A DNA stretch of 64,000 nucleotides from a bacterium (GTDB taxonomy: Bacteria; Bacillota; Clostridia; Lachnospirales; Lachnospiraceae). A program made the translations under genes and the position numbers. Location: assembly GCA_030524675.1 (NCBI GenBank), contig JAUNGE010000001.1, positions 62,001 to 126,000 on the forward strand, given 5' to 3'. The notes below the pieces were generated by a model. It worked only from the letters and a program-made list of their open reading frames with translations. It did no database searches and had not been told where the DNA came from. Positions 1 to 64,000 of the stretch are shown one piece after another (position 1 is the stretch's first letter; each line of letters opens with the position of its first letter).

Positions 1-104
1 GCAATCACAGAGCCGATACCAATGATAATGCCGAGCATGGTCAGGAAAGAACGCATCTTATTGGCACGGATTGCCGAAAAGGCCATACTGATATTTTCAA
101 ACAT
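1..104 (-). CDS. MacB/FtsX-like ABC transporter permease, N-terminal fragment (runs off the window)
   Basis: Only the first 34 or so codons lie in the window. They encode [16 protein letters not shown] followed by a hydrophobic segment (SFLTMLGIIIGIGSVI), the usual first membrane helix of MacB-type permeases and very like the start of the complete permease at 46588-47766. The ATG at 104 lies inside the end of the ATPase gene: ATGTTTGA is shared, an 8-base overlap typical of coupled translation. An AGGAGGAGACAGCAC ribosome site precedes it. Family members work with a cytoplasmic ATPase and a membrane-anchored adaptor to export peptides or small toxic compounds. The substrate cannot be told from this fragment. 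Confidence 0.85.
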   Translation of the reverse strand, partial: MFENISMAFSAIRANKMRSFLTMLGIIIGIGSVI

Positions 105-885
105 GTGCTGTCTCCTCCTTTTTCTCCACTTTTTTGGCAGTATCGATGGACTGCTCCAGCGATTCCAATGTCTCTATCCACTCGCCCTGCTCATTTCTTC
201 TCTTGTCGCTTTGAAGCCGTCCGTCCCGAAATCGCAGAATCCGGTTTGTAAATTCAGCAATGTCCTCCTCATGTGTGACAACCACAACCGTCGCTCCTTC
301 TCTGTGAAGCGCAGTGAACAGTTCCATGATTTCCACAGAAGCGGCCGTATCCAGATTTCCGGTTGGCTCATCCGCGAGAATCAGCGGCGGCTCATTTGCC
401 AGTGCCCTGGCAATCGCTACTCTCTGTCTCTGTCCTCCGGAAAGCTCATTCGGCTGATGGTCATAGCGCGCTGAGAGCCCTACCTTATCCAGAAGTTCCA
501 TCGCCCGCTTGCGCCGCTGCCGTTTGGAAACATGCGCATACGTCATCGGCAGCTCCACATTTTTCAGGGCAGATGTTCTGGAAATCAGATTAAAGGATTG
601 GAACACAAAGCCGATTTTGCGGTTACGCACAGCAGACAGCTCATCCGGCGACAAGTCCGCCGTCTCCACCCCGTCCAGATAATAATGTCCTAACGTCGGG
701 CGGTCTAAACACCCTAAAATATTCATCAGAGTCGATTTTCCGGATCCAGACTGCCCCATGATGGCAACAAATTCCCCTTTTTGAATCGTCAGATTGATAT
801 TGTAGAGACCGATTACCTTGATGGCACCTGTATCATAGACTTTTCCCAGATTTTCAATCCGAATCAGATCTTCTGTCTCATTCAT
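97..885 (-). CDS. ABC transporter ATP-binding protein, MacB/LolD type
   Basis: A 262-residue ATPase with all nucleotide-binding motifs: Walker [10 protein letters not shown] at about 44-52, Q-loop region VFQSFNL near 95, signature LSGGQRQR near 148, and Walker B LILADEP followed by TGNLD near 170. This set is typical of the LolD/MacB exporter class. The open frame reaches 951, but the ATG at 885 has GGAGG 7-9 bases upstream and begins at the family's normal start, so I use it. It lies between the adaptor gene (13-base gap) and the permease gene (8-base overlap) and powers that permease at the inner face of the membrane. The C-terminus (about 215-262) is charged and probably family-variable. 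The substrate is unknown. Confidence 0.93.
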
Positions 886-898
886 TGGTGCCTCCCTC

Positions 899-2329
899 CT
901 ATTCTGCCGCCTGGCTCGCATCACTTGTCTCTGTGGCTGCCGCCTTTGCATCCGCTGCTGTTGTTTGTGCTGCCGCAGTTTCTGCCACGGCTGTCTCCTC
1001 GGCTGTTCCTGCCTCAGCTGTCTGCGGTACCGTCACAGGCATGCCCTCGGCGACGGCTGCCGGAGGATTCGGAAGATACAGCATGCCTTCTGTCAGGGCT
1101 TCCTCCCCAGCTGCAAAAATCTCTGTCTCAAAATCGCTCTCCACTCCTGTCGTCACCGCAAGCAGATGGATTTTTCCGTCCCTTACCACAGCAATCGAGA
1201 CGTTTCCGTCGGTATCCTGCACTAGAGAGGAAATCGGAACCACAAAGGTATCGTTCGCCTCTGCCAATGTGACTTTCGCTTTTGCTGTGATTCCCGCAAT
1301 CAGCCCAGAATCGTTTGAATCCACAGAGATGGTAATGGGGATGACACGCTCCGTGGAGCCATCTCCCTTCTCCTCACCAGTCGGAGAAATCCGGCTGACC
1401 ACGCCCTCAACCGTCTTCCCGTTCAAAATATCCGCAGAAATCACCGCCTTCTGTCCCAGTTTCACTTTTCCAATCGAGTACTCACTGACGCGGATGGAAA
1501 TTTGCAGTCGGTCCAGATTTTCAATGATAAACATAGGCTTCTCATCTTCCGTCTTGTCCGCGAAACGGCCGACTTTGGAGTTCACACGGACCACTGTGCC
1601 GGAAATCGGGCTGGTAATCTGCGTATTTTCCAGGTCCCTCTGCTTATTTTTTAGCTCGAACCGTGCATTTTCCACCTGCTGGCTGTCCACTGCACTTTCC
1701 TTGACGCGCCCGCCGGACACCTCATAGGAATCCACATCCTTCTGTGCAGCAGTCATCGCATGTTTCGCAGTTTCCCACTCCACATCTGAAATATCCCCCG
1801 CCTCATGGAGGATGTTGGCGCGCGTGGAGGCTTTCTTTGCCTCGTCGTAGCTCTGTACTGCTTTCTCATAGGCAGCCTGTCTGGCTCTCTGATTTTCAGC
1901 GCGGGCGGCCACAGCCAAATCATATGTATTCTGCGCCATCTCAATCTCTCTCTCCAGACTAGAAGAATCCAGAGTGGCGAGGAGCTGTCCTTTCTCCACA
2001 GAATCGCCCTCATTCACCACAATGTCAAGTACCTCAAGATGCAGGTTTGAGACGACATCCACACTGTCCGTGCCCGAGACTGGACCGCTCAGTGTGATAC
2101 TTTCCACCACACTGCCTTTGGAGAGCGGCTGCGGACTCACTGGCACAGCAGTCTCCTGGCTTCCTCCAAAAGCCCGCAGAATGAGCACTGCCAGTCCAAT
2201 CAGTCCAACTGCGCTGATAAGAAGCGGTTTCTTCTTCCACTTCTTTTTCTTCTTTTTTCCTCCTTTTGCTGGGAGTTCATCATTCAACACTTTTTGAAGT
2301 TCTTTATCAAATTCTTCTTTACTCTGCAT
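899..2329 (-). CDS. HlyD/MacA-type membrane fusion (adaptor) protein
   Basis: 476 residues. A lysine-rich cytoplasmic start (24-34) is followed by one membrane anchor (about 35-52). The extracytoplasmic part then has a lipoyl-like half (about 70-120), a helical hairpin rich in Ala, Glu and Gln (about 125-235), the second lipoyl half (ITSPISGTVVRV near 240) and beta-barrel domains. In MacAB-type systems this protein couples the permease to the extracellular side. The last 40 residues are an Ala/Thr/Glu low-complexity tail with no clear fold. This gene leads the exporter operon, 13 bases before the ATPase. Its ribosome site GAGAGGG sits next to a T7 run and can pair with an upstream arm (see the leader at 2338-2404), so translation may be regulated. 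Confidence 0.9.
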   Translation of the reverse strand: MQSKEEFDKELQKVLNDELPAKGGKKKKKKWKKKPLLISAVGLIGLAVLILRAFGGSQETAVPVSPQPLSKGSVVESITLSGPVSGTDSVDVVSNLHLEVLDIVVNEGDSVEKGQLLATLDSSSLEREIEMAQNTYDLAVAARAENQRARQAAYEKAVQSYDEAKKASTRANILHEAGDISDVEWETAKHAMTAAQKDVDSYEVSGGRVKESAVDSQQVENARFELKNKQRDLENTQITSPISGTVVRVNSKVGRFADKTEDEKPMFIIENLDRLQISIRVSEYSIGKVKLGQKAVISADILNGKTVEGVVSRISPTGEEKGDGSTERVIPITISVDSNDSGLIAGITAKAKVTLAEANDTFVVPISSLVQDTDGNVSIAVVRDGKIHLLAVTTGVESDFETEIFAAGEEALTEGMLYLPNPPAAVAEGMPVTVPQTAEAGTAEETAVAETAAAQTTAADAKAAATETSDASQAAE

Positions 2330-2337
2330 AAAAAAAT

Positions 2338-2404
2338 CCCTCTCATTTCCATGTATTTAGCAGCCAAACCTAAGTTTAGCTATTTATTGCATAGAACGAG
2401 AGGG
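2338..2404 (-). promoter_or_regulatory. Leader hairpin able to sequester the adaptor gene's ribosome binding site
   Basis: On the transcribed strand CCCTCTCGTT (2404-2395) is complementary to AATGAGAGGG (2347-2338), giving a 10-pair stem with one G-U. The 3' arm contains the ribosome site of the adaptor gene, whose ATG follows after ATTTTTTT. The loop is about 47 bases and holds a small AAAC/GTTT stem. The 3' arm followed by seven Ts also resembles an intrinsic terminator. Either translational masking or attenuation is possible. No known riboswitch class was recognised. Confidence 0.5.
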
Positions 2405-2512
2405 ACGCTTCCATTACTTCAAACTATTTTCCACGCACTCCTGTTTTTATAGAATCGCTCCGTTTCCTAACAGCAAGTACGCCTCGGCATACGTAAATGT
2501 AAGCATTTTTTG

Positions 2513-4894
2513 TCATTTTAAGCGGACCGGCATATCGGATGGATAATACCCGCACCCGTCATCCGACAGAAACTGTGCCAGCTGGGCATCCGCTTTTTCG
2601 TCGTGGACACCGTCCGGATTGACTTTTGCAAGCACATTCCCATACTCAAACACCAGGTCTGTCAGAACGCCATGATAAATCAGTTTGCATAAGAAAGGAT
2701 ACGGGTCCTCCCAACGGCACATATAGTAGGACTGAATATACACATAGTCCGTCTTGGCGTACTTCGCGAAAGTACAAAACTTATCCACACTCTCCACCAC
2801 ACTGGGATTTCCCCAGGAACCGGCAATATCCCCATAGGACTGAACGCTGCATGGAAACAGCAGTGTATCCGGATGCGAGCCGACAGCAATCACGCGGTAT
2901 CTTGGATTTTGCGCCAGTATGGCCCAGATGGCCTCGTTTCCATGATCCATCCCATCTGCAGCAAACCAGGTGTCATATTCTTGCTTTTCATGATTGAAAA
3001 ATCCGCAGTTTTTTACCGTAACCGGCGTCAGGCCAATCTGCCATGCCCAGTTTGTCACCGCGCTCATTGTCACTCCCATCACAGCTGCTGGAAAGAGAAA
3101 CATCACAAATGCCCTTCTTATATCCGGCTGCCACACTCTGGAAATGCCGAAGCACCCTGCAAAGAGCGCCAATGCGTAGACAAAATTGTAATAATTTCCG
3201 TCAATCTGGCTTAAATCAAACAGAATATAGAGGCTTCCAACAGACAGCGGAATCAGAATCCATGCCAGATACCATCCATCAGAAGGCTGCCGCAGGCGCC
3301 GTTTTTCTTTGTGCGGTTCATTCGCTGTTTTTGAGAACTGTCCCCATCTTCTTAAAATCAGCCAGAGAACGCCAAGAATCAGAAAGAACAGAAAAAGCAG
3401 TCCTCCCCAGGCAAAAATCACATGCGCCATATCCACTTTTTCCTCAGGGCAGAGAAACACACCATACAGTCTGCCAAGAAAGCGGTCCCATTTTTCGGCA
3501 AAGGAAAGGGAAACGGTGCGCAGGATTTCCTCGTCAATCTGCTCTGGAATCTCAAATGGATAGCGGATGGAAAAGCCTAGCTTTTGAAAGAGCGCTGTGT
3601 ACACAGAAGTAATCGGGACACCTGTCAGAATCCAGGTGCGCAAACATACGGCCGCCAGCTCCGCCAAAAACACTCCAATCAACCCGACATCATGCAGCTG
3701 GATGGAAAGGCGCAGTCTTTTACAGTACAGAAAATACAGAATACTCATGCCAAACACCGCACTGGAAAAGACGATACTGGTTGGTTTTAAGGTAAAACTG
3801 AACAGCAGCGCACAAAATGCCAGCACCAAATCGGAGGTCTTTTGCTCCTTCCAGTAACAGGACAGATAGTAAAACAGAATCAACTGCACGGCAAGCGTTG
3901 CCGCATCTGTCTTTGCTGAGACCGACATATTCATGACGGCGGGAACCGTCGAGAGAAGAAGGACTGCCAGGCGGGAAAAGCGCGCAGACATCCACTGCCT
4001 TGCTGTCATATAGAAAGCAAAGATGCCTGCAGCCGTGAAATAGACGCCAAATGCCAGAACAAATGCATGGGATGGCAGGCTGTTAAACGGAAGCAGTAAA
4101 ATCTCCATTGCCTTGGAGTAGGTGTATACTACGCCGAGAGTCCCCAGATTTTCATAGATTCCCCGTCCATTGTCCAGAATATACTCCGAACGAAGGCCAT
4201 ACCAGAGGGAGTCATAGTCCACCGTCAGATTCATTCTTCCCGCCTGAAGAAGAAACAGTGTGATAACCGCGGCGAACACAAACGCTTCCTCCCTGTTGAT
4301 AGTCCATCTGGAAACACACTGTATCATCTCCTGCTTTCTTTTGTGCGCGTCCCACAGAACCCACACCAAAAGCGGTATGCCGATACCCATCAGCGCAAGG
4401 ACCTGCTTTTTTGCACCTCCGATGTGAAAGGCGGAAAGCAGGCAGAACAGCAAAATGACAGAGACAGCGCCAAGAAGCGCATCCGCAAACACGGTTTTTT
4501 CCGTATTTTTCTGAAGGAGCGCATGTTTGCGCCCAAACAGATGCAGACGCTGCCATTTCCCAAGATAATATAAAAAGCAGAGATATACGGCAGCCGCAGC
4601 CATGGGGAGAAAGACAATATGAACCCAGCAGGAAACTGCCAAAAGCACCAAAAGCAGGCAAAGCCGCAGCCACGGATTCTTTCTCTCCAGAGCAAAAAAG
4701 AGCAGGCAGAAAACAAAAATAAGCTCCACAAAAAGTTCTGCCGTTTCTGGCTGCACAATGTGCCAGGATAAAGTTCCCACTCCGAACAGGCGCCAGGCGC
4801 TGTATGTGGTAAGCCCCAGAGACAGCAGTCCCATAAGCCCCAGCAGAGCCAAAACAGGAACTGGTAAATTGGATGGTTTTTTGCTGATTTTCAT
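2513..4894 (-). CDS. Large polytopic membrane protein, GT-C glycosyltransferase-like (paralogue of next gene)
   Basis: 793 residues with a dozen or so hydrophobic helices and a soluble C-terminal part (about 640-793). Near residue 226 an extracellular acidic motif (VDYDSLWYG, two Asp) follows a membrane helix, as in polyprenyl-phosphate-sugar dependent GT-C transferases. I infer, and cannot prove, that it transfers a sugar from a lipid carrier outside the membrane. It is about the same length as, and clearly homologous to, the upstream gene. Shared blocks include YDSLWYG, VVYTY, LPSH, KTD, LKPTS, GVP-TS and QSY-D-AGSWGN. Its ATG overlaps that gene's stop by ATGA, so the two are translationally coupled and may form a heterodimer or act in sequence. 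No other polysaccharide gene is adjacent. Confidence 0.75.
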   Translation of the reverse strand: MKISKKPSNLPVPVLALLGLMGLLSLGLTTYSAWRLFGVGTLSWHIVQPETAELFVELIFVFCLLFFALERKNPWLRLCLLLVLLAVSCWVHIVFLPMAAAAVYLCFLYYLGKWQRLHLFGRKHALLQKNTEKTVFADALLGAVSVILLFCLLSAFHIGGAKKQVLALMGIGIPLLVWVLWDAHKRKQEMIQCVSRWTINREEAFVFAAVITLFLLQAGRMNLTVDYDSLWYGLRSEYILDNGRGIYENLGTLGVVYTYSKAMEILLLPFNSLPSHAFVLAFGVYFTAAGIFAFYMTARQWMSARFSRLAVLLLSTVPAVMNMSVSAKTDAATLAVQLILFYYLSCYWKEQKTSDLVLAFCALLFSFTLKPTSIVFSSAVFGMSILYFLYCKRLRLSIQLHDVGLIGVFLAELAAVCLRTWILTGVPITSVYTALFQKLGFSIRYPFEIPEQIDEEILRTVSLSFAEKWDRFLGRLYGVFLCPEEKVDMAHVIFAWGGLLFLFFLILGVLWLILRRWGQFSKTANEPHKEKRRLRQPSDGWYLAWILIPLSVGSLYILFDLSQIDGNYYNFVYALALFAGCFGISRVWQPDIRRAFVMFLFPAAVMGVTMSAVTNWAWQIGLTPVTVKNCGFFNHEKQEYDTWFAADGMDHGNEAIWAILAQNPRYRVIAVGSHPDTLLFPCSVQSYGDIAGSWGNPSVVESVDKFCTFAKYAKTDYVYIQSYYMCRWEDPYPFLCKLIYHGVLTDLVFEYGNVLAKVNPDGVHDEKADAQLAQFLSDDGCGYYPSDMPVRLK

Positions 4895-7257
4895 TGTACT
4901 GCTCCTTTATAAAACTTGTATTCTCTTTGGATACGCTCCAGGTTTTCAGCTCTTGTGCCGTCTACGGCCTCCGGATTCCTCTCCCCCGCTTCTTCTCTTT
5001 CCTCTTCTCTCTCTGCCAGAGCTTTTGCTTCATCCAGCTGTACCTTTGCCAGCATATTTCCGTCTTCAAACAGGAAATCATCCAAAATGCCGCATGCCGT
5101 CAGTTCTGTCAAAAGCTGGTAGCTCTCCGAGGTTTCTGCCATCCAGTCTGCCTGTGCGTACAGATAATCCGTTCTGGCATATATAAGAAATTTGCTGAAA
5201 GTTTTCGCATCTGTCACCAGATTTTTGTTTCCCCACGAGCCTGCCACATCATAATAGGACTGTGTATTGCACGGAAAAGCGAGCATGGACGGATGCTCTC
5301 CTATCACAATCACGCGGGTTCTCTCATCAGCCGCCAACATATCCCATATTGTCCCGTTTCCACTCTCGCGCATTCTCTCTTCCTCCAATGCCTCATGTGG
5401 ATAATATCCCTTATTTTTCCAGGCAATCGGGGTGAGTCCAATCTGCCAGCTTGTGCTGGATACGGTACACAGAAGAAGATTCAGCGCAATCACAGGGACA
5501 GCCAGATGTTTTCTTCCCACTGCCATCCGGCACCCAGCCAGCAAAATCAGGAAATAATACAAATTATAGTAGTTTCCATCAATCTGCTTGAGCTGCCAAA
5601 AGCTCATAAGATTGGCCAAGGTCAGCGGAAAGAGTATCCACGCAAAATACCACGGCCCTCTTACCTGGTTTTCTTTTTTTTCTGCTGCTGTTCTTCCCTT
5701 TGTTTTTTTGCCTTCTGTTTTTGCATGTTCCAGTTTTGTGAGGACCAGCCAGGCAATTACCAGCACAATCACCAGCCCGCCCCATGCACACACGACATGC
5801 GCCATATCTGCCTGGTCCAGTGGACAAAACAGAAGCAGCAGGCTCCGCTTTCCCACCCGCGCCAGTTTTTCTGCCGGAGTCAGCGATGCTGCGCTGAACG
5901 GAACGCTCTCCACATTAAACGGATATTTCAGGGTAAATCCAAGTTTCGTGAAAAGACTGGTGAAGATGGAAGTAAACGGCACGCCCGTCAGGCGCACTGT
6001 CCTCGCGCAGACAGCAAACAGAGCGCCAAACACCAGCAGGCAGTATCCCCATTTTCTGCGCCTTCCCTCTGGAACCATGCGATGGCGCAGAAAATACAGA
6101 ACGCTCATTCCAAAAGCGGCGGTTCCAAACAGAAGGCTGGTCGGTTTCAAAGTCCAACTAAATACCAGACTGCATCCAGCCAGAAGAAAATCCTGAAGAG
6201 ACCGGCGTTTTAGATAACGCACCAGATAATACATCATCATGACCTGAAACAGAAGCGTGATGGTGTCCGTCTTGACAGAGATTGTCAAATTCATCACAGC
6301 AGGCATGGAAGAGAGCAAAACAGGAACGAGAAGCGCAGTTTTTTTGTCCGTCAGTTCACAGGCTGTCAGATAAGCGGCATATAAAAGCTGTGCTGCAAAC
6401 CAGATACCAAAAAATGCCAGGTAACTGTGCGACGGCAGGTTGGAGAGCGGAAGGGTCAGGATTTCCAGCCCCTTCGGGTATGTGTAGACCACGCCCATAC
6501 TTCCAAGGTCCTCATAGACGCCGCCCCCATTATTTAAAATGTACTCTGCGCGCACGCCGTACCAGAGACTGTCAAAATCAAGAGAAATATTCATGCGGCC
6601 CACTTCTAAAAGCAGCATTGTTCCTATGACAGCAAGACAGAGCGCTGTATAGACAGAGTTTTTCCTTGCCAGCAGCGCCGTTTTGGCTTTTGCTGTCTGT
6701 TTTGCTGTCCGTTTTCCCGTTTTCCACAGACTTCCCAGTCCGTATCCAAAGACAGGGATGCCGCTTATCAGTACAAATTTTTGGAGAAATTCGATATCTC
6801 CCACACCTACAGCGGAAAATCCGCAAAACAGCACAATGAGGCTGGAATACCCAAGCAGACTGTCTGCCAGAAGCGGCGAGGAGACTGACAGCTTAAACAT
6901 ATGCCGCGCCATTCTTCCCAGCAGGCAGGCGTACACCAGATAGAGCAGTGTCAGCAGCGCCGGCAGCAGCACGACATGGAGATAACAGAATATAAGGGTC
7001 ACAGACACAAGAAGGCAGACACGTTCTGCTTTTTTTGTGTAATACAAAATGGCAAACAAAAGCAGGAACAGCACCCCCATCTCCATCCACAGCAGATGCG
7101 TTTCCGGCTGGAGAGCAGTCCAGTGAAGCGGCCCAGGCCCAAGGAGCCAGACAGCGGCAAATATGGCAAGAATCCAGAGGATGCCTTGAAGCACAGCAGG
7201 CAGTATGGCTGGATTTTTCTGAGAACGACGAGACGTTCTGCGATATGATGTATTCAT
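4891..7257 (-). CDS. Large polytopic membrane protein, GT-C glycosyltransferase-like (tandem paralogue)
   Basis: 788 residues, the upstream member of the tandem pair. It has many membrane helices, an acidic loop motif LDFDSLWYG in the position expected of GT-C enzymes, and a C-terminal soluble region with the QSYYDVAGSWGN block shared with its partner. A charged Glu-rich stretch near the C-terminus (REEEREEAGER) is absent from the partner. The open frame extends to 7350, but the upstream codons lie in a repeat-rich leader. GGAG stands nine bases before the ATG at 7257 and only three before the ATG at 7263, so I choose 7257. The leader carries a hairpin repeat and a three-tier palindrome, which may affect expression. 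The donor and acceptor sugars are unknown. Confidence 0.75.
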   Translation of the reverse strand: MNTSYRRTSRRSQKNPAILPAVLQGILWILAIFAAVWLLGPGPLHWTALQPETHLLWMEMGVLFLLLFAILYYTKKAERVCLLVSVTLIFCYLHVVLLPALLTLLYLVYACLLGRMARHMFKLSVSSPLLADSLLGYSSLIVLFCGFSAVGVGDIEFLQKFVLISGIPVFGYGLGSLWKTGKRTAKQTAKAKTALLARKNSVYTALCLAVIGTMLLLEVGRMNISLDFDSLWYGVRAEYILNNGGGVYEDLGSMGVVYTYPKGLEILTLPLSNLPSHSYLAFFGIWFAAQLLYAAYLTACELTDKKTALLVPVLLSSMPAVMNLTISVKTDTITLLFQVMMMYYLVRYLKRRSLQDFLLAGCSLVFSWTLKPTSLLFGTAAFGMSVLYFLRHRMVPEGRRRKWGYCLLVFGALFAVCARTVRLTGVPFTSIFTSLFTKLGFTLKYPFNVESVPFSAASLTPAEKLARVGKRSLLLLFCPLDQADMAHVVCAWGGLVIVLVIAWLVLTKLEHAKTEGKKTKGRTAAEKKENQVRGPWYFAWILFPLTLANLMSFWQLKQIDGNYYNLYYFLILLAGCRMAVGRKHLAVPVIALNLLLCTVSSTSWQIGLTPIAWKNKGYYPHEALEEERMRESGNGTIWDMLAADERTRVIVIGEHPSMLAFPCNTQSYYDVAGSWGNKNLVTDAKTFSKFLIYARTDYLYAQADWMAETSESYQLLTELTACGILDDFLFEDGNMLAKVQLDEAKALAEREEEREEAGERNPEAVDGTRAENLERIQREYKFYKGAVQ

Positions 7258-7280
7258 AATCATTGTCTCCTGAAAGCGAA

Positions 7281-7324
7281 CGGAACGGACATACCGTGTG
7301 GCGCAGGCGCCACTATACATGAAA
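7281..7324 (+). repeat. Hairpin repeat, copy F (variant stem)
   Basis: Carries the flanks of the six-copy family: AACGGACAT at the 5' side and ACATGAAA at the 3' side. The central stem here is GTGGCGC/GCGCCAC rather than GCCTGC/GCAGGC. It lies in the leader of the minus-strand GT-C operon, in the orientation opposite to the gene. Confidence 0.6.
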
Positions 7325-7404
7325 GGCTGCTGCAAAAGCTCTTCCAACACAGAAGGATTTCTGTCAGTGACAGTTCTGTGTTTTCGTTACTTTTGGCAGC
7401 AGCC
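7325..7404. repeat. Three-tier nested palindrome between serS and the GT-C operon
   Basis: Outer arms GGCTGCTGCAAAAG (7325-7338) and CTTTTGGCAGCAGCC (7390-7404) pair with one bulge. Middle arms AACACAGAA (7346-7354) and TTCTGTGTT (7374-7382) pair perfectly. The centre CTGTCAGTGACAG (7361-7373) is itself palindromic. There is no clear T-run on either side, so a simple terminator is not the best reading. It could be a processing site or a leader structure for the GT-C operon, or a serS terminator that depends on another factor. Confidence 0.7.
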
Positions 7405-7457
7405 AATTCTGACAGGGATTTGTGTGCTGTTTTGCTCAATATGAATAAGAGCGCACA

Positions 7458-8738
7458 CTAACGAATTTCTGTCATGCCGCCCATGTATGGACGCAGCACT
7501 TCAGGAATTCTCACCGAACCGTCAGCCTGTAAATTGTTCTCCAGGAAGGCAATCAGCATACGCGGCGGAGCTACTACAGTATTGTTCAAGGTATGTGCAA
7601 AATACTTCTCACCGTCAGCACCTTTGACGCGGATTCTCAGACGTCTCGCCTGCGCGTCGCCGAGGTTGGAGCAGCTTCCCACTTCAAAGTATTTCTTCTG
7701 TCTCGGAGACCATGCCTCCACGTCAACGGATTTTACTTTCAGGTCAGCCAGGTCACCGGAACAGCACTCCAGAGTGCGCACCGGAATATCCATGGAACGG
7801 AACAAATCTACGGTATTCTGCCACAGTTTGTCAAACCACATCGGAGATTCCTCCGGTTTGCAGACTACAATCATCTCTTGCTTCTCAAACTGATGGATAC
7901 GATACACACCGCGCTCCTCGATGCCATGCGCCCCTTTCTCCTTGCGGAAGCATGGGGAATAGCTTGTCAGAGTTTTTGGAAGCTCTTCCTCTGGGGTTAC
8001 GGTATCAATAAACTTTCCAATCATGGAATGTTCGCTGGTACCAATCAGATACAAATCTTCGCCCTCAATCTTATACATCATCGCATCCATCTCAGCGAAA
8101 GACATAACGCCGTTCACTACGGCGCTGCGGATCATAAATGGCGGTACACAGTATGTGAATCCGCGGTTAATCATAAAATCACGCGCATAGGAAATCACTG
8201 CAGAATGCAGTCTCGCGATATCGCCCATCAGGTAGTAGAAACCGTTTCCTGCCACTCTTCCCGCTGCATCCAGGTCAATGCCGTGGAATTTGTCCATAAT
8301 CTCTGTGTGGTATGGAATCTCGAAATCCGGCACTTTCGGCTCTCCGTAACGCTGCACTTCGACGTTCTCGCTGTCGTCTTTTCCGATCGGCACGCTCGGA
8401 TCAATGATATTCGGAATCGTCATCATAATCTTTAAGATGCGCTCGCTGTACTCTTTCTCCTGTGCCTCCAACTCTGCCAGACGGTCAGCCATAGCCGTTA
8501 CCTGCTTTTTCACTTCCTCGGCTTCCTCTTTTTTGCCTTTTCCCATCAGAGCGCCAATCTGTTTGGATAATTTATTTCTCTGAGAACGAAGTTCGTCACC
8601 CTCTGCCTTTGCAGCACGATTTTTGGCATCCAGCTCAATCACTTCATCTACCAGCGGCAGCTTGCTGTCCTGGAATTTGTTCCGGATGTTTTGCTTTACA
8701 ATCTCAGGATTTTCTCTGACAAATTTTAAATCTAACAT
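7458..8738 (-). CDS. serS: Seryl-tRNA synthetase
   Basis: 426 residues, the usual length of class II SerRS. The N-terminus MLDLKFVRENPE and the following two-helix coiled-coil arm (about 30-100, which binds the tRNA long variable arm) are diagnostic. Motif 2 (PCFRKEKG and GVYRIHQFEK) and the motif 3 region (PPRMLIAFLENN) are intact. It charges tRNA-Ser, and also the Sec tRNA where present, in the cytoplasm. The ATG at 8738 is chosen because GGAGG precedes it and the protein begins as family members do, although the frame stays open to 8807. It is probably monocistronic. The leader contains hairpin-repeat copy E. I looked for a T-box AGGGTGGNACCGCG motif and did not find one. Confidence 0.97.
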   Translation of the reverse strand: MLDLKFVRENPEIVKQNIRNKFQDSKLPLVDEVIELDAKNRAAKAEGDELRSQRNKLSKQIGALMGKGKKEEAEEVKKQVTAMADRLAELEAQEKEYSERILKIMMTIPNIIDPSVPIGKDDSENVEVQRYGEPKVPDFEIPYHTEIMDKFHGIDLDAAGRVAGNGFYYLMGDIARLHSAVISYARDFMINRGFTYCVPPFMIRSAVVNGVMSFAEMDAMMYKIEGEDLYLIGTSEHSMIGKFIDTVTPEEELPKTLTSYSPCFRKEKGAHGIEERGVYRIHQFEKQEMIVVCKPEESPMWFDKLWQNTVDLFRSMDIPVRTLECCSGDLADLKVKSVDVEAWSPRQKKYFEVGSCSNLGDAQARRLRIRVKGADGEKYFAHTLNNTVVAPPRMLIAFLENNLQADGSVRIPEVLRPYMGGMTEIR

Positions 8739-8778
8739 AATGTTCCTCCACTTAAACTTTTTCATACGGCCAGCGCGG

Positions 8779-8824
8779 TAAACGAACATGCCTGCTGGTG
8801 CAGGCACTCTCCTACATGAAAATC
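8779..8824 (+). repeat. Hairpin repeat, copy E
   Basis: Reads TAAACGAACATG, then GCCTGC-TGGT-GCAGGC, then CTACATGAAAATC. It differs from copies A and C mainly in the loop and near the 3' flank. It lies in the serS leader, orientation opposite to the gene. Confidence 0.75.
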
Positions 8825-8858
8825 AAAGGTTTCGTGTTGACCTGCCTGAACTGTAACG

Positions 8859-8887
8859 ATTATACTACAGTTTTTTTGGGATGAAAA
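8859..8887 (-). promoter_or_regulatory. Probable sigma-A promoter of serS
   Basis: A perfect TATAAT (8859-8864 on the minus strand) stands about 120 bases upstream of the serS ATG. The -35 region (around 8882-8887) matches poorly, so the call rests on the -10 and on position. Confidence 0.45.
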
Positions 8888-8916
8888 GCCCATCATCCGA
8901 AAAAATCAGGGAAAAA

Positions 8917-9801
8917 TCACAGAATCTCGCTTTTTCTCTGATTTTTCAGCAAAAATCCAAGCTCTTTTTCAAAACATACGCCTTCCTGTATCGGTGTATG
9001 CAGCATCTCAGAGCGTTTTACGGCTCGGCTGATAAACTCGGCTGCCATCGAAACACTCTCCGCAAGGCCTCGATGTTCCAACATGCTGGCAGCCACGATT
9101 GCTGAGAAAATATCCCCCGTCCCTGGACGGTTTGCGCCGGCCTTTTTCTTTTTTATCCAGGAGAAGTGTATGTCTCCGCTTTTTTTCTCACACACCAGGT
9201 TCAAAAGAAACGACCCTTCCGAAATCCCCGTAATGACCGCGCTGGACGGTCCCATGGAGAGAAGTTTTTTTCCGATTTCCTGCAGCTTTTTTCTGCTGCA
9301 TATATCTCGATACGGCGTATCTGTCAGCAGGCAGGCTTCTGTCAGATTTGGCACAATCACATCAGAGACAGCCGCCAGCTGCTTCATGGTCTGCACAAAT
9401 TCATCCGTACACGAAGAATACAGCTTTCCGTGGTCTCCCATCACAGGGTCAAGAAAAATCCAACTTTTTTCTTTTCCTTCTTCTTCACCTGGCTTTCCCA
9501 AAGATGCCACGAAATCTGTGACAATCTCCATCTGCCTGCTGCCCGCGAGATATCCAATCAAAACTCCATCAAACTGAAGCGACAATTCGCGCCACTTTTG
9601 GATATATTCTGGCATATCCTCCGTCAAATCCCTCTCAAACCAGACAGGAAATCCCAGATGGTTTGAGAGAACTGCCGTTGGAATCGGGCATGCCTGCACG
9701 CCCAGCGCAGAGATGACCGGAAGCGCTACCGTGAGCGAGCACCGTCCGTATCCGGACATATCATGAAAAACAGCCAGTTTTTTTGTATCTGTCATAGCCA
9801 T
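8917..9801 (-). CDS. pdxY: Pyridoxal/pyridoxamine kinase (PdxK/PdxY family)
   Basis: 294 residues. It begins with VFHDMSGYGRCSL, the substrate-side motif of this ribokinase-fold family, and has FLDPVMGDHGKLY for Mg-ATP and the C-terminal PGTGDIFSA with the catalytic Asp. It phosphorylates B6 vitamers to make PLP or its precursors in the cytosol. The ATG at 9801 follows AGAGGA by seven bases, and a second in-frame ATG at 9795 is possible. Divergent from it is an ECF transporter S component, a pairing that supports B6 salvage: uptake by one gene, trapping by phosphorylation by the other. No de novo PLP synthase (pdxS/pdxT) gene is in the window. Confidence 0.93.
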   Translation of the reverse strand: MAMTDTKKLAVFHDMSGYGRCSLTVALPVISALGVQACPIPTAVLSNHLGFPVWFERDLTEDMPEYIQKWRELSLQFDGVLIGYLAGSRQMEIVTDFVASLGKPGEEEGKEKSWIFLDPVMGDHGKLYSSCTDEFVQTMKQLAAVSDVIVPNLTEACLLTDTPYRDICSRKKLQEIGKKLLSMGPSSAVITGISEGSFLLNLVCEKKSGDIHFSWIKKKKAGANRPGTGDIFSAIVAASMLEHRGLAESVSMAAEFISRAVKRSEMLHTPIQEGVCFEKELGFLLKNQRKSEIL

Positions 9802-9863
9802 ACACTCATCCTCTCCATTCTTCTCTCTTTTTTATTCTTACATACTCTTTTTTACCGCGCAAT

Positions 9864-9892
9864 ACTGGACTGGTCAAAAAAACACAAACTGG
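9864..9892. promoter_or_regulatory. Possible operator of the divergent B6 genes
   Basis: The intergenic region holds ACTGGACTGG (9864-9873) and a third ACTGG at 9888-9892, one and a half to two helical turns away. Direct CTGG-containing half sites recall MocR-type, PLP-sensing GntR regulators, which often control B6 genes. No such regulator is in the window, so this is only a candidate. Confidence 0.3.
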
Positions 9893-9964
9893 ATATTTTA
9901 AACATTCCACTCATGCAGTATGATAAGGCTCATAAAAAATGAACCACACAAGGAGAATACTAAG

Positions 9965-10561
9965 ATGATAAACGAGAAAAATGAAAAAGTCTACAAAATT
10001 GTTTTAACAGCACTGATGGCAGCCCTGTGTTATGTTGCTTTCACATTCTTAAAAATCCCGATTCCGACTTTTGGCGGCGACATGGTAGCTCTTCACATCG
10101 GAAATGCATTCTGCGTTCTGGCAGCATTGCTTCTTGGCGGCTTTTACGGCGGACTCGCAGGCTCTCTCGGTATGACGATTGCAGATATTCTGGACCCTGC
10201 CTACATCACCAGCGCACCAAAGACTTTTATTCTGAAGCTGTGCATCGGATTGATTGCCGGATTGGTTGCTCACAAAATCGCACATATCACAGAGGACCAT
10301 GACGCTAAATATGTTTTTAAATGGTCCCTGTTAGCTTCCATTGCGGGACTTGGCTTCAATGTAATTATGGACCCGATTGTGGGCTTCTTTTATAAGAATT
10401 ATATTCTGGGCGTGGAGTCTTCCGCTACAAAGATTATGTCCACATGGGCAGCAGGGGTGACATTCATCAACGCGGTAGCAGGAACGATTGTAGTCGTAGT
10501 TGTATATGCAGCCGTTCGCCCAGTGCTCAAAAAGGCTGGATTATTTTTCCATATCAAATGA
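9965..10561 (+). CDS. ECF transporter S component, probably for a B6 vitamer
   Basis: 198 residues with about six hydrophobic helices and no ATPase or T component nearby, as in group II ECF systems where S proteins share one EcfAA'T module. The N-terminal MAALCYVAFTFLKIPIP resembles the conserved first helix of S components that docks on EcfT. The substrate assignment rests on the divergent pyridoxal kinase gene (inference): it may be PdxU-like. The start at 9965 has AGGAG nine bases upstream. The open frame upstream to 9920 lacks a ribosome site. It ends in a convergent region with thiN, followed by a strong hairpin. Confidence 0.85.
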   Translation: MINEKNEKVYKIVLTALMAALCYVAFTFLKIPIPTFGGDMVALHIGNAFCVLAALLLGGFYGGLAGSLGMTIADILDPAYITSAPKTFILKLCIGLIAGLVAHKIAHITEDHDAKYVFKWSLLASIAGLGFNVIMDPIVGFFYKNYILGVESSATKIMSTWAAGVTFINAVAGTIVVVVVYAAVRPVLKKAGLFFHIK

Positions 10562-10587
10562 TATGATGATAATGTGATAATATTGAG

Positions 10588-10641
10588 GTCAAAAACAAAC
10601 CAAGTGGCTGTGCGAAACATTCATTTTCGACAGCCACTTGG
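10588..10641 (-). terminator. Intrinsic terminator of the long operon ending in thiN
   Basis: A 12-pair stem CCAAGTGGCTGT/ACAGCCACTTGG with an inner CGAAA/TTTCG occupies 10600-10641. On the minus strand it is followed by GGTTTGTTTTTGACC, a U-rich tail. On the plus strand no U-run follows, though the hairpin could still slow readthrough from the ECF gene. Confidence 0.8.
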
Positions 10642-10716
10642 TGATAAAACAGATTTACCGCTGCGTCCAGATAAGATTCCAACATCACCGCGCTCTCGCT
10701 ACACCCCTAAAGCCAC

Positions 10717-11373
10717 TCAATCCCGAGATTCAATACACAGCAGAATCCCTCTGTCAAATGTGATTTCTGCCTTCTCAGAGACCAGCTCGTTGCTGATACA
10801 GAGGCTGGAGCCGATCGTAATATCTTTTTTTGTCAGCGGATACTTAAAGCCCGTCAATGTAATTCCCTTCACTTCCTCCGACAACGGCACAAAAGAAATA
10901 TACTTCCCGTACAGCGTTTCCCTGAAAAATGTGCGCCGCCCTGCCCGCAGCAGAGTAATCCGGTTTTTTTCGTCCAAAATCTCCATGTCCATGTCAGTGT
11001 CTGTGTACAGATTCAGCAGTTGAATATTGGACAATTCATGGTCCAGGCGTCCGCCCGTCGCCCCCAGGAGAATCACGTGGCTGCATCCAGCTTCTTTTGC
11101 CGCCTCCAGTGCCAGTTCGGTATCTGTGGCATCCTTCTCCGGTTTATGTGTTCTCCAGATGATTCCTGGAATCTGGCGGTAATAAGAGAGAATTTCCGGA
11201 TTTATCGTATCAAAATCTCCCACTGCTTCCTGCGGAATCCGATGCAGTCGTTTCAAAACTGCAAGCCCGCCATCAATCGCCAAAAGCCAGTTCGCTTTCT
11301 TCTCATATACATGCAAAATGGAGGAAATCCAGTCATCCTGCACACATCCTCCTGCAATCAGAATTCCAAGCAT
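10717..11373 (-). CDS. thiN: Thiamine pyrophosphokinase
   Basis: 218 residues. VGDFDT near 53 and KDATDTELAL near 80 are the nucleotide and metal-binding blocks of thiamine pyrophosphokinase, and LLGATGGRLDHEL follows, as in all members. It transfers pyrophosphate from ATP to thiamine to make TPP. The ATG at 11373 follows GGAGGAGAGACT, whereas the frame's earlier start at 11412 has no ribosome site. It is the last gene of the murE-to-thiN run, matching the end of the prpC-prkC-rsgA-rpe-thiN cluster known in Bacillus and many Clostridia. No TPP riboswitch precedes it, so it probably follows operon expression. Confidence 0.95.
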   Translation of the reverse strand: MLGILIAGGCVQDDWISSILHVYEKKANWLLAIDGGLAVLKRLHRIPQEAVGDFDTINPEILSYYRQIPGIIWRTHKPEKDATDTELALEAAKEAGCSHVILLGATGGRLDHELSNIQLLNLYTDTDMDMEILDEKNRITLLRAGRRTFFRETLYGKYISFVPLSEEVKGITLTGFKYPLTKKDITIGSSLCISNELVSEKAEITFDRGILLCIESRD

Positions 11374-11481
11374 AGTCTCTCCTCCATTTTTCACTCTTTT
11401 TACTTTTCTCACAATTCCCTGGTGTTTTGTTTTTTTGTAAGTGTATCTCTTATCATGTATTATTCAATGATACTTTGCTGT

Positions 11482-12162
11482 TTATATTTCGCATTCTTGC
11501 TCATGCGCTCTCAGAATTTTCAAGAAATTCTTTGTGTTCTCCTCGATATCTCCATGAAATATCGCAGACCCAGCTACAATCACATTGGCTCCGGCCTCAA
11601 GAATGTGTGGCAGATTCGCGCAGGTGACGCCGCCGTCAACCTCAATATCCACGCGCCCTGCCAGTCCTCGGCTCTCCAGTTTTTGGCGGAGTGCACGAAT
11701 CTTATCGAGTGTATACGGAATCAGCTTCTGGCCGCCGAATCCAGGATTGACAGTCATAATTAAAACCATATCAACCTGGTCTAAAACACAGTCCAGAACA
11801 TCTACCGGAGTCGCCGGATTCAAAGCAATGCCTGCCTTTTTCCCGCAGCTGTGAATGTCATATAACGTTCTATCCAGATGAATCGTCGCCTCCTGATGAA
11901 CCGTAATACTATCCGCCCCACAGTCAGCGATGGTTTTGATATAGCGCTCTGGCGCCTGCACCATCATGTGTACATCAAAAACTTGTTTGGATGCTGCGCG
12001 CAGCTGCTCTATGACAGGCATTCCAAAAGAAATCGAGGGGACAAACAGTCCGTCCATCACATCCAGATGCAGATAGTCTGCACCGCTTGCCTCTGTTCTC
12101 ATTACATTATCTCTAAGGTTTCCAAAATCGGCACCCAAAATGGATGGTGATACGTGCATCAT
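11482..12162 (-). CDS. rpe: Ribulose-phosphate 3-epimerase
   Basis: 226-residue TIM barrel. SPSILGADF at the start, HLDVMDGLFVP (metal His and catalytic Asp), VHMMV, MTVNPGFGGQ (phosphate loop) and VDGGV (catalytic Asp) are all intact. It interconverts ribulose-5-phosphate and xylulose-5-phosphate in the pentose phosphate pathway. The start ATG at 12162 (a second ATG directly follows) lies four bases after the rsgA stop, with AGGAGA overlapping the rsgA end. The 108-base gap to thiN holds only a weak TATCAT/ATGATA stem and no clear promoter. Confidence 0.97.
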   Translation of the reverse strand: MMHVSPSILGADFGNLRDNVMRTEASGADYLHLDVMDGLFVPSISFGMPVIEQLRAASKQVFDVHMMVQAPERYIKTIADCGADSITVHQEATIHLDRTLYDIHSCGKKAGIALNPATPVDVLDCVLDQVDMVLIMTVNPGFGGQKLIPYTLDKIRALRQKLESRGLAGRVDIEVDGGVTCANLPHILEAGANVIVAGSAIFHGDIEENTKNFLKILRAHEQECEI

Positions 12163-12166
12163 GAAA

Positions 12167-13039
12167 TTAAAATCTCCTTTTCTCTTTTAATTCCTGGTAC
12201 AAAAGACAATAATTTTTATACCGGCTTTCACTGATTTTTCCCTCACCCACAGCTTGTTTTACACCGCATATTTTTTCTCCGATATGCACACATCCCTGAA
12301 ATTTGCACCCTCCTATATAGTCCTCAAATTCAGGGAAAAACTCCTTCAAATCTTCCGCCCCCATATCTTCCAGATACATCGAACTAAACCCAGGTGTATC
12401 CATCATGTAGGTATCTGCCTCCACATAAAACAATTCAGAATGTCTCGTGGTATGCTTACCACGCTTGATTTTTTCGCTGACAGCCCCCGTCTGCATACCT
12501 GCATCCGGCTGAATCTGGTTTGTCATCGTAGATTTTCCCACGCCGGAAGGGCCTGCCAGCACAGTGGTTTTGCCGCGAAGAAGGGACCGCAGTTCCCCGA
12601 TCCCCTCTCCTTTTCTGGCACTTAGAAACATCACAGGATATCCCGCTGGCTCATACACCGAGCGGTAATACGCCTGCCTGGTCTCATCTGAGAGGTCCGC
12701 TTTGTTGAAGCAAAGAATCACCGGAACCTGCTGCGTTTCCATCATAACCAGAAAACGGTCCAAAAGATTGAGATTTGGCTCCGGCTCTGTCAGAGCAAAC
12801 AGGACAATCACCTGGTCGATATTTGCGACTGCCGGACGCACCAGGGCATTCTTTCGCGGAAGAATCTCGACAATGTTTCCTTTTCCTTCCTCCTCCAAAG
12901 CCTCAAAAACCACATTGTCTCCCACCAGAGGCTTTATTTTGCGGTTTCTGAAAATTCCCTTTGCCTTGCACTCATAGACAGTATTCCCGTCATGCACATA
13001 ATAAAATCCGGCAATTCCCTTTATGATTTTTCCTGTCAT
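12167..13039 (-). CDS. rsgA: Ribosome small-subunit-dependent GTPase A
   Basis: 290 residues in the circularly permuted GTPase order. An OB fold (1-65) is followed by G4 FNKAD, then G1 GPSGVGKST and G3 DTPGFSS. The C-terminal zinc site GGCKFQGCVHIGEKICGVKQ supplies the Cys and His ligands. RsgA acts in late maturation of the 30S subunit. It overlaps the end of prkC by ATGA (13036-13039), a coupling found in many Firmicutes, where PrkC can phosphorylate this GTPase. All catalytic motifs are intact. Confidence 0.97.
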   Translation of the reverse strand: MTGKIIKGIAGFYYVHDGNTVYECKAKGIFRNRKIKPLVGDNVVFEALEEEGKGNIVEILPRKNALVRPAVANIDQVIVLFALTEPEPNLNLLDRFLVMMETQQVPVILCFNKADLSDETRQAYYRSVYEPAGYPVMFLSARKGEGIGELRSLLRGKTTVLAGPSGVGKSTMTNQIQPDAGMQTGAVSEKIKRGKHTTRHSELFYVEADTYMMDTPGFSSMYLEDMGAEDLKEFFPEFEDYIGGCKFQGCVHIGEKICGVKQAVGEGKISESRYKNYCLLYQELKEKRRF

Positions 13040-15399
13040 TCGCCATAAACCTCAACTTTAAAGAAATTCAAATTGTATGTCCTTAAAATCGTGCCGTTGA
13101 CGGTATCCACAACCTCTATTTCCCCCGTGTAGACATTCTCCGCGCCCTCAATTTCATTGTATTTGATAGGCAGAATCGTATCACCTGTGATGACGCGCGG
13201 TTCCATCAGCACTTTATAGACATCTTCTCCATTTACCTTCTGTTTCAGACGGACTTCCACCTGGATGCTGGATGTCGCAGACCCTGGTCCGAACACCGTC
13301 TTTAAATTGCAGCTGTCATCAATGGACGCCACATATTTATAATGTCTCGGAGACGGTCCCTGACTGACGATAAAATCGACAGCCGTTCCCTCTTCTACTT
13401 CCGAATTCGGATTGATATTTTGCCGAATCACCAGGCCGTTTCCGATAGTCTCACTATATTCCTGGGAAACGGTTCCCTTCTGCAGTTTTGCATTTTCCAG
13501 TGCAGAAATTGCATTGGCTTCCGTCATACCGATCAGATTTGGGACCAGAATGGTCGATACTGCCGGACCCGTGCTGACTGTGAGTGTCACCGTACTCTGC
13601 GGCGCTACCTTTCCGGTCGGTGTGTAGCGGATGACTCTTCCGGTTTCCACCGTCTCACTGGTCTCCTCCAAAATCTCCACCACCAGTTTATGGTCCTGCA
13701 AAAGCGTCCGCACATCCTCTGCTGCTCCGCCCACAATGGAGAGCGTATCCAGATTAATCTTATCAGAACCCTCACTCACTGTCACAAGAATAGCAGAATA
13801 GCGGTCCACTGGTGTATTTTCCGGAAATTGCTGAGAAATAACATAGCCCTTTTCTACCTCGTCGGAAGCCTGGTATTCCACTTTTATCGTCAGCGTATTT
13901 TCTTTCAGCTTCTCCTCCGCTGCCTCGACGCTCAACCCCACCAGAGGCGGCATCTTTACCTGGGTTTCACTCAAAGTAGTGCTCTCTGTCGATGTCTCAG
14001 CTGCCATATTTCCACCGTCCGTCGCCGAAACCTCCGAAGTGGCGGCTGTTGTGGGGGTCGGGCGGCTCAAAATTCCGTTTCCCAGTCTCACAGCAATAAA
14101 AATCACAATCCCAATGAGCACAAGACTGCATATCACACCGAGCCCAATCATAATTTTTTCAATCATCGTCCGGCTGTTATCCGAAAACTTGTCTGTGTCT
14201 TCTTCCTCTTGCGAGAGCCTTCGGATATAACGGCGGTCGTTCGATTCGTCTTCCCGATACCGGTTTGTCTCCTGCCGGTGCCTCTCAGGCGACATTCTGT
14301 CTATTTCCTCATCCGAATATCCTTCCATGCCTTGTGAGCGCGCCTCTGCAGCAGCCGAAGACTCTGAACGTTTTTTATATTCATATTCATGTTCCATCAG
14401 GTCAAGACGCGGCTCTTCTTTCAATCCATGAAGATGGATAATTTCTTTGTCCGGTTCCTCGTGTACCCCACCTTGTCCATGCGCTTTGTCCCAATCATTT
14501 AAAATCTTGCGCTCCTGATAGCCGATGGGAATCGTGGCATCCGTATTCTCCGAAGGAACCGGCTCCACAAAATCTTCGCCTGGATTGATAAGAATCTTGC
14601 GCAAGTCTGCAATGACATCTTCCATGTTAGAATAGCGCTGGTTTTTCCGTTTTTCTGTACACTTTAAAATCAATTTTTCAAGGCTCACAGGAATCTCTTT
14701 GACGATCTGTCGCGGCGGCGTGAGCGGTGTCTCCAGATGGGCCAGCGCGATTGCTACGGCATTATCCCCGTCAAACGGTACTTGCCCTGTCACCATCTCA
14801 TACATGGTGATACCAAGAGAATAGATATCGCTTCTCTCATCACTGTAATGCCCGCGCACCTGCTCCGGTGAAATATAGTGGACAGATCCCATCACATTGG
14901 CGCCGATTGTCTGCGCTGTGACCGCCCTCGCAATGCCAAAATCCGTCACTTTCACCTTTCCGTCCTTGGAAATCATGATATTCTGGGGCTTGATGTCACG
15001 ATGGATGATGTGCTGTTCGTGAGCTGCCGCGATTCCCTGGCAGACCTGAATCGCAATACCGATGGATTCTCTCGCTTCCAAATGCCCTTTCTTTTTGATA
15101 TACTCTTTTAACGTGATTCCTTCCACCAGCTCCATGACAATCGCATGTATATTTTCTTCATCGATTACATCGTAGACATTCACAATATTGGGATGAGAAA
15201 GCCCTGCAGCTGCCTGCGCCTCAATACGAAACTTCCCAACAAATGTCATATCAGAGCTGAACTCTTCTTTTAAGACTTTGACTGCTACCAGGCGGTTCAG
15301 CTTGTGGCATCTTGCCTTATACACATCAGACATGCCGCCTGAGCCAATTTTTTCCAGAATTTCATAGCGGTCCTGCAAAAACATCCCAATTCTCAACAT
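13036..15399 (-). CDS. prkC: Stk1/PrkC-type Ser/Thr protein kinase with PASTA repeats
   Basis: 787 residues. The kinase domain (about 10-270) has the glycine loop GSGGMSDVYKA, catalytic Lys in VAVKVL, HRDIKPQNIM and DFGIARA. A charged juxtamembrane linker (about 280-410) leads to one membrane helix (about 415-440). Outside there is a Thr/Ser-rich stalk, three PASTA repeats (MPPLVGLSVEAAE, a diverged second, and VPNLIGMTEANAI) and a C-terminal beta domain of about 100 residues. PASTA domains sense muropeptides or lipid II, and the kinase controls growth, division and germination. It shares seven bases (ATGTTGA) with prpC upstream and four with rsgA downstream. Confidence 0.97.
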   Translation of the reverse strand: MLRIGMFLQDRYEILEKIGSGGMSDVYKARCHKLNRLVAVKVLKEEFSSDMTFVGKFRIEAQAAAGLSHPNIVNVYDVIDEENIHAIVMELVEGITLKEYIKKKGHLEARESIGIAIQVCQGIAAAHEQHIIHRDIKPQNIMISKDGKVKVTDFGIARAVTAQTIGANVMGSVHYISPEQVRGHYSDERSDIYSLGITMYEMVTGQVPFDGDNAVAIALAHLETPLTPPRQIVKEIPVSLEKLILKCTEKRKNQRYSNMEDVIADLRKILINPGEDFVEPVPSENTDATIPIGYQERKILNDWDKAHGQGGVHEEPDKEIIHLHGLKEEPRLDLMEHEYEYKKRSESSAAAEARSQGMEGYSDEEIDRMSPERHRQETNRYREDESNDRRYIRRLSQEEEDTDKFSDNSRTMIEKIMIGLGVICSLVLIGIVIFIAVRLGNGILSRPTPTTAATSEVSATDGGNMAAETSTESTTLSETQVKMPPLVGLSVEAAEEKLKENTLTIKVEYQASDEVEKGYVISQQFPENTPVDRYSAILVTVSEGSDKINLDTLSIVGGAAEDVRTLLQDHKLVVEILEETSETVETGRVIRYTPTGKVAPQSTVTLTVSTGPAVSTILVPNLIGMTEANAISALENAKLQKGTVSQEYSETIGNGLVIRQNINPNSEVEEGTAVDFIVSQGPSPRHYKYVASIDDSCNLKTVFGPGSATSSIQVEVRLKQKVNGEDVYKVLMEPRVITGDTILPIKYNEIEGAENVYTGEIEVVDTVNGTILRTYNLNFFKVEVYGE

Positions 15400-16142
15400 G
15401 AAGCCACCTCGTCTATCCGAGGCATAGACAGTATCACGGAGATATTGTCATTTCCTCCATTTTCGTTTGCCTGCTGTATCAAAAGATCCGCTTTTTCCGG
15501 AATCGTGCGCGCAGAAGAGATAATGCTGCATATCTGCACATCCGTCAGCATGTTGGTTAGGCCGTCTGAACAGAGAAGTACGGTATCTCCCTCACACAGT
15601 TCCACCTCAAAAAAGTCAATGTCAATCCGGTTCTCAGCACCCACAGCCCTTGTAATCATGTTTTTTCTCGCCATGTATGCCTCGCTCCCACGCACCATAA
15701 ATCCTTTTGAGACCATCTCCTCCACATAGGAATGGTCCCTGGTAATCTGCTTTATATTCTGTCCGCGTATCAGATACAGCCTGCTGTCGCCCACATTGGC
15801 AACATACAGAAAACGCCCTTCCTGCACTGCCGCAACAAGTGTCGTTCCCATTCCCGCCAGAGTCCAATCCTGCATGGCCTGCATATGCAGTTTGTAATTC
15901 ACATAGCGAATACCCTCTTCCAGCACCCCCACAGGACTCGTTTCTTCAGAATTCTGAATGTATGTAAGCAGGGTTTCCACTGCAAATCTGGACGCATAAT
16001 CCCCTGCTTTTTCTCCGCCCATCCCGTCTGCCACCACAAACAGATTTGGACAGCATCCAACCGGCTCTTCGGAGGAAAAAATATAGTCCTGATTAATCAG
16101 GCGCTTCTGCCCGATGTCGGTTTTTGCACAAGTACGAATCAT
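15393..16142 (-). CDS. prpC: PP2C-type Ser/Thr phosphatase (Stp1/PrpC)
   Basis: 249 residues. PPM-family motifs are present: N-terminal TDIGQKRLINQD, FVVADGMGGEKAG with metal-binding Asp and Gly, LLCSDGLTNM, and the C-terminal GGNDNISVI. It reverses phosphorylation by the kinase encoded directly downstream, with which it overlaps by seven bases. The frame is open from 16151 (GTG), but the ATG at 16142 stands nine bases after AGGAAGG and gives the usual N-terminus, so I use it. The 68-81 bases separating it from rlmN contain no promoter I can defend. Confidence 0.96.
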   Translation of the reverse strand: MIRTCAKTDIGQKRLINQDYIFSSEEPVGCCPNLFVVADGMGGEKAGDYASRFAVETLLTYIQNSEETSPVGVLEEGIRYVNYKLHMQAMQDWTLAGMGTTLVAAVQEGRFLYVANVGDSRLYLIRGQNIKQITRDHSYVEEMVSKGFMVRGSEAYMARKNMITRAVGAENRIDIDFFEVELCEGDTVLLCSDGLTNMLTDVQICSIISSARTIPEKADLLIQQANENGGNDNISVILSMPRIDEVASC

Positions 16143-16219
16143 GCTTTTCACCCTTCCTGATTTTTCATTTTGCCTTTTTGCCGCCTGTTCCTTCCTGCAT
16201 CGTACTCCTTTGCATCTTA

Positions 16220-17341
16220 TCAGAGCTTATCTTTTTGCATCTTATCGGAACTTCTGGTCTCATCCAAGTACCGTTTCCGAAGCTGCCCGCAGGCGCCATC
16301 GATATCTCGGCCCATTTCCCTTCTTATAGTAACATTAATTTCGTTTTTTTCAAGATAGTTTTTGAAATTCATCACAGCCCTGCGGTCAGACTGAACAAAG
16401 TCCCTCTCTTTGATTGGATTCACAGGAATCAGATTGACATGTCCATGCATATGCTTTAAAAGCCGCGCAAGTGCTTTCGCCTCATCCAGATTGTCATTGA
16501 CTCCCTGCACCAGACTGTACTCAAACGTCACCCGCCGTCCTGTCTTCTCAAAATAATTTTGGCACGCTTTCAGGACATCGTCCAGATGATAGGCGTTTGC
16601 CACCGGCATCAGCGTCTTTCTGACCTCATCATTCGGCGCGTGAAGAGAGAGCGCCAGCGTGATGGAGAGGCCTTCCTCTGCGAGCTGGTACATCCTTGGA
16701 ACAATGCCGCATGTGGAGACCGTGACATTTCTCTGACTGATGTGAAGCCCTTTTTCGCCAGTCAGCAGATGAATAAAACGAATTAGATTGTCATAGTTGT
16801 CCATCGGTTCGCCAGACCCCATAACTACGACATTGGAAACTCTCTCGCCAGTGTGTTTTTGAATCTGGTAAATCTGATCCAGCATCTCCGAAGGCGCCAG
16901 ATTTCTCTCCAACCCGTCCAGCGTGGAAGCACAAAATTTGCAGCCCATGCGGCATCCCACCTGGGAAGAAATGCAGACAGAATTTCCATGCTCATACTGC
17001 ATCCAGACACTTTCAATCACATTTCCATCCTCCAGCCCGAACAGATACTTTCTGGTGCCGTCAATCTTTGAAATCCTCACATCCACCAGATTCAGGCAGG
17101 GACAGGAATACCGTTCCTTTAATGTTTCCCGCAGGCCCTTTGACAGATTGCTCATCTCGTCAAATCCGTCTGCCAGCTTTTCATGCATCCACTGATAAAT
17201 CTGCGCGGCACGAAACGGTTTTTCTCCTATCTGCACCATCTCTTCCGTGAGTTCTGCCAGAGTCATGGACTTGATATCCCTTTTTTTGATATCCTTTGCC
17301 TCGATATGTTCCGTCTCGCCCCTCTGTATTCTCTCTTCCAT
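16220..17341 (-). CDS. rlmN: Dual-specificity 23S rRNA/tRNA adenine-C2 methyltransferase
   Basis: 373 residues. The radical SAM cluster motif CRMGCKFC is present at about 135-142, with the catalytic FCAS downstream, the GSGEPM SAM-binding block, and a C-terminal methyl-carrying Cys region ending RREMGRDIDGACGQL. The N-terminal helical domain recognises RNA. It methylates A2503 of 23S rRNA and A37 of some tRNAs. Its ATG directly abuts the rsmB stop (TAGATG), with GGGAGG upstream inside rsmB. Placement between rsmB and prpC is the conserved order in Firmicutes. Confidence 0.97.
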   Translation of the reverse strand: MEERIQRGETEHIEAKDIKKRDIKSMTLAELTEEMVQIGEKPFRAAQIYQWMHEKLADGFDEMSNLSKGLRETLKERYSCPCLNLVDVRISKIDGTRKYLFGLEDGNVIESVWMQYEHGNSVCISSQVGCRMGCKFCASTLDGLERNLAPSEMLDQIYQIQKHTGERVSNVVVMGSGEPMDNYDNLIRFIHLLTGEKGLHISQRNVTVSTCGIVPRMYQLAEEGLSITLALSLHAPNDEVRKTLMPVANAYHLDDVLKACQNYFEKTGRRVTFEYSLVQGVNDNLDEAKALARLLKHMHGHVNLIPVNPIKERDFVQSDRRAVMNFKNYLEKNEINVTIRREMGRDIDGACGQLRKRYLDETRSSDKMQKDKL

Positions 17342-18733
17342 CTATCTTCCTCCCAGATTCCGGCTTCTTTCTTTTTTTCTTCTCATGACAGCAATAAAAA
17401 ATCCATCGCTTGGATGAATACCAGGTTTCAGCTGCACATATCCATCCCTCAGACTTTCCTCTGCCAGCGCCATCTTCGCCATTCCACGAATATCCACCGG
17501 CTCAAACGGAAACTGTTCCAAAAACCAGGCACGGTTTTCTTCGTTTTCTTCCGTACTGATGGTGCAGGTGCTGTATACCAGAATTCCGCCTGGTTTTACA
17601 TACTGCCAGGACGCAGCCAAAATCTCTCTTTGGAGTGCCTGCAGCTGCAAAATTTTTTCTCTGGAAGCACGGTATTTGATATCTGGTTTTCTTCCGATAA
17701 TTCCCAGACCAGAACAGGGCAGATCCGCCAGCACAATGTCCGCCATTTCCTTCCTTGACGCATCGAACACTCTGGCATCCCAGACAGCTGTCTCTATATT
17801 TTGATATCCCGTGCGCGAAATATTGGAATCAATCAGCACTGTTTTTTCCTCACTCACATCCCGCGCCTCCACATGCCCGCTGCCATGCAACAGCTCTGCC
17901 ATGTGAAGCGCTTTTCCTCCAGGCGCTGCACACAGATCCATCACAAAATCCCCTTCTTTGGGCGCTGCGAACACACCGACAAGTGAGGAAGCCGTGTCCT
18001 GCACCTGCAGGTATCCCTTTAAAAATGCCTCTGTCTGTTCCAAAGAGTCAATCCCTGAAAGATACCACACATCGTCTGAGAGAGCTGACGGTTCACAGGA
18101 AATATTCTGGGAAGTTAGGGACTGCCGTATCTCTTCTGCGGACGCCTTTCCTGTCAGGAAACGCACAGCGAGCGGGCGCTCTTTCAAAAGTGCAGCGAGC
18201 ATCGTCTCCGTGTCCTCTCTTCCATACTGCGTTTCCCACATAGAGACAATCCACTGCGGCATCGAATAGCGAATCGACAGATTGTCCCCAAAAGAGATGG
18301 TTTCTTTTTCTCTCGCAACTGTGCGCAAGACCCCATTGACAAATCCCTTTAATCCGGAAAACCCGCGTTTTTCCATGAGTTTTACTGCCTCATTGCAGAC
18401 GGCTGAAGCTGGCACGCGGTCCATATACAGAAGCTGATAAACGGACATCCGAAGAAGCGTGCGTACCAGAGGTTTCATCTTTTTTACTGGCGTTTTGGAA
18501 AAGCGGTTCAGCACAGCATCCATCTGCAAGAGGTATTCCAGTGTGCCTTCTGATACTCTCGTAATAAAAGCCCTCTCCTGCTTCGCCAGATACTGATACT
18601 TGGTGAGCGCCTGGCGCAGCACCAGATGGATAAACTGGTCTTTCTCCAGCACTTCCATCAGAACATCCAGAGCAATTTCCCGCTCTGTGATGGATTTTTT
18701 CTGTTTTGTCACATTTTTTGCCACATTAGTCAT
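17342..18733 (-). CDS. rsmB: 16S rRNA m5C967 methyltransferase
   Basis: 463 residues. The N-terminal NusB-like helical domain (about 15-145) is followed by a Rossmann methyltransferase with DLCAAPGGKALH (SAM), VLADLPCSGLG (first catalytic Cys) and YSTCTIS (second Cys), the two-Cys arrangement of RsmB/Nop2 enzymes. The frame can start with TTG at 18751. The ATG at 18733 has GGAGG eleven bases upstream and overlaps the preceding gene by eight bases (ATGACTAA), so I prefer it. It adds a methyl group to C967 of 16S rRNA. Confidence 0.96.
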   Translation of the reverse strand: MTNVAKNVTKQKKSITEREIALDVLMEVLEKDQFIHLVLRQALTKYQYLAKQERAFITRVSEGTLEYLLQMDAVLNRFSKTPVKKMKPLVRTLLRMSVYQLLYMDRVPASAVCNEAVKLMEKRGFSGLKGFVNGVLRTVAREKETISFGDNLSIRYSMPQWIVSMWETQYGREDTETMLAALLKERPLAVRFLTGKASAEEIRQSLTSQNISCEPSALSDDVWYLSGIDSLEQTEAFLKGYLQVQDTASSLVGVFAAPKEGDFVMDLCAAPGGKALHMAELLHGSGHVEARDVSEEKTVLIDSNISRTGYQNIETAVWDARVFDASRKEMADIVLADLPCSGLGIIGRKPDIKYRASREKILQLQALQREILAASWQYVKPGGILVYSTCTISTEENEENRAWFLEQFPFEPVDIRGMAKMALAEESLRDGYVQLKPGIHPSDGFFIAVMRRKKERSRNLGGR

Positions 18734-19445
18734 CTCTTCTGCGTCCTCCAAACAGGAGAATCAAACGCAAAAGCTGCAAAACGGCAGAAGCTGCCCCTGC
18801 CACATATGTCATCGCCGCTGCGCCGAGCACTTTTTTGGTGATTTTCACCTCGTCCTCTGCCAGAATACCTGTCTCATCCAGCAGGCGGACGGCTCTCGAG
18901 GAAGCGTTGAACTCCACCGGAAGCGTCACCAGCTGAAACAGCACAGCAAGTGAAAAGCACAGAATACCGATTTCTACCAGAGGCGAACCCAGTCCGCCGA
19001 TGAACAGCCCCAGAAGAATCAATGGCCAGGAAATCTGCTGCCCAATATTGACAACCGGCACAATCGCTGCGCGCACGCGAAGGGGCACATAGTCCGTATT
19101 GTCCTGAATTGCATGCCCACACTCATGTGCCGCCACACCGATTGCAGAGACAGAGGTCTGATTGTATACAGACTGCGACAGATTTACTGTCTTTGTGCGG
19201 GGATCATAGTGGTCCGTCAGATTTCCGTTCACCTGCTGCACCGTCACATCATAAATACCCTGTGAGCGCAGCAGACGTCTCGCTGCCTCCGCCCCAGTCA
19301 TACCAGTCTTCGAGCGCACACGGCTGTATTTACTGAACGTCGAATTCACTCTCGCAGAAGCGACCATTGTGATGACGACGCCAATCAGCAGCAAAAAAAT
19401 GGTAGGATCAAACAATCCATATCCATAACCATAGCCATATCTCAT
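18726..19445 (-). CDS. YugP-type membrane zinc metallopeptidase
   Basis: 239 residues. A Tyr-Gly repeat N-terminus (MRYGYGYGYG) precedes the first membrane helix (about 12-30). The zinc site AAHECGHAIQ (HExxH) is at about 113-117, and two to three further helices follow, as in the Zn_peptidase_2 (YugP) family. The gene sits in the conserved fmt-yugP-rsmB position. The physiological substrate is not established; family placement suggests membrane protein quality control. The start lies six bases after the fmt stop and the end overlaps rsmB by eight bases, so the three are probably coupled. Confidence 0.92.
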   Translation of the reverse strand: MRYGYGYGYGLFDPTIFLLLIGVVITMVASARVNSTFSKYSRVRSKTGMTGAEAARRLLRSQGIYDVTVQQVNGNLTDHYDPRTKTVNLSQSVYNQTSVSAIGVAAHECGHAIQDNTDYVPLRVRAAIVPVVNIGQQISWPLILLGLFIGGLGSPLVEIGILCFSLAVLFQLVTLPVEFNASSRAVRLLDETGILAEDEVKITKKVLGAAAMTYVAGAASAVLQLLRLILLFGGRRRDD

Positions 19446-19451
19446 ATTTTA

Positions 19452-20399
19452 TCAACATCCTTTCTGAAAACACACACCAGGCTCCATGGAAAATCCGCGC
19501 AGGAATGACGCCGTATCCATCCGTTTCTTTCCCTGAAGCTGAATTTCGCGGATGGCAAGACTGCCTTTGCCGGTCTGCACATAGATTCTGTCTTTTGTCA
19601 CTTTCCACACACAGCCGGCCTGACGGTGTGCAGCATCCTCGGCATCGCAAGCCACGACGTCTGCCGCCCAGATTTTTACTGTCTTATCCTCATACTGCGT
19701 GTACGCGCTTGGCCACGGATTTAAGCCCCGCACCAGCCGCTCAATCGATGCGGCATCTTTTGTCCAGTCAATGTCTCCCTGCGCTTTATGCAGCATTTTC
19801 ACATAGCAGGTCTCGCCCTCCTGCGCAACCGGAGCGAGCGTCCCTTCTTCCAGCTTCTTTAAAGTGGAGAGAATCAGCTCTCCTCCTGCTATACTGAGCT
19901 TTTCACTCAGGCTTCCTGCTGTCTCATCCGGCGCAATCGCAACCACTCTCTGCTCCAAAATATCGCCGGTATCAATTCCTGTATCCATCTGCATTGTGGT
20001 GATGCCGGTTTCTTTCTCCCCATTGATAATCACCCAGTTGATGGGCGCCGCCCCGCGGTACATCGGAAGCAGGGATGCATGCACGTTGACGCATCCATAT
20101 TTGGGAATTTCCAAAAGCGTCTTCGACAAAATCTGTCCAAACGCCGCAGTCACAATCACATCGGGCGCCAGGTCGCGCAGCACCTGCAGAAAACTCTCAT
20201 CTCTGACACGCGCCGGCTGATATACCAAAATCCCACATGCGACCGCCTTTTCTTTCACTGGAGTCATCAAAACCGCCTTGCCGCGGCCTTTTGGTTTGTC
20301 CGGCTGCGTCACGACCGCCAGCACATCGTGGCCGCCTTTTATGAGCGCATCAAGAGTCGGCACGGCAAAATCCGGTGTTCCCATAAATACAACTTTCAT
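19452..20399 (-). CDS. fmt: Methionyl-tRNA formyltransferase
   Basis: 315 residues of standard length. VVFMGTPDFAVPTL is the N-terminal formyl-transferase signature. The active-site block VNVHASLLPMYRGAAPINW holds the catalytic Asn and His, and MDTGIDTGDI supplies the Asp. A C-terminal OB-like domain (about 210-310) binds the tRNA acceptor. It formylates initiator Met-tRNA with 10-formyl-THF. The next gene upstream, def, removes the formyl group, and fhs in the same chromosomal region makes the formyl donor. GGAGG precedes the ATG. Confidence 0.98.
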   Translation of the reverse strand: MKVVFMGTPDFAVPTLDALIKGGHDVLAVVTQPDKPKGRGKAVLMTPVKEKAVACGILVYQPARVRDESFLQVLRDLAPDVIVTAAFGQILSKTLLEIPKYGCVNVHASLLPMYRGAAPINWVIINGEKETGITTMQMDTGIDTGDILEQRVVAIAPDETAGSLSEKLSIAGGELILSTLKKLEEGTLAPVAQEGETCYVKMLHKAQGDIDWTKDAASIERLVRGLNPWPSAYTQYEDKTVKIWAADVVACDAEDAAHRQAGCVWKVTKDRIYVQTGKGSLAIREIQLQGKKRMDTASFLRGFSMEPGVCFQKGC

Positions 20400-20419
20400 T
20401 CTGTTTCCTCCTCTGCCGT

Positions 20420-20896
20420 TTATTCTTCTTCGTCTGCCTCGACATCCTCCAGCTCGCCTTCCACCAGGTCCACATAGATTTTTCCGTCCAGGTGGTCACA
20501 TTCATGGCAGATGGCGCGCGCCAGAAGTTCCGTTCCCTCCAGCACGTACTCCTTCATCGTTTCATCCAGCGCTTTCACCTTGACATAATTCGGGCGAGTC
20601 ACAATGCCGCGCTTTCCAGGAACGCTCAGGCATCCCTCATATCCGGTCTGTGAATCTCTTGTCTCCAAAATTTCCGGATTGATGAGCACATACTGGTTTT
20701 CTCCGTCCACATCAATTACCACAATTCTCTTTAAAACGCCTACCTGGGAGGCAGCCAGGCCGCAGCCATTTGTCTCGTACATAGTCTCAAACATATCCTC
20801 AATCAGCGCCAGTGTCCGAGGCGTCATCACTTTGACCGGTTTACAGGTCTTTCTTAGAATATCATCTCCAAGTTCTCTCACTTTACGCATTGCCAT
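20420..20896 (-). CDS. def: Peptide deformylase
   Basis: 158 residues. The three PDF motifs are intact: GCGLAASQVG, EGCLSVPG (metal Cys) and HECDHLDG (HExxH). It removes N-formyl from nascent proteins using a bound divalent metal. The frame can start at a GTG (20905), but the ATG at 20896 is ten bases from AGGAG and gives a normal N-terminus (MAMRKVRELGDDILR). Its C-terminus is strongly acidic (about eight Glu/Asp in the last twelve residues). It lies between priA and fmt in the conserved order. Confidence 0.97.
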   Translation of the reverse strand: MAMRKVRELGDDILRKTCKPVKVMTPRTLALIEDMFETMYETNGCGLAASQVGVLKRIVVIDVDGENQYVLINPEILETRDSQTGYEGCLSVPGKRGIVTRPNYVKVKALDETMKEYVLEGTELLARAICHECDHLDGKIYVDLVEGELEDVEADEEE

Positions 20897-20956
20897 ATGA
20901 TACACTCTCCTTTTTTCATTCCTTCGTCTTTTTACCGATACAGAGTTTCTGATTTC

Positions 20957-23176
20957 TTAGCTAAAATCAAACAGGAAAGAAACTTTAGCAAACCAGGGCA
21001 TTGCTCCTGCCGCTATCTCCATCCGTTCCTTTATCTGTAACAGTATATCATAATTTTCTTGTTTCAAATATAAAATTTTCCTGTATATATCATTAATTTT
21101 ATAGACAGGTGCCTCCGCAGGTCCCACAATCTGAAGTCTTGAGACTTCCGTCTGCGCCCAGAGCCACCGCTCTGTCCAGTTCGCCGCATCGGTCACGGCC
21201 TCCTCACACTCTGAAGTCATAAGGACAGTCAACAGTGTACAGGATGGCGGGTAATGCAGCATCCTGCGGTATGCCATCTCTTTTTGATAAAAATACTCAT
21301 AATCTTGATTTGCCGCTGCCTGGATGCTGTAATGTTCCGGCTGATAGGTCTGAATCACCACATCCCCCGCTGCGGCATCTCTTCCCGCTCGCCCCGCTGC
21401 CTGTGTCAGCAAGGCAAACGTATTCTCACTGCACCGGTAATCCGGCGCATGCAGCGATACATCCGCCGCCAGGATTCCCACTAATGTGACGCGCGGGAAA
21501 TCATGTCCTTTCACAATCATCTGCGTGCCAATCAAAATATCCGCCTGCCCTTCATGAAAGGCGGCCAGAATCTCCTCATGTCCCGTTTTTCCGGACGTTG
21601 TGTCCAGATCCATTCGCAAGATTCTAGCATCCGGAAATATCTTTTTCGTGTACTCCTCAATCTTCTGCGTGCCGGTTCCAAACCCAGCGAGATATGTGGA
21701 ACCGCACTTTGGACACAGTTTCGGCATTTCCATCTGGTATCCGCAGTAATGGCATTTCAGCCTGCCGTCTCTGTGGTACGTCAGTGAGACATCACAGTGC
21801 GGGCATTTGATGGCCTCCCCGCAGCTTCGGCAGGAGATGAAGTTCGAGTAACCGCGCCGATTCATAAACAGAATGATCTGTTCGCCTCTCGCCAGCTTTT
21901 CCTCCATCAGTTCTCTTAACGTCCGGCTGAATATGGATTTATTTCCTTCCATCAGCTCCGCTCTCAAATCCACAATCTGCACCCTTGCCAGCTGGCTGTT
22001 TGCCTTCGCGCGTCTCGTCAGTTTGTACAGATGATACTGTCCCTGCAGTGCCCTGGTGTATGCCGTCAGAGACGGTGTGGCAGACCCTAGAATCAGGGAG
22101 GCATGGTTGATTTTTGCCCACTGTACAGCAGTTTCCCTCGCATGATAGCGCGGAGCAGTTTCGCTCTTGTAGGCGCTCTCGTGCTCCTCATCCATCACAA
22201 TCAGCCCCAGATTCGGAAACGGTGTAAACAGCGCGGACCTCGGACCAATCATAATCTGAATCTCCCCACGCTTCGCCCGCTCAAACTGGTCATACCGCTC
22301 TCCCGCAGAAAGTCTGGAATTGATAATCGAGACTTTATCCCCGAATCTTCGATAAAACCGCATCACGGTCTGATACGTCAGTGCAATCTCAGGAATTAGA
22401 AGTGTCACCTGCTTTCCGCTTTTTATCACTCTGTCCATACATTCCATGTAGACTTCGGTTTTGCCGCTTCCGGTAATCCCATAAATCAGGCTCGTGCCGC
22501 GCTCTCCGGCCTGGTAGCGGGTCCAGAAATCTTCAACTATCTGTCTTTGTTCCTCGTTAAACACCACCGGCTGCTCCTGCTGCCTTTCCACATGAATGGG
22601 GTTGCGGTATACTCCCATGGTCTCCACTGCAACAAGTCCTTTTTTCACAAGCGGCTCCCAGGTGGACGGTGTGAGAGCCAGCGTATGCGTGGCTGTCTCC
22701 CAGGAAACACGTTCGGTCTTTGAGAAGGCCAGAAGAAGCCGCGCGCGCGCCGCATAATGCCTTCGCTCTGCTTCCTCCTGCAACTGCTTTAGCTCTTCGC
22801 CTGTTCCCAGAAACCGCAATGTCTTTTTCTCGATTCCTTTGACTTGCTTTTTTACGGGAACGACTGTTTTCAATGCCTGATTCATCGTGGAACCATAGTG
22901 TTCTTTCATCCACCATGCAAGCGCAATAAGTCGGGACTCGACAGAAACACTTCCTGTCACAACCCCGACAATTTCTTTTATTTTTTCTAACGGATAATCA
23001 GCATGGTCGCGAATTCCCACTACATATCCTTTGATATTCCGGTTTCCCTTTCCGAAGGGAATCAGAACCTGGTCTCCGGCGCTAAGAGAGTCCTCCAGGT
23101 GCGCCGGAATCCGGTACTGGAAAATTTTATCCAGCTTTTCATGTGAAATATCGACAATTACATCTGCAAATTTCAT
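20957..23176 (-). CDS. priA: Primosomal protein N', replication-restart helicase
   Basis: 739 residues. The N-terminal DNA-binding domain (ADVIVDISHEKLD, about 1-110) is followed by a superfamily 2 helicase core with Walker A GITGSGKTEVY and DEEH. Eight zinc cysteines lie in CRSCGEAIKCPHC, CHYCG and CPKCGS, and motifs V/VI include QAAGRAGRD. It reloads the replisome at collapsed forks. The ATG at 23191 is possible, but homologues normally begin at M(K/R)xADVIVD, which corresponds to 23176, with AGGAAGG just upstream. Confidence 0.97.
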   Translation of the reverse strand: MKFADVIVDISHEKLDKIFQYRIPAHLEDSLSAGDQVLIPFGKGNRNIKGYVVGIRDHADYPLEKIKEIVGVVTGSVSVESRLIALAWWMKEHYGSTMNQALKTVVPVKKQVKGIEKKTLRFLGTGEELKQLQEEAERRHYAARARLLLAFSKTERVSWETATHTLALTPSTWEPLVKKGLVAVETMGVYRNPIHVERQQEQPVVFNEEQRQIVEDFWTRYQAGERGTSLIYGITGSGKTEVYMECMDRVIKSGKQVTLLIPEIALTYQTVMRFYRRFGDKVSIINSRLSAGERYDQFERAKRGEIQIMIGPRSALFTPFPNLGLIVMDEEHESAYKSETAPRYHARETAVQWAKINHASLILGSATPSLTAYTRALQGQYHLYKLTRRAKANSQLARVQIVDLRAELMEGNKSIFSRTLRELMEEKLARGEQIILFMNRRGYSNFISCRSCGEAIKCPHCDVSLTYHRDGRLKCHYCGYQMEMPKLCPKCGSTYLAGFGTGTQKIEEYTKKIFPDARILRMDLDTTSGKTGHEEILAAFHEGQADILIGTQMIVKGHDFPRVTLVGILAADVSLHAPDYRCSENTFALLTQAAGRAGRDAAAGDVVIQTYQPEHYSIQAAANQDYEYFYQKEMAYRRMLHYPPSCTLLTVLMTSECEEAVTDAANWTERWLWAQTEVSRLQIVGPAEAPVYKINDIYRKILYLKQENYDILLQIKERMEIAAGAMPWFAKVSFLFDFS

Positions 23177-23209
23177 TGCCCTTCCTGCCATTCTTCTATC
23201 CAGTCTTTC

Positions 23210-24604
23210 TTACTTTTGTGTCTGTTCTTTACCGTCTTCTCGCAGCAGATGAGCAGAAACCTCAAACAGTTTCATACTGTTGGAACCCTTCAGAAGGATG
23301 CAGTCGTCCGGTTTTAACAGTCCATCTAAGAATAGAATCACATCCTCATTCTTCATGAAAGAGACAACCTGGATATTTTTTGCGGCATCCAGCACGCCCT
23401 TTGCAATCTGTTTTGCCAGAGGACCGCATGTGACAAGAAAATCAATGTTCTGCTCTGCAGCAAACTGTCCTATCTCATAATGGAATGCCGAGGCATCCTT
23501 TCCAAGCTCTTTCATATCTGCAAGGACAGCAATCCGCCTCTTTCCGCTCATGGAAGCGAGCACTCGAATTGCTGCTTTCATGGAGGCGGGGCTTGCATTG
23601 TAAGAATCATTGATGACAGTGATGCCATCTTTTCTGTACACCTGCTGCCGGTTCTCAAACCCCTCAAACTGCTCCAGCACCTTTGCCGCATCCTTCATGG
23701 GAACTTTGTACTCACCAGCTACTGCGAGAGCCGCCATCGCATTTAAAACATTGTGCTCTCCCATCACATGAAGGCGCACGCGAACCCGCTCGGCTGCGTG
23801 AACCGCAGTAAACACCGGATATCCTTCCTCCAGAGAAATCTCCTCCGCCCGATAATCCGCCTGCTTTCCTGTTCCGTAATACAGGGTGCGAAAGCCCTCT
23901 CTCGCCCGCGTGTGCATCAGCATGTCATCGTCTGCATTCAAAATAAGCGTTCCGCCCTCTTTCAGTCCATCCTGGATTGTCAGTTTTTCCCGATAGATAT
24001 TTTCTCTGGAGCCAAGCTGTTCGATGTGTGTGACGCCAATGTTGGTAATTACAGCCATATCTGGTCTCGCAATCTTTGCAATCACAGACAGTTCTCCAGG
24101 TTCACTCATGCCGAGTTCAATCACGCCGATTTCATCTTTGGATGTGATTTCAGAGAGAGTGATGGGAAGCCCAACCTGACTATTCTTATTTCCAGGCGTT
24201 TTGTACACAGAAAATCCTGCGGACAGTGCCAGCGCAATCATTTCTCTTGTCGTCGTCTTTCCCACACTTCCGGTAATGCCCACTAACGGCAGTGTCATCT
24301 GATTTCTGTATGCATACCCCAGCTTTTGCAGTGCCTTTTTGGTATCCTCGACGCGAATCCATGGCACTCGTGAGTCATTAGGCACCTGATGTCTGCTGGT
24401 AAACACGGCAGCAGCCCCATTTTGAATTGCCTGCCCAAGAAACTTGTGCGCATCCACCTTCTCTCCGATTAACGGTACAAACAGGGCATGTTCCGGAATA
24501 TTTCTGGAATCAATGCTGATATGGACAATGGGTGTATCTTCGTCACCGCAGAGAATCTCTCCTCCTGCTGCCTCAGCAATCTTTCTCACCGTCATGTTTT
24601 CCAT
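23210..24604 (-). CDS. murF: UDP-MurNAc-tripeptide--D-Ala-D-Ala ligase
   Basis: 464 residues of Mur ligase fold. The N-terminal UDP-binding domain has HISIDSRNI and FVPLIGEKVDAHKF. The ATP domain has GITGSVGKTTTREM (Ser in the P-loop rather than the common Asn), ELGMSEPGE and TNIGVTHIE, and the C-terminal domain has NDSYNASPASM. It adds D-Ala-D-Ala to the muramyl tripeptide in the cytoplasm. It overlaps murE by 32 bases, so expression should be tightly coupled. The murE-murF pair at the head of this operon links wall synthesis with the PASTA kinase genes downstream. Confidence 0.96.
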   Translation of the reverse strand: MENMTVRKIAEAAGGEILCGDEDTPIVHISIDSRNIPEHALFVPLIGEKVDAHKFLGQAIQNGAAAVFTSRHQVPNDSRVPWIRVEDTKKALQKLGYAYRNQMTLPLVGITGSVGKTTTREMIALALSAGFSVYKTPGNKNSQVGLPITLSEITSKDEIGVIELGMSEPGELSVIAKIARPDMAVITNIGVTHIEQLGSRENIYREKLTIQDGLKEGGTLILNADDDMLMHTRAREGFRTLYYGTGKQADYRAEEISLEEGYPVFTAVHAAERVRVRLHVMGEHNVLNAMAALAVAGEYKVPMKDAAKVLEQFEGFENRQQVYRKDGITVINDSYNASPASMKAAIRVLASMSGKRRIAVLADMKELGKDASAFHYEIGQFAAEQNIDFLVTCGPLAKQIAKGVLDAAKNIQVVSFMKNEDVILFLDGLLKPDDCILLKGSNSMKLFEVSAHLLREDGKEQTQK

Positions 24605-26090
24605 CGTTTTTCATTCCTTTCACTGCTTCCAAAATTACTGCGCGGTCCAAAAACGGATAGCGGACGCCCTCGATTTCCTGGTAGTCTTCATGTCCCTTTC
24701 CGATCACCGCAATCATATCTCCAGGCTCTGCCTGCCTGATACTGTAAAAAATCGCCTCTCTCCTGTCAGGAACGACGATATAGTTTCCATTTGTCCGGTG
24801 CAGCCCCACCTTGATATCCTCAATAATATCCTCCACCTTCTCAAACCGTGAATTATCCGCAGTCACGATGCACAAATCTGCCATCCTTCCGCCGATTTCT
24901 CCCATAGAATACCGTCTGTCTTTCGCGCGGTTTCCGCCGCATCCAAACACGCAGACAAGGCGTTTCGGATGGTAGTCGCGCAGCGTTTCCAGAAGGCTCT
25001 CCATGCTGACTGCATTGTGCGCATAATCGACCAACACCGAATACTTATGGCAGGAATGGACAATCTCCATGCGGCCGTTGACCCGCACCTGGCAGAGTGC
25101 TTCCTGGATTTTCTCGTCGTCAAGGTCAAAAAAGCTGCACACACTGTACGCCGCGAGCGCATTGTATGCATTGAATTTTCCAGGGATTCCCACTCTCAAG
25201 GAGAGCGTTTTTCTAGTATCGGTTTTTACAGTGACCGGAAACTCCAGTCCCACAAACCCTGGCTCATGCAGGTAAGAAATCGTTCCCGCCTGAAAATCGG
25301 CGTCCTGCTTTAGGGAGAACGTGTAAGACTTGCAGCGCGCTCCCTGCATCATCTCTCTGCTGTGCGCGTCGTCGAGATTGAAAATGCCGATGCGGCAGCG
25401 GGAGAACAATTCTGCCTTGCAGTGTAAGTACTCGTCAAAATCCGCATGCTCATTCGGTCCGATATGGTCTGGAGAAATATTTGTGAAGACAGCGTACTGA
25501 AAGAAAATGCCGTCTATCCGGTGCATCTTCACTCCCTGGGAAGACACCTCCATCACCATGTACTCGCAGCCTTTCTCCACCATTTTTGCAAAATACTGCT
25601 GCAGCTCATACGACTCCGGCGTAGTGTTCCTGGTCGGATACGTCTCATCTGCAATCGTCACGCCGTTCGTTCCAATCATGCCGACCTTTTTGCCGCATGT
25701 CTCCAGAATCGCGCGTATCATATGAGTTGTTGTCGTCTTTCCCTTTGTACCCGTCACGCCGATTGTAATCATTTTTTCAGCCGGATGCCCGAACCTAGCG
25801 GCTGCCAGATATGCGAGCGCCTGTCTTCCGTTCGGGGTGGAAACGACTGTCACATCCGCGGGAAATGCCTCCGGTATGCTCCATCCATCTTCCACCACCA
25901 AAACACGGCAGCCTGCCGAAAGGATGTCAGGGATAAAGTCATGTGAATCCCTGACACTTCCTTTCATGCAGACAAAAACCGTATCGGGCGCTGCCTTTCT
26001 GGAATCATAGCACACATCTGCCACATACACATCCGTGCTTCCCTGAAGGATTTTCCAGGGAAATCCACAAAGCCAATCGCTAAAAATCAT
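24573..26090 (-). CDS. murE: UDP-MurNAc-tripeptide synthetase, MurE
   Basis: 505 residues with the MurE three-domain layout: GVTGTKGKTTTTHM for ATP, TTPES and EVSSQG motifs, and a C-terminal ligase domain with VDYAHN and FGCGGNRAKDRR. The residue-three selectivity motif reads DNSR instead of the DNPR of typical meso-DAP-adding enzymes or the D(D/N)P(N/A) of lysine-adding ones. The Arg that contacts DAP is kept, so DAP is the likely substrate, but this is inference. The frame opens with TTG at 26102; the ATG at 26090 has GGAGG five bases upstream and is used here. Confidence 0.93.
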   Translation of the reverse strand: MIFSDWLCGFPWKILQGSTDVYVADVCYDSRKAAPDTVFVCMKGSVRDSHDFIPDILSAGCRVLVVEDGWSIPEAFPADVTVVSTPNGRQALAYLAAARFGHPAEKMITIGVTGTKGKTTTTHMIRAILETCGKKVGMIGTNGVTIADETYPTRNTTPESYELQQYFAKMVEKGCEYMVMEVSSQGVKMHRIDGIFFQYAVFTNISPDHIGPNEHADFDEYLHCKAELFSRCRIGIFNLDDAHSREMMQGARCKSYTFSLKQDADFQAGTISYLHEPGFVGLEFPVTVKTDTRKTLSLRVGIPGKFNAYNALAAYSVCSFFDLDDEKIQEALCQVRVNGRMEIVHSCHKYSVLVDYAHNAVSMESLLETLRDYHPKRLVCVFGCGGNRAKDRRYSMGEIGGRMADLCIVTADNSRFEKVEDIIEDIKVGLHRTNGNYIVVPDRREAIFYSIRQAEPGDMIAVIGKGHEDYQEIEGVRYPFLDRAVILEAVKGMKNDGKHDGEKDC

Positions 26091-26145
26091 AGAATCCTCC
26101 AATTACCTGATTTTACCTACTATCTTATCCTGTCTTTTCTTTTGT

Positions 26146-27816
26146 TTAGAACAGTCCTGTGATAACGCCGTCCTCATTCACATCAATATTGTCAGCTGCC
26201 GGCTTCTTCGGAAGACCTGGCATTGTCATAATCGCGCCTGTCAGAACGACAACAAAACCTGCCCCTGCGCTGACATACGCATCGCGCACATTGATGGTAA
26301 ATCCAGTCGGACGTCCCAGCTTGGTCTGGTCGTCAGAGAGAGAGTACTGGTTCTTTGCCATGCAGACCGGAAGATTTCCAAAGCCCATCTCCTCAATCTT
26401 CGCCAGAGCTTTGCTCGCTGCCGGTGCATAAGATACGCCGTCTGCGCCGTAGATTTCTGTCGCAATCGTCTTGATTTTGTCTTTCAAGCTCATATCATCC
26501 TCGTACAGTGGTTTGAAATGGCTCTCTTTCGTCTCCAGAGTCTTCACCACCTTCTCAGCCAGAGCCACACCGCCCTCGCCGCCATTTGCCCAGACTTCAG
26601 ACAGAGCGAACTCACATCCGCGCTCTTCACAGAAGTTCTTAATAAATTCATATTCCGCTTCTGTGTCCGAAGTGAAGGAATTTAAGGTGACAACAACCGG
26701 AACCTGGTATTTCTGGATATTTTCAATGTGTTTCTCCAGATTTACAATTCCTCTCTTCAAAGCATCCATATTTTCCTCAGCCAGCATGTTCTTCGGCACG
26801 CCGCCGTTGTATTTTAACGCACGCACAGTCGCAACCAAAACGACCGCATCCGGTTTTAATCCCGCTTTGCGGCACTTGATGTCGAAGAATTTCTCTGCTC
26901 CAAGGTCCGCGCCAAATCCAGCCTCTGTCACCACGATGTCAGCCAGTTTCAGAGCTGTCTTTGTAGCGCGCACACTGTTACATCCATGTGCAATATTTGC
27001 GAACGGTCCGCCATGAACCAGTGCGCCTGTATGCTCCAGAGTCTGAATCAAATTTGGCTTCAATGCGTCTTTTAAGAGTGCCGCCATAGCGCCGACCGCG
27101 TTCAGGTCTTTTGCTGTCACGGGCTCCCCTGCGAAGTTGTAAGCCACAATAATCTTTCCAAGGCGCTCCTTCAAATCGGCCATATCGTTCGCCAGACAGA
27201 GAATTGCCATAATTTCAGACGCCACAGTGATAACAAAGTGGTCCTCTCTCACCACGCCGTCTGCCTTTGTACCGAGTCCCACAACCACGTTCCGAAGCAC
27301 GCGGTCATTCATATCCACGCAGCGTTTCCAGAGAATCTGTCTTGTGTCGATGCCGAGTGCATTGCCCTGCTGAATATGGTTATCCAAAAGTGCTGCGAGC
27401 AGGTTGTTTGCAGATGTGATGGCGTGGAAATCTCCTGTAAAATGCAGATTCAAGTCTTCCATCGGCACAACCTGGGCATAGCCGCCGCCTGCTGCGCCGC
27501 CCTTGATACCAAAACACGGTCCCAAAGACGGTTCTCTTAAGGCAATCAACGCTTTTTTGCCAATTTTTGCAAGCGCCTGTCCAAGTCCTACGCTGGTGGT
27601 TGTCTTTCCTTCTCCCGCAGGAGTCGGGTTGATGGCAGTCACCAGGACCAGTTTTCCGTCTGGGTTGTCCTTCACCTCATTCCAGAGCTCATCTGTCAGT
27701 TTTGCCTTGTACTTTCCATAGAATTCCAGGTCATCTTCCTGAATTCCATACTGTGCTGCCACGTCGCGGATATGCAGCATGTTTGCTTCCTGTGCAATTT
27801 GAATATCAGTTTTCAT
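26146..27816 (-). CDS. fhs: Formate--tetrahydrofolate ligase
   Basis: 556 residues, normal size for formyl-THF synthetase. The P-loop [16 protein letters not shown], the [20 protein letters not shown] block and the C-terminal [12 protein letters not shown] are hallmarks. It makes 10-formyl-THF from formate and ATP, feeding purine synthesis, Fmt (19452-20399) and, in acetogenic relatives, the methyl branch of the Wood-Ljungdahl pathway. GAGGAGG precedes its ATG. It follows ftsK by 83 bases with an ATTTGCCA hairpin in the gap, and precedes murE by 55 bases, so it may share transcripts with either side. Confidence 0.98.
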
Positions 27817-27849
27817 ATAGGTTCCTCCTCATGCTCTTTTGTATCCAGC

Positions 27850-27871
27850 ATTTGCCAGATACTTGGCAAAT
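27850..27871. other. Hairpin between ftsK and fhs
   Basis: ATTTGCCA/TGGCAAAT forms an eight-pair stem with a six-base loop. On the minus (gene) strand no U-run follows, so it is a poor terminator. It may modulate transcription into fhs, or be part of a coding remnant (see findings). Confidence 0.4.
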
Positions 27872-27899
27872 TCTTTTGTTTTTAGATTTCCATCTTCTA

Positions 27900-30800
27900 T
27901 CAGAGAAGCTCTTCAAACTCTTCCATGGTCATCAGCACTTTTCTCGGTTTGGTGCCTTCTTCCTCACCGACTACTCCGGCATCTGCGAGCTGGTCCATGA
28001 TGCGGGCAGCGCGGTTAAAACCAATTTTTAAAACTCTTTGGAGCATACCGATAGAAGCCTTGTCCTTCTCGATGATGAACTTTCCTGCCTGCGCGAAGTA
28101 GGCGTCTCTTTCCTCTGAACTGTCTGCAATGCCCCCGTCCATACCGTTTCCGGCCACTTTCGCCTCGATATTCGAGTCGTACTCTGCCGTCAGGCCCTGC
28201 TGGCTCAAGAATTCTACCACTTCTGTCACCTCCGCATCGGACACGAACGCACCCTGCACACGAATCGGCTTTGGAATACCGGACGGGTAGAACAGCATAT
28301 CTCCTTTTCCGAGCAATTTTTCTGCGCCGTTCATATCAATGATGGTACGCGAATCCACGCCGGATGACACGGCAAACGCGATACGGGACGGCACGTTTGC
28401 CTTAATCAGACCTGTGATGACATTGACAGATGGACGCTGCGTCGCAATCACCAGATGGATGCCTGCAGCACGCGCCAGCTGTGCCAAGCGGCAGATGGAT
28501 TCCTCCACCTCTCCAGGCGCTACCATCATCAAATCGGCAAGTTCGTCTATGATAATGACAATCTGCGGAAGCTTTTTCGGTTTCGTGTCGTCGTCAATAT
28601 CAGCAATCGTATCAATTTTTGCATTGTATCCCTTCAAATCACGCACATTGTAATCGGCAAACTTTTTGTAGCGGTCATTCATCTCCACCACAGCCCAGTT
28701 TAGGGCAGCGCTCGCCTTTTTCGGGTCCGTGACAACCGGAATCAGAAGATGCGGAATCCCGTTATACACACTGAGTTCAACTACTTTCGGGTCCACCATA
28801 ATCAGCTTCACTTCTTCCGGCGAAGCTTTGTAGAGAATACTCATAATCAGTGTGTTGATACAGACGGATTTTCCGGAACCTGTCGCGCCGGCAATCAAAA
28901 GATGCGGCATTTTGGCAATATCTGTCACCACTACTTTTCCGGCAATATCCTTTCCGACTGCAAACGCCAGGCGGGACGGATGATTTTTAAACTCGCTGCT
29001 CTCCAAAATATCGCGCAGTCTTACGATGCTGTTTTCCTTGTTCGGCACCTCGATTCCCACGGCAGATTTTCCAGGAATCGGCGCCTCGATGCGGATATCC
29101 GCGGCTGCGAGACTCAGCTTGATGTCATCTTGCAGTGAGACAATCCGGCTGACCTTTACCCCCTGCTCTGGATGCAGCTCATAACGAGTCACAGCCGGAC
29201 CACAGCTGATATCGGTCACTGTCACGCCGACCCCAAAGTTTTGAAGTGTCTGCTGCAATTTGATGGCGGTCTCTCTGTATTCTTTTTCTGAAAATGCCTC
29301 TGGTTTGAAATTTCCCTTTGTGAGAAGACTGTCAGGCGGGAAAACATAGGTACGGCGGCGCAGCAGCTCTTCCTGCTTTTTCATCTGCTCTTTCAACGTC
29401 GGGCCTGCTGGTTTTGCATTTTCAAACTCGTCTTTTCTTGGCTTAAATTCTTTTCTGCTCTTTCCGAACGCATCATCCCCATAGGACGGCATTCCGCCGG
29501 AAAAGCCAGCATTTCTCTCCGATTCATATCCATACGACTTCGAGCGGATTCTCTGCGTATCTGGAAGCTGCACCGATGTGTCCATACCTGTCACCGCAGC
29601 ACTCTTCTTTTCCTCCAGCTTTTTTTGCAGCAGACTGGTTTCGGCCTCAATGATTTTTCCGCCAGCAGTCACCACCGTCTTCGTCTTCTCCGGCACAAAC
29701 ACACTGCCGGAAGTGTCCTGATAAAAGCTTTCGTCCGGCGCTTCCTCCAAAACCACTTGGCTTTGGTTTGGTGTAGTATATACGCTCTCTTTTTGCTCTG
29801 TATCGTCATACTTTGTATCATCGAAGGTTTCAGAATCTGCGTATCCTGTTTCTGGTATTTCCCTGTTTTCAAAGTTCTCATATTCCACGCTGTGGAATGT
29901 ATCTGTGCGCTGTTCCTGAAAAGGTTCCTGTTCTTCCGTTTCCCGAACTTTCCAGCTGGACTCTGCCGTCATCGGCTCCCAAGACTTTCCGGCTTCCTTC
30001 CGGTTCCATCCAAAAGACAACTGCGCTGTCTGGCGATTCTTGTATGGCTGTCCTTCATCCCCTGAGGATTCTCTCGAAATTTCTCTCTGCGGCCTCTCTC
30101 TCCAGGAGACAAAATCTTGGCTCTTGTTCTGTTGCCTTCTGGTATCCATCACATCCATTGTGTATGTAGAAATCTCTTCTTTTGGCTTTTCCTCCGACAC
30201 AGAAAGCGGAAAATTTTTCTTTTCTTCCTTCTGCATGGCAAGAATTCGCTCTACATCTTCGTCGTCAAATTCGTCCACAGATGCCGACAAAAACGGATGG
30301 TTGATTCGCCCGACAAAAACATCGGCCCGCCGCAGCGGTCTCTCTTCCGTCTCTTTTTTGGCCGCTTCTTCTGTCTCTGCTTTTTCCGTTTCTTTTTTCA
30401 GCCGCGCCCTCCGTGCTGCACGTTCCACAGCATCAAAATCAATCACTTTTCCTCTGCCGTGCGGTTCTGGCTCACCCTGCATACGGATGTCTCGTTTTTC
30501 CGGCACATCCTCCATAAAAATAAATTCTGTCTTCTTTTCTGTATCCATTTTGTCAGCGGACGAATCTTCTCTGGCTTCCACGCTCTGTGTCAGCAGCGTT
30601 TTCTGCGCTTCTTCTGCTTGTGCATATCCCGCATCCAGCGGCATTTGTGCCGCAATATTCTGCTGTGTCTGTGCTGCATCCTGTGTTACCTGTGCAGCTG
30701 TGCTCTTCTGCGCCTGCACAAAGCTCTTTCTGCGCGTTGGCATAGTCGTCTCTGTTCCCACAGAGGGAGATTCCTCTGACACAGGGCCCTGCTGCACCAG

Positions 30801-31547
30801 AGGAATCGGTTTTAAAGTTGCTGCCTTCAAATCCACACCGGAAACCACTTTCCGATTTTCCTGATTTTTCTTCTGTTCTGCTCTCTCCGCGCGCTGCTGT
30901 CCATACTCCTCCTTACGCCTGCTCACGTCACTCTTGGCATACTGGTACGCGCGCGCACTGTTTTTTCGGATAAATGCCACAAATGATTTTTCAGTCAGAA
31001 ATACCATGCCGAGAATGAAAATCACTGTCAAAAACAGGTATGTCCCCAGTTTTCCCAGCAGATTTCCGAAGGCAATCACCAGCAATCCACCGAACAGACC
31101 GCCTCCAATGCCTTTTTCGCCGGATTTCAGATAGTACTGGAGAATTTTTTGCCCTTCTACCAGACCGCCTCCGAACAGCATCTGCATAAATCCACACAGA
31201 GACAGCAGACAGAAAACGCAGCCCGTCAGTTTCAGAACGGCCCGAACATTTCCGCGGTTCGATATATAAAAACAAATTCCCAGGCACATAAGCAGCGGAA
31301 AGACAAATCCCATACTTCCAAAGACGCCGAGCTGGAGCTGTCTGAAAAAATTGCCCACCACACCGCAGATTTTAAAATTACTGCAAAACAAAAACACTGC
31401 GACAGCAAACGTACATATCATAATTACTTCAGCGCGGAAAAATGAAGTGTCTGCCTGTGTCTCAGTGTCATTCCATCTATCATTTTGGGAATTCTTTCCT
31501 CTGGAAGAAGTTTTTCTGGTGTTGGCTTTCTTTTTTGGTTCTGCCAC
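27900..31547 (-). CDS. ftsK: FtsK/SpoIIIE DNA translocase with an unusually long linker
   Basis: 1215 residues. The N-terminal membrane domain has about four helices (about 38-200). A linker of more than 500 residues (about 200-735) is rich in Glu, Lys, Arg, Gln and Thr with no evident fold, much longer than in SpoIIIE of Bacillus (about 790 residues in total). The motor has a RecA core with Walker [10 protein letters not shown] and Walker [11 protein letters not shown]. The C-terminal gamma winged helix ([18 protein letters not shown]) reads KOPS-like sequences. It pumps chromosome ends through the division or spore septum. The start is GTG at 31547, ten bases after AAGGGGG, and a good promoter lies just upstream. 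Confidence 0.96.
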
Positions 31548-31582
31548 GTATCACAACCCCCTTGTATAAAATCACTCGTTTT

Positions 31583-31611
31583 AGTATAGCATCTTTTTTG
31601 GTAAATGTCAC
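31583..31611 (-). promoter_or_regulatory. Sigma-A promoter of ftsK
   Basis: GTGACA (31611-31606), 17-base spacer, TATACT (31588-31583) with a TGC extended -10. The expected start is about 30 bases before the GTG codon. This separates ftsK from the upstream protease gene. Confidence 0.8.
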
Positions 31612-31686
31612 CCCATCCAATTTAAAAAAATGTCCGCTGTTGTCAGGTGTTCTGCGATTCGCCTTACCAGCTGCCTCACAACTGTG

Positions 31687-32388
31687 TTATGCCATCTTCT
31701 CATGCAGTTTTCGGACGGCCTCCTGTATGCCGCCTACTTCATTGATAATTCCAGCTTTCACCGCTTCCTCCCCCACAAGAACCGTTCCCAAGTCTTTGGT
31801 TAGCATTTTGTTGTTGAGCATCAATTCTTTTGCCTTTTCATAAGAAATTGCCGAGTGGTTTGAAATAAAGCCAAGAATTCTGTCCTGAATCATCTCAAAA
31901 TATTCATATGTCTGAGTTGCTCCAATGACTGTCCCGCTCATGCGAACCGGATGAATCATCATAGTGCCAGTCGGTACAATGTAGGAATAGTCCGAAGCCA
32001 CTGCCAGAGGAACCCCTATCGAATGGCTGTCTCCAATCACAAGAGAAACCGTAGGTTTGCTGAGAGAGGCAATCATCTCTGCCAAAGCCAGACCACAGCT
32101 CACATCACCGCCGATGGTGTTGATTAAAATCAGAATTCCCTTTACTCTGGAATCCTGCTCGATTTCTGCCAACTTTGGAAGCAGATGTTCATACTTTGTT
32201 GTCTTTGCTGTGTTGGAGAGATTCTCATGCCCCTCGATTTCTCCGATAATGGACAGCAAATAGACGTCTTCCAAAAAAACCTGTCCGCTCTCGCGAATAA
32301 TCTCCGCTGTTTCCTGCGTCTCCTTCCTCTCCTGCTCTTTTTCTGTCATTCCCCCACATGTCGTCTCACGTACATTTTCCTGTGCCAT
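31687..32388 (-). CDS. ClpP-fold serine protease (TepA-like)
   Basis: 233 residues. The ClpP/crotonase fold is recognisable: LINTIGGDVSCGLALAEMI (oxyanion loop), VIGDSHSIGVPLA with the nucleophilic Ser in GDSHS, and MMIHPVRM with the catalytic His. It lacks a signal peptide and is closest to the cytosolic TepA/translocation-enhancing group, next to ftsK/spoIIIE as in Bacillus. The ATG at 32388 (AGAGGAAGG about 12 bases upstream) is preferred. The frame's upstream ATG at 32424 lies in the duplicated target site of a MITE and has no ribosome site. The MITE therefore occupies the 5' leader. Confidence 0.85.
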   Translation of the reverse strand: MAQENVRETTCGGMTEKEQERKETQETAEIIRESGQVFLEDVYLLSIIGEIEGHENLSNTAKTTKYEHLLPKLAEIEQDSRVKGILILINTIGGDVSCGLALAEMIASLSKPTVSLVIGDSHSIGVPLAVASDYSYIVPTGTMMIHPVRMSGTVIGATQTYEYFEMIQDRILGFISNHSAISYEKAKELMLNNKMLTKDLGTVLVGEEAVKAGIINEVGGIQEAVRKLHEKMA

Positions 32389-32426
32389 CTTTGATTTTGC
32401 CCTTCCTCTCTTATAAACATCCATAT

Positions 32427-32682
32427 GATGTTGGGGTCAAAAGGTATTTTGACCCCTTTGATACCGGATTGCTCCGCACTGCGTGCTCTCACAAGGTCTA
32501 CGCTCCGCTTCGGTCGGCGCCAAGCAGGCGTCACTGGCGCCTGGCGCCCTCAAAAACATTCATAATTCGCTCATTTTTCTTTGAAAAATGGCTACTTATT
32601 CATGTTTTTGGCGGGTCCCAAAGTCAGAAATCCTCTTGAAAGCAAGCTTTCATCGGATTTCTGACCTTTTGACCCTGGTATC
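32427..32682 (+). mobile_element. MITE-like element, full copy 1 (256 bp)
   Basis: Ends are GATGTTGGGGTCAAAAGGT and, inverted, GATACCAGGGTCAAAAGGT (15 of 19 identical, all differences transitions). The element is bounded by an 8-bp direct duplication ATCCATAT (32419-32426 and 32683-32690). Inside are strong hairpins (GGGGTCAAAA/TTTTGACCCC, GAAAGC/GCTTTC, GGCGCC arms) and no transposase. It is about 94% identical to copy 2 at 57542-57797, by my count 14 differences in 256, in the opposite orientation. It sits in the leader of the tepA-like gene. Confidence 0.92.
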
Positions 32683-32752
32683 ATCCATATCACTGTAGAT
32701 ACATTTTTGCATTTCTCTTTTAGTATAAAAGTTTGTCAGGATTTTATGCATA

Positions 32753-32801
32753 CGACTTTCATATTATGGTGGTGTCGCCGTTAGGCGACATGTCCGTTTA
32801 G
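32753..32801 (-). repeat. Hairpin repeat, copy D
   Basis: On the minus strand TAAACGGACATG, stem GTCGCC-TAAC-GGCGAC, then ACCACCATAATATGAAAGTC. Same flanks as copies A-C but a different, fully paired stem. Lies between the phosphopantetheinyl transferase terminator and the MITE. Confidence 0.8.
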
Positions 32802-32858
32802 GAAATTTCCAAGGACATCGGATACAGGAAGTCACACAGAAAAAATGTGCTTATACAA

Positions 32859-32893
32859 AAAAAGGACTGCTGCATTCTGCCTCAATCCTTTTT
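32859..32893. terminator. Bidirectional-type terminator after the phosphopantetheinyl transferase gene
   Basis: AAAAAGGACTG (32859-32869) pairs with CAATCCTTTTT (32883-32893) with one G-U, loop about 13 bases. On the minus strand it ends in TTTTTTTGT, an intrinsic terminator for the NlpC/P60-PPTase operon. Confidence 0.75.
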
Positions 32894-32938
32894 GTTTTTT
32901 CATTCGCGTCGTGGGTAAAGAGATTCTCTTCCAGTTTT

Positions 32939-33661
32939 CTAACGGATTTGTTGATACTGTTCGAGCCACCCCAGACTTTCTTTCTGTTTAGAACACAGAG
33001 ACACTACTTCCCGCTCTACCAGCATCTGGGAAAAATACCAGCTTTCTTTAGAAATCGTCTGATGGCAGGAAATGAAAATCTGCTTTTTGGCTCTGTACTC
33101 TTCTCTGCCAGGTTGTTTGGGCCTTTGTGAATTCTCTGTATTCTGTAAAAGCGGTAAACACGGTGAAAAGGAGAAGGAAACAGAAGAAAGCGGAACTGTG
33201 ATTCCAATGCCAATCGCCTTCAAAAAGCTTTCCTTCAATGTCCAGAAACGGAAAAACAGAATGTTCCTGCTCTCCAGCGGACACCGTCTGTACTGTTCCT
33301 TCTCTTGCGGACTCAGCACTTTTTCGATAACACTCTCTTTCACTGGCCGGATATGTTCTGCGTCAATCCCGATTTCCTCTTCATCCAGCGCTAGCCAGAC
33401 ACTTCCCGCCGTATGGCTGATATTAAAGAATAGCTCAGGATAGTCTGCCAGATAGGGTTTTCCATGTTTTCCTTTTTTTATGAAACAATCTTTGGGCAGA
33501 CAAATTCCATTTTCTATGGCGACAGCACGGCAGAGCAGTTTTCGCCCCATCGCCCGCTCCATGTCCCGCTTTGTGCCATATCTCTTTCCATATCTGCTTT
33601 CATATCCATTTTCAAGTTCGCTCTCATGTCCGTCCTGTACATGACAAGTTCTGTAAACCAT
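32939..33661 (-). CDS. 4'-phosphopantetheinyl transferase, Sfp type
   Basis: 240 residues. The superfamily motifs are IGIDAEHI (Mg-binding Asp and Glu), FFRFWTLKESFLKAIG (catalytic Lys-Glu-Ser and Lys) and an upstream NISHTAG. It moves phosphopantetheine from CoA to a carrier-protein Ser. Sfp-type enzymes usually serve peptide or polyketide synthases or broad carrier sets, and none is in this window. The start at 33661 is two bases after the NlpC/P60 stop (TAGAGATG), with GGGAG seven bases upstream. The frame further upstream overlaps the neighbour and is not coding. Arg/Tyr/Glu repeats (ESRYGKRYGTKRDMERAM) lie near the N-terminus. Confidence 0.88.
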   Translation of the reverse strand: MVYRTCHVQDGHESELENGYESRYGKRYGTKRDMERAMGRKLLCRAVAIENGICLPKDCFIKKGKHGKPYLADYPELFFNISHTAGSVWLALDEEEIGIDAEHIRPVKESVIEKVLSPQEKEQYRRCPLESRNILFFRFWTLKESFLKAIGIGITVPLSSVSFSFSPCLPLLQNTENSQRPKQPGREEYRAKKQIFISCHQTISKESWYFSQMLVEREVVSLCSKQKESLGWLEQYQQIR

Positions 33662-33663
33662 CT

Positions 33664-35367
33664 CTAATCTCCCAACACATTGACAATGCGCGCCGGTGTT
33701 CTGTAATTCCAGGTCGAAATCTTGATTCCGCTTCTTCGGCTCGCTGCATGGATAATCTGCCCATTTCCGATATACAGTGCTACATGATTGATTTTCCCAC
33801 CGCTGTTTGCATAGAAAATCAAATCTCCAGGGCGCATCTGACTGGAAGAAATCTTCTTTCCGCACTGTGCCTGGCTTCCGGAGTAATGCGGCAGACTGAC
33901 GCCAAAATGTTTCATGACCTGCATGGTAAATCCGGAACAGTCCACACCATTTGTCAGACTGGTGCCGCCCCACACATACCGGTTCCCCAGAAACTGCATC
34001 GCATAATTGACAATCTGCGTTCTCTTTGAAACAGCTTTTCCTGAACCCGAACTGCCAGAGCCGTTATCTTCCAGAGGAGTAAATTTGATTGCCTCCGGAA
34101 TTGCATAGCGCACATCGACAAACTCTGTTGAGACAAACGCCGTATCCGTATCTAGCTCAATCTCCACCCAGCCATCCGTCTGGCTGACAACCGCATAGCG
34201 CTCATTGTTAGAAATCTGTGTCCAGATAGCAGAGTCCGTGGAAGGCTCTTTTCTGGCATTTAACATATCTGCATGAACAATCGCCATCAGTTCTGCATGT
34301 TCCATCGCCATCTGCTGCGCTTCTGTTCCCGTCAGCAGATACTCTGCACTGACATATCCAGTCACTGGACCGGATTGAATTTTATACCAGCCATCCAGCT
34401 TCTCCAGCACTTCACCGCCGCAGTACCCAGGCATTTTTCCGATAATTTTCCCGCTCGTGTCAGCCTTGTCACGAATATTTAGATATCCTGTCACATTCGA
34501 GACACAGAGATTGTCATACAGATTCAGCACCATCTCTCGCAAATTTAACTGGCGCGCCTCATTGAGTGCCAGGCGAATCTCCAGATAATCGGCTGACATA
34601 TAACCGCTCCCGTTAAAAACCCAGCCGTCTTCCAGAGATTCCACACGGTAGCGCTCGCCCTTATATCCCTGTCCAATCATATCCGAATCGGTTGACGGCT
34701 CTTTTCGGATTCGGAGTGTATCTGCCTGCACAATCGCATACTCTCTGACATATTCAAGGGCCTTCGTCCTTGCCTCTTCTCCGGTCAGCACAAAGTCTGC
34801 ACTGACGTATCCGGTCAATCCGCCGGAAGAAACCTGATACCATCCATCCAGCGATTCCAGAATTTCACATCCGCTGTTCGCATACAGCTTTCCGATAACA
34901 TCGCTGTCTGTAGTCGCTTCTTCGCGCAGATTCACATACCCGCTCTCCTGCTCCAGCTGAATCAATCCCAGATTCTGGTAGGAATCAACCACTGCCTGCT
35001 TTTCTTCCTCCAACTTCTGCTCCTCGGCAGAAAGCGAGGTATCCGAACCTTCGGTATCCGCGCCATCCGCGCTGCCTGTACCATTTACCGCATCCTCTGT
35101 CTCGTCCGGCTGCTCTCCCTGCCTAGCCATAGCCGCCGCATCATTCTCCGATACAGAGGTTGGCCTGTTTAACGCGCGATACAGACCAAACCCCACTCCA
35201 CCTACTGTCAAGACCACAATCAAAACCGCTGCACAAAGATACACCGGATTGGCAAAAATAATACTGATTGCTTTGCGCCGCCGTCTGCTAGCCATCCGCC
35301 GCGCTCTGGCCGTCGCCGCATCCTCTTCGTTCTTATCAAAATCCTTCTTATGAAAAAATGGTATCAT
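33664..35367 (-). CDS. Secreted SH3b-repeat NlpC/P60 cell-wall endopeptidase
   Basis: 567 residues. A basic cytoplasmic start with an Arg cluster (about 22-32) is followed by a membrane/signal helix (about 40-65) and a Ser/Asp/Glu-rich linker. Four SH3b domains follow, alternating two kinds (two with GYVNLRE or GYLNIRD starts, two with RKEPSTDS). The C-terminal NlpC/P60 domain has catalytic DCSGF, NHVALYIG and the third residue in IIHAAS. It should cut gamma-D-Glu-DAP type bonds at the cell surface. The ATG at 35367 is chosen because AAGGAG lies 12 bases upstream. The earlier frame to 35454 includes the leader. It is coupled to the PPTase gene downstream. Confidence 0.92.
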   Translation of the reverse strand: MIPFFHKKDFDKNEEDAATARARRMASRRRRKAISIIFANPVYLCAAVLIVVLTVGGVGFGLYRALNRPTSVSENDAAAMARQGEQPDETEDAVNGTGSADGADTEGSDTSLSAEEQKLEEEKQAVVDSYQNLGLIQLEQESGYVNLREEATTDSDVIGKLYANSGCEILESLDGWYQVSSGGLTGYVSADFVLTGEEARTKALEYVREYAIVQADTLRIRKEPSTDSDMIGQGYKGERYRVESLEDGWVFNGSGYMSADYLEIRLALNEARQLNLREMVLNLYDNLCVSNVTGYLNIRDKADTSGKIIGKMPGYCGGEVLEKLDGWYKIQSGPVTGYVSAEYLLTGTEAQQMAMEHAELMAIVHADMLNARKEPSTDSAIWTQISNNERYAVVSQTDGWVEIELDTDTAFVSTEFVDVRYAIPEAIKFTPLEDNGSGSSGSGKAVSKRTQIVNYAMQFLGNRYVWGGTSLTNGVDCSGFTMQVMKHFGVSLPHYSGSQAQCGKKISSSQMRPGDLIFYANSGGKINHVALYIGNGQIIHAASRRSGIKISTWNYRTPARIVNVLGD

Positions 35368-35438
35368 GCGTAACTTACACTCCTTTAACACATTACTAAT
35401 GTACTGAAACATACCATACACAGGAAACGAACACACTG

Positions 35439-35510
35439 CTACATTCCCACACATCTGCCGCCCAAACCATACGTTGTTTTTGCAGCCCTTCGGGCAGGAT
35501 TCTTTTTCAT
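35439..35510 (-). CDS. Possible 23-residue basic peptide in the NlpC/P60 leader
   Basis: The ATG at 35510 opens a 23-codon frame (MKKNPARRAAKTTYGLGGRC plus VGM). It has no Shine-Dalgarno, but the ATG comes only ten bases after a TATACT -10 box, so the message would be nearly leaderless. The peptide has six basic residues and a GLGGRC end. I do not recognise a family. It could be an upstream leader peptide, a peptide signal or precursor, or chance. Confidence 0.3.
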   Translation of the reverse strand: MKKNPARRAAKTTYGLGGRCVGM

Positions 35511-35520
35511 ATCAGGCACC

Positions 35521-35529
35521 AGTATATCA
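35521..35529 (-). promoter_or_regulatory. Extended -10 promoter of the NlpC/P60 operon
   Basis: On the minus strand TGATATACT: a TG motif one base before TATACT (35526-35521). The -35 is poor. It gives a leader of about 145 bases before the NlpC/P60 ATG. Confidence 0.55.
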
Positions 35530-35608
35530 CAAAAGATAGAAAAAATTGTTACAAAATTCTTAAAAATGTAAAAAAGAATGACACTGGCTGTATATATTTG
35601 ACGACATG

Positions 35609-35667
35609 AAAACAGGCAACGCAAATGAAATCTCTTTTTTACCATTTCCATTGCTGCTGCCTGTTTC
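35609..35667 (-). terminator. Probable terminator of the ABC importer operon
   Basis: AAACAGGCA (minus strand, 35666-35658) pairs with TGCCTGTTTT (35618-35609), and additional AAATG/CATTT pairing lies inside. The tail is only moderately U-rich. It lies about 40 bases after the ATPase stop. Confidence 0.55.
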
Positions 35668-35706
35668 TCATTCTTTTGCTTCTTGCTTTTTTGTTTTTCG
35701 CTGTCT

Positions 35707-36504
35707 TTATTTTGCCAGCATCATTCTATCGTTTGCAAATGTCTCGCCGCTCGCTTCCTCAAACTTGTGGAGCAAGTCCTCTACTTTCAGCTTCTTTTTT
35801 TCTTCGCCTGCGATATCATAGATAATACGTCCCTCATGCATCATAATGAGGCGGTTGCCGATATGAATGGCATCGTTCATATTGTGTGTGACCATCAGAG
35901 CAGTCAAGTTTTGCTCGGTGATAATCTCTTCTGTCAGATTCAGTACCTTGCTCGCCGTCTTCGGGTCGAGCGCTGCCGTGTGCTCATCCAGCAGGAGAAG
36001 TTTCGGGCGCTTCAATGTGGCCATCAGAAGCGTAAGTGCCTGTCTCTGTCCGCCGGAAAGCAATCCCACCTTGGAACTCATTCGTTTCTCCAGCCCCAAT
36101 CCCAGACGTTTCAAAGCGTACGCGTACTCGTCATGTTCTTCTTTCTGAATCCCCCACTTGAGACCTCTCGGCTCGCCGCGGCGCATCGCCAGCGCCAGAT
36201 TTTCCTGAATCTCCATGCCAGCCGCTGTTCCGCGCATTGGGTCCTGGAACACACGGCCTATGTATTTGGCTCTCTTATACTCCGGTTCTCTCGAGATATT
36301 GATACCATCAATCTCAATCTTTCCAGTATCAATCGGATACACACCCGCAATCATGTTCAGCATCGTCGATTTTCCGGCGCCGTTGCCGCCGATAATGGTG
36401 ACAAAATCGCCCTCATTCAGATGAAGGTTGATGCCATTGAGTGCCTTCTTTTCGTTTACCGTCCCTTTATTAAAGGTTTTGCGTACATTGGTAATTGTCA
36501 GCAT
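35707..36504 (-). CDS. ABC importer ATP-binding protein (TrpXYZ-type system)
   Basis: 265 residues. Walker A IIGGNGAGKST near 38, signature LLSGGQRQAL near 148, and LLLLDEHTAALDP where the usual DEP is DEH. It pairs with the six- to nine-helix permease encoded just upstream (7-base ATGCTGA overlap) and the lipoprotein at 37618-38679. Related three-gene systems import tryptophan or tyrosine, or serve uncharacterised ligands, so no substrate is assigned here. GGGGGAG precedes the ATG. Confidence 0.93.
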   Translation of the reverse strand: MLTITNVRKTFNKGTVNEKKALNGINLHLNEGDFVTIIGGNGAGKSTMLNMIAGVYPIDTGKIEIDGINISREPEYKRAKYIGRVFQDPMRGTAAGMEIQENLALAMRRGEPRGLKWGIQKEEHDEYAYALKRLGLGLEKRMSSKVGLLSGGQRQALTLLMATLKRPKLLLLDEHTAALDPKTASKVLNLTEEIITEQNLTALMVTHNMNDAIHIGNRLIMMHEGRIIYDIAGEEKKKLKVEDLLHKFEEASGETFANDRMMLAK

Positions 36505-37448
36505 GACTCGTCTCCCCCTTTCTCACTGTAAGAGCGTTTCAGTTCCCATTTTTGCAGAACGACTGGGATACAGAGAGCAAGCGCCACAATCACTGCGGAG
36601 AGCAGTTTCATATCATTTGCATTCATTCCCAGACGAAGCACGAATGCACGAATCATAAAGTACACACAGGCACCGGCTGCTGCCGCTGCCAGCTTGCACC
36701 AGAAAGAACGCAGCCATCCAAACAGCACTTCACCAATGACAATGGAAGCAAGGCCGATGACAATGGCGCCAGCTCCCATGCCGACGTCACCATACTTTTG
36801 ATACTGTGCTACCAGAGCGCCAGACATCGCTACCAGACCATTGCTGAGAATCAGAGCAAGCAATTTTGTCATCTTTGTATCTACACCAAGAGCGCGAATC
36901 ATATCTTCATTGTTTCCCGTCGCACGCAGGGCGCTTCCGATTTCAGTCCCGAAGAACCAGTACAGAAGTACTACCATAATGACACAGATAACAAATCCAA
37001 GAATAAAATAAACTACAGTCGAGGAAAGTCCTGTCACATCGACAAGATCAGAAAAAATAGTTCTCGTCTTTAATAACGGAATATTACTTTTTCCACCCAT
37101 AATTCGCAGGTTGATGGACCACAGTGAAATCTGGGTCAGAATACCTGCCAGAATCGCTGGAATCTCAAACACCGTATGCAGAATTCCTGTCACAGCACCT
37201 GCCACACATCCTGCGAAAGTCGCAATCACAATCGCCAGTGCGGGATTCATCTCTTTATTTACCACTAACATAACACAAACACATCCGCCAAGAGCGAAAC
37301 TTCCATCCACAGTCATATCTGCAATGTCCAAAAGCCGGAACGTAATATATACACCAAGCACCATAATGCTCCAGAAAATTCCCTGAATCAGACCACCCCG
37401 CAGAGAGAACAGTAAACCAGTCAAAAACGTAATCCAAAACGTAACCAT
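36498..37448 (-). CDS. ABC importer permease (TrpXYZ-type system)
   Basis: 316 residues, strongly hydrophobic throughout with about nine helices in the BPD_transp_2 (LivM/RbsC-like) arrangement: GVYITFRLLDIADMTVDGSF near the first third is characteristic of the group. It forms the membrane channel with the ATPase that follows. The ATG at 37448 has AAAAGGA eight bases upstream. The alternative ATG at 37457 directly abuts that site and is unlikely. A copy of the hairpin repeat lies in the gap to the binding-protein gene and could lower expression of the permease relative to the binding protein. Confidence 0.92.
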   Translation of the reverse strand: MVTFWITFLTGLLFSLRGGLIQGIFWSIMVLGVYITFRLLDIADMTVDGSFALGGCVCVMLVVNKEMNPALAIVIATFAGCVAGAVTGILHTVFEIPAILAGILTQISLWSINLRIMGGKSNIPLLKTRTIFSDLVDVTGLSSTVVYFILGFVICVIMVVLLYWFFGTEIGSALRATGNNEDMIRALGVDTKMTKLLALILSNGLVAMSGALVAQYQKYGDVGMGAGAIVIGLASIVIGEVLFGWLRSFWCKLAAAAAGACVYFMIRAFVLRLGMNANDMKLLSAVIVALALCIPVVLQKWELKRSYSEKGGDESC

Positions 37449-37476
37449 AAATCCCATCCTTTTCTTTTTCTGCCGT

Positions 37477-37522
37477 ATTTCATAACATGGTGGTGCCTGC
37501 GCCAGCAGGCATGTCCATTTAG
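37477..37522 (-). repeat. Hairpin repeat, copy C
   Basis: On the minus strand CTAAATGGACATG, stem GCCTGC-TGGC-GCAGGC, ACCACCATGTTATGAAAT. Lies between the binding-protein and permease genes of one operon, in the direction of transcription. Confidence 0.8.
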
Positions 37523-37617
37523 AAATATTTTAGGAAAAGACAGCCTGGACTCTGCATCCGGCGGCTGCCTTTTCTCAAATGTATTTCCCCTATATTTATA
37601 TTTTTTGCAAACAGAAT

Positions 37618-38679
37618 TTACTTAATAGTTGCCGGATCCAGGCCAAGTGCTGCTGCAGTGTCTTCATTTACTTTCAGCTCGCATTTATCAGACGGCATAT
37701 AACCAATAGGAGTTTCTGCCGGAGTTGCTTTGCCCGTCAGGATATCCACTGCCTGCTGTCCTGCCACATATCCGAGCTGATAGTAATCTACACCATATGT
37801 AGCCAGACCGCCAGCCTCTACCATGCCAGCTTCACCGCAGATAACCGGAAGCTTGTTTTCGGTAGCTACCATAGCGACAGTTGCCATACCAGCTGCAACC
37901 ATATTGTCAGTCGGTGCATAGATTACATCTACATTTCCAACCATGGACTCTACAACTGTCTGAATCTCGTTGGAGCTGGAAACTGTGTAATCCTGATGTT
38001 CCAGACCAACTGCATCACATGCTTCCTGAGCCATAGTTGCCTGAAGTACGGAATTGGACTCAGCGCTGCAGTACAAAATGCCAACTTTCTTTGCCTCCGG
38101 AAATACTCTTGTCAGAAGCTCAATCTGCTCTTTTACCGGAGTGAGGTCAGAAGTACCTGTCACATTTCCGCCAGGTTTCTCGTTGGATTCCACCAGACCA
38201 GAATCTGCCGGATCTGTTACAGCTGTCAGGATAATCGGAATCTCTGTGGTAGCCGCTGCTGCTGCCTGTGCTGCCGGAGTGGCGATTGCAAGAATCAGGT
38301 CTTTTTTGTCATTTACAAACTGCTCTGCAATCGTAGTACATGTGGACTGCTCACCAGCTGCGTTCTGCTGATCTGCCTCATAAGAAATACCGGAATCGTC
38401 CAGAGCCTTGATAAATCCCTCATTGGCTCTGTCCAGTGCGGAATGCTGTACAAGCTGCAAAACACCAATCTGATATGTTTTTCCATCTGTTGCTTCTGCC
38501 TTTTCTGCGGCTGTTGTCGTCTCCTCAGCCTTCGTTGTCTCAGCGGCTGTCGTTGCCTCTGTCTGTGCAGCTGTCGTTGCTGCAGTTGTGGTTGTCCCAC
38601 TGCCGGAGCCACCACATCCGGCAAGTGACAGGATCATGGCACCTGCCATCACCATAGATACTAATCTTCTCTTCATCAT
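37618..38679 (-). CDS. ABC importer substrate-binding lipoprotein (TrpX-like, ABC_sub_bind family)
   Basis: 353 residues. The lipobox signal MILSLAGCG puts the lipidated Cys near residue 22. A Thr/Ala/Glu-rich tether (about 28-65) follows, then a type I periplasmic-binding fold with QIGVLQLVQHSALD and a conserved KVGILYCSAESNS hinge region. It captures the ligand outside the membrane for the permease and ATPase encoded downstream. It is preceded by a strong sigma-A promoter and no T-box or other known riboswitch, so tryptophan is not specifically supported. Intergenic copy C of the hairpin repeat follows after about 95 bases. Confidence 0.92.
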   Translation of the reverse strand: MMKRRLVSMVMAGAMILSLAGCGGSGSGTTTTAATTAAQTEATTAAETTKAEETTTAAEKAEATDGKTYQIGVLQLVQHSALDRANEGFIKALDDSGISYEADQQNAAGEQSTCTTIAEQFVNDKKDLILAIATPAAQAAAAATTEIPIILTAVTDPADSGLVESNEKPGGNVTGTSDLTPVKEQIELLTRVFPEAKKVGILYCSAESNSVLQATMAQEACDAVGLEHQDYTVSSSNEIQTVVESMVGNVDVIYAPTDNMVAAGMATVAMVATENKLPVICGEAGMVEAGGLATYGVDYYQLGYVAGQQAVDILTGKATPAETPIGYMPSDKCELKVNEDTAAALGLDPATIK

Positions 38680-38720
38680 AATACTGTTCTCCCTTTTTCA
38701 GATTTTTCTGAACAGAGATT

Positions 38721-38749
38721 ATCATACTACAATTTTTTTATCCGGTCAA
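38721..38749 (-). promoter_or_regulatory. Sigma-A promoter of the ABC importer operon
   Basis: TTGACC (38749-38744), 17-base spacer, TATGAT (38726-38721). The start would fall about 35 bases before the ATG of the lipoprotein gene. Confidence 0.85.
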
Positions 38750-38774
38750 TACTTTAAAGGCAAGTAAATTTAAA

Positions 38775-38792
38775 GCGTTAAAGTTTTAACGC
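38775..38792 (-). terminator. Weak terminator after the phoR-like gene
   Basis: GCGTTAA/TTAACGC stem with an AAAC-type loop, followed on the minus strand by TTTAAATTT. Short stem and broken U-run. Confidence 0.5.
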
Positions 38793-38859
38793 CTTCCTGT
38801 ACTGTTTTTTCTGCCCTTTCTATCTTTTTCGTCCTTTCTGCCTTCTGCTTTTTCTCTAT

Positions 38860-40284
38860 TTATTTGCCCTGTTTTTGTTCCTGCTTCTGCGCTGGAAGCA
38901 CGACGATAAACTCTGTCCCGATATCCGGCACAGAATTCACAGTAATGGTTCCCCCATAATAATTCACAATATGCTTTACAATCGAGAGTCCGAGTCCCGT
39001 GCCGCCCATCTTGCGACTGCGTCCCTTGTCCACCCGATAGAACCGCTCAAAGATGCGGTTGATATGTTCTTTTCCGATTCCCACGCCGGTATCTCTGACG
39101 CGGATGCAGATGCCCGTATCCAACTTTTCCGCCGAGACCCACACAGCTCCATCGGTGCGGTTGTATTTGACCGCGTTGCTCAAAAGGTTATTGAACAGCT
39201 CCTTGAGCTGCTGTACATTTGCATAAAAAAGAATCTGTTGACAGTTCGTATGAATGATCACATTCCGCTCTGCTGCCATGGGACTCACAGTATCGACCGC
39301 TTCCAAAAGAACTTCCCGCACATCCACCTCGGTCTTCACCACTTCCATCTCGCGTGTCTCTAATTGTGAGATCATCAAAATATCATTGATCAGATTTGCC
39401 ATATGCTTTGTCTCACTCAAAATCCGCTCCAGAAAATCCTTCTTCACCGACTCCTCTGTGATAAGCCCGCTTTCCAGAAGCTCCGCATACCCCCTTACAG
39501 AAGTCAGCGGGGTCTTCAATTCGTGGGATGCATTGCTGAAAAATTCCTGGCGGATATGGCGCTCCCTCTCAATCTGTTCCAAATATGCCTTTAAATCTGC
39601 GGACATTTTCATGGTGGTCTCCACAATCACATTGATTTCTGGATATTCGCATGTCTCAAACTCCAGCTCCATATGTTTTTCATTCATTCTTCCCATCTGC
39701 CGCGCAATCTCGTCCAGAGGGTCGGAGATAGACCTTGAAAATTTATCTGCAATCACAATGCACACCATAAGCGATATCACAAAACTCAGCCAGAATGCTG
39801 GAAGAAACAAAACCAGATTTTCCTGAATCCCCGCAAACGGCATTGCCATGCGCAGAATATGCTGCCCGTCATGGGACAGAAGCGCTGTGTAAAGCATCGT
39901 CTTGCCAAGTGTCTTGGAATAGCGGGAGGCATGACCGACTCCCAGTGTTTTGGCTTCCTCAATCTCTTTTCTATCCGCATGATTCTCCATCTGTGTCTCA
40001 TCCGTCACACCAGAATCTAGCAGCACATTCCCATCCAAATCCACGATGGTGAGACGGCTTCCCTGTGGTCCTTTTGATAAGTCCAGAGATTTCAGCACAT
40101 CTTCTGTCTCCTCGTATGCATTCTTATAATCAAGAATGCTGTCCGTTAAGGACAGCATATACTGCATGTTATTTCTGGAATCTTTCAAAAGAAGGGTGTT
40201 TGTGACAAGAAAGAAAAGAATACAGTTTAGAAAAAGGGCAGCCAGAAGAACTTCAATAAAACGGAAAAAAATTGCTCTTCTCAT
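38860..40284 (-). CDS. PhoR-like sensor histidine kinase
   Basis: 474 residues. Membrane helix 1 (about 8-32), an extracytoplasmic sensor of about 125 residues with VDLDGNVLLDS and the RYSKTLGKTMLY block typical of Firmicute PhoR proteins, helix 2 (about 158-180), and HAMP. HisKA follows with SHELKTPLTSVRGYAELL (phospho-His) and HATPase_c with NLLSNAVKYN, DTGVGIG and GGTGLGLSIV. It follows the response regulator by 50 bases and the Na/Pi transporter upstream of that, so phosphate limitation is the natural signal. That is inference from context and family. GGGGGG-type ribosome site. Confidence 0.92.
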   Translation of the reverse strand: MRRAIFFRFIEVLLAALFLNCILFFLVTNTLLLKDSRNNMQYMLSLTDSILDYKNAYEETEDVLKSLDLSKGPQGSRLTIVDLDGNVLLDSGVTDETQMENHADRKEIEEAKTLGVGHASRYSKTLGKTMLYTALLSHDGQHILRMAMPFAGIQENLVLFLPAFWLSFVISLMVCIVIADKFSRSISDPLDEIARQMGRMNEKHMELEFETCEYPEINVIVETTMKMSADLKAYLEQIERERHIRQEFFSNASHELKTPLTSVRGYAELLESGLITEESVKKDFLERILSETKHMANLINDILMISQLETREMEVVKTEVDVREVLLEAVDTVSPMAAERNVIIHTNCQQILFYANVQQLKELFNNLLSNAVKYNRTDGAVWVSAEKLDTGICIRVRDTGVGIGKEHINRIFERFYRVDKGRSRKMGGTGLGLSIVKHIVNYYGGTITVNSVPDIGTEFIVVLPAQKQEQKQGK

Positions 40285-40334
40285 AGAAATCCCCCCTTAC
40301 TTTTTCAACAGCTTGTCCTGTCCAAGTTCTCTGC

Positions 40335-41012
40335 CTATTTCTCCAGACGGTATCCCACACCGCGTATGGTCTTAATCAGAGAACCGCTGGTTTCCCCCAG
40401 TTTCTGGCGCAGAGTACGGATATGCATATCAAGCGTTCTAGTTCCGCCGTCAAACTCATAGCCCCACACCTGATTCAAAATCTCATTTCTTCCGGCCACT
40501 CGCTTTTGATTCTCCATCAGATACGACAGAAGTTCAAACTCTTTTAAGGTCAGCTCAACTTTCCGCCCATTTTCTGTGACTTCTCTGGTGTTTTTATCTA
40601 TCGTGATGGATTCAAAGGTCAATCGCTCTTCTTTTCCAGCAGAAGAAGCACTTCTTCGCAGCAGTGTACGGATGCGCGCTGCCAGCTCCAACACACCAAA
40701 TGGTTTTGTCATATAGTCATCTGCACCGCCATCCAGCCCCATCACTTTGTCCGTCTCTCTGTCTTTTGCAGTGAGAATCAGAATCGGAATATCCTTCACC
40801 TGCTTCATACTGCGGATTTTTCGGATGGCGGAGAGACCATCCATTCCAGGCAGCATCAGGTCAAACACCGCCAAAGAGGGCATGTCCCTCTCAATGGATT
40901 TCAGTGCATCCTCTGCTGCCTCAAAGGCGCGGACCTGATATCCGAACCCCTGAAGCGCCACACAAAGCAAATCACGAATGTTGTCATCATCTTCTACTAC
41001 ATACAATAACAT
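40335..41012 (-). CDS. PhoB/PhoP-like response regulator
   Basis: 225 residues. Receiver domain (1-120) with acidic EDDD, phospho-acceptor Asp in AVFDLMLPGMDG and Lys in MTKPF. OmpR-type winged helix (about 130-225) with ELTLKEFELLSYLMENQ and a C-terminal TIRGVGYRLE. It should bind direct repeats, and a matching four-repeat array lies ahead of the transporter gene (42713-42751). The gene follows the transporter by 16 bases with GGAGG and precedes the kinase, so transporter, regulator and kinase form an autoregulated unit. Confidence 0.92.
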   Translation of the reverse strand: MLLYVVEDDDNIRDLLCVALQGFGYQVRAFEAAEDALKSIERDMPSLAVFDLMLPGMDGLSAIRKIRSMKQVKDIPILILTAKDRETDKVMGLDGGADDYMTKPFGVLELAARIRTLLRRSASSAGKEERLTFESITIDKNTREVTENGRKVELTLKEFELLSYLMENQKRVAGRNEILNQVWGYEFDGGTRTLDMHIRTLRQKLGETSGSLIKTIRGVGYRLEK

Positions 41013-41028
41013 ACCTGCTGCCTCCTTT

Positions 41029-42666
41029 TTAGAGCTCTTCTTTGATGTATCCGGCTATATTTTTGGCATGGTCTGAGATACGCTCCAGATTGCTCAGTAC
41101 ATCCAGGAAAATAATGCCTGCCTCTGTGCTGCATGTTCCCTGGGAGAGTCGGATGATGTGCTGCTCTCTCAAGTCTTCCTGCAGGGCATCCACATCCTGC
41201 TCATATTTTGCAGTCAGCCGAATATCCTGCATGTTCGGATGTTTTCTCGCTTCCAAAGCATACAGCACGGACTGTCTCACAGCTTGGCATATCTCATCCA
41301 GCTCTCTTCTCGCCTCTTCCCCAAAAGTCAGGTTTCCCTTCAATTTTTCCTGTGCCAGTTCCGCCAGGTTCTCGCAGTGGTCTCCAATCCGCTCAAAATC
41401 ACTGATTGTGTACATTAGGTTTTTAATCAGAAGATGCTGTGTGTCACTGAGAGAAAGGTTATTGATTTTTGCCAGATACGCTGTCAGAGCTTTATTTGCC
41501 CTGTCAATCTTTTCCTCCCCGTCAAATACCTGCTGCACACCTTCTTCTGTGCTCTCACAGATGGTCTTTATGCTGATGTCCAGAGTATTTAAAACCAGCT
41601 CGCCCATATGCATGGTCTCATTTTCTGCCGCTTCCATTGCAAAAGAGGGGGATTCCATCATACGGGCATCCAGATGCAGTTCTTCTTTCATTTCCTCTGC
41701 TCCCTCCGGAATGATTTTCTGTGAGAGTTTTACCAGCATGCCAGCAAACGGAAACAGAATAAGGGTGTTTGTCACATTAAATATCGTATGGAACACAGAA
41801 ATTTCTACACTGTTGATTCTGGATGCAGCAAATTCAGGCATAGCCGTAAATACCACAAACATCACAACGCCAAACAACATCGCCCCGATTACATTGAACA
41901 TCAGATGAATGATGGCGGCCCTTTTAGCGGTCTTGTGAGCACCAGCGCTGGAAATCAGTGCAGTCACACAGGTACCGATGTTCTGACCCAGTGTAATAAA
42001 AATCGCAGAGCGCCAGTTGACGATGCCGTTCAATGCCAATGTCTGCAGAATACCTACAGATGCGGAGGAACTCTGAATGATTGCCGTCACCACAGCACCT
42101 GTCAAAATTCCCAAGACCGGATTGGAACCTAAAATCTGAAATGCCGAGGCAAAAATCGGTGCATCACGATATGGAGAGATAGAAGAAGACATGAAGGAAA
42201 GGCCCACAAAAAGGACACCGAATCCTAACATAATCTCCCCTATCTCCTGCTTTTTATGATTTTTGGAGAACAGACGAATCAGCGCACCAATACCGATAAA
42301 AAGCGGTGCAAAGAAATCCGGACTCAGAAGTTCTCCCCATTCATTCATAGAAACCAGCCAGCTCGTCACAGTCGTACCAATATTGGCGCCCATGATAATA
42401 CCTGTCGCCTGCATCAGATTCATTATACCTGCATTCACAAAGCCAACAACCATGACTGTCGTAGCAGAGGAACTCTGAATAATGGCTGTCACCGCCGCAC
42501 CTACAAGCACGCCCAGCAGGCGGTTTTCCGTTAAAATGCCGAGAAGCTTCTGCATCCGGCTTCCTGCCGACCTCTGCAGGCCATCCGCCATCGCTTCCAT
42601 TCCGTAGAGGAACATTCCGAGTCCGCCCACAAACTGAAATATCATTTGTAAATCTGAAAGTTTCAT
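41029..42666 (-). CDS. Na+/phosphate cotransporter with C-terminal PhoU-like domain
   Basis: 545 residues. Two inverted Na_Pi_cotrans repeats each carry the signature QSSSAT or QSSSAS (near 65 and 190), with GANIGTTVT and GQNIGTCVT. About eight helices fill the first 310 residues. The last 200 residues form a helical PhoU-like domain. It imports phosphate with sodium. First gene of the Pho module, with a Pho-box array upstream and GGAGGATAAACT before the ATG. NptA-like. Confidence 0.94.
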   Translation of the reverse strand: MKLSDLQMIFQFVGGLGMFLYGMEAMADGLQRSAGSRMQKLLGILTENRLLGVLVGAAVTAIIQSSSATTVMVVGFVNAGIMNLMQATGIIMGANIGTTVTSWLVSMNEWGELLSPDFFAPLFIGIGALIRLFSKNHKKQEIGEIMLGFGVLFVGLSFMSSSISPYRDAPIFASAFQILGSNPVLGILTGAVVTAIIQSSSASVGILQTLALNGIVNWRSAIFITLGQNIGTCVTALISSAGAHKTAKRAAIIHLMFNVIGAMLFGVVMFVVFTAMPEFAASRINSVEISVFHTIFNVTNTLILFPFAGMLVKLSQKIIPEGAEEMKEELHLDARMMESPSFAMEAAENETMHMGELVLNTLDISIKTICESTEEGVQQVFDGEEKIDRANKALTAYLAKINNLSLSDTQHLLIKNLMYTISDFERIGDHCENLAELAQEKLKGNLTFGEEARRELDEICQAVRQSVLYALEARKHPNMQDIRLTAKYEQDVDALQEDLREQHIIRLSQGTCSTEAGIIFLDVLSNLERISDHAKNIAGYIKEEL

Positions 42667-42698
42667 AGTTTATCCTCCAACTTATATCCTTAATTGGG

Positions 42699-42751
42699 AG
42701 TATATCAAATCTATGTCAAAAGTATTTCAGTTTTATGTAAAATTTATGTAA
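42699..42751 (-). promoter_or_regulatory. Pho-box array and -10 of the phosphate operon
   Basis: Plus-strand hexamers ATGTCA (42713), ATTTCA (42724), ATGTAA (42735) and ATGTAA (42746) recur exactly every 11 bases. On the gene strand they read TTACAT, TTACAT, TGAAAT, TGACAT. This is the spacing of PhoP/PhoB sites (hexamer plus 5). A TATACT -10 lies at 42704-42699, so the array covers the -35 position, as in activated Pho promoters. Confidence 0.75.
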
Positions 42752-42796
42752 GATATCTAAAAATTGTACATGATTTTCTGCTGCCAAATCTAGCGA

Positions 42797-42842
42797 ATTG
42801 CGGAATCTACATGTACCACATTGCGGAATCTGTACGAACTAC
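42797..42842. repeat. Short tandem repeat at the end of the dipeptidase gene
   Basis: ATTGCGGAATCT occurs at 42797 and 42820, a 23-base period, and ATGTAC/TGTACG-like bases follow each. The second unit runs over the stop codon of the dipeptidase gene. No function is evident. Confidence 0.5.
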
Positions 42843-43828
42843 AGAATTTCTTTGTACACTCGAAGCACATTTTTGTAAAATACTTTTTCAATCTCCTCCG
42901 TCGTAAATCCGGCTTTTTCCATCGCCTGTGCCAAAAGAGGCATTTTTCCGGCGCCAAGTACCTCGATATTGCTTCCGATACCGTCAAAATCTGTTCCCAG
43001 GCCGATACAGTCAATACCACCCACATTTTTTATGTGGCGGATATGTGCCAATATGCGCTCAATGCTTCCGAAACACTTGGAGGAATCTTCCTGCTCATCC
43101 AGGAAAGAAGCACAGAAGTTGATTCCTGTCACTCCACCTTTTTCAGCGAGACGGCGAATCATATCGTCGGTCAAATTTCTTGGATGCGAGCATACACTTC
43201 TCGCGTTGGAATGGCTCGCCACAAACGGCTTTGTGGTATAATGCAGCACATCATAGATTCCGGCGTCTCCCAGATGGGACACATCCACAATCATTCCAAG
43301 CCGCTCCATTTCCTGTACAAATGCAATGCCCTTTTCTGTCAGTCCTTCTGTGACATTGGGGACAGTTTTTCCGGTTGTCATATCCACATGATTCGGATGT
43401 GCCAGCTCGTTGTCAAAATTCCAGGTCAGTGTCATCATACGCGCTCCCAGTCGGTAGAAATCACGCAGAAGCGCCAGGTCGCCGCGGCACACACCGCCTT
43501 CCTCAATCGTCAAAAGTGCGGACATTTTTCCGGCCTCCCTGTTTTTCTCAATGTCATCGTATGTGCGGACAACTCCGATTCTGTCCTGGTACTGCTCCAT
43601 CTCCTGATAAAAACAGTCCAACATTCCCATACAGTAGGCAAATGGGTCCTCCACTCTCTTTAAATGCACAAACAGAGCAAAGTTCTGAAGCAGATAGTCG
43701 CTCTTTTCCATTCTCTCAAGGTCAATGTGCAGAGCATTTTTTTCTAGGGAAATCGGTGTCCTTCCCTCCTGCCAGTGGCTTCTGAAAATCTCCGCAATCG
43801 TGTCACAATGCATATCTACTACTTTCAT
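42839..43828 (-). CDS. Membrane dipeptidase (peptidase family M19)
   Basis: 329 residues with the M19 metal ligands: DMHCDTIAE at the start, IEEGGVCRG (bridging Glu), VDVSHLGD, ASHSNARSVCSHPRN and GLGTDFDGIG. Renal-dipeptidase relatives hydrolyse dipeptides, including D-amino-acid and dehydro ones. There is no signal peptide, so the enzyme is probably cytosolic in this organism. GGAGG precedes the ATG, and a good promoter lies 55 bases upstream. It is a stand-alone gene after the Pho module. Confidence 0.93.
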   Translation of the reverse strand: MKVVDMHCDTIAEIFRSHWQEGRTPISLEKNALHIDLERMEKSDYLLQNFALFVHLKRVEDPFAYCMGMLDCFYQEMEQYQDRIGVVRTYDDIEKNREAGKMSALLTIEEGGVCRGDLALLRDFYRLGARMMTLTWNFDNELAHPNHVDMTTGKTVPNVTEGLTEKGIAFVQEMERLGMIVDVSHLGDAGIYDVLHYTTKPFVASHSNARSVCSHPRNLTDDMIRRLAEKGGVTGINFCASFLDEQEDSSKCFGSIERILAHIRHIKNVGGIDCIGLGTDFDGIGSNIEVLGAGKMPLLAQAMEKAGFTTEEIEKVFYKNVLRVYKEIL

Positions 43829-43883
43829 CTCAAAAATCCTCCTTTATCTGTGCTGGTTGCCCAGTTCGTATTATTTCTATTCT

Positions 43884-43912
43884 TTTATAGTGCTGTTCTT
43901 CCCATTTTTCAA
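43884..43912 (-). promoter_or_regulatory. Sigma-A promoter of the dipeptidase gene
   Basis: TTGAAA (43912-43907), 17-base spacer, TATAAA (43889-43884). The start falls about 50 bases upstream of the ATG. Confidence 0.75.
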
Positions 43913-43928
43913 CTGTTTTTCATACAAT

Positions 43929-43977
43929 AGTGGGGATAAAAGGTATTTTTTCCTCTGCTGATTCCACTATGACGTAT
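43929..43977. repeat. Probable MITE-end fragment
   Basis: TGGGGATAAAAGGTATTTT resembles the MITE's GATGTTGG end (19 of 25 positions around the hairpin match). The flanking AGTGG/CCACT bases extend the stem. It lies between the CapA-like stop and the dipeptidase promoter and may act as a terminator for neither. Confidence 0.4.
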
Positions 43978-43978
43978 C

Positions 43979-45286
43979 CTATGGCGCATCCGATACATTG
44001 CCGACTTCATCCACTGTGATTCCAAACGATAACTCCTGCATATATTGAAAAAATTCCGTGTTCTCAGCTTCGGTGTTCAGCGTTCTTGTATATCCTCCGC
44101 TTGAAGTTCCTGGAATCAGCTTTAAAGACATGGAGTCTTCTTCCAGATTTACCATCAAAAGCATGGTTTTGGGAATCTGACTTCCAAAAATAAAATTCCC
44201 CAAGCTGTACACAATCGGTTTTCCCTGGTAGTACTCGATTCCCTGCAGTACATGCGGGTGGCTTCCAATCACCAGGTCCGCTCCGGCATCGATGTACTGT
44301 TTTCCCATGGTTCTCTGGTAATCCTTCGGGGTCGTCTCCCTCTCCACTCCCCAGTGCACATAGACAATCACATAGTCGCTCACGGCACGGACTTCCTGAA
44401 TTTTCCTCAGCAATGCTTCTGGATTGTACGTCTCAAACATACCTGCAGAGTCTTTCTGCGCTGCCCAACTGTACTCCGGCATCACCCTGGTAGCTCCCAA
44501 AAATGCCAGTTTCAGTCCATTGACCTCCAAAATCACAGGACTGCTGGCTTCCTCCAGATTTTTTCCAGCGCCCACATAGCGGATATCTGCCTTATCCAGC
44601 GTTTCACAGGTATCCAAAAGAGCATCTTCTCCAAAATCCAGCGCATGATTGTTTGCCAGCGTCACCAAATCCAATCCCAGTTCCTGAAACATAGAAACTC
44701 TCTCTGTCGGAAGCCGAAATGTAAATTGCTTGTCTTTCGCTGCCGTTCCTCTGTCGCTGAACGGAAACTCTTCATTTGCCACAAACAGGTCTGCCTCTGC
44801 AATTTTTTCTCGGAACCCGTCATCCAAAACTCCAGAAATCTGATTCCCCGCTTTTTGGTATGCCTGCAAAACAAAATCGGACAGATAAATATCTCCTGCA
44901 AAGGCCAGACACACCTTTTTCGATTTGGAAGCAGTCTTCTTTTCTCCTGCGCTCTCATCCGGAACGGCATTTACCTCCAGATTCTTTTTCGTGCTCTGTG
45001 GTTTTGTCTCTGATACACCAGCATCCTTGCTCTCATTCATATTTTCAGCCGTATTCTCATCCATTTCTACAGAAGGATTTGTGTCTGCATTTTTCATGTC
45101 CGTATTTGTATCCGTATTCTCTGTCCCCATGCGGTCCGCCTCTGTATCTGCCAAGACATGGCCGCTCTGCATGGCGGCAGCGCCGTCCTTATAAGAGTAG
45201 CGAAACTGTTTGAATACAATCACAGAAGACAATGCCAGGACAATGCCGACTCCCAGTATCAGGAGAATAACATCAAATTTTTTCAT
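43979..45286 (-). CDS. CapA/PgsA-like metallophosphatase-fold protein
   Basis: 435 residues. One N-terminal membrane helix (about 5-27), then an Asn/Thr/Asp/Glu-rich linker to about 120. The PGA_cap domain follows with FAGDIYLSD, NNHALDFG, VYVHWGVE, GSHPHVLQG and YSLGNFIFG, the metal-site blocks of this family. Some members take part in poly-gamma-glutamate capsule synthesis, but no pgsB/pgsC genes are nearby, so the function is open. The ATG has only a distant AAAGG. It follows the recombinase-like gene by 45 bases and is probably cotranscribed with it. Confidence 0.85.
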   Translation of the reverse strand: MKKFDVILLILGVGIVLALSSVIVFKQFRYSYKDGAAAMQSGHVLADTEADRMGTENTDTNTDMKNADTNPSVEMDENTAENMNESKDAGVSETKPQSTKKNLEVNAVPDESAGEKKTASKSKKVCLAFAGDIYLSDFVLQAYQKAGNQISGVLDDGFREKIAEADLFVANEEFPFSDRGTAAKDKQFTFRLPTERVSMFQELGLDLVTLANNHALDFGEDALLDTCETLDKADIRYVGAGKNLEEASSPVILEVNGLKLAFLGATRVMPEYSWAAQKDSAGMFETYNPEALLRKIQEVRAVSDYVIVYVHWGVERETTPKDYQRTMGKQYIDAGADLVIGSHPHVLQGIEYYQGKPIVYSLGNFIFGSQIPKTMLLMVNLEEDSMSLKLIPGTSSGGYTRTLNTEAENTEFFQYMQELSFGITVDEVGNVSDAP

Positions 45287-45331
45287 AACTTCTGCAACTA
45301 ACCTTTCTGTACTTTAAAGATTCTATTCTTC

Positions 45332-46237
45332 TTACCAGACGATTTTCAGGTGCGTATAATCCACAGCAGAGTCTTTGAGCTCTTCCACCACTCTGTCATA
45401 TCTGAAAAACCAGTCCTGATTCTTGATATTAATATACTCCGCAATCTTGTCCGGCGGGGCGCCCTCTTTCATCATAAAAGCTGTACTCAGCGTGCGAAGA
45501 TGATTCATAGTAAATGGTTTCACATCACACGCCAGGCAGGCATCTCTCAGGCGGTTCTGCAAAGACCGGATACTGAGCGGCCTTCCATGTTTATTCAAAA
45601 GCAGGAACACACTGTCCTGCGTTCGGTTTGCCAGATGTACCTGGATAATGTCCACCACGTCCTGCGGCAGCTTGACAAAACGGTCATTCACCTGGCTGAC
45701 TTTCATGCGAAGTCCATAACTTCCGTTCAAGTCCTGAAAGAACATCTCTTTTTTCAGAGAAACCACCTCGTTGATTGTCAGGCTGCACCGAAGTGCCAGC
45801 GTCGCTGCCAGAAAAACAGAGGTATCCCGATTCGCCTTCAGATAGGCAAACACTTTGTCAATCGAGGCAAAGTCCGGCAATGTTTCCGGAACAATAAAAA
45901 CATCCGGATCCTCAAAATCCAGCATCAGAAAACAAGAGAGAAAGTGCGGTGTCAAATCGTAGTCCGAGGCATGCTCATCCAGAAATCTAGCGACTGCCTG
46001 AAAAATTCTGAGCTGATATTTCAGTGTTTTGCTGTCCAAGTCCATCTTGTGGTGCGAAAAATAGGTCTGAATTTTAGCAAAGTTCAAATCTAAGAAATCA
46101 CATTCCACTTCATTGCAGAGAGAGTTGAGCACATATACATATTCCTTTCGCGTTCTCTTCTTCTCAAATCGCGCAGAATAGTCCTGAAAAATCCGCGAAA
46201 ACTTTTGGCTGATATAAGGAGAATCAAACTCATCCAT
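45332..46237 (-). CDS. Degenerate tyrosine-recombinase-like protein
   Basis: 301 residues. N-terminal SAM-like helical core-binding domain (about 10-110) and C-terminal phage-integrase fold. The second-box residues NHLRTLSTAFMM (His and Arg) and a candidate nucleophile in WFFRYDRVVEEL are present. The first-box Arg (normally in tGlRisEl) falls in LRCSLTINEVVSL, where a Thr occupies the aligned position. It may therefore be inactive as a recombinase and serve as a DNA-binding protein, but a shifted alignment with Arg of LRC is possible. No repeat or integron-like array is beside it. GGAG ten bases before the ATG. Confidence 0.7.
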   Translation of the reverse strand: MDEFDSPYISQKFSRIFQDYSARFEKKRTRKEYVYVLNSLCNEVECDFLDLNFAKIQTYFSHHKMDLDSKTLKYQLRIFQAVARFLDEHASDYDLTPHFLSCFLMLDFEDPDVFIVPETLPDFASIDKVFAYLKANRDTSVFLAATLALRCSLTINEVVSLKKEMFFQDLNGSYGLRMKVSQVNDRFVKLPQDVVDIIQVHLANRTQDSVFLLLNKHGRPLSIRSLQNRLRDACLACDVKPFTMNHLRTLSTAFMMKEGAPPDKIAEYINIKNQDWFFRYDRVVEELKDSAVDYTHLKIVW

Positions 46238-46364
46238 CCTACATACACTCCTTTCTAAAACCGCTGGTTTAGTTTACATAATTATTTTGTTTTTATCTTA
46301 TATTTGATTTTTTACAAACAGACACTTTCATCTTACACTATGTTCTGGTATTTGGCAAAGGGTA

Positions 46365-46462
46365 ATTCTCTTGTTGTGGTTTGTAGTTGGTTTGGGAGGA
46401 GAATTTGTTTTGTTTTTAGTTGAGTGGAGGGGAGGTGTGTGTTTGGGTTGTGTGATTATCAT
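46365..46462. other. G/T-rich, strand-skewed intergenic stretch
   Basis: Between two minus-strand genes about 100 bases are almost only G and T on the plus strand (runs such as TTGTTGTGGTTTGTAGTTGG and GTGGAGGGGAGGTGTGTG), so the gene strand is A/C-rich. It contains several G-runs. The rest of 46238-46587 holds the terminator at 46478-46537 and no gene I can support. Confidence 0.6.
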
Positions 46463-46477
46463 AGGGCGAAATAAAAA

Positions 46478-46537
46478 CGAAAAAATAACAGAAAGAAAGC
46501 GAAATATCGGATTGTCCCATCACTTTCTTTCTATTAT
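46478..46537 (-). terminator. Intrinsic terminator of the second MacAB-like operon
   Basis: ATAATAGAAAGAAAG (46537-46523) pairs with CTTTCTTTCTGTTAT (46499-46485) with one G-U, then TTTTTT on the minus strand. Loop about 23 bases. It begins about 50 bases after the permease stop. Confidence 0.8.
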
Positions 46538-46587
46538 CCATGTATCCATTTTTTCTTTCTGCACTTCTTCTATCTCTTTATCGCCTC

Positions 46588-47766
46588 TTACTCGCTTCGC
46601 AGCGCATCAATCGGATTCAGCTTTGCTGCTCTGTTTGCTGGCATGTAACCGAAAATCAACCCAATCGCAACCGATACGCCGAACGCCAGCCCAACCGAAC
46701 CTATAGTGGGCTTTGCTGTCATCCCAAGAAGACTTCCAAGTCCCACAGAGCCGCCAAGTCCCAGAAAAATTCCAAGGATTCCTCCTATCGTGCTCGTCAT
46801 TGCAGCCTCTATCACAAATTGTGTCATAATCGTCCGCCGCTTTGCTCCCAGAGATTTTCGGATTCCAATCTCTCTTGTTCTCTCTGTCACCGACACCAGC
46901 ATAATATTCATAACACCGACTCCAGCAACCAGAAGAGAAATTCCGGCAATGCCTCCAAGTACAGCCGACATCATGCTAATCATAGAGTTCAGTTCATCTA
47001 ACATCTCACTCATGGCTGTCACATTGTACAGGTCTTCTGTTTTAAATACCGTAAACAGGTACTCTTCTATCACTTCTTTCGCCTCTGTCGCCTGGTTTAC
47101 TTCCTTCACAGTGAATGTATAATTGTTGATGTTGGTGTTCTGGCTCAGTTTTGTGGCTGTGGAATACGGAATGTACAAATAATCATCGCTTCCTCCGTCT
47201 TCCCAGTCATCGTCGTCCTGCCTCTCCACCACGCCGACCACCGTGTACGCCTGCCCATTTAGTTTCACAGTCTGCCCCACTGCCTGCTGGGCGCTTCCCC
47301 ATAGTTCCACAGCTGGATAATACCCGAGCACACATACCTTCTGGTAGCCAATCACATCCGAATACTGGATAAACCTTCCGGCAAACATCTCTCTGTCTAA
47401 AATGTTCAAATACCCCTCTCCCACGCCGCTGATCGAAGTAGCTGACATAGTATCCTGGCTGTTCTTCACCATACCGCCCACCTGCACCGTCGGAGACATC
47501 TCCTCAAACAGGTCCGAATTGTCCTCAAAAAACTCGTACATCTCATCCGCCCCCACCGAGCGTGTGGTGATATTGGTGACATTGACCGTGATGCGGTTCG
47601 TGCCCATGCTGGCAAAACTCTCTGTCATGTAGGACATCTGCCCGTTTACCAGGCTGACCAGAATGATGACGGCCGCCACACCGATGATAATCCCCAACAT
47701 TGTCAGGAAAGAGCGCATTTTATTGCCCCAAATACTCTTTAACGCCAAATTAAATGATTGCAGCAT
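46588..47766 (-). CDS. MacB/FtsX-type ABC exporter permease
   Basis: 392 residues: an N-terminal helix (about 18-40, FLTMLGIIIGVAAVI), a large MacB_PCD extracytoplasmic domain (about 45-245), then three C-terminal helices in the FtsX arrangement (GIRKSLGAKRR between them). Its first 35 residues closely match the truncated permease at 1-104, so the two systems are paralogous. The ATG lies 17 bases inside the ATPase gene. It forms the mechanotransmission permease of the exporter with the ATPase, adaptor and, by operon context, the SLH protein. Confidence 0.93.
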   Translation of the reverse strand: MLQSFNLALKSIWGNKMRSFLTMLGIIIGVAAVIILVSLVNGQMSYMTESFASMGTNRITVNVTNITTRSVGADEMYEFFEDNSDLFEEMSPTVQVGGMVKNSQDTMSATSISGVGEGYLNILDREMFAGRFIQYSDVIGYQKVCVLGYYPAVELWGSAQQAVGQTVKLNGQAYTVVGVVERQDDDDWEDGGSDDYLYIPYSTATKLSQNTNINNYTFTVKEVNQATEAKEVIEEYLFTVFKTEDLYNVTAMSEMLDELNSMISMMSAVLGGIAGISLLVAGVGVMNIMLVSVTERTREIGIRKSLGAKRRTIMTQFVIEAAMTSTIGGILGIFLGLGGSVGLGSLLGMTAKPTIGSVGLAFGVSVAIGLIFGYMPANRAAKLNPIDALRSE

Positions 47767-48463
47767 ATTCTTTTACATCTCCATCAAAATCCACTTTTCC
47801 GTCGATAATCCGCACCACCCGCTTTGCCTCCAGTGCAATGCTGTTGTCATGGGTAATCATAACGATTGTGTTTCCTTCCTCATTCAGCTTCTTTAAAAAG
47901 TTCAGCACTTCCCGCCCCGTTCTGGAATCCAGTGCTCCGGTCGGCTCATCTGCCAATATCAGAGACGGCGTTCCGGCAAGCGCGCGGGCAATGGACACCC
48001 TCTGCTGCTGGCCGCCGGAAAGCTGATTTGGCATATTCCTCCATTTTTCCTCGAGTCCCACCCGTTTTAAGGAAGCCATCGCCCGCTCTCTCCTCTCCGC
48101 CTTGGAAAGTCCGGCGTACAGAAGAGGAAGTTCCACATTTTCCAGAATATTGAGCTTTGGAAGCAGATTGTACTGCTGGAAAATAAACCCGATCATCTTA
48201 TTTCTGATTTCTGCGAGCTGATTGTCACTCATCTCCGTCACATCCTCGCCGCCCAGATAATATTCTCCCTCCGTCGGCACATCCAGCGCTCCGATGATAT
48301 TCATCAGAGTGGACTTTCCGCTTCCGCTCTTTCCCACAATCGCCACAAATTCTCCTCTCTGGATGGAGACAGAGATATCATCGTTCGCATGAATTTCTTC
48401 TCCTCCCAGAGTGTAAATCTTGTAAATATGGCGCAAATCAATCAAAGGATGTTCTTCTGCCAT
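47750..48463 (-). CDS. MacB/LolD-type ABC exporter ATP-binding protein
   Basis: 237 residues with Walker A GKSGSGKST, VFQ-type loop FIFQQYNLL, signature LSGGQQQRV and [12 protein letters not shown]. This is the second ATPase of the MacB class in the window. It lies between adaptor and permease, overlapping the latter by 17 bases. The frame opens at 48502, but the ATG at 48463 follows AAAGGA and gives a normal start (MAEEHPLIDLRHIYKIY). A hairpin (48509-48549) sits in the gap after the adaptor gene. Confidence 0.94.
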   Translation of the reverse strand: MAEEHPLIDLRHIYKIYTLGGEEIHANDDISVSIQRGEFVAIVGKSGSGKSTLMNIIGALDVPTEGEYYLGGEDVTEMSDNQLAEIRNKMIGFIFQQYNLLPKLNILENVELPLLYAGLSKAERRERAMASLKRVGLEEKWRNMPNQLSGGQQQRVSIARALAGTPSLILADEPTGALDSRTGREVLNFLKKLNEEGNTIVMITHDNSIALEAKRVVRIIDGKVDFDGDVKEYAAII

Positions 48464-48508
48464 ACGATATGTTTCCTTTCTTTCGCTTTCTTCGCACAAC
48501 ACGCCTGT

Positions 48509-48549
48509 TATCTGCCATTTTGAGTCTTCAGTTTGACTCTTTGCAGATA
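48509..48549 (-). other. Intercistronic nested hairpin between adaptor and ATPase genes
   Basis: TATCTGC/GCAGATA (outer) encloses GAGTC/GACTC (inner), directly after the adaptor stop. No U-run follows. It may protect the upstream message or set the ratio of adaptor to ATPase. Confidence 0.5.
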
Positions 48550-48550
48550 G

Positions 48551-50320
48551 CTATGGACGTCCGCCGCCCATACCGCCTCCACCGTTTCCTCCACGGTTTC
48601 CGCCGCCGCTTCCGCCTGGGCCACCCATACCGCCCATGCCGCCAGGACCAAAGTTCATCATATTATTTGCAACTGCGGTTTCTGCCACATAGACCTCATC
48701 GCCCTCTTCAATTCCGCTCAAAATCTCCACATAATCGCTGCTAATTAAACCTGTTTCCACTTCCACCATGCGGAATCCTGCAGCCGGAGCGCCTTCCTGT
48801 CTCTCCGTCACGCTGTCATCCTTCACGTACACCCTGTTTCCTCTCTGCAGTGCGCCAGCCGGAACCATCACCACATCCTTTGCAGAGTCTATGATAATCT
48901 CACCGTCCACATTCATGCCTGGAAGCAAATTTTTGGTATCCTCAATCAGAACGGTCACAGGATAGTTTGTGACCCCCTGGGAGCTCGTGCTCTTCAAGCT
49001 GACATTTGTCACCACTCCCACAAAAGTCTCATTTGGGAATGCATCGGCAGTCACGTTCACCTGCTGCCCCACCTGCACCTCGGAAACCTCCGTCTCATCC
49101 ACGGACATGCTGAATGTCAGAGAAGACAGGTCATAAATCAGAGCCATCGCATTGCTGCTGTCCGATTTTGCATTGTCTCCGACCTTTGTATTTTTCTGAA
49201 TTACTTTTCCCGAAATCGGCGCCGTAATCACGTAGTCCTCCAGTTTGTCGGAGGTGGTATCCAGACTGTTCTCTGCCTGTTCCACACTCTCCTCCCGCTC
49301 TTCCATCGTATCTTCATATTTGTCCAAGATATCCTGCACCGACTTTGCAGTCATTGTAAAGACCACCTGTCCTTCTGCCACGGCATCCCCCTCCGACACA
49401 GCAAGCGCTTCTATTGTAACAGACTGGTCGAGCTGATACACCAATTCCTTCTGCATCGTTGCCTCAAAGGTTCCCTCCGCCGCACACAGATAGCCATTGA
49501 CCGAAACTGTCGCGACCGTATTTTCCGTCAAACCGCCTGGATTTTCCACCTCGACTGTGACAGACCGCACCAGACGGCCTCCCGCCAGCGTCTCTTCCAT
49601 CGTGTTGACCGCTGTGACCGTGCCTGTCAATGTCTCCAGCGTCTCCTCCAGAGTCACCGTCGCCTCGCTTCCGACAGCAATATCCGCCGCCTCCTCGCGC
49701 AGAAACGGCACTTTTATTTTCATCTTGCTGTCGCTGTAAATATCTGCAATCTTGCTTCCTGTATTTACCTTATCTCCGGCCTCCACATACAGTGTTTTCA
49801 CATAGCCCGAATATTTGGATGTGAATGTGCGGCTCTGGTACTGCGCGCGCATTTCCTGATAGTCCTCGGCTGCACTCTGGTAATTTTTTTGTGCACGCTC
49901 TAAGCTGCTCTGCGCAGAGTCCAGCTGCGTCTGGAGAGAAGAAGAATCAATCCGGTACAGCACCTGTCCCTTTTCCACCATATCGCCCTCTTCAAAGTTT
50001 GCCTCAAGAACTTCGCCGTCAATCAAAGATGTGATGGAGTAGGTATCTTTCGCCTCCAGAGAACCTGATGATGTCAGAGTGGAATAAATATCCCCTTTTG
50101 TGGCCTGCTGTGTATGTATCGTCTCCGCTCCGGCTGCACCTGCACCCGTCTGCCTTGCATTGCCCCTAAAATAGACAAATCCTCCAGCTGCCGCTCCGGC
50201 TACTAAGAGCAGAAGCACGGTCCTTCTCAAAACTTTTTTCTTTTTTTTGCGCTTCTTTTTCGATTTTTTCTCCGTCTCCAGCGCGGTTTTCTCGTTTGTC
50301 AATTCCTGTTTCTCTGCCAT
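48551..50320 (-). CDS. Membrane fusion protein of the second MacAB-like exporter
   Basis: 589 residues. Very basic N-terminus (KSKKKRKKKKK, about 19-30), one membrane anchor (about 34-52), lipoyl halves, a helical hairpin (about 120-160) and a second barrel-sandwich set. Two lipoyl/hairpin-like units in tandem (QLDSAQSSLERAQ and VEQAENSLDTTS) make it longer than the first adaptor. The C-terminal 34 residues are almost only Gly, Met, Asn, Pro and Arg (GPGGMGGMGGPGGSGGG), likely unstructured outside the membrane. It follows the SLH-protein gene by 18 bases. Confidence 0.92.
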   Translation of the reverse strand: MAEKQELTNEKTALETEKKSKKKRKKKKKVLRRTVLLLLVAGAAAGGFVYFRGNARQTGAGAAGAETIHTQQATKGDIYSTLTSSGSLEAKDTYSITSLIDGEVLEANFEEGDMVEKGQVLYRIDSSSLQTQLDSAQSSLERAQKNYQSAAEDYQEMRAQYQSRTFTSKYSGYVKTLYVEAGDKVNTGSKIADIYSDSKMKIKVPFLREEAADIAVGSEATVTLEETLETLTGTVTAVNTMEETLAGGRLVRSVTVEVENPGGLTENTVATVSVNGYLCAAEGTFEATMQKELVYQLDQSVTIEALAVSEGDAVAEGQVVFTMTAKSVQDILDKYEDTMEEREESVEQAENSLDTTSDKLEDYVITAPISGKVIQKNTKVGDNAKSDSSNAMALIYDLSSLTFSMSVDETEVSEVQVGQQVNVTADAFPNETFVGVVTNVSLKSTSSQGVTNYPVTVLIEDTKNLLPGMNVDGEIIIDSAKDVVMVPAGALQRGNRVYVKDDSVTERQEGAPAAGFRMVEVETGLISSDYVEILSGIEEGDEVYVAETAVANNMMNFGPGGMGGMGGPGGSGGGNRGGNGGGGMGGGRP

Positions 50321-50338
50321 ATCAAAAAGCCTCCGCCA

Positions 50339-51409
50339 TTATTCTTCCATATAGTCCACAACCGTATACACCGTCTCGCCGTCACCATCTGATGCCTCAT
50401 AGATGACAGTCACCTCATCCCCCACGCGCAAATCTCCGTACATAGAGAATGCAAACTGCACATCCGAGCTGGAAAGTTTATATTTGCGGCCCTCAATCTC
50501 CACTTCCACCGGTGTCATGACATCCATGGAACCATAATAAATCGCCTCAATCGTGCCTGTAGCAGCTCCGCGCTTGCCTTCCTCGTCGCTGTCACTGTAT
50601 GCCCAGACACTTTTTGTCGCTTTATGATAATAGATTACAATCGCGTTGTCCTCAATCTCACTGACACTCGCCTTCTCTCCGTCCAGAAACAAATTGGATT
50701 TCTTCAGTGTAAATGGCACTGCATCCTCCAAGGAAGTTCCCATCTTTTTCGGTCCCACCAGGCTGTTGTCCGCCATCGCATACGCATCGATCTCCCCGTC
50801 CGAAGTCAGGGAGCACTCCAGCACTTTTCCATAAAAGCTGCTCTCCTTCTGCCCGCCTTTCGTCGGTGTCTTTAGCAGGTTGTAAAACAGATTGACACAG
50901 TCCTGTCTTGTCAGAATTTCCTCCGCCTCCCTGTTGATATCCTCATTCAATTCCAGATACTTGTATTTTGCCATTCTTCCGCCCACGAGATTGCCGGAAA
51001 AATCGCTGTCCTCATACCCTAAAAGCGCCAGAACTCCTTTGGCTGCCTCCTGAAGTGTCACACCCTGCTCTGGCTTAAAAAGTCCGCCCAGATACCCGCT
51101 CATCCAGCCATTTTTCACAGCCGTCTGTATGTAATACGCATACTCGCTCTCCTGGCTGACATCCGAATAAACCGAAATGCGGCTCTCCTGGTCCCCGACT
51201 GTCCCATAATCCGTCGCCATCACCAGCATACGCGCGAACTCACCGCGAGAAACGTTCTCGCTCATATCTCCGATGATCTCCATAATTCCTGCCATGCCGA
51301 CCACTTTTCTCCTCAGCTCAAACGTGGAAGAAGCTTCCGAAGTCATGGGAAGGCAGACTGAAACCGCCATAACCGCTGCCATGGAAGCTGCAATTTTCTG
51401 ATTTATCAT
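50339..51409 (-). CDS. Secreted protein with SLH-type domain, exporter operon member
   Basis: 356 residues. Signal peptide (1-26, AVMAVSVCLPMTSEA then SST). The first half resembles S-layer homology motifs: SRGEFARMLVMATDYG, VYSDV, YIQTAVKNGWMSGY, FKPEQGVTLQEAA. SLH motifs bind pyruvylated wall polymers. The second half is beta-rich and of unknown type (about 190-356). It is the first gene of the adaptor-ATPase-permease operon, so it may anchor the exporter to the wall. It starts with a TGGTATG after GAGAGGAG. Confidence 0.85.
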   Translation of the reverse strand: MINQKIAASMAAVMAVSVCLPMTSEASSTFELRRKVVGMAGIMEIIGDMSENVSRGEFARMLVMATDYGTVGDQESRISVYSDVSQESEYAYYIQTAVKNGWMSGYLGGLFKPEQGVTLQEAAKGVLALLGYEDSDFSGNLVGGRMAKYKYLELNEDINREAEEILTRQDCVNLFYNLLKTPTKGGQKESSFYGKVLECSLTSDGEIDAYAMADNSLVGPKKMGTSLEDAVPFTLKKSNLFLDGEKASVSEIEDNAIVIYYHKATKSVWAYSDSDEEGKRGAATGTIEAIYYGSMDVMTPVEVEIEGRKYKLSSSDVQFAFSMYGDLRVGDEVTVIYEASDGDGETVYTVVDYMEE

Positions 51410-51658
51410 ACCAGTATCTCCTCTCTGCTGCTTTCCTTCTTACTCTCTCACTGCTTTTTTACTGTTATCTCATTCTTGTCTTTTTGCCAGCCATCTACTC
51501 TCTTTTCTGCTGTCTTTTTCTCACGCTTTTTAGCCTATCAGGAAATTGTGTCCAATTTGTGTTCTGTGCCTGAAAAGAGGCGGCAGAATCTGTGAAACCT
51601 TTGTGAATCTTAAATATTACAAAATATTGCGAATCATTCGACCAATAATAACTCCTAT
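51410..51658. other. Intergenic region between cardiolipin synthase and the SLH gene
   Basis: 249 bases with no gene. A weak candidate promoter for the SLH operon is TTGGAC, 17 bases, TAAAAA on the minus strand near 51530-51560. No convincing terminator for the cardiolipin synthase gene was seen. An open frame to 51824 is antisense or overlap noise. Confidence 0.35.
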
Positions 51659-53212
51659 TTACATCAACGGTGCAAACAGGCGCAGAGCACGTCCGGCAAA
51701 CCGCTTCCATGCAGGGAATCGGCGGCACTCCTGCAAAGTGATCTTCTGACATTTCTTTAAGGTCTCCTGAAAATCCCTCTCCACATCCAGAACCACCGGA
51801 TTCTGATAAAAATATGCCGCACACTCAAAATGCAGGTACAAGCTGCGGTAATCCAGATTGATGGTTCCCACTACCGCTCTTTTATCATCACTTGCAAACA
51901 TTTTCGCATGAACAAATCCTGGCGTATACTCATAAATCTGCACGCCCGCACGTATCAGCTCCTGGTAATATGACCTTGCAAGAAGATAGGCATAGAGCTT
52001 GTCCGGAATATGCGGCATCAGAATCACCGTCTCCACACCCCTCTTCGCGGCATAACACAGCGCCACTTCCATCTCGTGGTCCAGAATCAGGTATGGCGTC
52101 ATAATATGCACATACTTTTCTGCGCGGTACAAAATGTCCAGATACACGGACTCTCCCACATGCTCATTGTCCAGAGGACTGTCCCCGTATGGCATCACAA
52201 AACCGCCTGTGCGCATCATCCCGTCCATTCTGCACGGCATATCCTTGCAAAGGTAACGCTCGTAGTTCTCAGGCTGGCGTTCTGTGGTATTCCACATCTG
52301 CAGAAACATCATAGTAAAACTCTTTACTGCATCCCCCTTTATCATGACTGCCGTATCTTTCCAGTGCCCAAACCGCACTTTCAGATTCATATATTCATCT
52401 GCCAGATTGATTCCTCCGGTAAAGGCCGTGTGGCCGTCAATCACCACAATCTTTCTGTGGTCTCGGTTGTTCTGGTGCGTGGACAATGCCGGCTTGATGG
52501 GGGAAAACATCTTGCAGTGAATTCCCTTCGCCTGCAATTCTTTTGGATAATGATACGGCAGAAGCACTAGAGAACACATACCATCGTACATCATGCGCAC
52601 CTCCACCCCTTCTTTTACCTTCTCCTCCAGAATCTCCAAAATGCTGTTCCAGACAATCCCAGGTTCCACAATAAAATATTCCAAAAAAATAAAGTGTTTT
52701 GCCGCGCGCAGCTCCCTCTTTAACACCTCAAATTTATCTTCTCCAAGTGGAAAATAGGAAACAGCTGTGTTCTGGTATACTGGAAATCCACCGTGCTGCT
52801 TCATATATTTTGCCAGATTGACTTCCCCTGCATCCGCCTCAGCCAGCCGCGCCGCCGTGTTTTTCTCCTGCTCCAGCCATTTTTCTGTCTCTTTTGCCAG
52901 CATCTTCTGCCGCTTGGCTATCAGCTTTGTCGCCACTTGAAGCTGGATAAATATATAGAACAGACAGCCAAACACCGGAAATACCAGCACTGGCACAATC
53001 CATGCCATCTTAAAGCTGGGGTTCGCATCCTCATTTAAAATATAAATCACCACCAGGGCGCCGAAGAGAACATACACCCAATAAAAATAAATCAGGTATT
53101 CACTCAGCCACCGCATACCGGCAAACAGAATTCCCAACTGAATCAACAGGAAGACCACCACAAAAATGGTTCTTCCAAATACAATCCGCAACAGTTTTCT
53201 CGCTTTTTTCAT
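51659..53212 (-). CDS. cls: Cardiolipin synthase
   Basis: 517 residues. Two N-terminal membrane helices (about 12-70), then two phospholipase-D HKD blocks: NNRDHRKIVVIDG (about 235) and GFVHAKMFASDD with GTINLDYRS (about 420). It joins two phosphatidylglycerols to make cardiolipin. The ATG at 53212 is preferred. A TTG (53221) three codons earlier is nearer the GGAGG. Divergent from the riboflavin transporter gene. Confidence 0.93.
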   Translation of the reverse strand: MKKARKLLRIVFGRTIFVVVFLLIQLGILFAGMRWLSEYLIYFYWVYVLFGALVVIYILNEDANPSFKMAWIVPVLVFPVFGCLFYIFIQLQVATKLIAKRQKMLAKETEKWLEQEKNTAARLAEADAGEVNLAKYMKQHGGFPVYQNTAVSYFPLGEDKFEVLKRELRAAKHFIFLEYFIVEPGIVWNSILEILEEKVKEGVEVRMMYDGMCSLVLLPYHYPKELQAKGIHCKMFSPIKPALSTHQNNRDHRKIVVIDGHTAFTGGINLADEYMNLKVRFGHWKDTAVMIKGDAVKSFTMMFLQMWNTTERQPENYERYLCKDMPCRMDGMMRTGGFVMPYGDSPLDNEHVGESVYLDILYRAEKYVHIMTPYLILDHEMEVALCYAAKRGVETVILMPHIPDKLYAYLLARSYYQELIRAGVQIYEYTPGFVHAKMFASDDKRAVVGTINLDYRSLYLHFECAAYFYQNPVVLDVERDFQETLKKCQKITLQECRRFPAWKRFAGRALRLFAPLM

Positions 53213-53308
53213 GTGTACCAATCCCCCTCCTTTTCTTATGTCAGTTCTGTTTTTTCTTCCCAGTTATCTTCTGTTCTTGTTCTTTTATCAATCCAATACA
53301 TTCTTCTC

Positions 53309-53337
53309 TTTACAAATCCGCCAATCCCCTATATAAT
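53309..53337 (+). promoter_or_regulatory. Sigma-A promoter of ribU
   Basis: TTTACA (53309-53314), 17-base spacer, TATAAT (53332-53337). Transcription would begin near 53344, giving a leader of about 255 bases that includes the FMN riboswitch. Confidence 0.8.
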
Positions 53338-53388
53338 AAAACCGTCACACATGTTTCAGAAGTGTTTTCGTATCTTAACAACAGAATA

Positions 53389-53408
53389 CGGAGCAATCCG
53401 GTATCAAA
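53389..53408 (+). repeat. MITE fragment in the ribU leader
   Basis: CGGAGCAATCCGGTATCAAA is identical, all 20 bases, to an internal stretch of MITE copy 1. Nearby bases do not match well, so it looks like a worn remnant ahead of the riboswitch. Confidence 0.5.
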
Positions 53409-53435
53409 ATTGAAGAGTGAGAATGAATTTCCCCA

Positions 53436-53588
53436 ACCTTCAGGGCAGAGTGAGGCAGTTTCAAGAGGCTGCCAATTCTCGACTGGCGGTGAATATGCCA
53501 AAATAGCCGGCATACAGTCCGCGAACCTAAAATAGGCCGATTGAGTGAAAATCTCAAACCAACAGTATAGTCTGGATGAAAGAATCTA
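53436..53588 (+). ncRNA. FMN riboswitch (RFN element)
   Basis: The conserved blocks appear in order: CTTCAGGGCAGAGTGAGGC, ACTGGCGGTGAATATG, AGTCCGCGAACC, CCGATTGAGTGAAAATC, and CAACAGTATAGTCTGGATGA with the terminal AAGAA. The closing P1 helix is weak. The ribU ribosome site GGAGG (53590-53594) follows within two bases of the element and there is no terminator hairpin, so control is probably at translation initiation: FMN binding shuts off uptake. Confidence 0.93.
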
Positions 53589-53600
53589 TGGAGGAATGTA

Positions 53601-54224
53601 ATGATGAATCAAACTGCACAAAAATCACAAACCCGTTCTTCGGACAATAAAGTCCGCCGTATGGCTGTCATCGCTATGATGGGCGCTGTCTCAGCCGTTC
53701 TTATGTTTTTCAGTTTCAGCGTCCCGTTTATGCCAAGTTTTATCAAATTGGACTTTTCCGAGCTTCCTGCTCTGATTGCCGCATTTGCATTAGGGCCTGC
53801 TGCCGGTGCAATGGTCTGCCTGATTAAAAATCTAGTCAACCTGTTTTTCAGCACGACAGGCGGAGTCGGTGAGCTTTCCAACTTTCTTCTGGGCGTCTTT
53901 TTTGTTGTTCCTGCCGGTGTCTTCTATTCCCGCGCAAAAAGCAGAAGAAGCGCTCTTGTCGGTGCCCTTCTCGGCGCTGTCACTATGGCTGTTTTCAGCA
54001 ACATCACAAACTACTACATCGTCTATCCGGTTTACTCAAACTTCATGCCGATGGACAGCATCATCAAAGCATACCAGGTTATCAACCCGAACGTGGAAGG
54101 ATTGTGGGATTGCCTTCTCTGGTTTAACATGCCGTTTACATTCTTTAAGGGCATGTGCAGCGTTGTCATAACATTTCTGGTATACAAACACCTGTCTCCG
54201 ATTATCAAAGGAAGCAGCAAGTAA
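53601..54224 (+). CDS. ribU: Riboflavin ECF transporter S component
   Basis: 207 residues with five to six helices, of RibU type: VRRMAVIAMMGAVSAVLMFFSF, then KLDFSELPALIAAFALGP and NLVNLFFSTTGGVGELSNF, which match riboflavin-binding S proteins. It captures riboflavin and docks on a shared EcfAA'T module not in this window. The FMN riboswitch directly upstream supports the ligand. Two ATGs stand at 53601 and 53604 after GGAGG; either may be used. A strong terminator follows at 54317. Confidence 0.96.
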   Translation: MMNQTAQKSQTRSSDNKVRRMAVIAMMGAVSAVLMFFSFSVPFMPSFIKLDFSELPALIAAFALGPAAGAMVCLIKNLVNLFFSTTGGVGELSNFLLGVFFVVPAGVFYSRAKSRRSALVGALLGAVTMAVFSNITNYYIVYPVYSNFMPMDSIIKAYQVINPNVEGLWDCLLWFNMPFTFFKGMCSVVITFLVYKHLSPIIKGSSK

Positions 54225-54316
54225 AAACAGGTAAAGAACCAAACACTTCTGAAACAGACATACACAATAGAAACAACTGGACACATACAATAACAATACT
54301 ATCAGACAGAATTTTA

Positions 54317-54375
54317 CAGGCGCTGTATACGCACAAATTTTGTGCATGCAGTACCTGTTTATTTTTGTTTTTCTC
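54317..54375 (+). terminator. Intrinsic terminator of ribU
   Basis: CAGG...CCTG, CTG...CAG and GCACAA/TTGTGC pair in a nested stem (54317-54357), followed by TTTATTTTTGTTTTT on the plus strand. The 204-base convergent gap also holds a pyrimidine-rich tract, with nothing else seen. Confidence 0.75.
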
Positions 54376-54428
54376 TCTTACCTTTTTCTCTTTTGTACCT
54401 TTTTTCTTTTATCCTTTTTCATTCTCTG

Positions 54429-54884
54429 TCATTTCAGAGATATATTTCCAACCTGTTCCCACAGCTTATCCAACCCATGAAACAAATGCTTCTCCTCATA
54501 CAGCATCGGCGGCGTGTGCGGAAACAGCAGATACATGCGCACCAGATACAAAAGTACACAGGCCACAGCCCAGCCGACCAGAAACCACAGCAGGAGTTTT
54601 CCCTTCCATCTTCTGTGCCACAGGCCCCCGTACCGCTCCGCCAACCCAAATCCGAGGCCCAGAATCAAAAACAGCGCCATTGGATGCATCTGCACGCTCT
54701 CCCATACCTTTCCCTGACACAAAAGCGCCAGAGCGCGAGTCATGCCGCATCCGGGGCAGGGAATCCCAAAGAGAATCCGCATTGGGCAGGAAGCGCCGAA
54801 TATCCAGACCATTCCTCCTATAAAAACAGCGGAAGCCGCCAGAGCCGCTCCATACTCTCTGGCGTCTTCCTTTAAGGTTCTCAT
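54429..54884 (-). CDS. DUF2752 membrane protein
   Basis: 151 residues, about three helices. The family motif PCPGCGMTRA (Cys-x-x-Cys-Gly-x-x-Arg) lies at about 43-52 after the first helix. The function is unknown. It starts within the metY stop (ATGA overlap, 54881-54884), so it is translationally coupled to metY although no role in methionine synthesis is known. The last 20 residues include an acidic, hydrophilic end. Confidence 0.85.
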   Translation of the reverse strand: MRTLKEDAREYGAALAASAVFIGGMVWIFGASCPMRILFGIPCPGCGMTRALALLCQGKVWESVQMHPMALFLILGLGFGLAERYGGLWHRRWKGKLLLWFLVGWAVACVLLYLVRMYLLFPHTPPMLYEEKHLFHGLDKLWEQVGNISLK

Positions 54885-56164
54885 TCGTCCAGCGCCTGAC
54901 GAATGTCTTCAATAATGTCATCTGCGTTCTCAATGCCCACGCTCAGACGAATTAAGGACGGGTCAACCCCAGCCTCAACCAACTGCTCGTTCGTGAGCTG
55001 CCGGTGAGTATGGCTTGCCGGATGCAGCACACAGGTGCGGGCGTCTGCCACATGTGTCACAATCGCTGCCAGTTTCAGCTTATCCATGAACACACCAGCG
55101 CCCTCTCTTCCGCTCTTTAAGCCAAAGGAGATTACGCCGCAGGTGCCGTTCGGCATATATTTCTGTGCCAGTTCATAGTAGCGGTTGCTCTTTAATCCTG
55201 GATAATTTACCCATGCCACATCCTCTCTGGACTCCAGATATTCCGCTACCTTCTGCGCATTCTCACAGTGGCGCGGCATGCGCAGATGCAGCGTTTCCAG
55301 GCCGATGTTGAGCAAAAATGCATTCTGCGGAGACTGGATAGAGCCCAAATCTCTCATCAGCTGTGCAGTCGCCTTTGTGATGTAGGCTCCTTTTCCGAAG
55401 CGCTCAGTGTACACAATGCCATGGTAGGAGTCATCTGGCGTGGTGAGACCTGGGAACTTGTCCGCGTGTGCCTGCCAGTCAAAGTTTCCGCTGTCCACGA
55501 TACAGCCGCCCACAGCCATCGCATGACCGTCCATGTACTTTGTGGTGGAATGAGTCACAATATCGGCGCCCCACTCAAACGGACGGCAGTTGATCGGCGT
55601 TGCGAAGGTATTATCCACAATCAGCGGCACACCGTGGCGGTGCGCTAAAGATGCAAACTTCTCGATATCCAGCACAACAAGGGCCGGATTTGCGATGGTC
55701 TCTGCAAACACGGCTTTTGTGTTCGGGCGGAATGCTGCCTCCAGCTCTTCCTCCGAAGCATCCGGATCGACCAGCGTGCACTCAATTCCCATCTTCTTTA
55801 ATGTCACGGTGAACAGGTTTGTGGAACCGCCGTAGATAGTCGCCGTGCTGATGAAATGATCGCCGGCAGAGCAGATATTAAACAGTGCATAGAAATTCGC
55901 TGCCTGTCCGGAAGAAGTGAGCATGGCTGCCACGCCGCCCTCCAGCTCGCAGATTTTTGCTGCCACTGCGTCGTTTGTCGGGTTTGCCAGACGGGTATAA
56001 AAATAACCATCCTCCTCTAAATCAAACAAGCGCCCCATCTGTTCACTCGTCTCATACTTAAATGTGGTGCTCTGATAAATCGGAAGCACTCTGGGCTCTC
56101 CATTTTTTGGCTGCCATCCGCCCTGGATGCAGACCGTCTCAACAGAACGTTTTTTCGTATCCAT
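54881..56164 (-). CDS. metY: O-acetylhomoserine sulfhydrylase
   Basis: 427 residues, the length typical of O-acetylhomoserine aminocarboxypropyltransferases. PLP-dependent fold type I motifs are clear: Lys in THSTTKYMDGHAMAVGG, the aromatic stacking YTRLANPTNDAV near the start, and VDNTFATP. It makes homocysteine from O-acetylhomoserine and sulfide. GGAGG precedes the ATG. No S-box, T-box or other leader was found in the 255-base divergent region. The downstream DUF2752 gene is coupled. Confidence 0.95.
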   Translation of the reverse strand: MDTKKRSVETVCIQGGWQPKNGEPRVLPIYQSTTFKYETSEQMGRLFDLEEDGYFYTRLANPTNDAVAAKICELEGGVAAMLTSSGQAANFYALFNICSAGDHFISTATIYGGSTNLFTVTLKKMGIECTLVDPDASEEELEAAFRPNTKAVFAETIANPALVVLDIEKFASLAHRHGVPLIVDNTFATPINCRPFEWGADIVTHSTTKYMDGHAMAVGGCIVDSGNFDWQAHADKFPGLTTPDDSYHGIVYTERFGKGAYITKATAQLMRDLGSIQSPQNAFLLNIGLETLHLRMPRHCENAQKVAEYLESREDVAWVNYPGLKSNRYYELAQKYMPNGTCGVISFGLKSGREGAGVFMDKLKLAAIVTHVADARTCVLHPASHTHRQLTNEQLVEAGVDPSLIRLSVGIENADDIIEDIRQALDE

Positions 56165-56202
56165 TCTTCTTTTTCCTCCTCTTTGAGTCTGTTCGGTATA
56201 TT

Positions 56203-56231
56203 AGTTTAACACAAAACCCTGCTTCATACAA
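56203..56231 (-). promoter_or_regulatory. Possible promoter of metY
   Basis: TTGTAT (56231-56226), 17-base spacer, TAAACT (56208-56203), about 35 bases ahead of the metY start codon. Confidence 0.5.
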
Positions 56232-56269
56232 TCATTCTTCTATTTTTTACTTTCTTTTCTGCCGATTTT

Positions 56270-56278
56270 TGCTATAAT
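56270..56278 (+). promoter_or_regulatory. Extended -10 promoter of the DUF362 gene
   Basis: TTGCTATAAT: a TG motif and perfect TATAAT (56273-56278). The -35 is weak. The message would start just before hairpin-repeat copy A. Confidence 0.6.
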
Positions 56279-56298
56279 AAGTTTTGTGCAGCGTCTTT

Positions 56299-56344
56299 CT
56301 AAACGGACATGCCTGCTGGCGCAGGCACCGCTATCAATGAAATC
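56299..56344 (+). repeat. Hairpin repeat, copy A
   Basis: TAAACGGACATG, stem GCCTGC-TGGC-GCAGGC, then ACCGCTATCAATGAAATC. Lies in the leader of the DUF362 gene in the same orientation as the gene, between its -10 box and the ATG. Confidence 0.8.
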
Positions 56345-56425
56345 CCACGGGTTGCTGTCACTAAAAGGAACAAATCGAACAAACTATGAAAACAGAAAAA
56401 AACAGAGAAAGAAAGGTGAATGATT

Positions 56426-57538
56426 ATGGAAAAATCAAAAGTATATTACACAAATATGCGAACCTCGTTTCGGGAAAACTTGCTTCAGAAACTGGAGCGT
56501 CTGATCCGCAGAGCGGGAATGCTGGAACAGATTGACTTCACCAACAAATATGCCGCCATCAAAATTCATTTCGGAGAGCCAGGAAACCTCGCATTCCTGC
56601 GCCCCAACTACGCCAAAGTCGTGGCCGACCTGGTGAAAGAAGCCGGCGGAAAGCCATTTTTGACGGACTGCAACACGCTCTATGTGGGAAGAAGAAAAAA
56701 TGCACTCGACCATATGGATGCTGCCTATGAGAACGGATTCTCCCCATTCTCCACCGGATGTCATGTCATCATCGCAGACGGTCTGAAAGGAACAGACGAA
56801 ACACTGGTTCCGATTGACGGCGAGTACATAAAAGAAGCAAAAATTGGACAGGCTGTCATGGATGCAGATATTTTCATCTCTCTGACTCACTTTAAAGGAC
56901 ACGAGAGCACGGGATTCGGCGGCACTCTGAAAAATATCGGCATGGGCTGCGGTTCCCGCGCTGGAAAGATGGAGATGCACAATGCCGGAAAGCCGCATGT
57001 GGAAGAAGACCACTGCATAGGCTGCCACGCCTGCGAGAAAATCTGTGCCCACAGTGCTATCTCCTTCTCCGAAAAGAAAGCATCTGTCAACAAAGACAGA
57101 TGCGTTGGCTGCGGACGCTGTATCGGCGTTTGTCCAGTGGATGCCATGCAGTCTGACTACGATGAATCCAACGATATCTTAAATAAAAAGATTGCCGAGT
57201 ATACCTGGGCTGTCATCAAAGACCGTCCAAACTTCCATATCAGCCTTGTAGTGGATGTATCTCCAAACTGTGACTGTCACTCTGAAAATGATATGTCCAT
57301 CGTGCCGAATGTCGGCATGTTCGCCTCCTTCGATCCGGTCGCTTTGGACCAGGCATGTGCAGATGCCGTGAACCGTCAGCCGATTATCGCAGGCAGTATT
57401 CTGGATGAACATGAAAAGCATCATCACCACCATGACCATTTCACGTCCACTCACCCTGACACCAACTGGGAAGTAGCGCTGGAGCACGCCCAAAAGCTGG
57501 GACTTGGAAGCCGCGAGTATGAGCTGATTACAATCTGA
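56426..57538 (+). CDS. DUF362 protein with two [4Fe-4S] ferredoxin motifs
   Basis: 370 residues. DUF362 fold (about 1-185 and 235-310) with KIHFGEPGN, LTHFKGHESTGFGGTLKN and GCGSRAGK. Inserted between is a bacterial ferredoxin with CIGCHACEKIC and CVGCGRCIGVCP (about 192-240), fit for two [4Fe-4S] clusters. A His-rich stretch (HEKHHHHHDHF) near the C-terminus may bind metal. The electron partner and reaction are unknown. The ATG at 56426 is seven bases past AAAGGTG; 56420 is too close. MITE copy 2 begins right after the stop, and its target duplication contains that stop codon. Confidence 0.88.
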   Translation: MEKSKVYYTNMRTSFRENLLQKLERLIRRAGMLEQIDFTNKYAAIKIHFGEPGNLAFLRPNYAKVVADLVKEAGGKPFLTDCNTLYVGRRKNALDHMDAAYENGFSPFSTGCHVIIADGLKGTDETLVPIDGEYIKEAKIGQAVMDADIFISLTHFKGHESTGFGGTLKNIGMGCGSRAGKMEMHNAGKPHVEEDHCIGCHACEKICAHSAISFSEKKASVNKDRCVGCGRCIGVCPVDAMQSDYDESNDILNKKIAEYTWAVIKDRPNFHISLVVDVSPNCDCHSENDMSIVPNVGMFASFDPVALDQACADAVNRQPIIAGSILDEHEKHHHHHDHFTSTHPDTNWEVALEHAQKLGLGSREYELITI

Positions 57539-57541
57539 TAT

Positions 57542-57797
57542 GATACTAGGGTCAAAAGGTCAGGAATCCGATGCAAGCTTGCTTGCAAGAGGATTTTTGA
57601 CTTTGGGACCCGCCAAAAACATGAATAAGTAGCCATTTTTCAAAGAAAAATGAGCGAATTATGAATGTTTTTGAGGGCGCCAGGCGCCAGTGACGCCTGT
57701 TTGGCGCCGACCGGAGCGGAGCGGAGACCTTGCGGGAGCATGTAGTGCGAAGCAATCCGGTATCAAAGGGGGCAAAATACCTTTTGACCCCAACATC
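57542..57797 (-). mobile_element. MITE-like element, full copy 2 (256 bp)
   Basis: Ends GATACTAGGGTCAAAAGGT and inverted GATGTTGGGGTCAAAAGGT. The flanking duplication CTGATAT (57535-57541 and 57798-57804) shows insertion just at the TGA of the DUF362 gene. It is opposite in orientation to copy 1 and about 94% identical by my count. One inner hairpin changes from GAAAGC/GCTTTC to GCAAGC/GCTTGC, a paired compensatory change. No transposase gene lies inside. Confidence 0.92.
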
Positions 57798-57849
57798 CTG
57801 ATATATCATCACCTTTTAACAAACTGAAAGAAACGAGGAAAAACATACC

Positions 57850-58359
57850 ATGATGGATGCTCTTGTACAATGGTTTACGGTCCACCTGGCAGGTGTTCTG
57901 TCAAAAGAACTGATTATTTTTATTATTTCCATGGTTCCGATTCTGGAACTTCGAGGCGGGCTTTTAGCTGCCTCTCCGGCGCTTCTAAATGTGCCGATCC
58001 TGACAGCAATTCCCATCTGCATTGTGGGAAATCTCATCCCGATTCCTTTTATCCTGCTTCTGATTAACCGGATTCTGGAATGGATGAAAAAAGTAAAAGT
58101 ATTATCTGGCATCGCTCTCTGGCTAGAAAAAAAGGCAATGAGCAAAAAACATCAGATTGAGACCTTCGGTTTCTGGGGGCTTGTTCTCTTTGTGGGAATC
58201 CCTCTGCCTGGAACCGGCGCCTGGACTGGCTCTCTGATTGCTTCCCTGCTCCATATGGACATCAAAAAAGCCTTCCTGGCGATTGTCATTGGCGTCATTA
58301 TGGCCACTGTAATCATGTCCATTCTGTCCTACGGCGTGCTCGGCGTGCTGTTCGGATAA
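57850..58359 (+). CDS. COG2426-type small membrane protein (Sm_multidrug_ex family)
   Basis: 169 residues, four to five helices, with the family's conserved ELRGGLLAA and the FVGIPLPGTGAWTGSL block. Annotated by family as a putative small multidrug export protein; transport function is unproven. The ATG at 57850 (or 57853) follows GAGGA. It sits between MITE copy 2 and the DUF368 gene and may share a promoter with either the upstream DUF362 gene (reading through the MITE) or an unseen one. Confidence 0.85.
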   Translation: MMDALVQWFTVHLAGVLSKELIIFIISMVPILELRGGLLAASPALLNVPILTAIPICIVGNLIPIPFILLLINRILEWMKKVKVLSGIALWLEKKAMSKKHQIETFGFWGLVLFVGIPLPGTGAWTGSLIASLLHMDIKKAFLAIVIGVIMATVIMSILSYGVLGVLFG

Positions 58360-58443
58360 AGGACATAAGATGGCAGTATTTTTTCTCCTGCTTTCTTCTA
58401 CTTTGCCTCCTTTTCTCATAAACTAAGAAAAAAGGTATTTTTT

Positions 58444-59328
58444 ATGCTTTCTCTTTCTTATGTGATAAAAGGAATTCTGATTGGCGCCGCCTGTGTGCTT
58501 CCAGGCATCAGCGGTGCTGCCCTGGCCCTCTCTATGGGAATCTACGAGACCATACTGGGGGCCGTTTCTCATATCTTCCAAACCCCCAAAAAAAGCCTGA
58601 AGACGCTCGCTCCCTTTCTTGTCGGCTGCCTGATTGCTCTGACGGGGTTTACGTACGCCGCAGAATATCTGCTGTCCACCTATCCCTATCCTTTTGCCAT
58701 GACTGTGGGCGGGTTTTTGTTCGGAGGTGTGCCTTTTCTCTGGCAGGCCCAAAAAGCGAGTCCCCACCAGGCGAAGCAGCGAAAATCCGGCGCTGCTCTC
58801 TTCCTGTTTTTCTTTTTCCTGACTCTCTTCTTTTCTGCCATTCAGCCGCCGATGCATGTGGGAAAAGCACTGCCTCTTCAGGCAGGAACTTTGCTCATCA
58901 CATTCTGTCTGGGGCTTCTGTACTCTATCACCATGATTGTCCCTGGAGTCAGCGGTTCGCTTCTCCTGATGATGTTTGGATACTATTACAGTCTGATTGA
59001 GACAGCCAAACAGCTTTTTGATGGTATCCGCACTCTGGAGACCGCACGGATTCTACCTGCTGCGCTGATTCTGCTGCCTTTTTTTGCCGGTCTTTTTCTC
59101 GGCGGCTACTGCCTCTCCTCCTGCATTACCTGGCTGTTCGAGACACACCGCTTTTTTACATATTCCGCCGTACTCGGTATCATCGCCTCTTCCCTGTTCA
59201 CCATTTTTCATCATATGGGAATCTTTGCTCTGCTTCCGACGCTTAACGCCATGCAGCTTCTGTGCGGTGTTCTGCTCTTTCTGGGTGGCAGTATTCTGAG
59301 CTTTCAACTCGGTGAAAAATCCGAATAA
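58444..59328 (+). CDS. DUF368 polyprenyl-phosphate transporter-like protein
   Basis: 294 residues, about eight to nine helices. Two inverted halves carry the family's GAACVLPGISGAALAL and ITMIVPGVSGSLLLM motifs (PGxSG twice). DUF368 (PopT) proteins have been shown to recycle undecaprenyl phosphate from the outer to the inner leaflet, so a role in wall-lipid carrier recycling is likely here. This fits the wall-related genes elsewhere in the window. AAAGG is eight bases before the ATG; a bidirectional terminator follows the gene. Confidence 0.88.
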   Translation: MLSLSYVIKGILIGAACVLPGISGAALALSMGIYETILGAVSHIFQTPKKSLKTLAPFLVGCLIALTGFTYAAEYLLSTYPYPFAMTVGGFLFGGVPFLWQAQKASPHQAKQRKSGAALFLFFFFLTLFFSAIQPPMHVGKALPLQAGTLLITFCLGLLYSITMIVPGVSGSLLLMMFGYYYSLIETAKQLFDGIRTLETARILPAALILLPFFAGLFLGGYCLSSCITWLFETHRFFTYSAVLGIIASSLFTIFHHMGIFALLPTLNAMQLLCGVLLFLGGSILSFQLGEKSE

Positions 59329-59368
59329 TCCCAAAAGAATCCTCATTTTCCTCGTCAATCTGCTCATC

Positions 59369-59440
59369 AAAAATGCCGGAAGCCCTGCCATTTTCCCATT
59401 TTTTTGGAAACAGCAGCCACTTCCGGCATTTTCATTTTTA
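59369..59440. terminator. Convergent terminator after DUF368
   Basis: AAAATGCCGGAAG (59370-59382) pairs with CTTCCGGCATTTT (59420-59432). CATTTTTATTTTG follows on the plus strand; the minus strand has its own T-run beyond the other arm. Confidence 0.85.
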
Positions 59441-59477
59441 TTTTGCTTTTTTCTGGTTGTTCTATTCTTTCTTGTTT

Positions 59478-60101
59478 TTACTCTTCTGATTTTTTCTCGC
59501 AGGACTCTTCACAGATTTCACATGCTTCCTCAGCTTTTTCGCAAATTTCTTCTGCTGCCTCTTCACATGTCTCACAGACTTCCTGTGCCTTCTCGCAGAT
59601 TTCTTCCGCTGCCTCTTCACATGCTTCCTGTGCCTTCTCGCAGACCTCTTCTGCCGCTTCCTCACAGATATCCTCACAGGTCTCGCAGGTTTCCTCTGCC
59701 TCGTCATCTTCATCCACGATTATCGTCTCTGCTTCAGACGGTTTTACTGGCATCTTCGCACCACATTTGCTGCAGAATGCATCCTCTCTGCTGAGTTTCG
59801 CACCGCACTCTGGACAGGTACGGCACCCCTCCATCTCGCAGATTTCATCCTCCAGGGCAGAAATTCGGTTCTGTGCAGCCTCTGCCGCCAGAAACTCTGT
59901 GACGAATTCTTCTGCTGGTCCCTCTGTTTTGTATGTCTCGTAGTATTTTTTACCAATCGCCTGGAAAGTCTCGTTTAATTTTGTTTTCTCGCTCGACAGC
60001 TGCGCTTTCAATTTCAGCACATCTGTCAGCCCCTTCGCTTTATTTACGGCTTCTTTCCCCCTGCCGGAAAGAGTCTTTCCAAAATCCTCAAAAAAATTCA
60101 T
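59478..60101 (-). CDS. Zinc-ribbon coiled-coil protein with Cys-Glu repeat tail
   Basis: 207 residues. Residues 1-95 are helical (basic start, KLKAQLSSEKTKLNETF). A zinc ribbon follows (CPECGAKL...CSKCGAKM, about 97-118), then an acidic link (DEDDEAEE). The last 70 residues are 12 Cys, each followed by Glu, in a 15-residue repeat of the form CEEAAEExCEKAxEx with short CE-x insertions, all helix-forming. The repeat is also visible at DNA level. Four-ligand zinc binding by the ribbon is expected. The tail might bind metals or be redox-active; I know of no described family with it. It follows a strong promoter and GGAGG. Confidence 0.85.
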   Translation of the reverse strand: MNFFEDFGKTLSGRGKEAVNKAKGLTDVLKLKAQLSSEKTKLNETFQAIGKKYYETYKTEGPAEEFVTEFLAAEAAQNRISALEDEICEMEGCRTCPECGAKLSREDAFCSKCGAKMPVKPSEAETIIVDEDDEAEETCETCEDICEEAAEEVCEKAQEACEEAAEEICEKAQEVCETCEEAAEEICEKAEEACEICEESCEKKSEE

Positions 60102-60125
60102 CTGTATTCCCTCCTCTCTGCCCCT

Positions 60126-60154
60126 ATTTTACCCTTTTTCTACAAAATAGTCAA
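60126..60154 (-). promoter_or_regulatory. Sigma-A promoter of the Cys-Glu repeat gene
   Basis: TTGACT (60154-60149), 17-base spacer, TAAAAT (60131-60126). The start would be about 20 bases before the ATG, giving a short leader with AGGAGG. Confidence 0.85.
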
Positions 60155-60188
60155 TCTGAATCTAAGCTGCTTCCTAAACCACTCTGCT

Positions 60189-62438
60189 CTACTCATACAG
60201 ATGAGAGAAATATCCAATATCTTCTAACAGGAAATCCGGAGCCTGATTCAACTTCAGATAATGCGTCCGTGTGAGAGAACTTCCCGACGCTTTCTGCAAA
60301 GTCACTTCGATATAGTCCTCATAGGAGCTCCAGACATTCAGATTCGCATACTGACTCGGTATCAGCGCTGGATAAATCTGTGCTACCTCATCTGGATTGG
60401 TGTACACATATGTGATTTTCTCTCCATCTTCATCTATGCTGCACTGTACGCCCTCACGCACCATTCCATTCACTGCTGTCTCCAACAATTTATGCCCCTC
60501 TGCATAATAGGTCATAATCTCTATCTTGCACTGTACATAGTCGCTGTACGTATCTTCCTCCAAGTCCACACCAAATCCGCGCAGCACTTTGAGCGTATTT
60601 TCAAAAGACGGATAGATCGGATACTGCTGCTGGTAATACGTTCCTCTCCAGTTGGCAGAAATCTCCTGTTTCTCTATTTTTTTCTCCAGCAGACTGTCAA
60701 ATTCCTCTCGGTCTCCCATATCTTTCACCACCACATACAGCAACATTCCCATTACGTTCTCCTCTTTCTGGGTGTTGACTGTCAGTGCCTCCATATCTTT
60801 CTGGTAGGCTGCGAGTACTGCCTCTATCTGGGATGGTTCCAGTTCCTGAAGCCCTGCGCGCGCGCCCTCATGAAAGCGCACATACATCTGATAAACCTCA
60901 TCCGCACTCTGCTGCATAACCGGATAGCGGCCTTCTTTATACTCTATCGAATTCAAAATCGTCTCGCAGGCGGTATCCACCATAGAACGCGGCACAAAAT
61001 AGCGGCGTATCTTGATTTTTCCGGATTTCATCCGGTATCCGATGGTATAGTTGAGCATTTCTTCGTCTTCATATCTCTGCGGTATACTTCTTCCATTTTT
61101 CTTAAATTCATCCAGATAGGAAACACCTGCGGACGCCATAGCAAGCACCGAGTCCTTATCTTCCAACATCATATGTTCCCTAGCATAATTTTCTGCATAC
61201 CCATTCGTCCACTGAATCGTTCCATCCTGTCTTTCATACGTTCCATAATCAACCCAATTCTCGAAATATCCAGTGTCAAGATAAGCAGACTCGACCTGGT
61301 CTGCCTTTGGCAAGTATGCATCATATCCAAACATATCAAAGTAAAATCCCAGAAAAATCGCAAGGGATGCCGCAAAACACAGCACCAGGTGCACCGGATG
61401 CGCGAACAGTTTCCTGAAATCAAAATGGTACAAGATCTCAATCAGACAATGGAAGAACACGCTGCCGAACACAATTCCAAACAGTGCCCACGGCATGGTC
61501 TGACGGATTCCCCAGAAAAACATCATGCTGTATAAAGAAAGCGGAATCACTAACAATACTTTGATGGGCGTTCTCGATAGGGGAAAGGCCATCGCTTTTC
61601 CCGCCGCCTCCGACGGGCGTTTCTGGTAGAGCCAAAGTGCCACTCCCATCAGAACCGCAGCGACAGCCAGCGCGGATGCCATCTGCCCGATGGGCAGTTT
61701 TGCCATAAATACATTCTGTTCTGCTTCTCCCACCCATTCGGCGGCCTGAATATAGGCAGAAAACGGTGAAATATTCACCATTTTTCTCAAAAATACTGCT
61801 GAATTGGCATACGTCACAAAAGAGGAATCAAACAACAGCTCCACCAGCACACCTAACAGCGGCACATAAGAGAAAAATACCAACACGCCGAGAATCCCAA
61901 GAAACAGATTTCCTGTCATCATCATTGCCACAACCACTGTGGCATACATCAAAAGGAAATAAATCATATGGAAACACAGACTTTTCACTATGTTGACAGA
62001 AAGCACCGCAGGGGACGCCCCAATCCCTGCCGCAATCACAGCTCCGACTGCCATAAACAACAGGTAAGGAACCAGCATAAGCAGAAAGCCGTCCACAAAA
62101 TTCACGAAGAACAACGTCTCTCTTCTCACAGGAATACTGTGATAAAAATCGACTTTTCTTCGGGAATGTAGATAGGAAAAACTGGAAAGTCCGAGGACAA
62201 CAGCTCCTATTATGATGCAAGTGATGACATAGCCATTGTTGATGCGAAACCACTCCTCTGCTCTCTGGGCAATCATCACCTTTCTCTGCACTTCGTTGTC
62301 AAAACGGTACTCGCCTGGTATCATGGCAATGCGCACCGGAAACACAAAAAACCATGCCAGCAGCACCAGAGTCATTGCCCAGAGCCTGCGCTTGATGTCC
62401 TCGCGCATTAATTTAAAAAATAAGTTTTTTGATGTCAT
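60189..62438 (-). CDS. ABC-2-type transporter permease with C-terminal DUF6449-like region
   Basis: 749 residues. Helices at about 20-45, 70-90, 110-140, 155-180, 190-210, 245-270, 300-330 and 350-370, then a large soluble part (about 375-749) rich in Tyr and charged residues, as in bacitracin/lantibiotic-type exporters' accessory permeases. The YtrA-regulated ABC operon context suggests a role in cell-envelope stress or antibiotic response (inference). It overlaps the ATPase gene by 26 bases. Confidence 0.85.
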   Translation of the reverse strand: MTSKNLFFKLMREDIKRRLWAMTLVLLAWFFVFPVRIAMIPGEYRFDNEVQRKVMIAQRAEEWFRINNGYVITCIIIGAVVLGLSSFSYLHSRRKVDFYHSIPVRRETLFFVNFVDGFLLMLVPYLLFMAVGAVIAAGIGASPAVLSVNIVKSLCFHMIYFLLMYATVVVAMMMTGNLFLGILGVLVFFSYVPLLGVLVELLFDSSFVTYANSAVFLRKMVNISPFSAYIQAAEWVGEAEQNVFMAKLPIGQMASALAVAAVLMGVALWLYQKRPSEAAGKAMAFPLSRTPIKVLLVIPLSLYSMMFFWGIRQTMPWALFGIVFGSVFFHCLIEILYHFDFRKLFAHPVHLVLCFAASLAIFLGFYFDMFGYDAYLPKADQVESAYLDTGYFENWVDYGTYERQDGTIQWTNGYAENYAREHMMLEDKDSVLAMASAGVSYLDEFKKNGRSIPQRYEDEEMLNYTIGYRMKSGKIKIRRYFVPRSMVDTACETILNSIEYKEGRYPVMQQSADEVYQMYVRFHEGARAGLQELEPSQIEAVLAAYQKDMEALTVNTQKEENVMGMLLYVVVKDMGDREEFDSLLEKKIEKQEISANWRGTYYQQQYPIYPSFENTLKVLRGFGVDLEEDTYSDYVQCKIEIMTYYAEGHKLLETAVNGMVREGVQCSIDEDGEKITYVYTNPDEVAQIYPALIPSQYANLNVWSSYEDYIEVTLQKASGSSLTRTHYLKLNQAPDFLLEDIGYFSHLYE

Positions 62439-63312
62439 ATCCCACTACCTCCGTTTCGCTGATAAAGATTTCCTCCAAGGATAATGGTATCAACTCATAA
62501 AATACAGGATGGTACCCTGTCATCAGCGATTCCACTTCATCACGGCTGCCCCGCACGGTCAGCGTGTACAGGCGTCCGCGCTTTTCCATCTTAATCGTAT
62601 CAAGTCCCATCAAATCTTCCGCACGCATGCCCTCCTCCAGCACACACTGCACTTTATGGATGTTTAACTTCATATCATCCAGTTCCTTTGAGAGAAGAAT
62701 CCCTCCCTTGTGCAAAAGCCCCACATGGTCACAGATATCCTCCAGCTCTCTCAGGTTATGAGATGCAATCACAGGTGTGAGATTGCGCTCCTCCATGTCC
62801 TCCGCAAACAGACTCTTCACCGCCTGGCGCATCACAGGGTCCAACCCGTCAAAGGTCTCGTCACACAGAATGTACTCCGTGTTCGCACACAGTCCCAACA
62901 GAATGGAAACCTGTTTTTTCATTCCCTTGGAGAATGTGTTCATCTTTCTGCGGATATCCAGGTCAAACCCTTTCAATAGCTTCTGAAAGCGTGCGCGGTC
63001 AAATGCCGGATATACAGATGCATAAAACTGCATCATCTCCTCTGGAGATGCATTGCTGAAATAATACGCATCATCCGAAATATAGAAAAACTTCTTTTTT
63101 GCCGTGACCGACTCAAACACCTTCGTCCCATCCACGGTGATTTCTCCCTCATCGGGCTTTAGCACACCGGAAACCATACGCAGAAATGTGCTTTTTCCGG
63201 CACCGTTCGTTCCAATCAGACCGAACACATTTCCTTCCTTAATCTCTGCATGGATATGGTCCACAGCAAGGATATCTTCAAACCGTTTCGTCACATTTAC
63301 TGCCTGTATCAT
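62413..63312 (-). CDS. ABC transporter ATP-binding protein (YtrB-like)
   Basis: 299 residues. Walker A GLIGTNGAGKST (about 36-47) and LCDETFDGLDP for Walker B. The signature is atypical: NTFSKGMKKQVSILLG replaces the common LSGGQ, as often seen in this YtrB-like family. A C-terminal extension of about 80 residues follows the core. It pairs with the permease at 60189-62438 and is regulated by the GntR protein whose stop overlaps its start (ATGA). The ATG at 63312 (GGAGGCGGACGGGT upstream) is used, not 63342. Confidence 0.93.
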   Translation of the reverse strand: MIQAVNVTKRFEDILAVDHIHAEIKEGNVFGLIGTNGAGKSTFLRMVSGVLKPDEGEITVDGTKVFESVTAKKKFFYISDDAYYFSNASPEEMMQFYASVYPAFDRARFQKLLKGFDLDIRRKMNTFSKGMKKQVSILLGLCANTEYILCDETFDGLDPVMRQAVKSLFAEDMEERNLTPVIASHNLRELEDICDHVGLLHKGGILLSKELDDMKLNIHKVQCVLEEGMRAEDLMGLDTIKMEKRGRLYTLTVRGSRDEVESLMTGYHPVFYELIPLSLEEIFISETEVVGYDIKKLIF

Positions 63313-63710
63313 ACCCGTCCGCCTCCTTCTGCTTTCTCGCATGTCTCACATTGAAAAAATGCATCCTGCACCATCTGTGTCATCTCCTCGAGGGAAAATC
63401 CTGCCGCACGGCCATCCTTTACAAACCCTGCCGCCTTCTCAGCCAACTCCCTCTCCTTCATCTTTCGGATACCGTCCTTAGGCGCCACAAAACTGCCTTT
63501 GCCCTTGACAGAATAAATAAATCCCTGGCGCTCCAACTCGGCATATGCTCTCTGTATGGTATTCGGATTGATGGACAAATCCACTGCCAGGCTTCTCACA
63601 GACGGAAGCTGTTCCTCTTCATTCCAGACTCCCCGCACAATGGATTCTTTCAGGCGGTCCGTGAGCTGTTCATAGATGGGCCTTCTATCCCTATAGTCGA
63701 GAATAAACAT
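63309..63710 (-). CDS. YtrA-subfamily GntR transcriptional regulator
   Basis: 133 residues, the short YtrA type: N-terminal winged helix (about 10-80, RPIYEQLTDRLKESIVRG, LPSVRSLAVDLSINPNTIQRAYAELERQG) and a short C-terminal dimer domain of about 50 residues with no ligand pocket of FadR/HutC type. It should repress its own ABC operon through the palindrome at 63769-63795. ATGA overlap with the ATPase gene. Inducers of YtrA systems are wall-active antibiotics in some relatives. Confidence 0.92.
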   Translation of the reverse strand: MFILDYRDRRPIYEQLTDRLKESIVRGVWNEEEQLPSVRSLAVDLSINPNTIQRAYAELERQGFIYSVKGKGSFVAPKDGIRKMKERELAEKAAGFVKDGRAAGFSLEEMTQMVQDAFFQCETCEKAEGGGRV

Positions 63711-63768
63711 AGTCTTCTACTCCTCTCTCGGCAGGCAGAATTTCATGCCCAACCGTACTATTTGTATT

Positions 63769-63821
63769 AACTGTATTAAGTTTATTAATACAGTTATAGC
63801 ACACTTTTTCTCCCTTTGCAA
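63769..63821 (-). promoter_or_regulatory. Promoter and palindromic operator of the YtrA-type operon
   Basis: TTGCAA (63821-63816), 17-base spacer, TATAAC (63798-63793). A perfect inverted repeat AACTGTATTAA-GTTTA-TTAATACAGTT (63769-63795) begins in the -10 box and covers the start site, with a further TTTGTATTAA half-site at 63761. GntR/YtrA binding there would block transcription. Confidence 0.85.
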
Positions 63822-63839
63822 CCCCTTTTACATTCTCTT

Positions 63840-63888
63840 CCAAACGGACATGTCGCCTGACGGCGGCACCACCATGATATGAAAGTCG
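63840..63888 (+). repeat. Hairpin repeat, copy B
   Basis: AAACGGACATG, stem GTCGCC-TGAC-GGCGGC (one U-G), ACCACCATGATATGAAAGTC. A longer ATGAAAG/CTTTCAT and CGATTG/CAATCG pairing continues to about 63940. Confidence 0.8.
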
Positions 63889-63936
63889 ATTGCTCCATGC
63901 TCACGCACTCCCACAATCGCCGTCTGGGGCTTTCAT

Positions 63937-63984
63937 AATAAAAAATGAAAGCACAGCAGGTCTCCTCTCTCCCACTGTGCTTTC
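63937..63984 (-). terminator. Terminator for a minus-strand gene to the right
   Basis: GAAAGCACAG (63984-63975 on the minus strand) pairs with CTGTGCTTTC (63956-63947), followed on the minus strand by ATTTTTTATTA. The served gene lies outside the window. Confidence 0.75.
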
Positions 63985-64000
63985 GCTTCGCTTAACGCAA

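Follow-up and report, generated by a model that had tools for sequence, protein, structure and literature searches.

Within the 64,000-nucleotide stretch of Lachnospiraceae DNA analyzed here (the window), we identified a 207-amino acid zinc-ribbon protein that terminates in an acidic tail with 12 cysteines, each followed by glutamate (the CE tail). Homology identifies the helices and ribbon of this protein as its conserved core, and sequence analysis indicates that the tail is one of several independent Cys-rich tails occurring at the same position. Our preferred, still tentative reading is that of a cytoplasmic helical zinc-ribbon adaptor whose rapidly replaced acidic Cys tail would be an accessory thiolate module binding Zn(II) or soft metals.

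A helical zinc-ribbon core widespread in Clostridia

The protein comprises N-terminal helices, a zinc ribbon, an acidic linker, and the CE tail (Table 1). The ribbon, C96xxC99-x10-C110xxC113, scored 31.2 bits with the Pfam model Zn_Ribbon_1 (PF13240), whose cutoff is 25, and Zn_ribbon_3 (PF13248) also scored above its Pfam cutoff; like members of both families, the protein carries one CxxC-x10-CxxC ribbon that passes the curated cutoff. These ribbon models span just 23-26 residues, and no Pfam model scored above cutoff on the N-terminal ~90 residues or on the tail. An NCBIfam search with the protein gave only matches below cutoff, menD and PhoU among them. AlphaFold2, run on the single sequence as a single chain, produced a model of moderate confidence (mean pLDDT 69.8, pTM 0.37) that places helices at residues 3-21, 25-60, and 64-91 ahead of the ribbon. 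Both the Pfam match and these predicted helices bear out the first-pass annotation, which had read this part of the protein as a coiled coil plus a CxxC...CxxC ribbon. Searching solved structures by sequence returned nothing significant for the protein, and Foldseek retrieved no match from the PDB at E <0.001, just helix-bundle and NZF-like ribbon matches.

Table 1. Features of the ribbon gene and its conserved neighbors (positions in the window; residues refer to the encoded protein)
Feature	Position	Strand	Basis
Whole gene, zinc-ribbon protein with CE tail, 207 aa	59478..60101	-	ORF translation; Pfam Zn_Ribbon_1 and Zn_ribbon_3; homologs
N-terminal helices, residues 1-91, conserved	59829..60101	-	Alignment A1; predicted helices
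Zinc ribbon C96xxC99...C110xxC113, invariant in alignment A1	59763..59816	-	Pfam; alignment A1
Acidic linker, residues 119-138, low confidence/disordered	59688..59747	-	pLDDT <50 at residues 120-137 (AlphaFold2 model)
CE tail, residues 139-207, with a Glu after each of 12 Cys; two helices predicted by AlphaFold2 (138-168 and 173-206)	59481..59687	-	
Repeat unit 1, CEEAAEEVCEKAQEA, from residue 146	59622..59666	-	Tail composition/codon analysis
Repeat unit 2, CEEAAEEICEKAQEV, from residue 161	59577..59621	-	Tail composition/codon analysis
Repeat unit 3, CEEAAEEICEKAEEA, from residue 179	59523..59567	-	Tail composition/codon analysis
Candidate sigma-70-like promoter, TTGACT-17-TAAAAT, between permease and ribbon genes	60126..60154	-	
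ABC permease with DUF6449, upstream, conserved neighbor	60189..62438	-	Pfam; region comparison
ABC ATPase, conserved neighbor	62413..63342	-	Pfam; region comparison
GntR-type regulator, conserved neighbor	63309..63710	-	Pfam; region comparison

In a sample of one genome per species, 255 of the 397 genomes from the same taxonomic family matched the full protein, and 241 of 291 class-sample genomes matched the domain alignment (A1), some of them perhaps through the ribbon alone. Invariant in A1 are the four ribbon cysteines, F3, L31, G50, and Y54. As judged from these homologs, helices and ribbon are a widespread family of gut-type Clostridia, common but uncharacterized; our literature searches revealed no paper on an architecture of helices, ribbon, and CE tail.

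FlgZ (HP0958; DUF164, PF02591) likewise has a C4 zinc ribbon after a helical coiled-coil N-terminus; the available part of PMC3372290 gives its coiled coil as 170 residues and the DUF164 motif as CXXC-X18-26-CXXC, and describes no CE tail. In our protein, by comparison, the ribbon gap is 10 and the helical N-terminus about 90 residues long. Membership in this family was rejected on the ribbon spacing, 10 and not 18-26, and on the lack of a PF02591 match at E up to 1.

Genomic context of the ribbon gene

The ribbon gene lies 87 bases downstream of the ABC permease, and in close relatives a GntR/ABC-ATPase/ABC-permease cluster has the gene at its 3' end. Relatives of the permease occurred in 9 of the 20 regions compared, that of the congener included, mostly directly upstream of the ribbon gene. 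With a promoter-like site in the gap between both genes, of a kind that shuffled sequence of the region contains 0.7 times on average, co-transcription with the permease is not certain. No metal-transport or metal-resistance gene was recognized among the identified neighbors, nor was a redox partner. Gene neighborhood, taken by itself, suggests a possible link between the ribbon protein and the transporter. In arrangement only, the GntR-ABC genes resemble B. subtilis ytr, in which a GntR repressor accompanies an ABC transporter that has a link to the lipid II cycle (PMC12772383, an article in which the word zinc is absent).

Convergent with the ribbon gene is an undecaprenyl-phosphate translocase-like gene (PF04018; 58444-59328). 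Relatives of this gene, along with genes of sulfatase-domain and phospholipase-D type, are found close to the ribbon gene in several other genomes and form a recurring envelope-gene neighborhood. Between the two convergent genes, positions 59370-59432 hold a 13-base perfect inverted repeat (AAAATGCCGGAAG ... CTTCCGGCATTTT) with a 37-base loop that, read by eye, looks like a bidirectional terminator.

A cysteine stripe on the predicted tail helices

The CE tail (69 amino acids) contains 28 Glu, 12 Cys, 11 Ala, and 5 Lys, with a net charge of about -24 (29 acidic and 5 basic residues). Its cysteines, which fall within residues 139-201, are spaced by 3, 4, 8, 7, 8, 7, 3, 8, 7, 3, and 4 residues. 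Our count thus reproduces the 12 Cys-Glu pairs on a 15-residue repeat that had been noted at first: in the three CEEAAEExCEKAxEx units spacings of 8 and 7 alternate, and insertions of 3 and 4 residues interrupt the strict 15-residue period. Projected on a helix, the cysteines form a stripe (resultant 0.78 at 98 degrees per residue) that exceeds chance, none of 500 random placements scoring as high, in a statistic that is descriptive because repeat units are not independent. Ala, Ile, and Val in the tail have this 98-degree periodicity in common with Cys. Significant periodicity was found in none of eight other Cys-rich homolog tails tested, which makes the helical Cys stripe a feature of this protein alone. 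The AlphaFold2 model predicts a helical form for the tail, with two helices (Table 1), and both this prediction and the stripe agree with the initial proposal of a helix that places Cys on a defined face.

As far as the accessible part of PMC4721544 covers it (its reference 34, Kuhnel 2004), the VASP tetramerization domain is a right-handed coiled coil with a 15-residue repeat. The CE tail resembles this type of coiled coil, rather than belonging to it, in the 15-residue spacing of a small or hydrophobic stripe, a period that its insertions interrupt; its stripe consists of Cys and Ala instead of large hydrophobics, and its strong negative charge further sets it apart. SmtA-type bacterial metallothioneins are likewise multi-Cys, a property that would be expected to confer Zn/Cd binding, SmtA having in addition a zinc-finger fold (PMC10612145), whereas the CE tail is devoid of His and CxC and carries its cysteines on a predicted long acidic helix. 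A prokaryotic metallothionein was rejected, as no metallothionein family in Pfam or NCBIfam matched at E up to 1. Designed thiolate coiled coils bear Cys in stripe positions as the CE tail does, and de novo Cys3 coiled coils bind Cd, Hg, and As.

Divergence of the repeat units

At the DNA level the repeat is imperfect, with 73% matches at the 45-bp period and 83% at the 54-bp period. Parsimony assigned 10 synonymous and 4 nonsynonymous changes to the three repeat units, against a neutral synonymous fraction that ranges with transition bias from 0.20 to 0.30 (P = 4e-5 to 1.5e-3). Pairwise comparisons between units, which overlap and, like the parsimony counts, involve small numbers, gave pN 0.05 and pS 0.73 to 0.98. 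Moreover, the units were chosen for a common amino-acid motif, which favors a low nonsynonymous count and makes this test supportive rather than conclusive. We observed 17 synonymous differences between units, near the 21.0 +/- 3.1 of independent codon draws, and therefore the duplication is not recent. Because unit differences are mostly synonymous and pN is low, Cys, Glu, and Ala appear to have been kept in the tail. These data support, although not conclusively, a tail that is old and held at the protein level rather than a recent product of slippage. The first-pass annotation had proposed expansion by slippage; the DNA repeat is indeed there, at both periods, but the mainly synonymous divergence of the units speaks against slippage. 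A second open frame, strongly basic and 83 codons long, overlaps the tail in another frame (59462-59713, minus strand); judging from the synonymous bias of the CE frame, it is unlikely to be a gene.

Repeated appearance of Cys-rich tails in homologs

We compared the tails of 190 homologs, of which 130 came from the same taxonomic family and were ranked by similarity to the full query, thus a nonrandom set, and 60 from a class-wide search with the domain only. Tail Cys are not retained across these homologs: 87 of the 130 same-family proteins have no Cys after the ribbon, and the 56% identical protein of the congener, a MAG (contig JAUNGR010000031.1, matched via the permease), ends in an acidic tail that has a single Cys and lacks the CE repeat. 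The CE tail is accordingly lineage-specific, not a family trait, and was found in this species only among the homologs compared. A protein search with the tail, a check proposed at the outset, recovered no CE relatives in 397 genomes and found nothing beyond Ala/Glu-repeat proteins at E about 1e-4. A degenerate DNA pattern of three CE codon pairs, with matches in 230 of the 397 genomes, was largely background and was dismissed as uninformative. Another run of TGYGAR codon pairs in the protein's own genome (G000:C15:20289-20354), the complementary strand of which reads as an L(T/A)DS(K/E)-like repeat, is probably a different repeat protein.

Acidic tails rich in non-ribbon Cys, under a threshold of at least four such residues after the ribbon that was chosen after the tails were seen, occurred in 10 of the 190 homologs. 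Their motifs differ, encompassing CE repeats, CECC, CGCGCG, CNC...CSC, and ECC. Besides the protein under study (L001, CE repeats), the set includes L025 (CECC three times), L018 (CDCGCGEKTCGC), L111 (CGCGCGCG), L126 (ECCC...ECGG), L104 (G054:C8:10950-12100; an independent CE-rich tail with nine Cys, six of them followed by Glu, without helix periodicity), L232, L235, L239, and L216. The L126 tail (G226:C63:4700-5900) is a long GEAAEEAAE repeat broken by a CCC block. Once ribbons are removed, Cys makes up 0.5% and Glu 20% of the other 183 ribbon-bearing tails, a pool without the six Cys-rich first-set tails but with the four from the class set. The domain tree covered the six first-set tails, which need six changes on it, at least four of them forced by well-supported branches, and thus are mostly of separate origin. 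The other Cys-rich tails share neither spacing nor helix periodicity with the CE tail, so that no site is conserved across Cys-rich tails. A congener of the CECC bearer likewise lacks the Cys, and tail type turns over fast, also within the genus of G162. A second zinc ribbon occupies the tail position in 23 of the 130 same-family homologs and 28 of the 60 class-sample ones, which indicates that an extra metal site is often carried there.

The metal-buffering role first suggested for the tail is plausible. For the family, the finding named beforehand as counterevidence, homologs without tail Cys, is what we observe: the congener and most homologs lack them, and only helices and ribbon are conserved. 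The alternative then offered, a random low-complexity expansion, describes the tail poorly, given the mainly synonymous unit differences and the separate Cys-rich tails at the same position.

Discussion

We propose that the core would act as a helical zinc-ribbon adaptor, encoded, here and in closely related genomes, beside a GntR-ABC transporter cluster, and that the tail would bind Zn(II) or other soft metal ions via helix-borne thiolates, with Glu keeping it soluble and adding weak ligands. Such a tail would be metallothionein-like in function, yet not a metallothionein, and the Cys stripe on the predicted helix would suit metal-thiolate layers within a helical bundle. That Cys-rich acidic tails arose repeatedly at one position is a hint of extra metal binding. 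It is from such sequence patterns that we infer metal binding by the tail; helical metal-thiolate layers, and a buffering or sensing role, may likewise be envisaged. Weighing against this reading are the congener's lack of the Cys, the failure of the Cys-rich tails to share a conserved site, the finding of no recognizable metal-transport or metal-resistance gene among the identified neighbors, and the moderate confidence of the structure model. We regard as doubtful a bolder version in which the CE tail would be a natural metal-thiolate coiled coil with Cys layers binding several soft metals, and in which the family would repeatedly evolve such modules beside the ribbon, with convergent metallothionein-like function in anaerobic Clostridia.

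The main rival to the metal-module reading takes the tail as an acidic Ala/Glu amphipathic helix or coiled coil for protein contact or solubility, not metal, with Cys as small hydrophobic filler. We consider this possible but less likely: A/E-rich acidic tails free of Cys are present in many relatives, Cys and Ala/Ile/Val follow one periodicity, and the repeat obeys an i, i+3/4, i+7/8, i+11, i+15 pattern, yet Cys is reactive and rare in the pooled other tails, and blocks of 4-12 Cys recur at this position mostly without helix periodicity, as in CGCGCG and CECC. Repeat slippage might alternatively have left a selectively neutral low-complexity sequence, in line with the detectable DNA repeats, the absence of the CE tail from the congener, and the fast turnover of tail type, but this seems improbable in view of the excess of synonymous changes between units and of a divergence that argues against recent duplication. 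We give still less credence to a redox module in which oxidative stress would link neighboring thiols by disulfides and so switch the protein, in the manner of thiol-based sensors. Many closely spaced thiols do line one helix face, and Lachnospiraceae-type Clostridia are anaerobes to which oxygen stress matters; however, tail Cys are not conserved in relatives, no redox partner was recognized among the neighbors, and thiols at i/i+7 and i/i+8 on one helix are too distant for intrahelical disulfides, although oligomers could form them.

The interest of the CE tail stems mainly from the convergence of Cys-rich tails. If these tails bind metal, a very common uncharacterized protein of Clostridia would repeatedly gain metal capacity through different Cys-rich tails, and the CE tail would be a natural helical counterpart to coiled coils designed with Cys. 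If the tails bind no metal, they would serve as a warning against reading function into Cys-rich low-complexity tails. Either way, the helices-plus-ribbon protein beside GntR-ABC genes is a common unknown that deserves a name.
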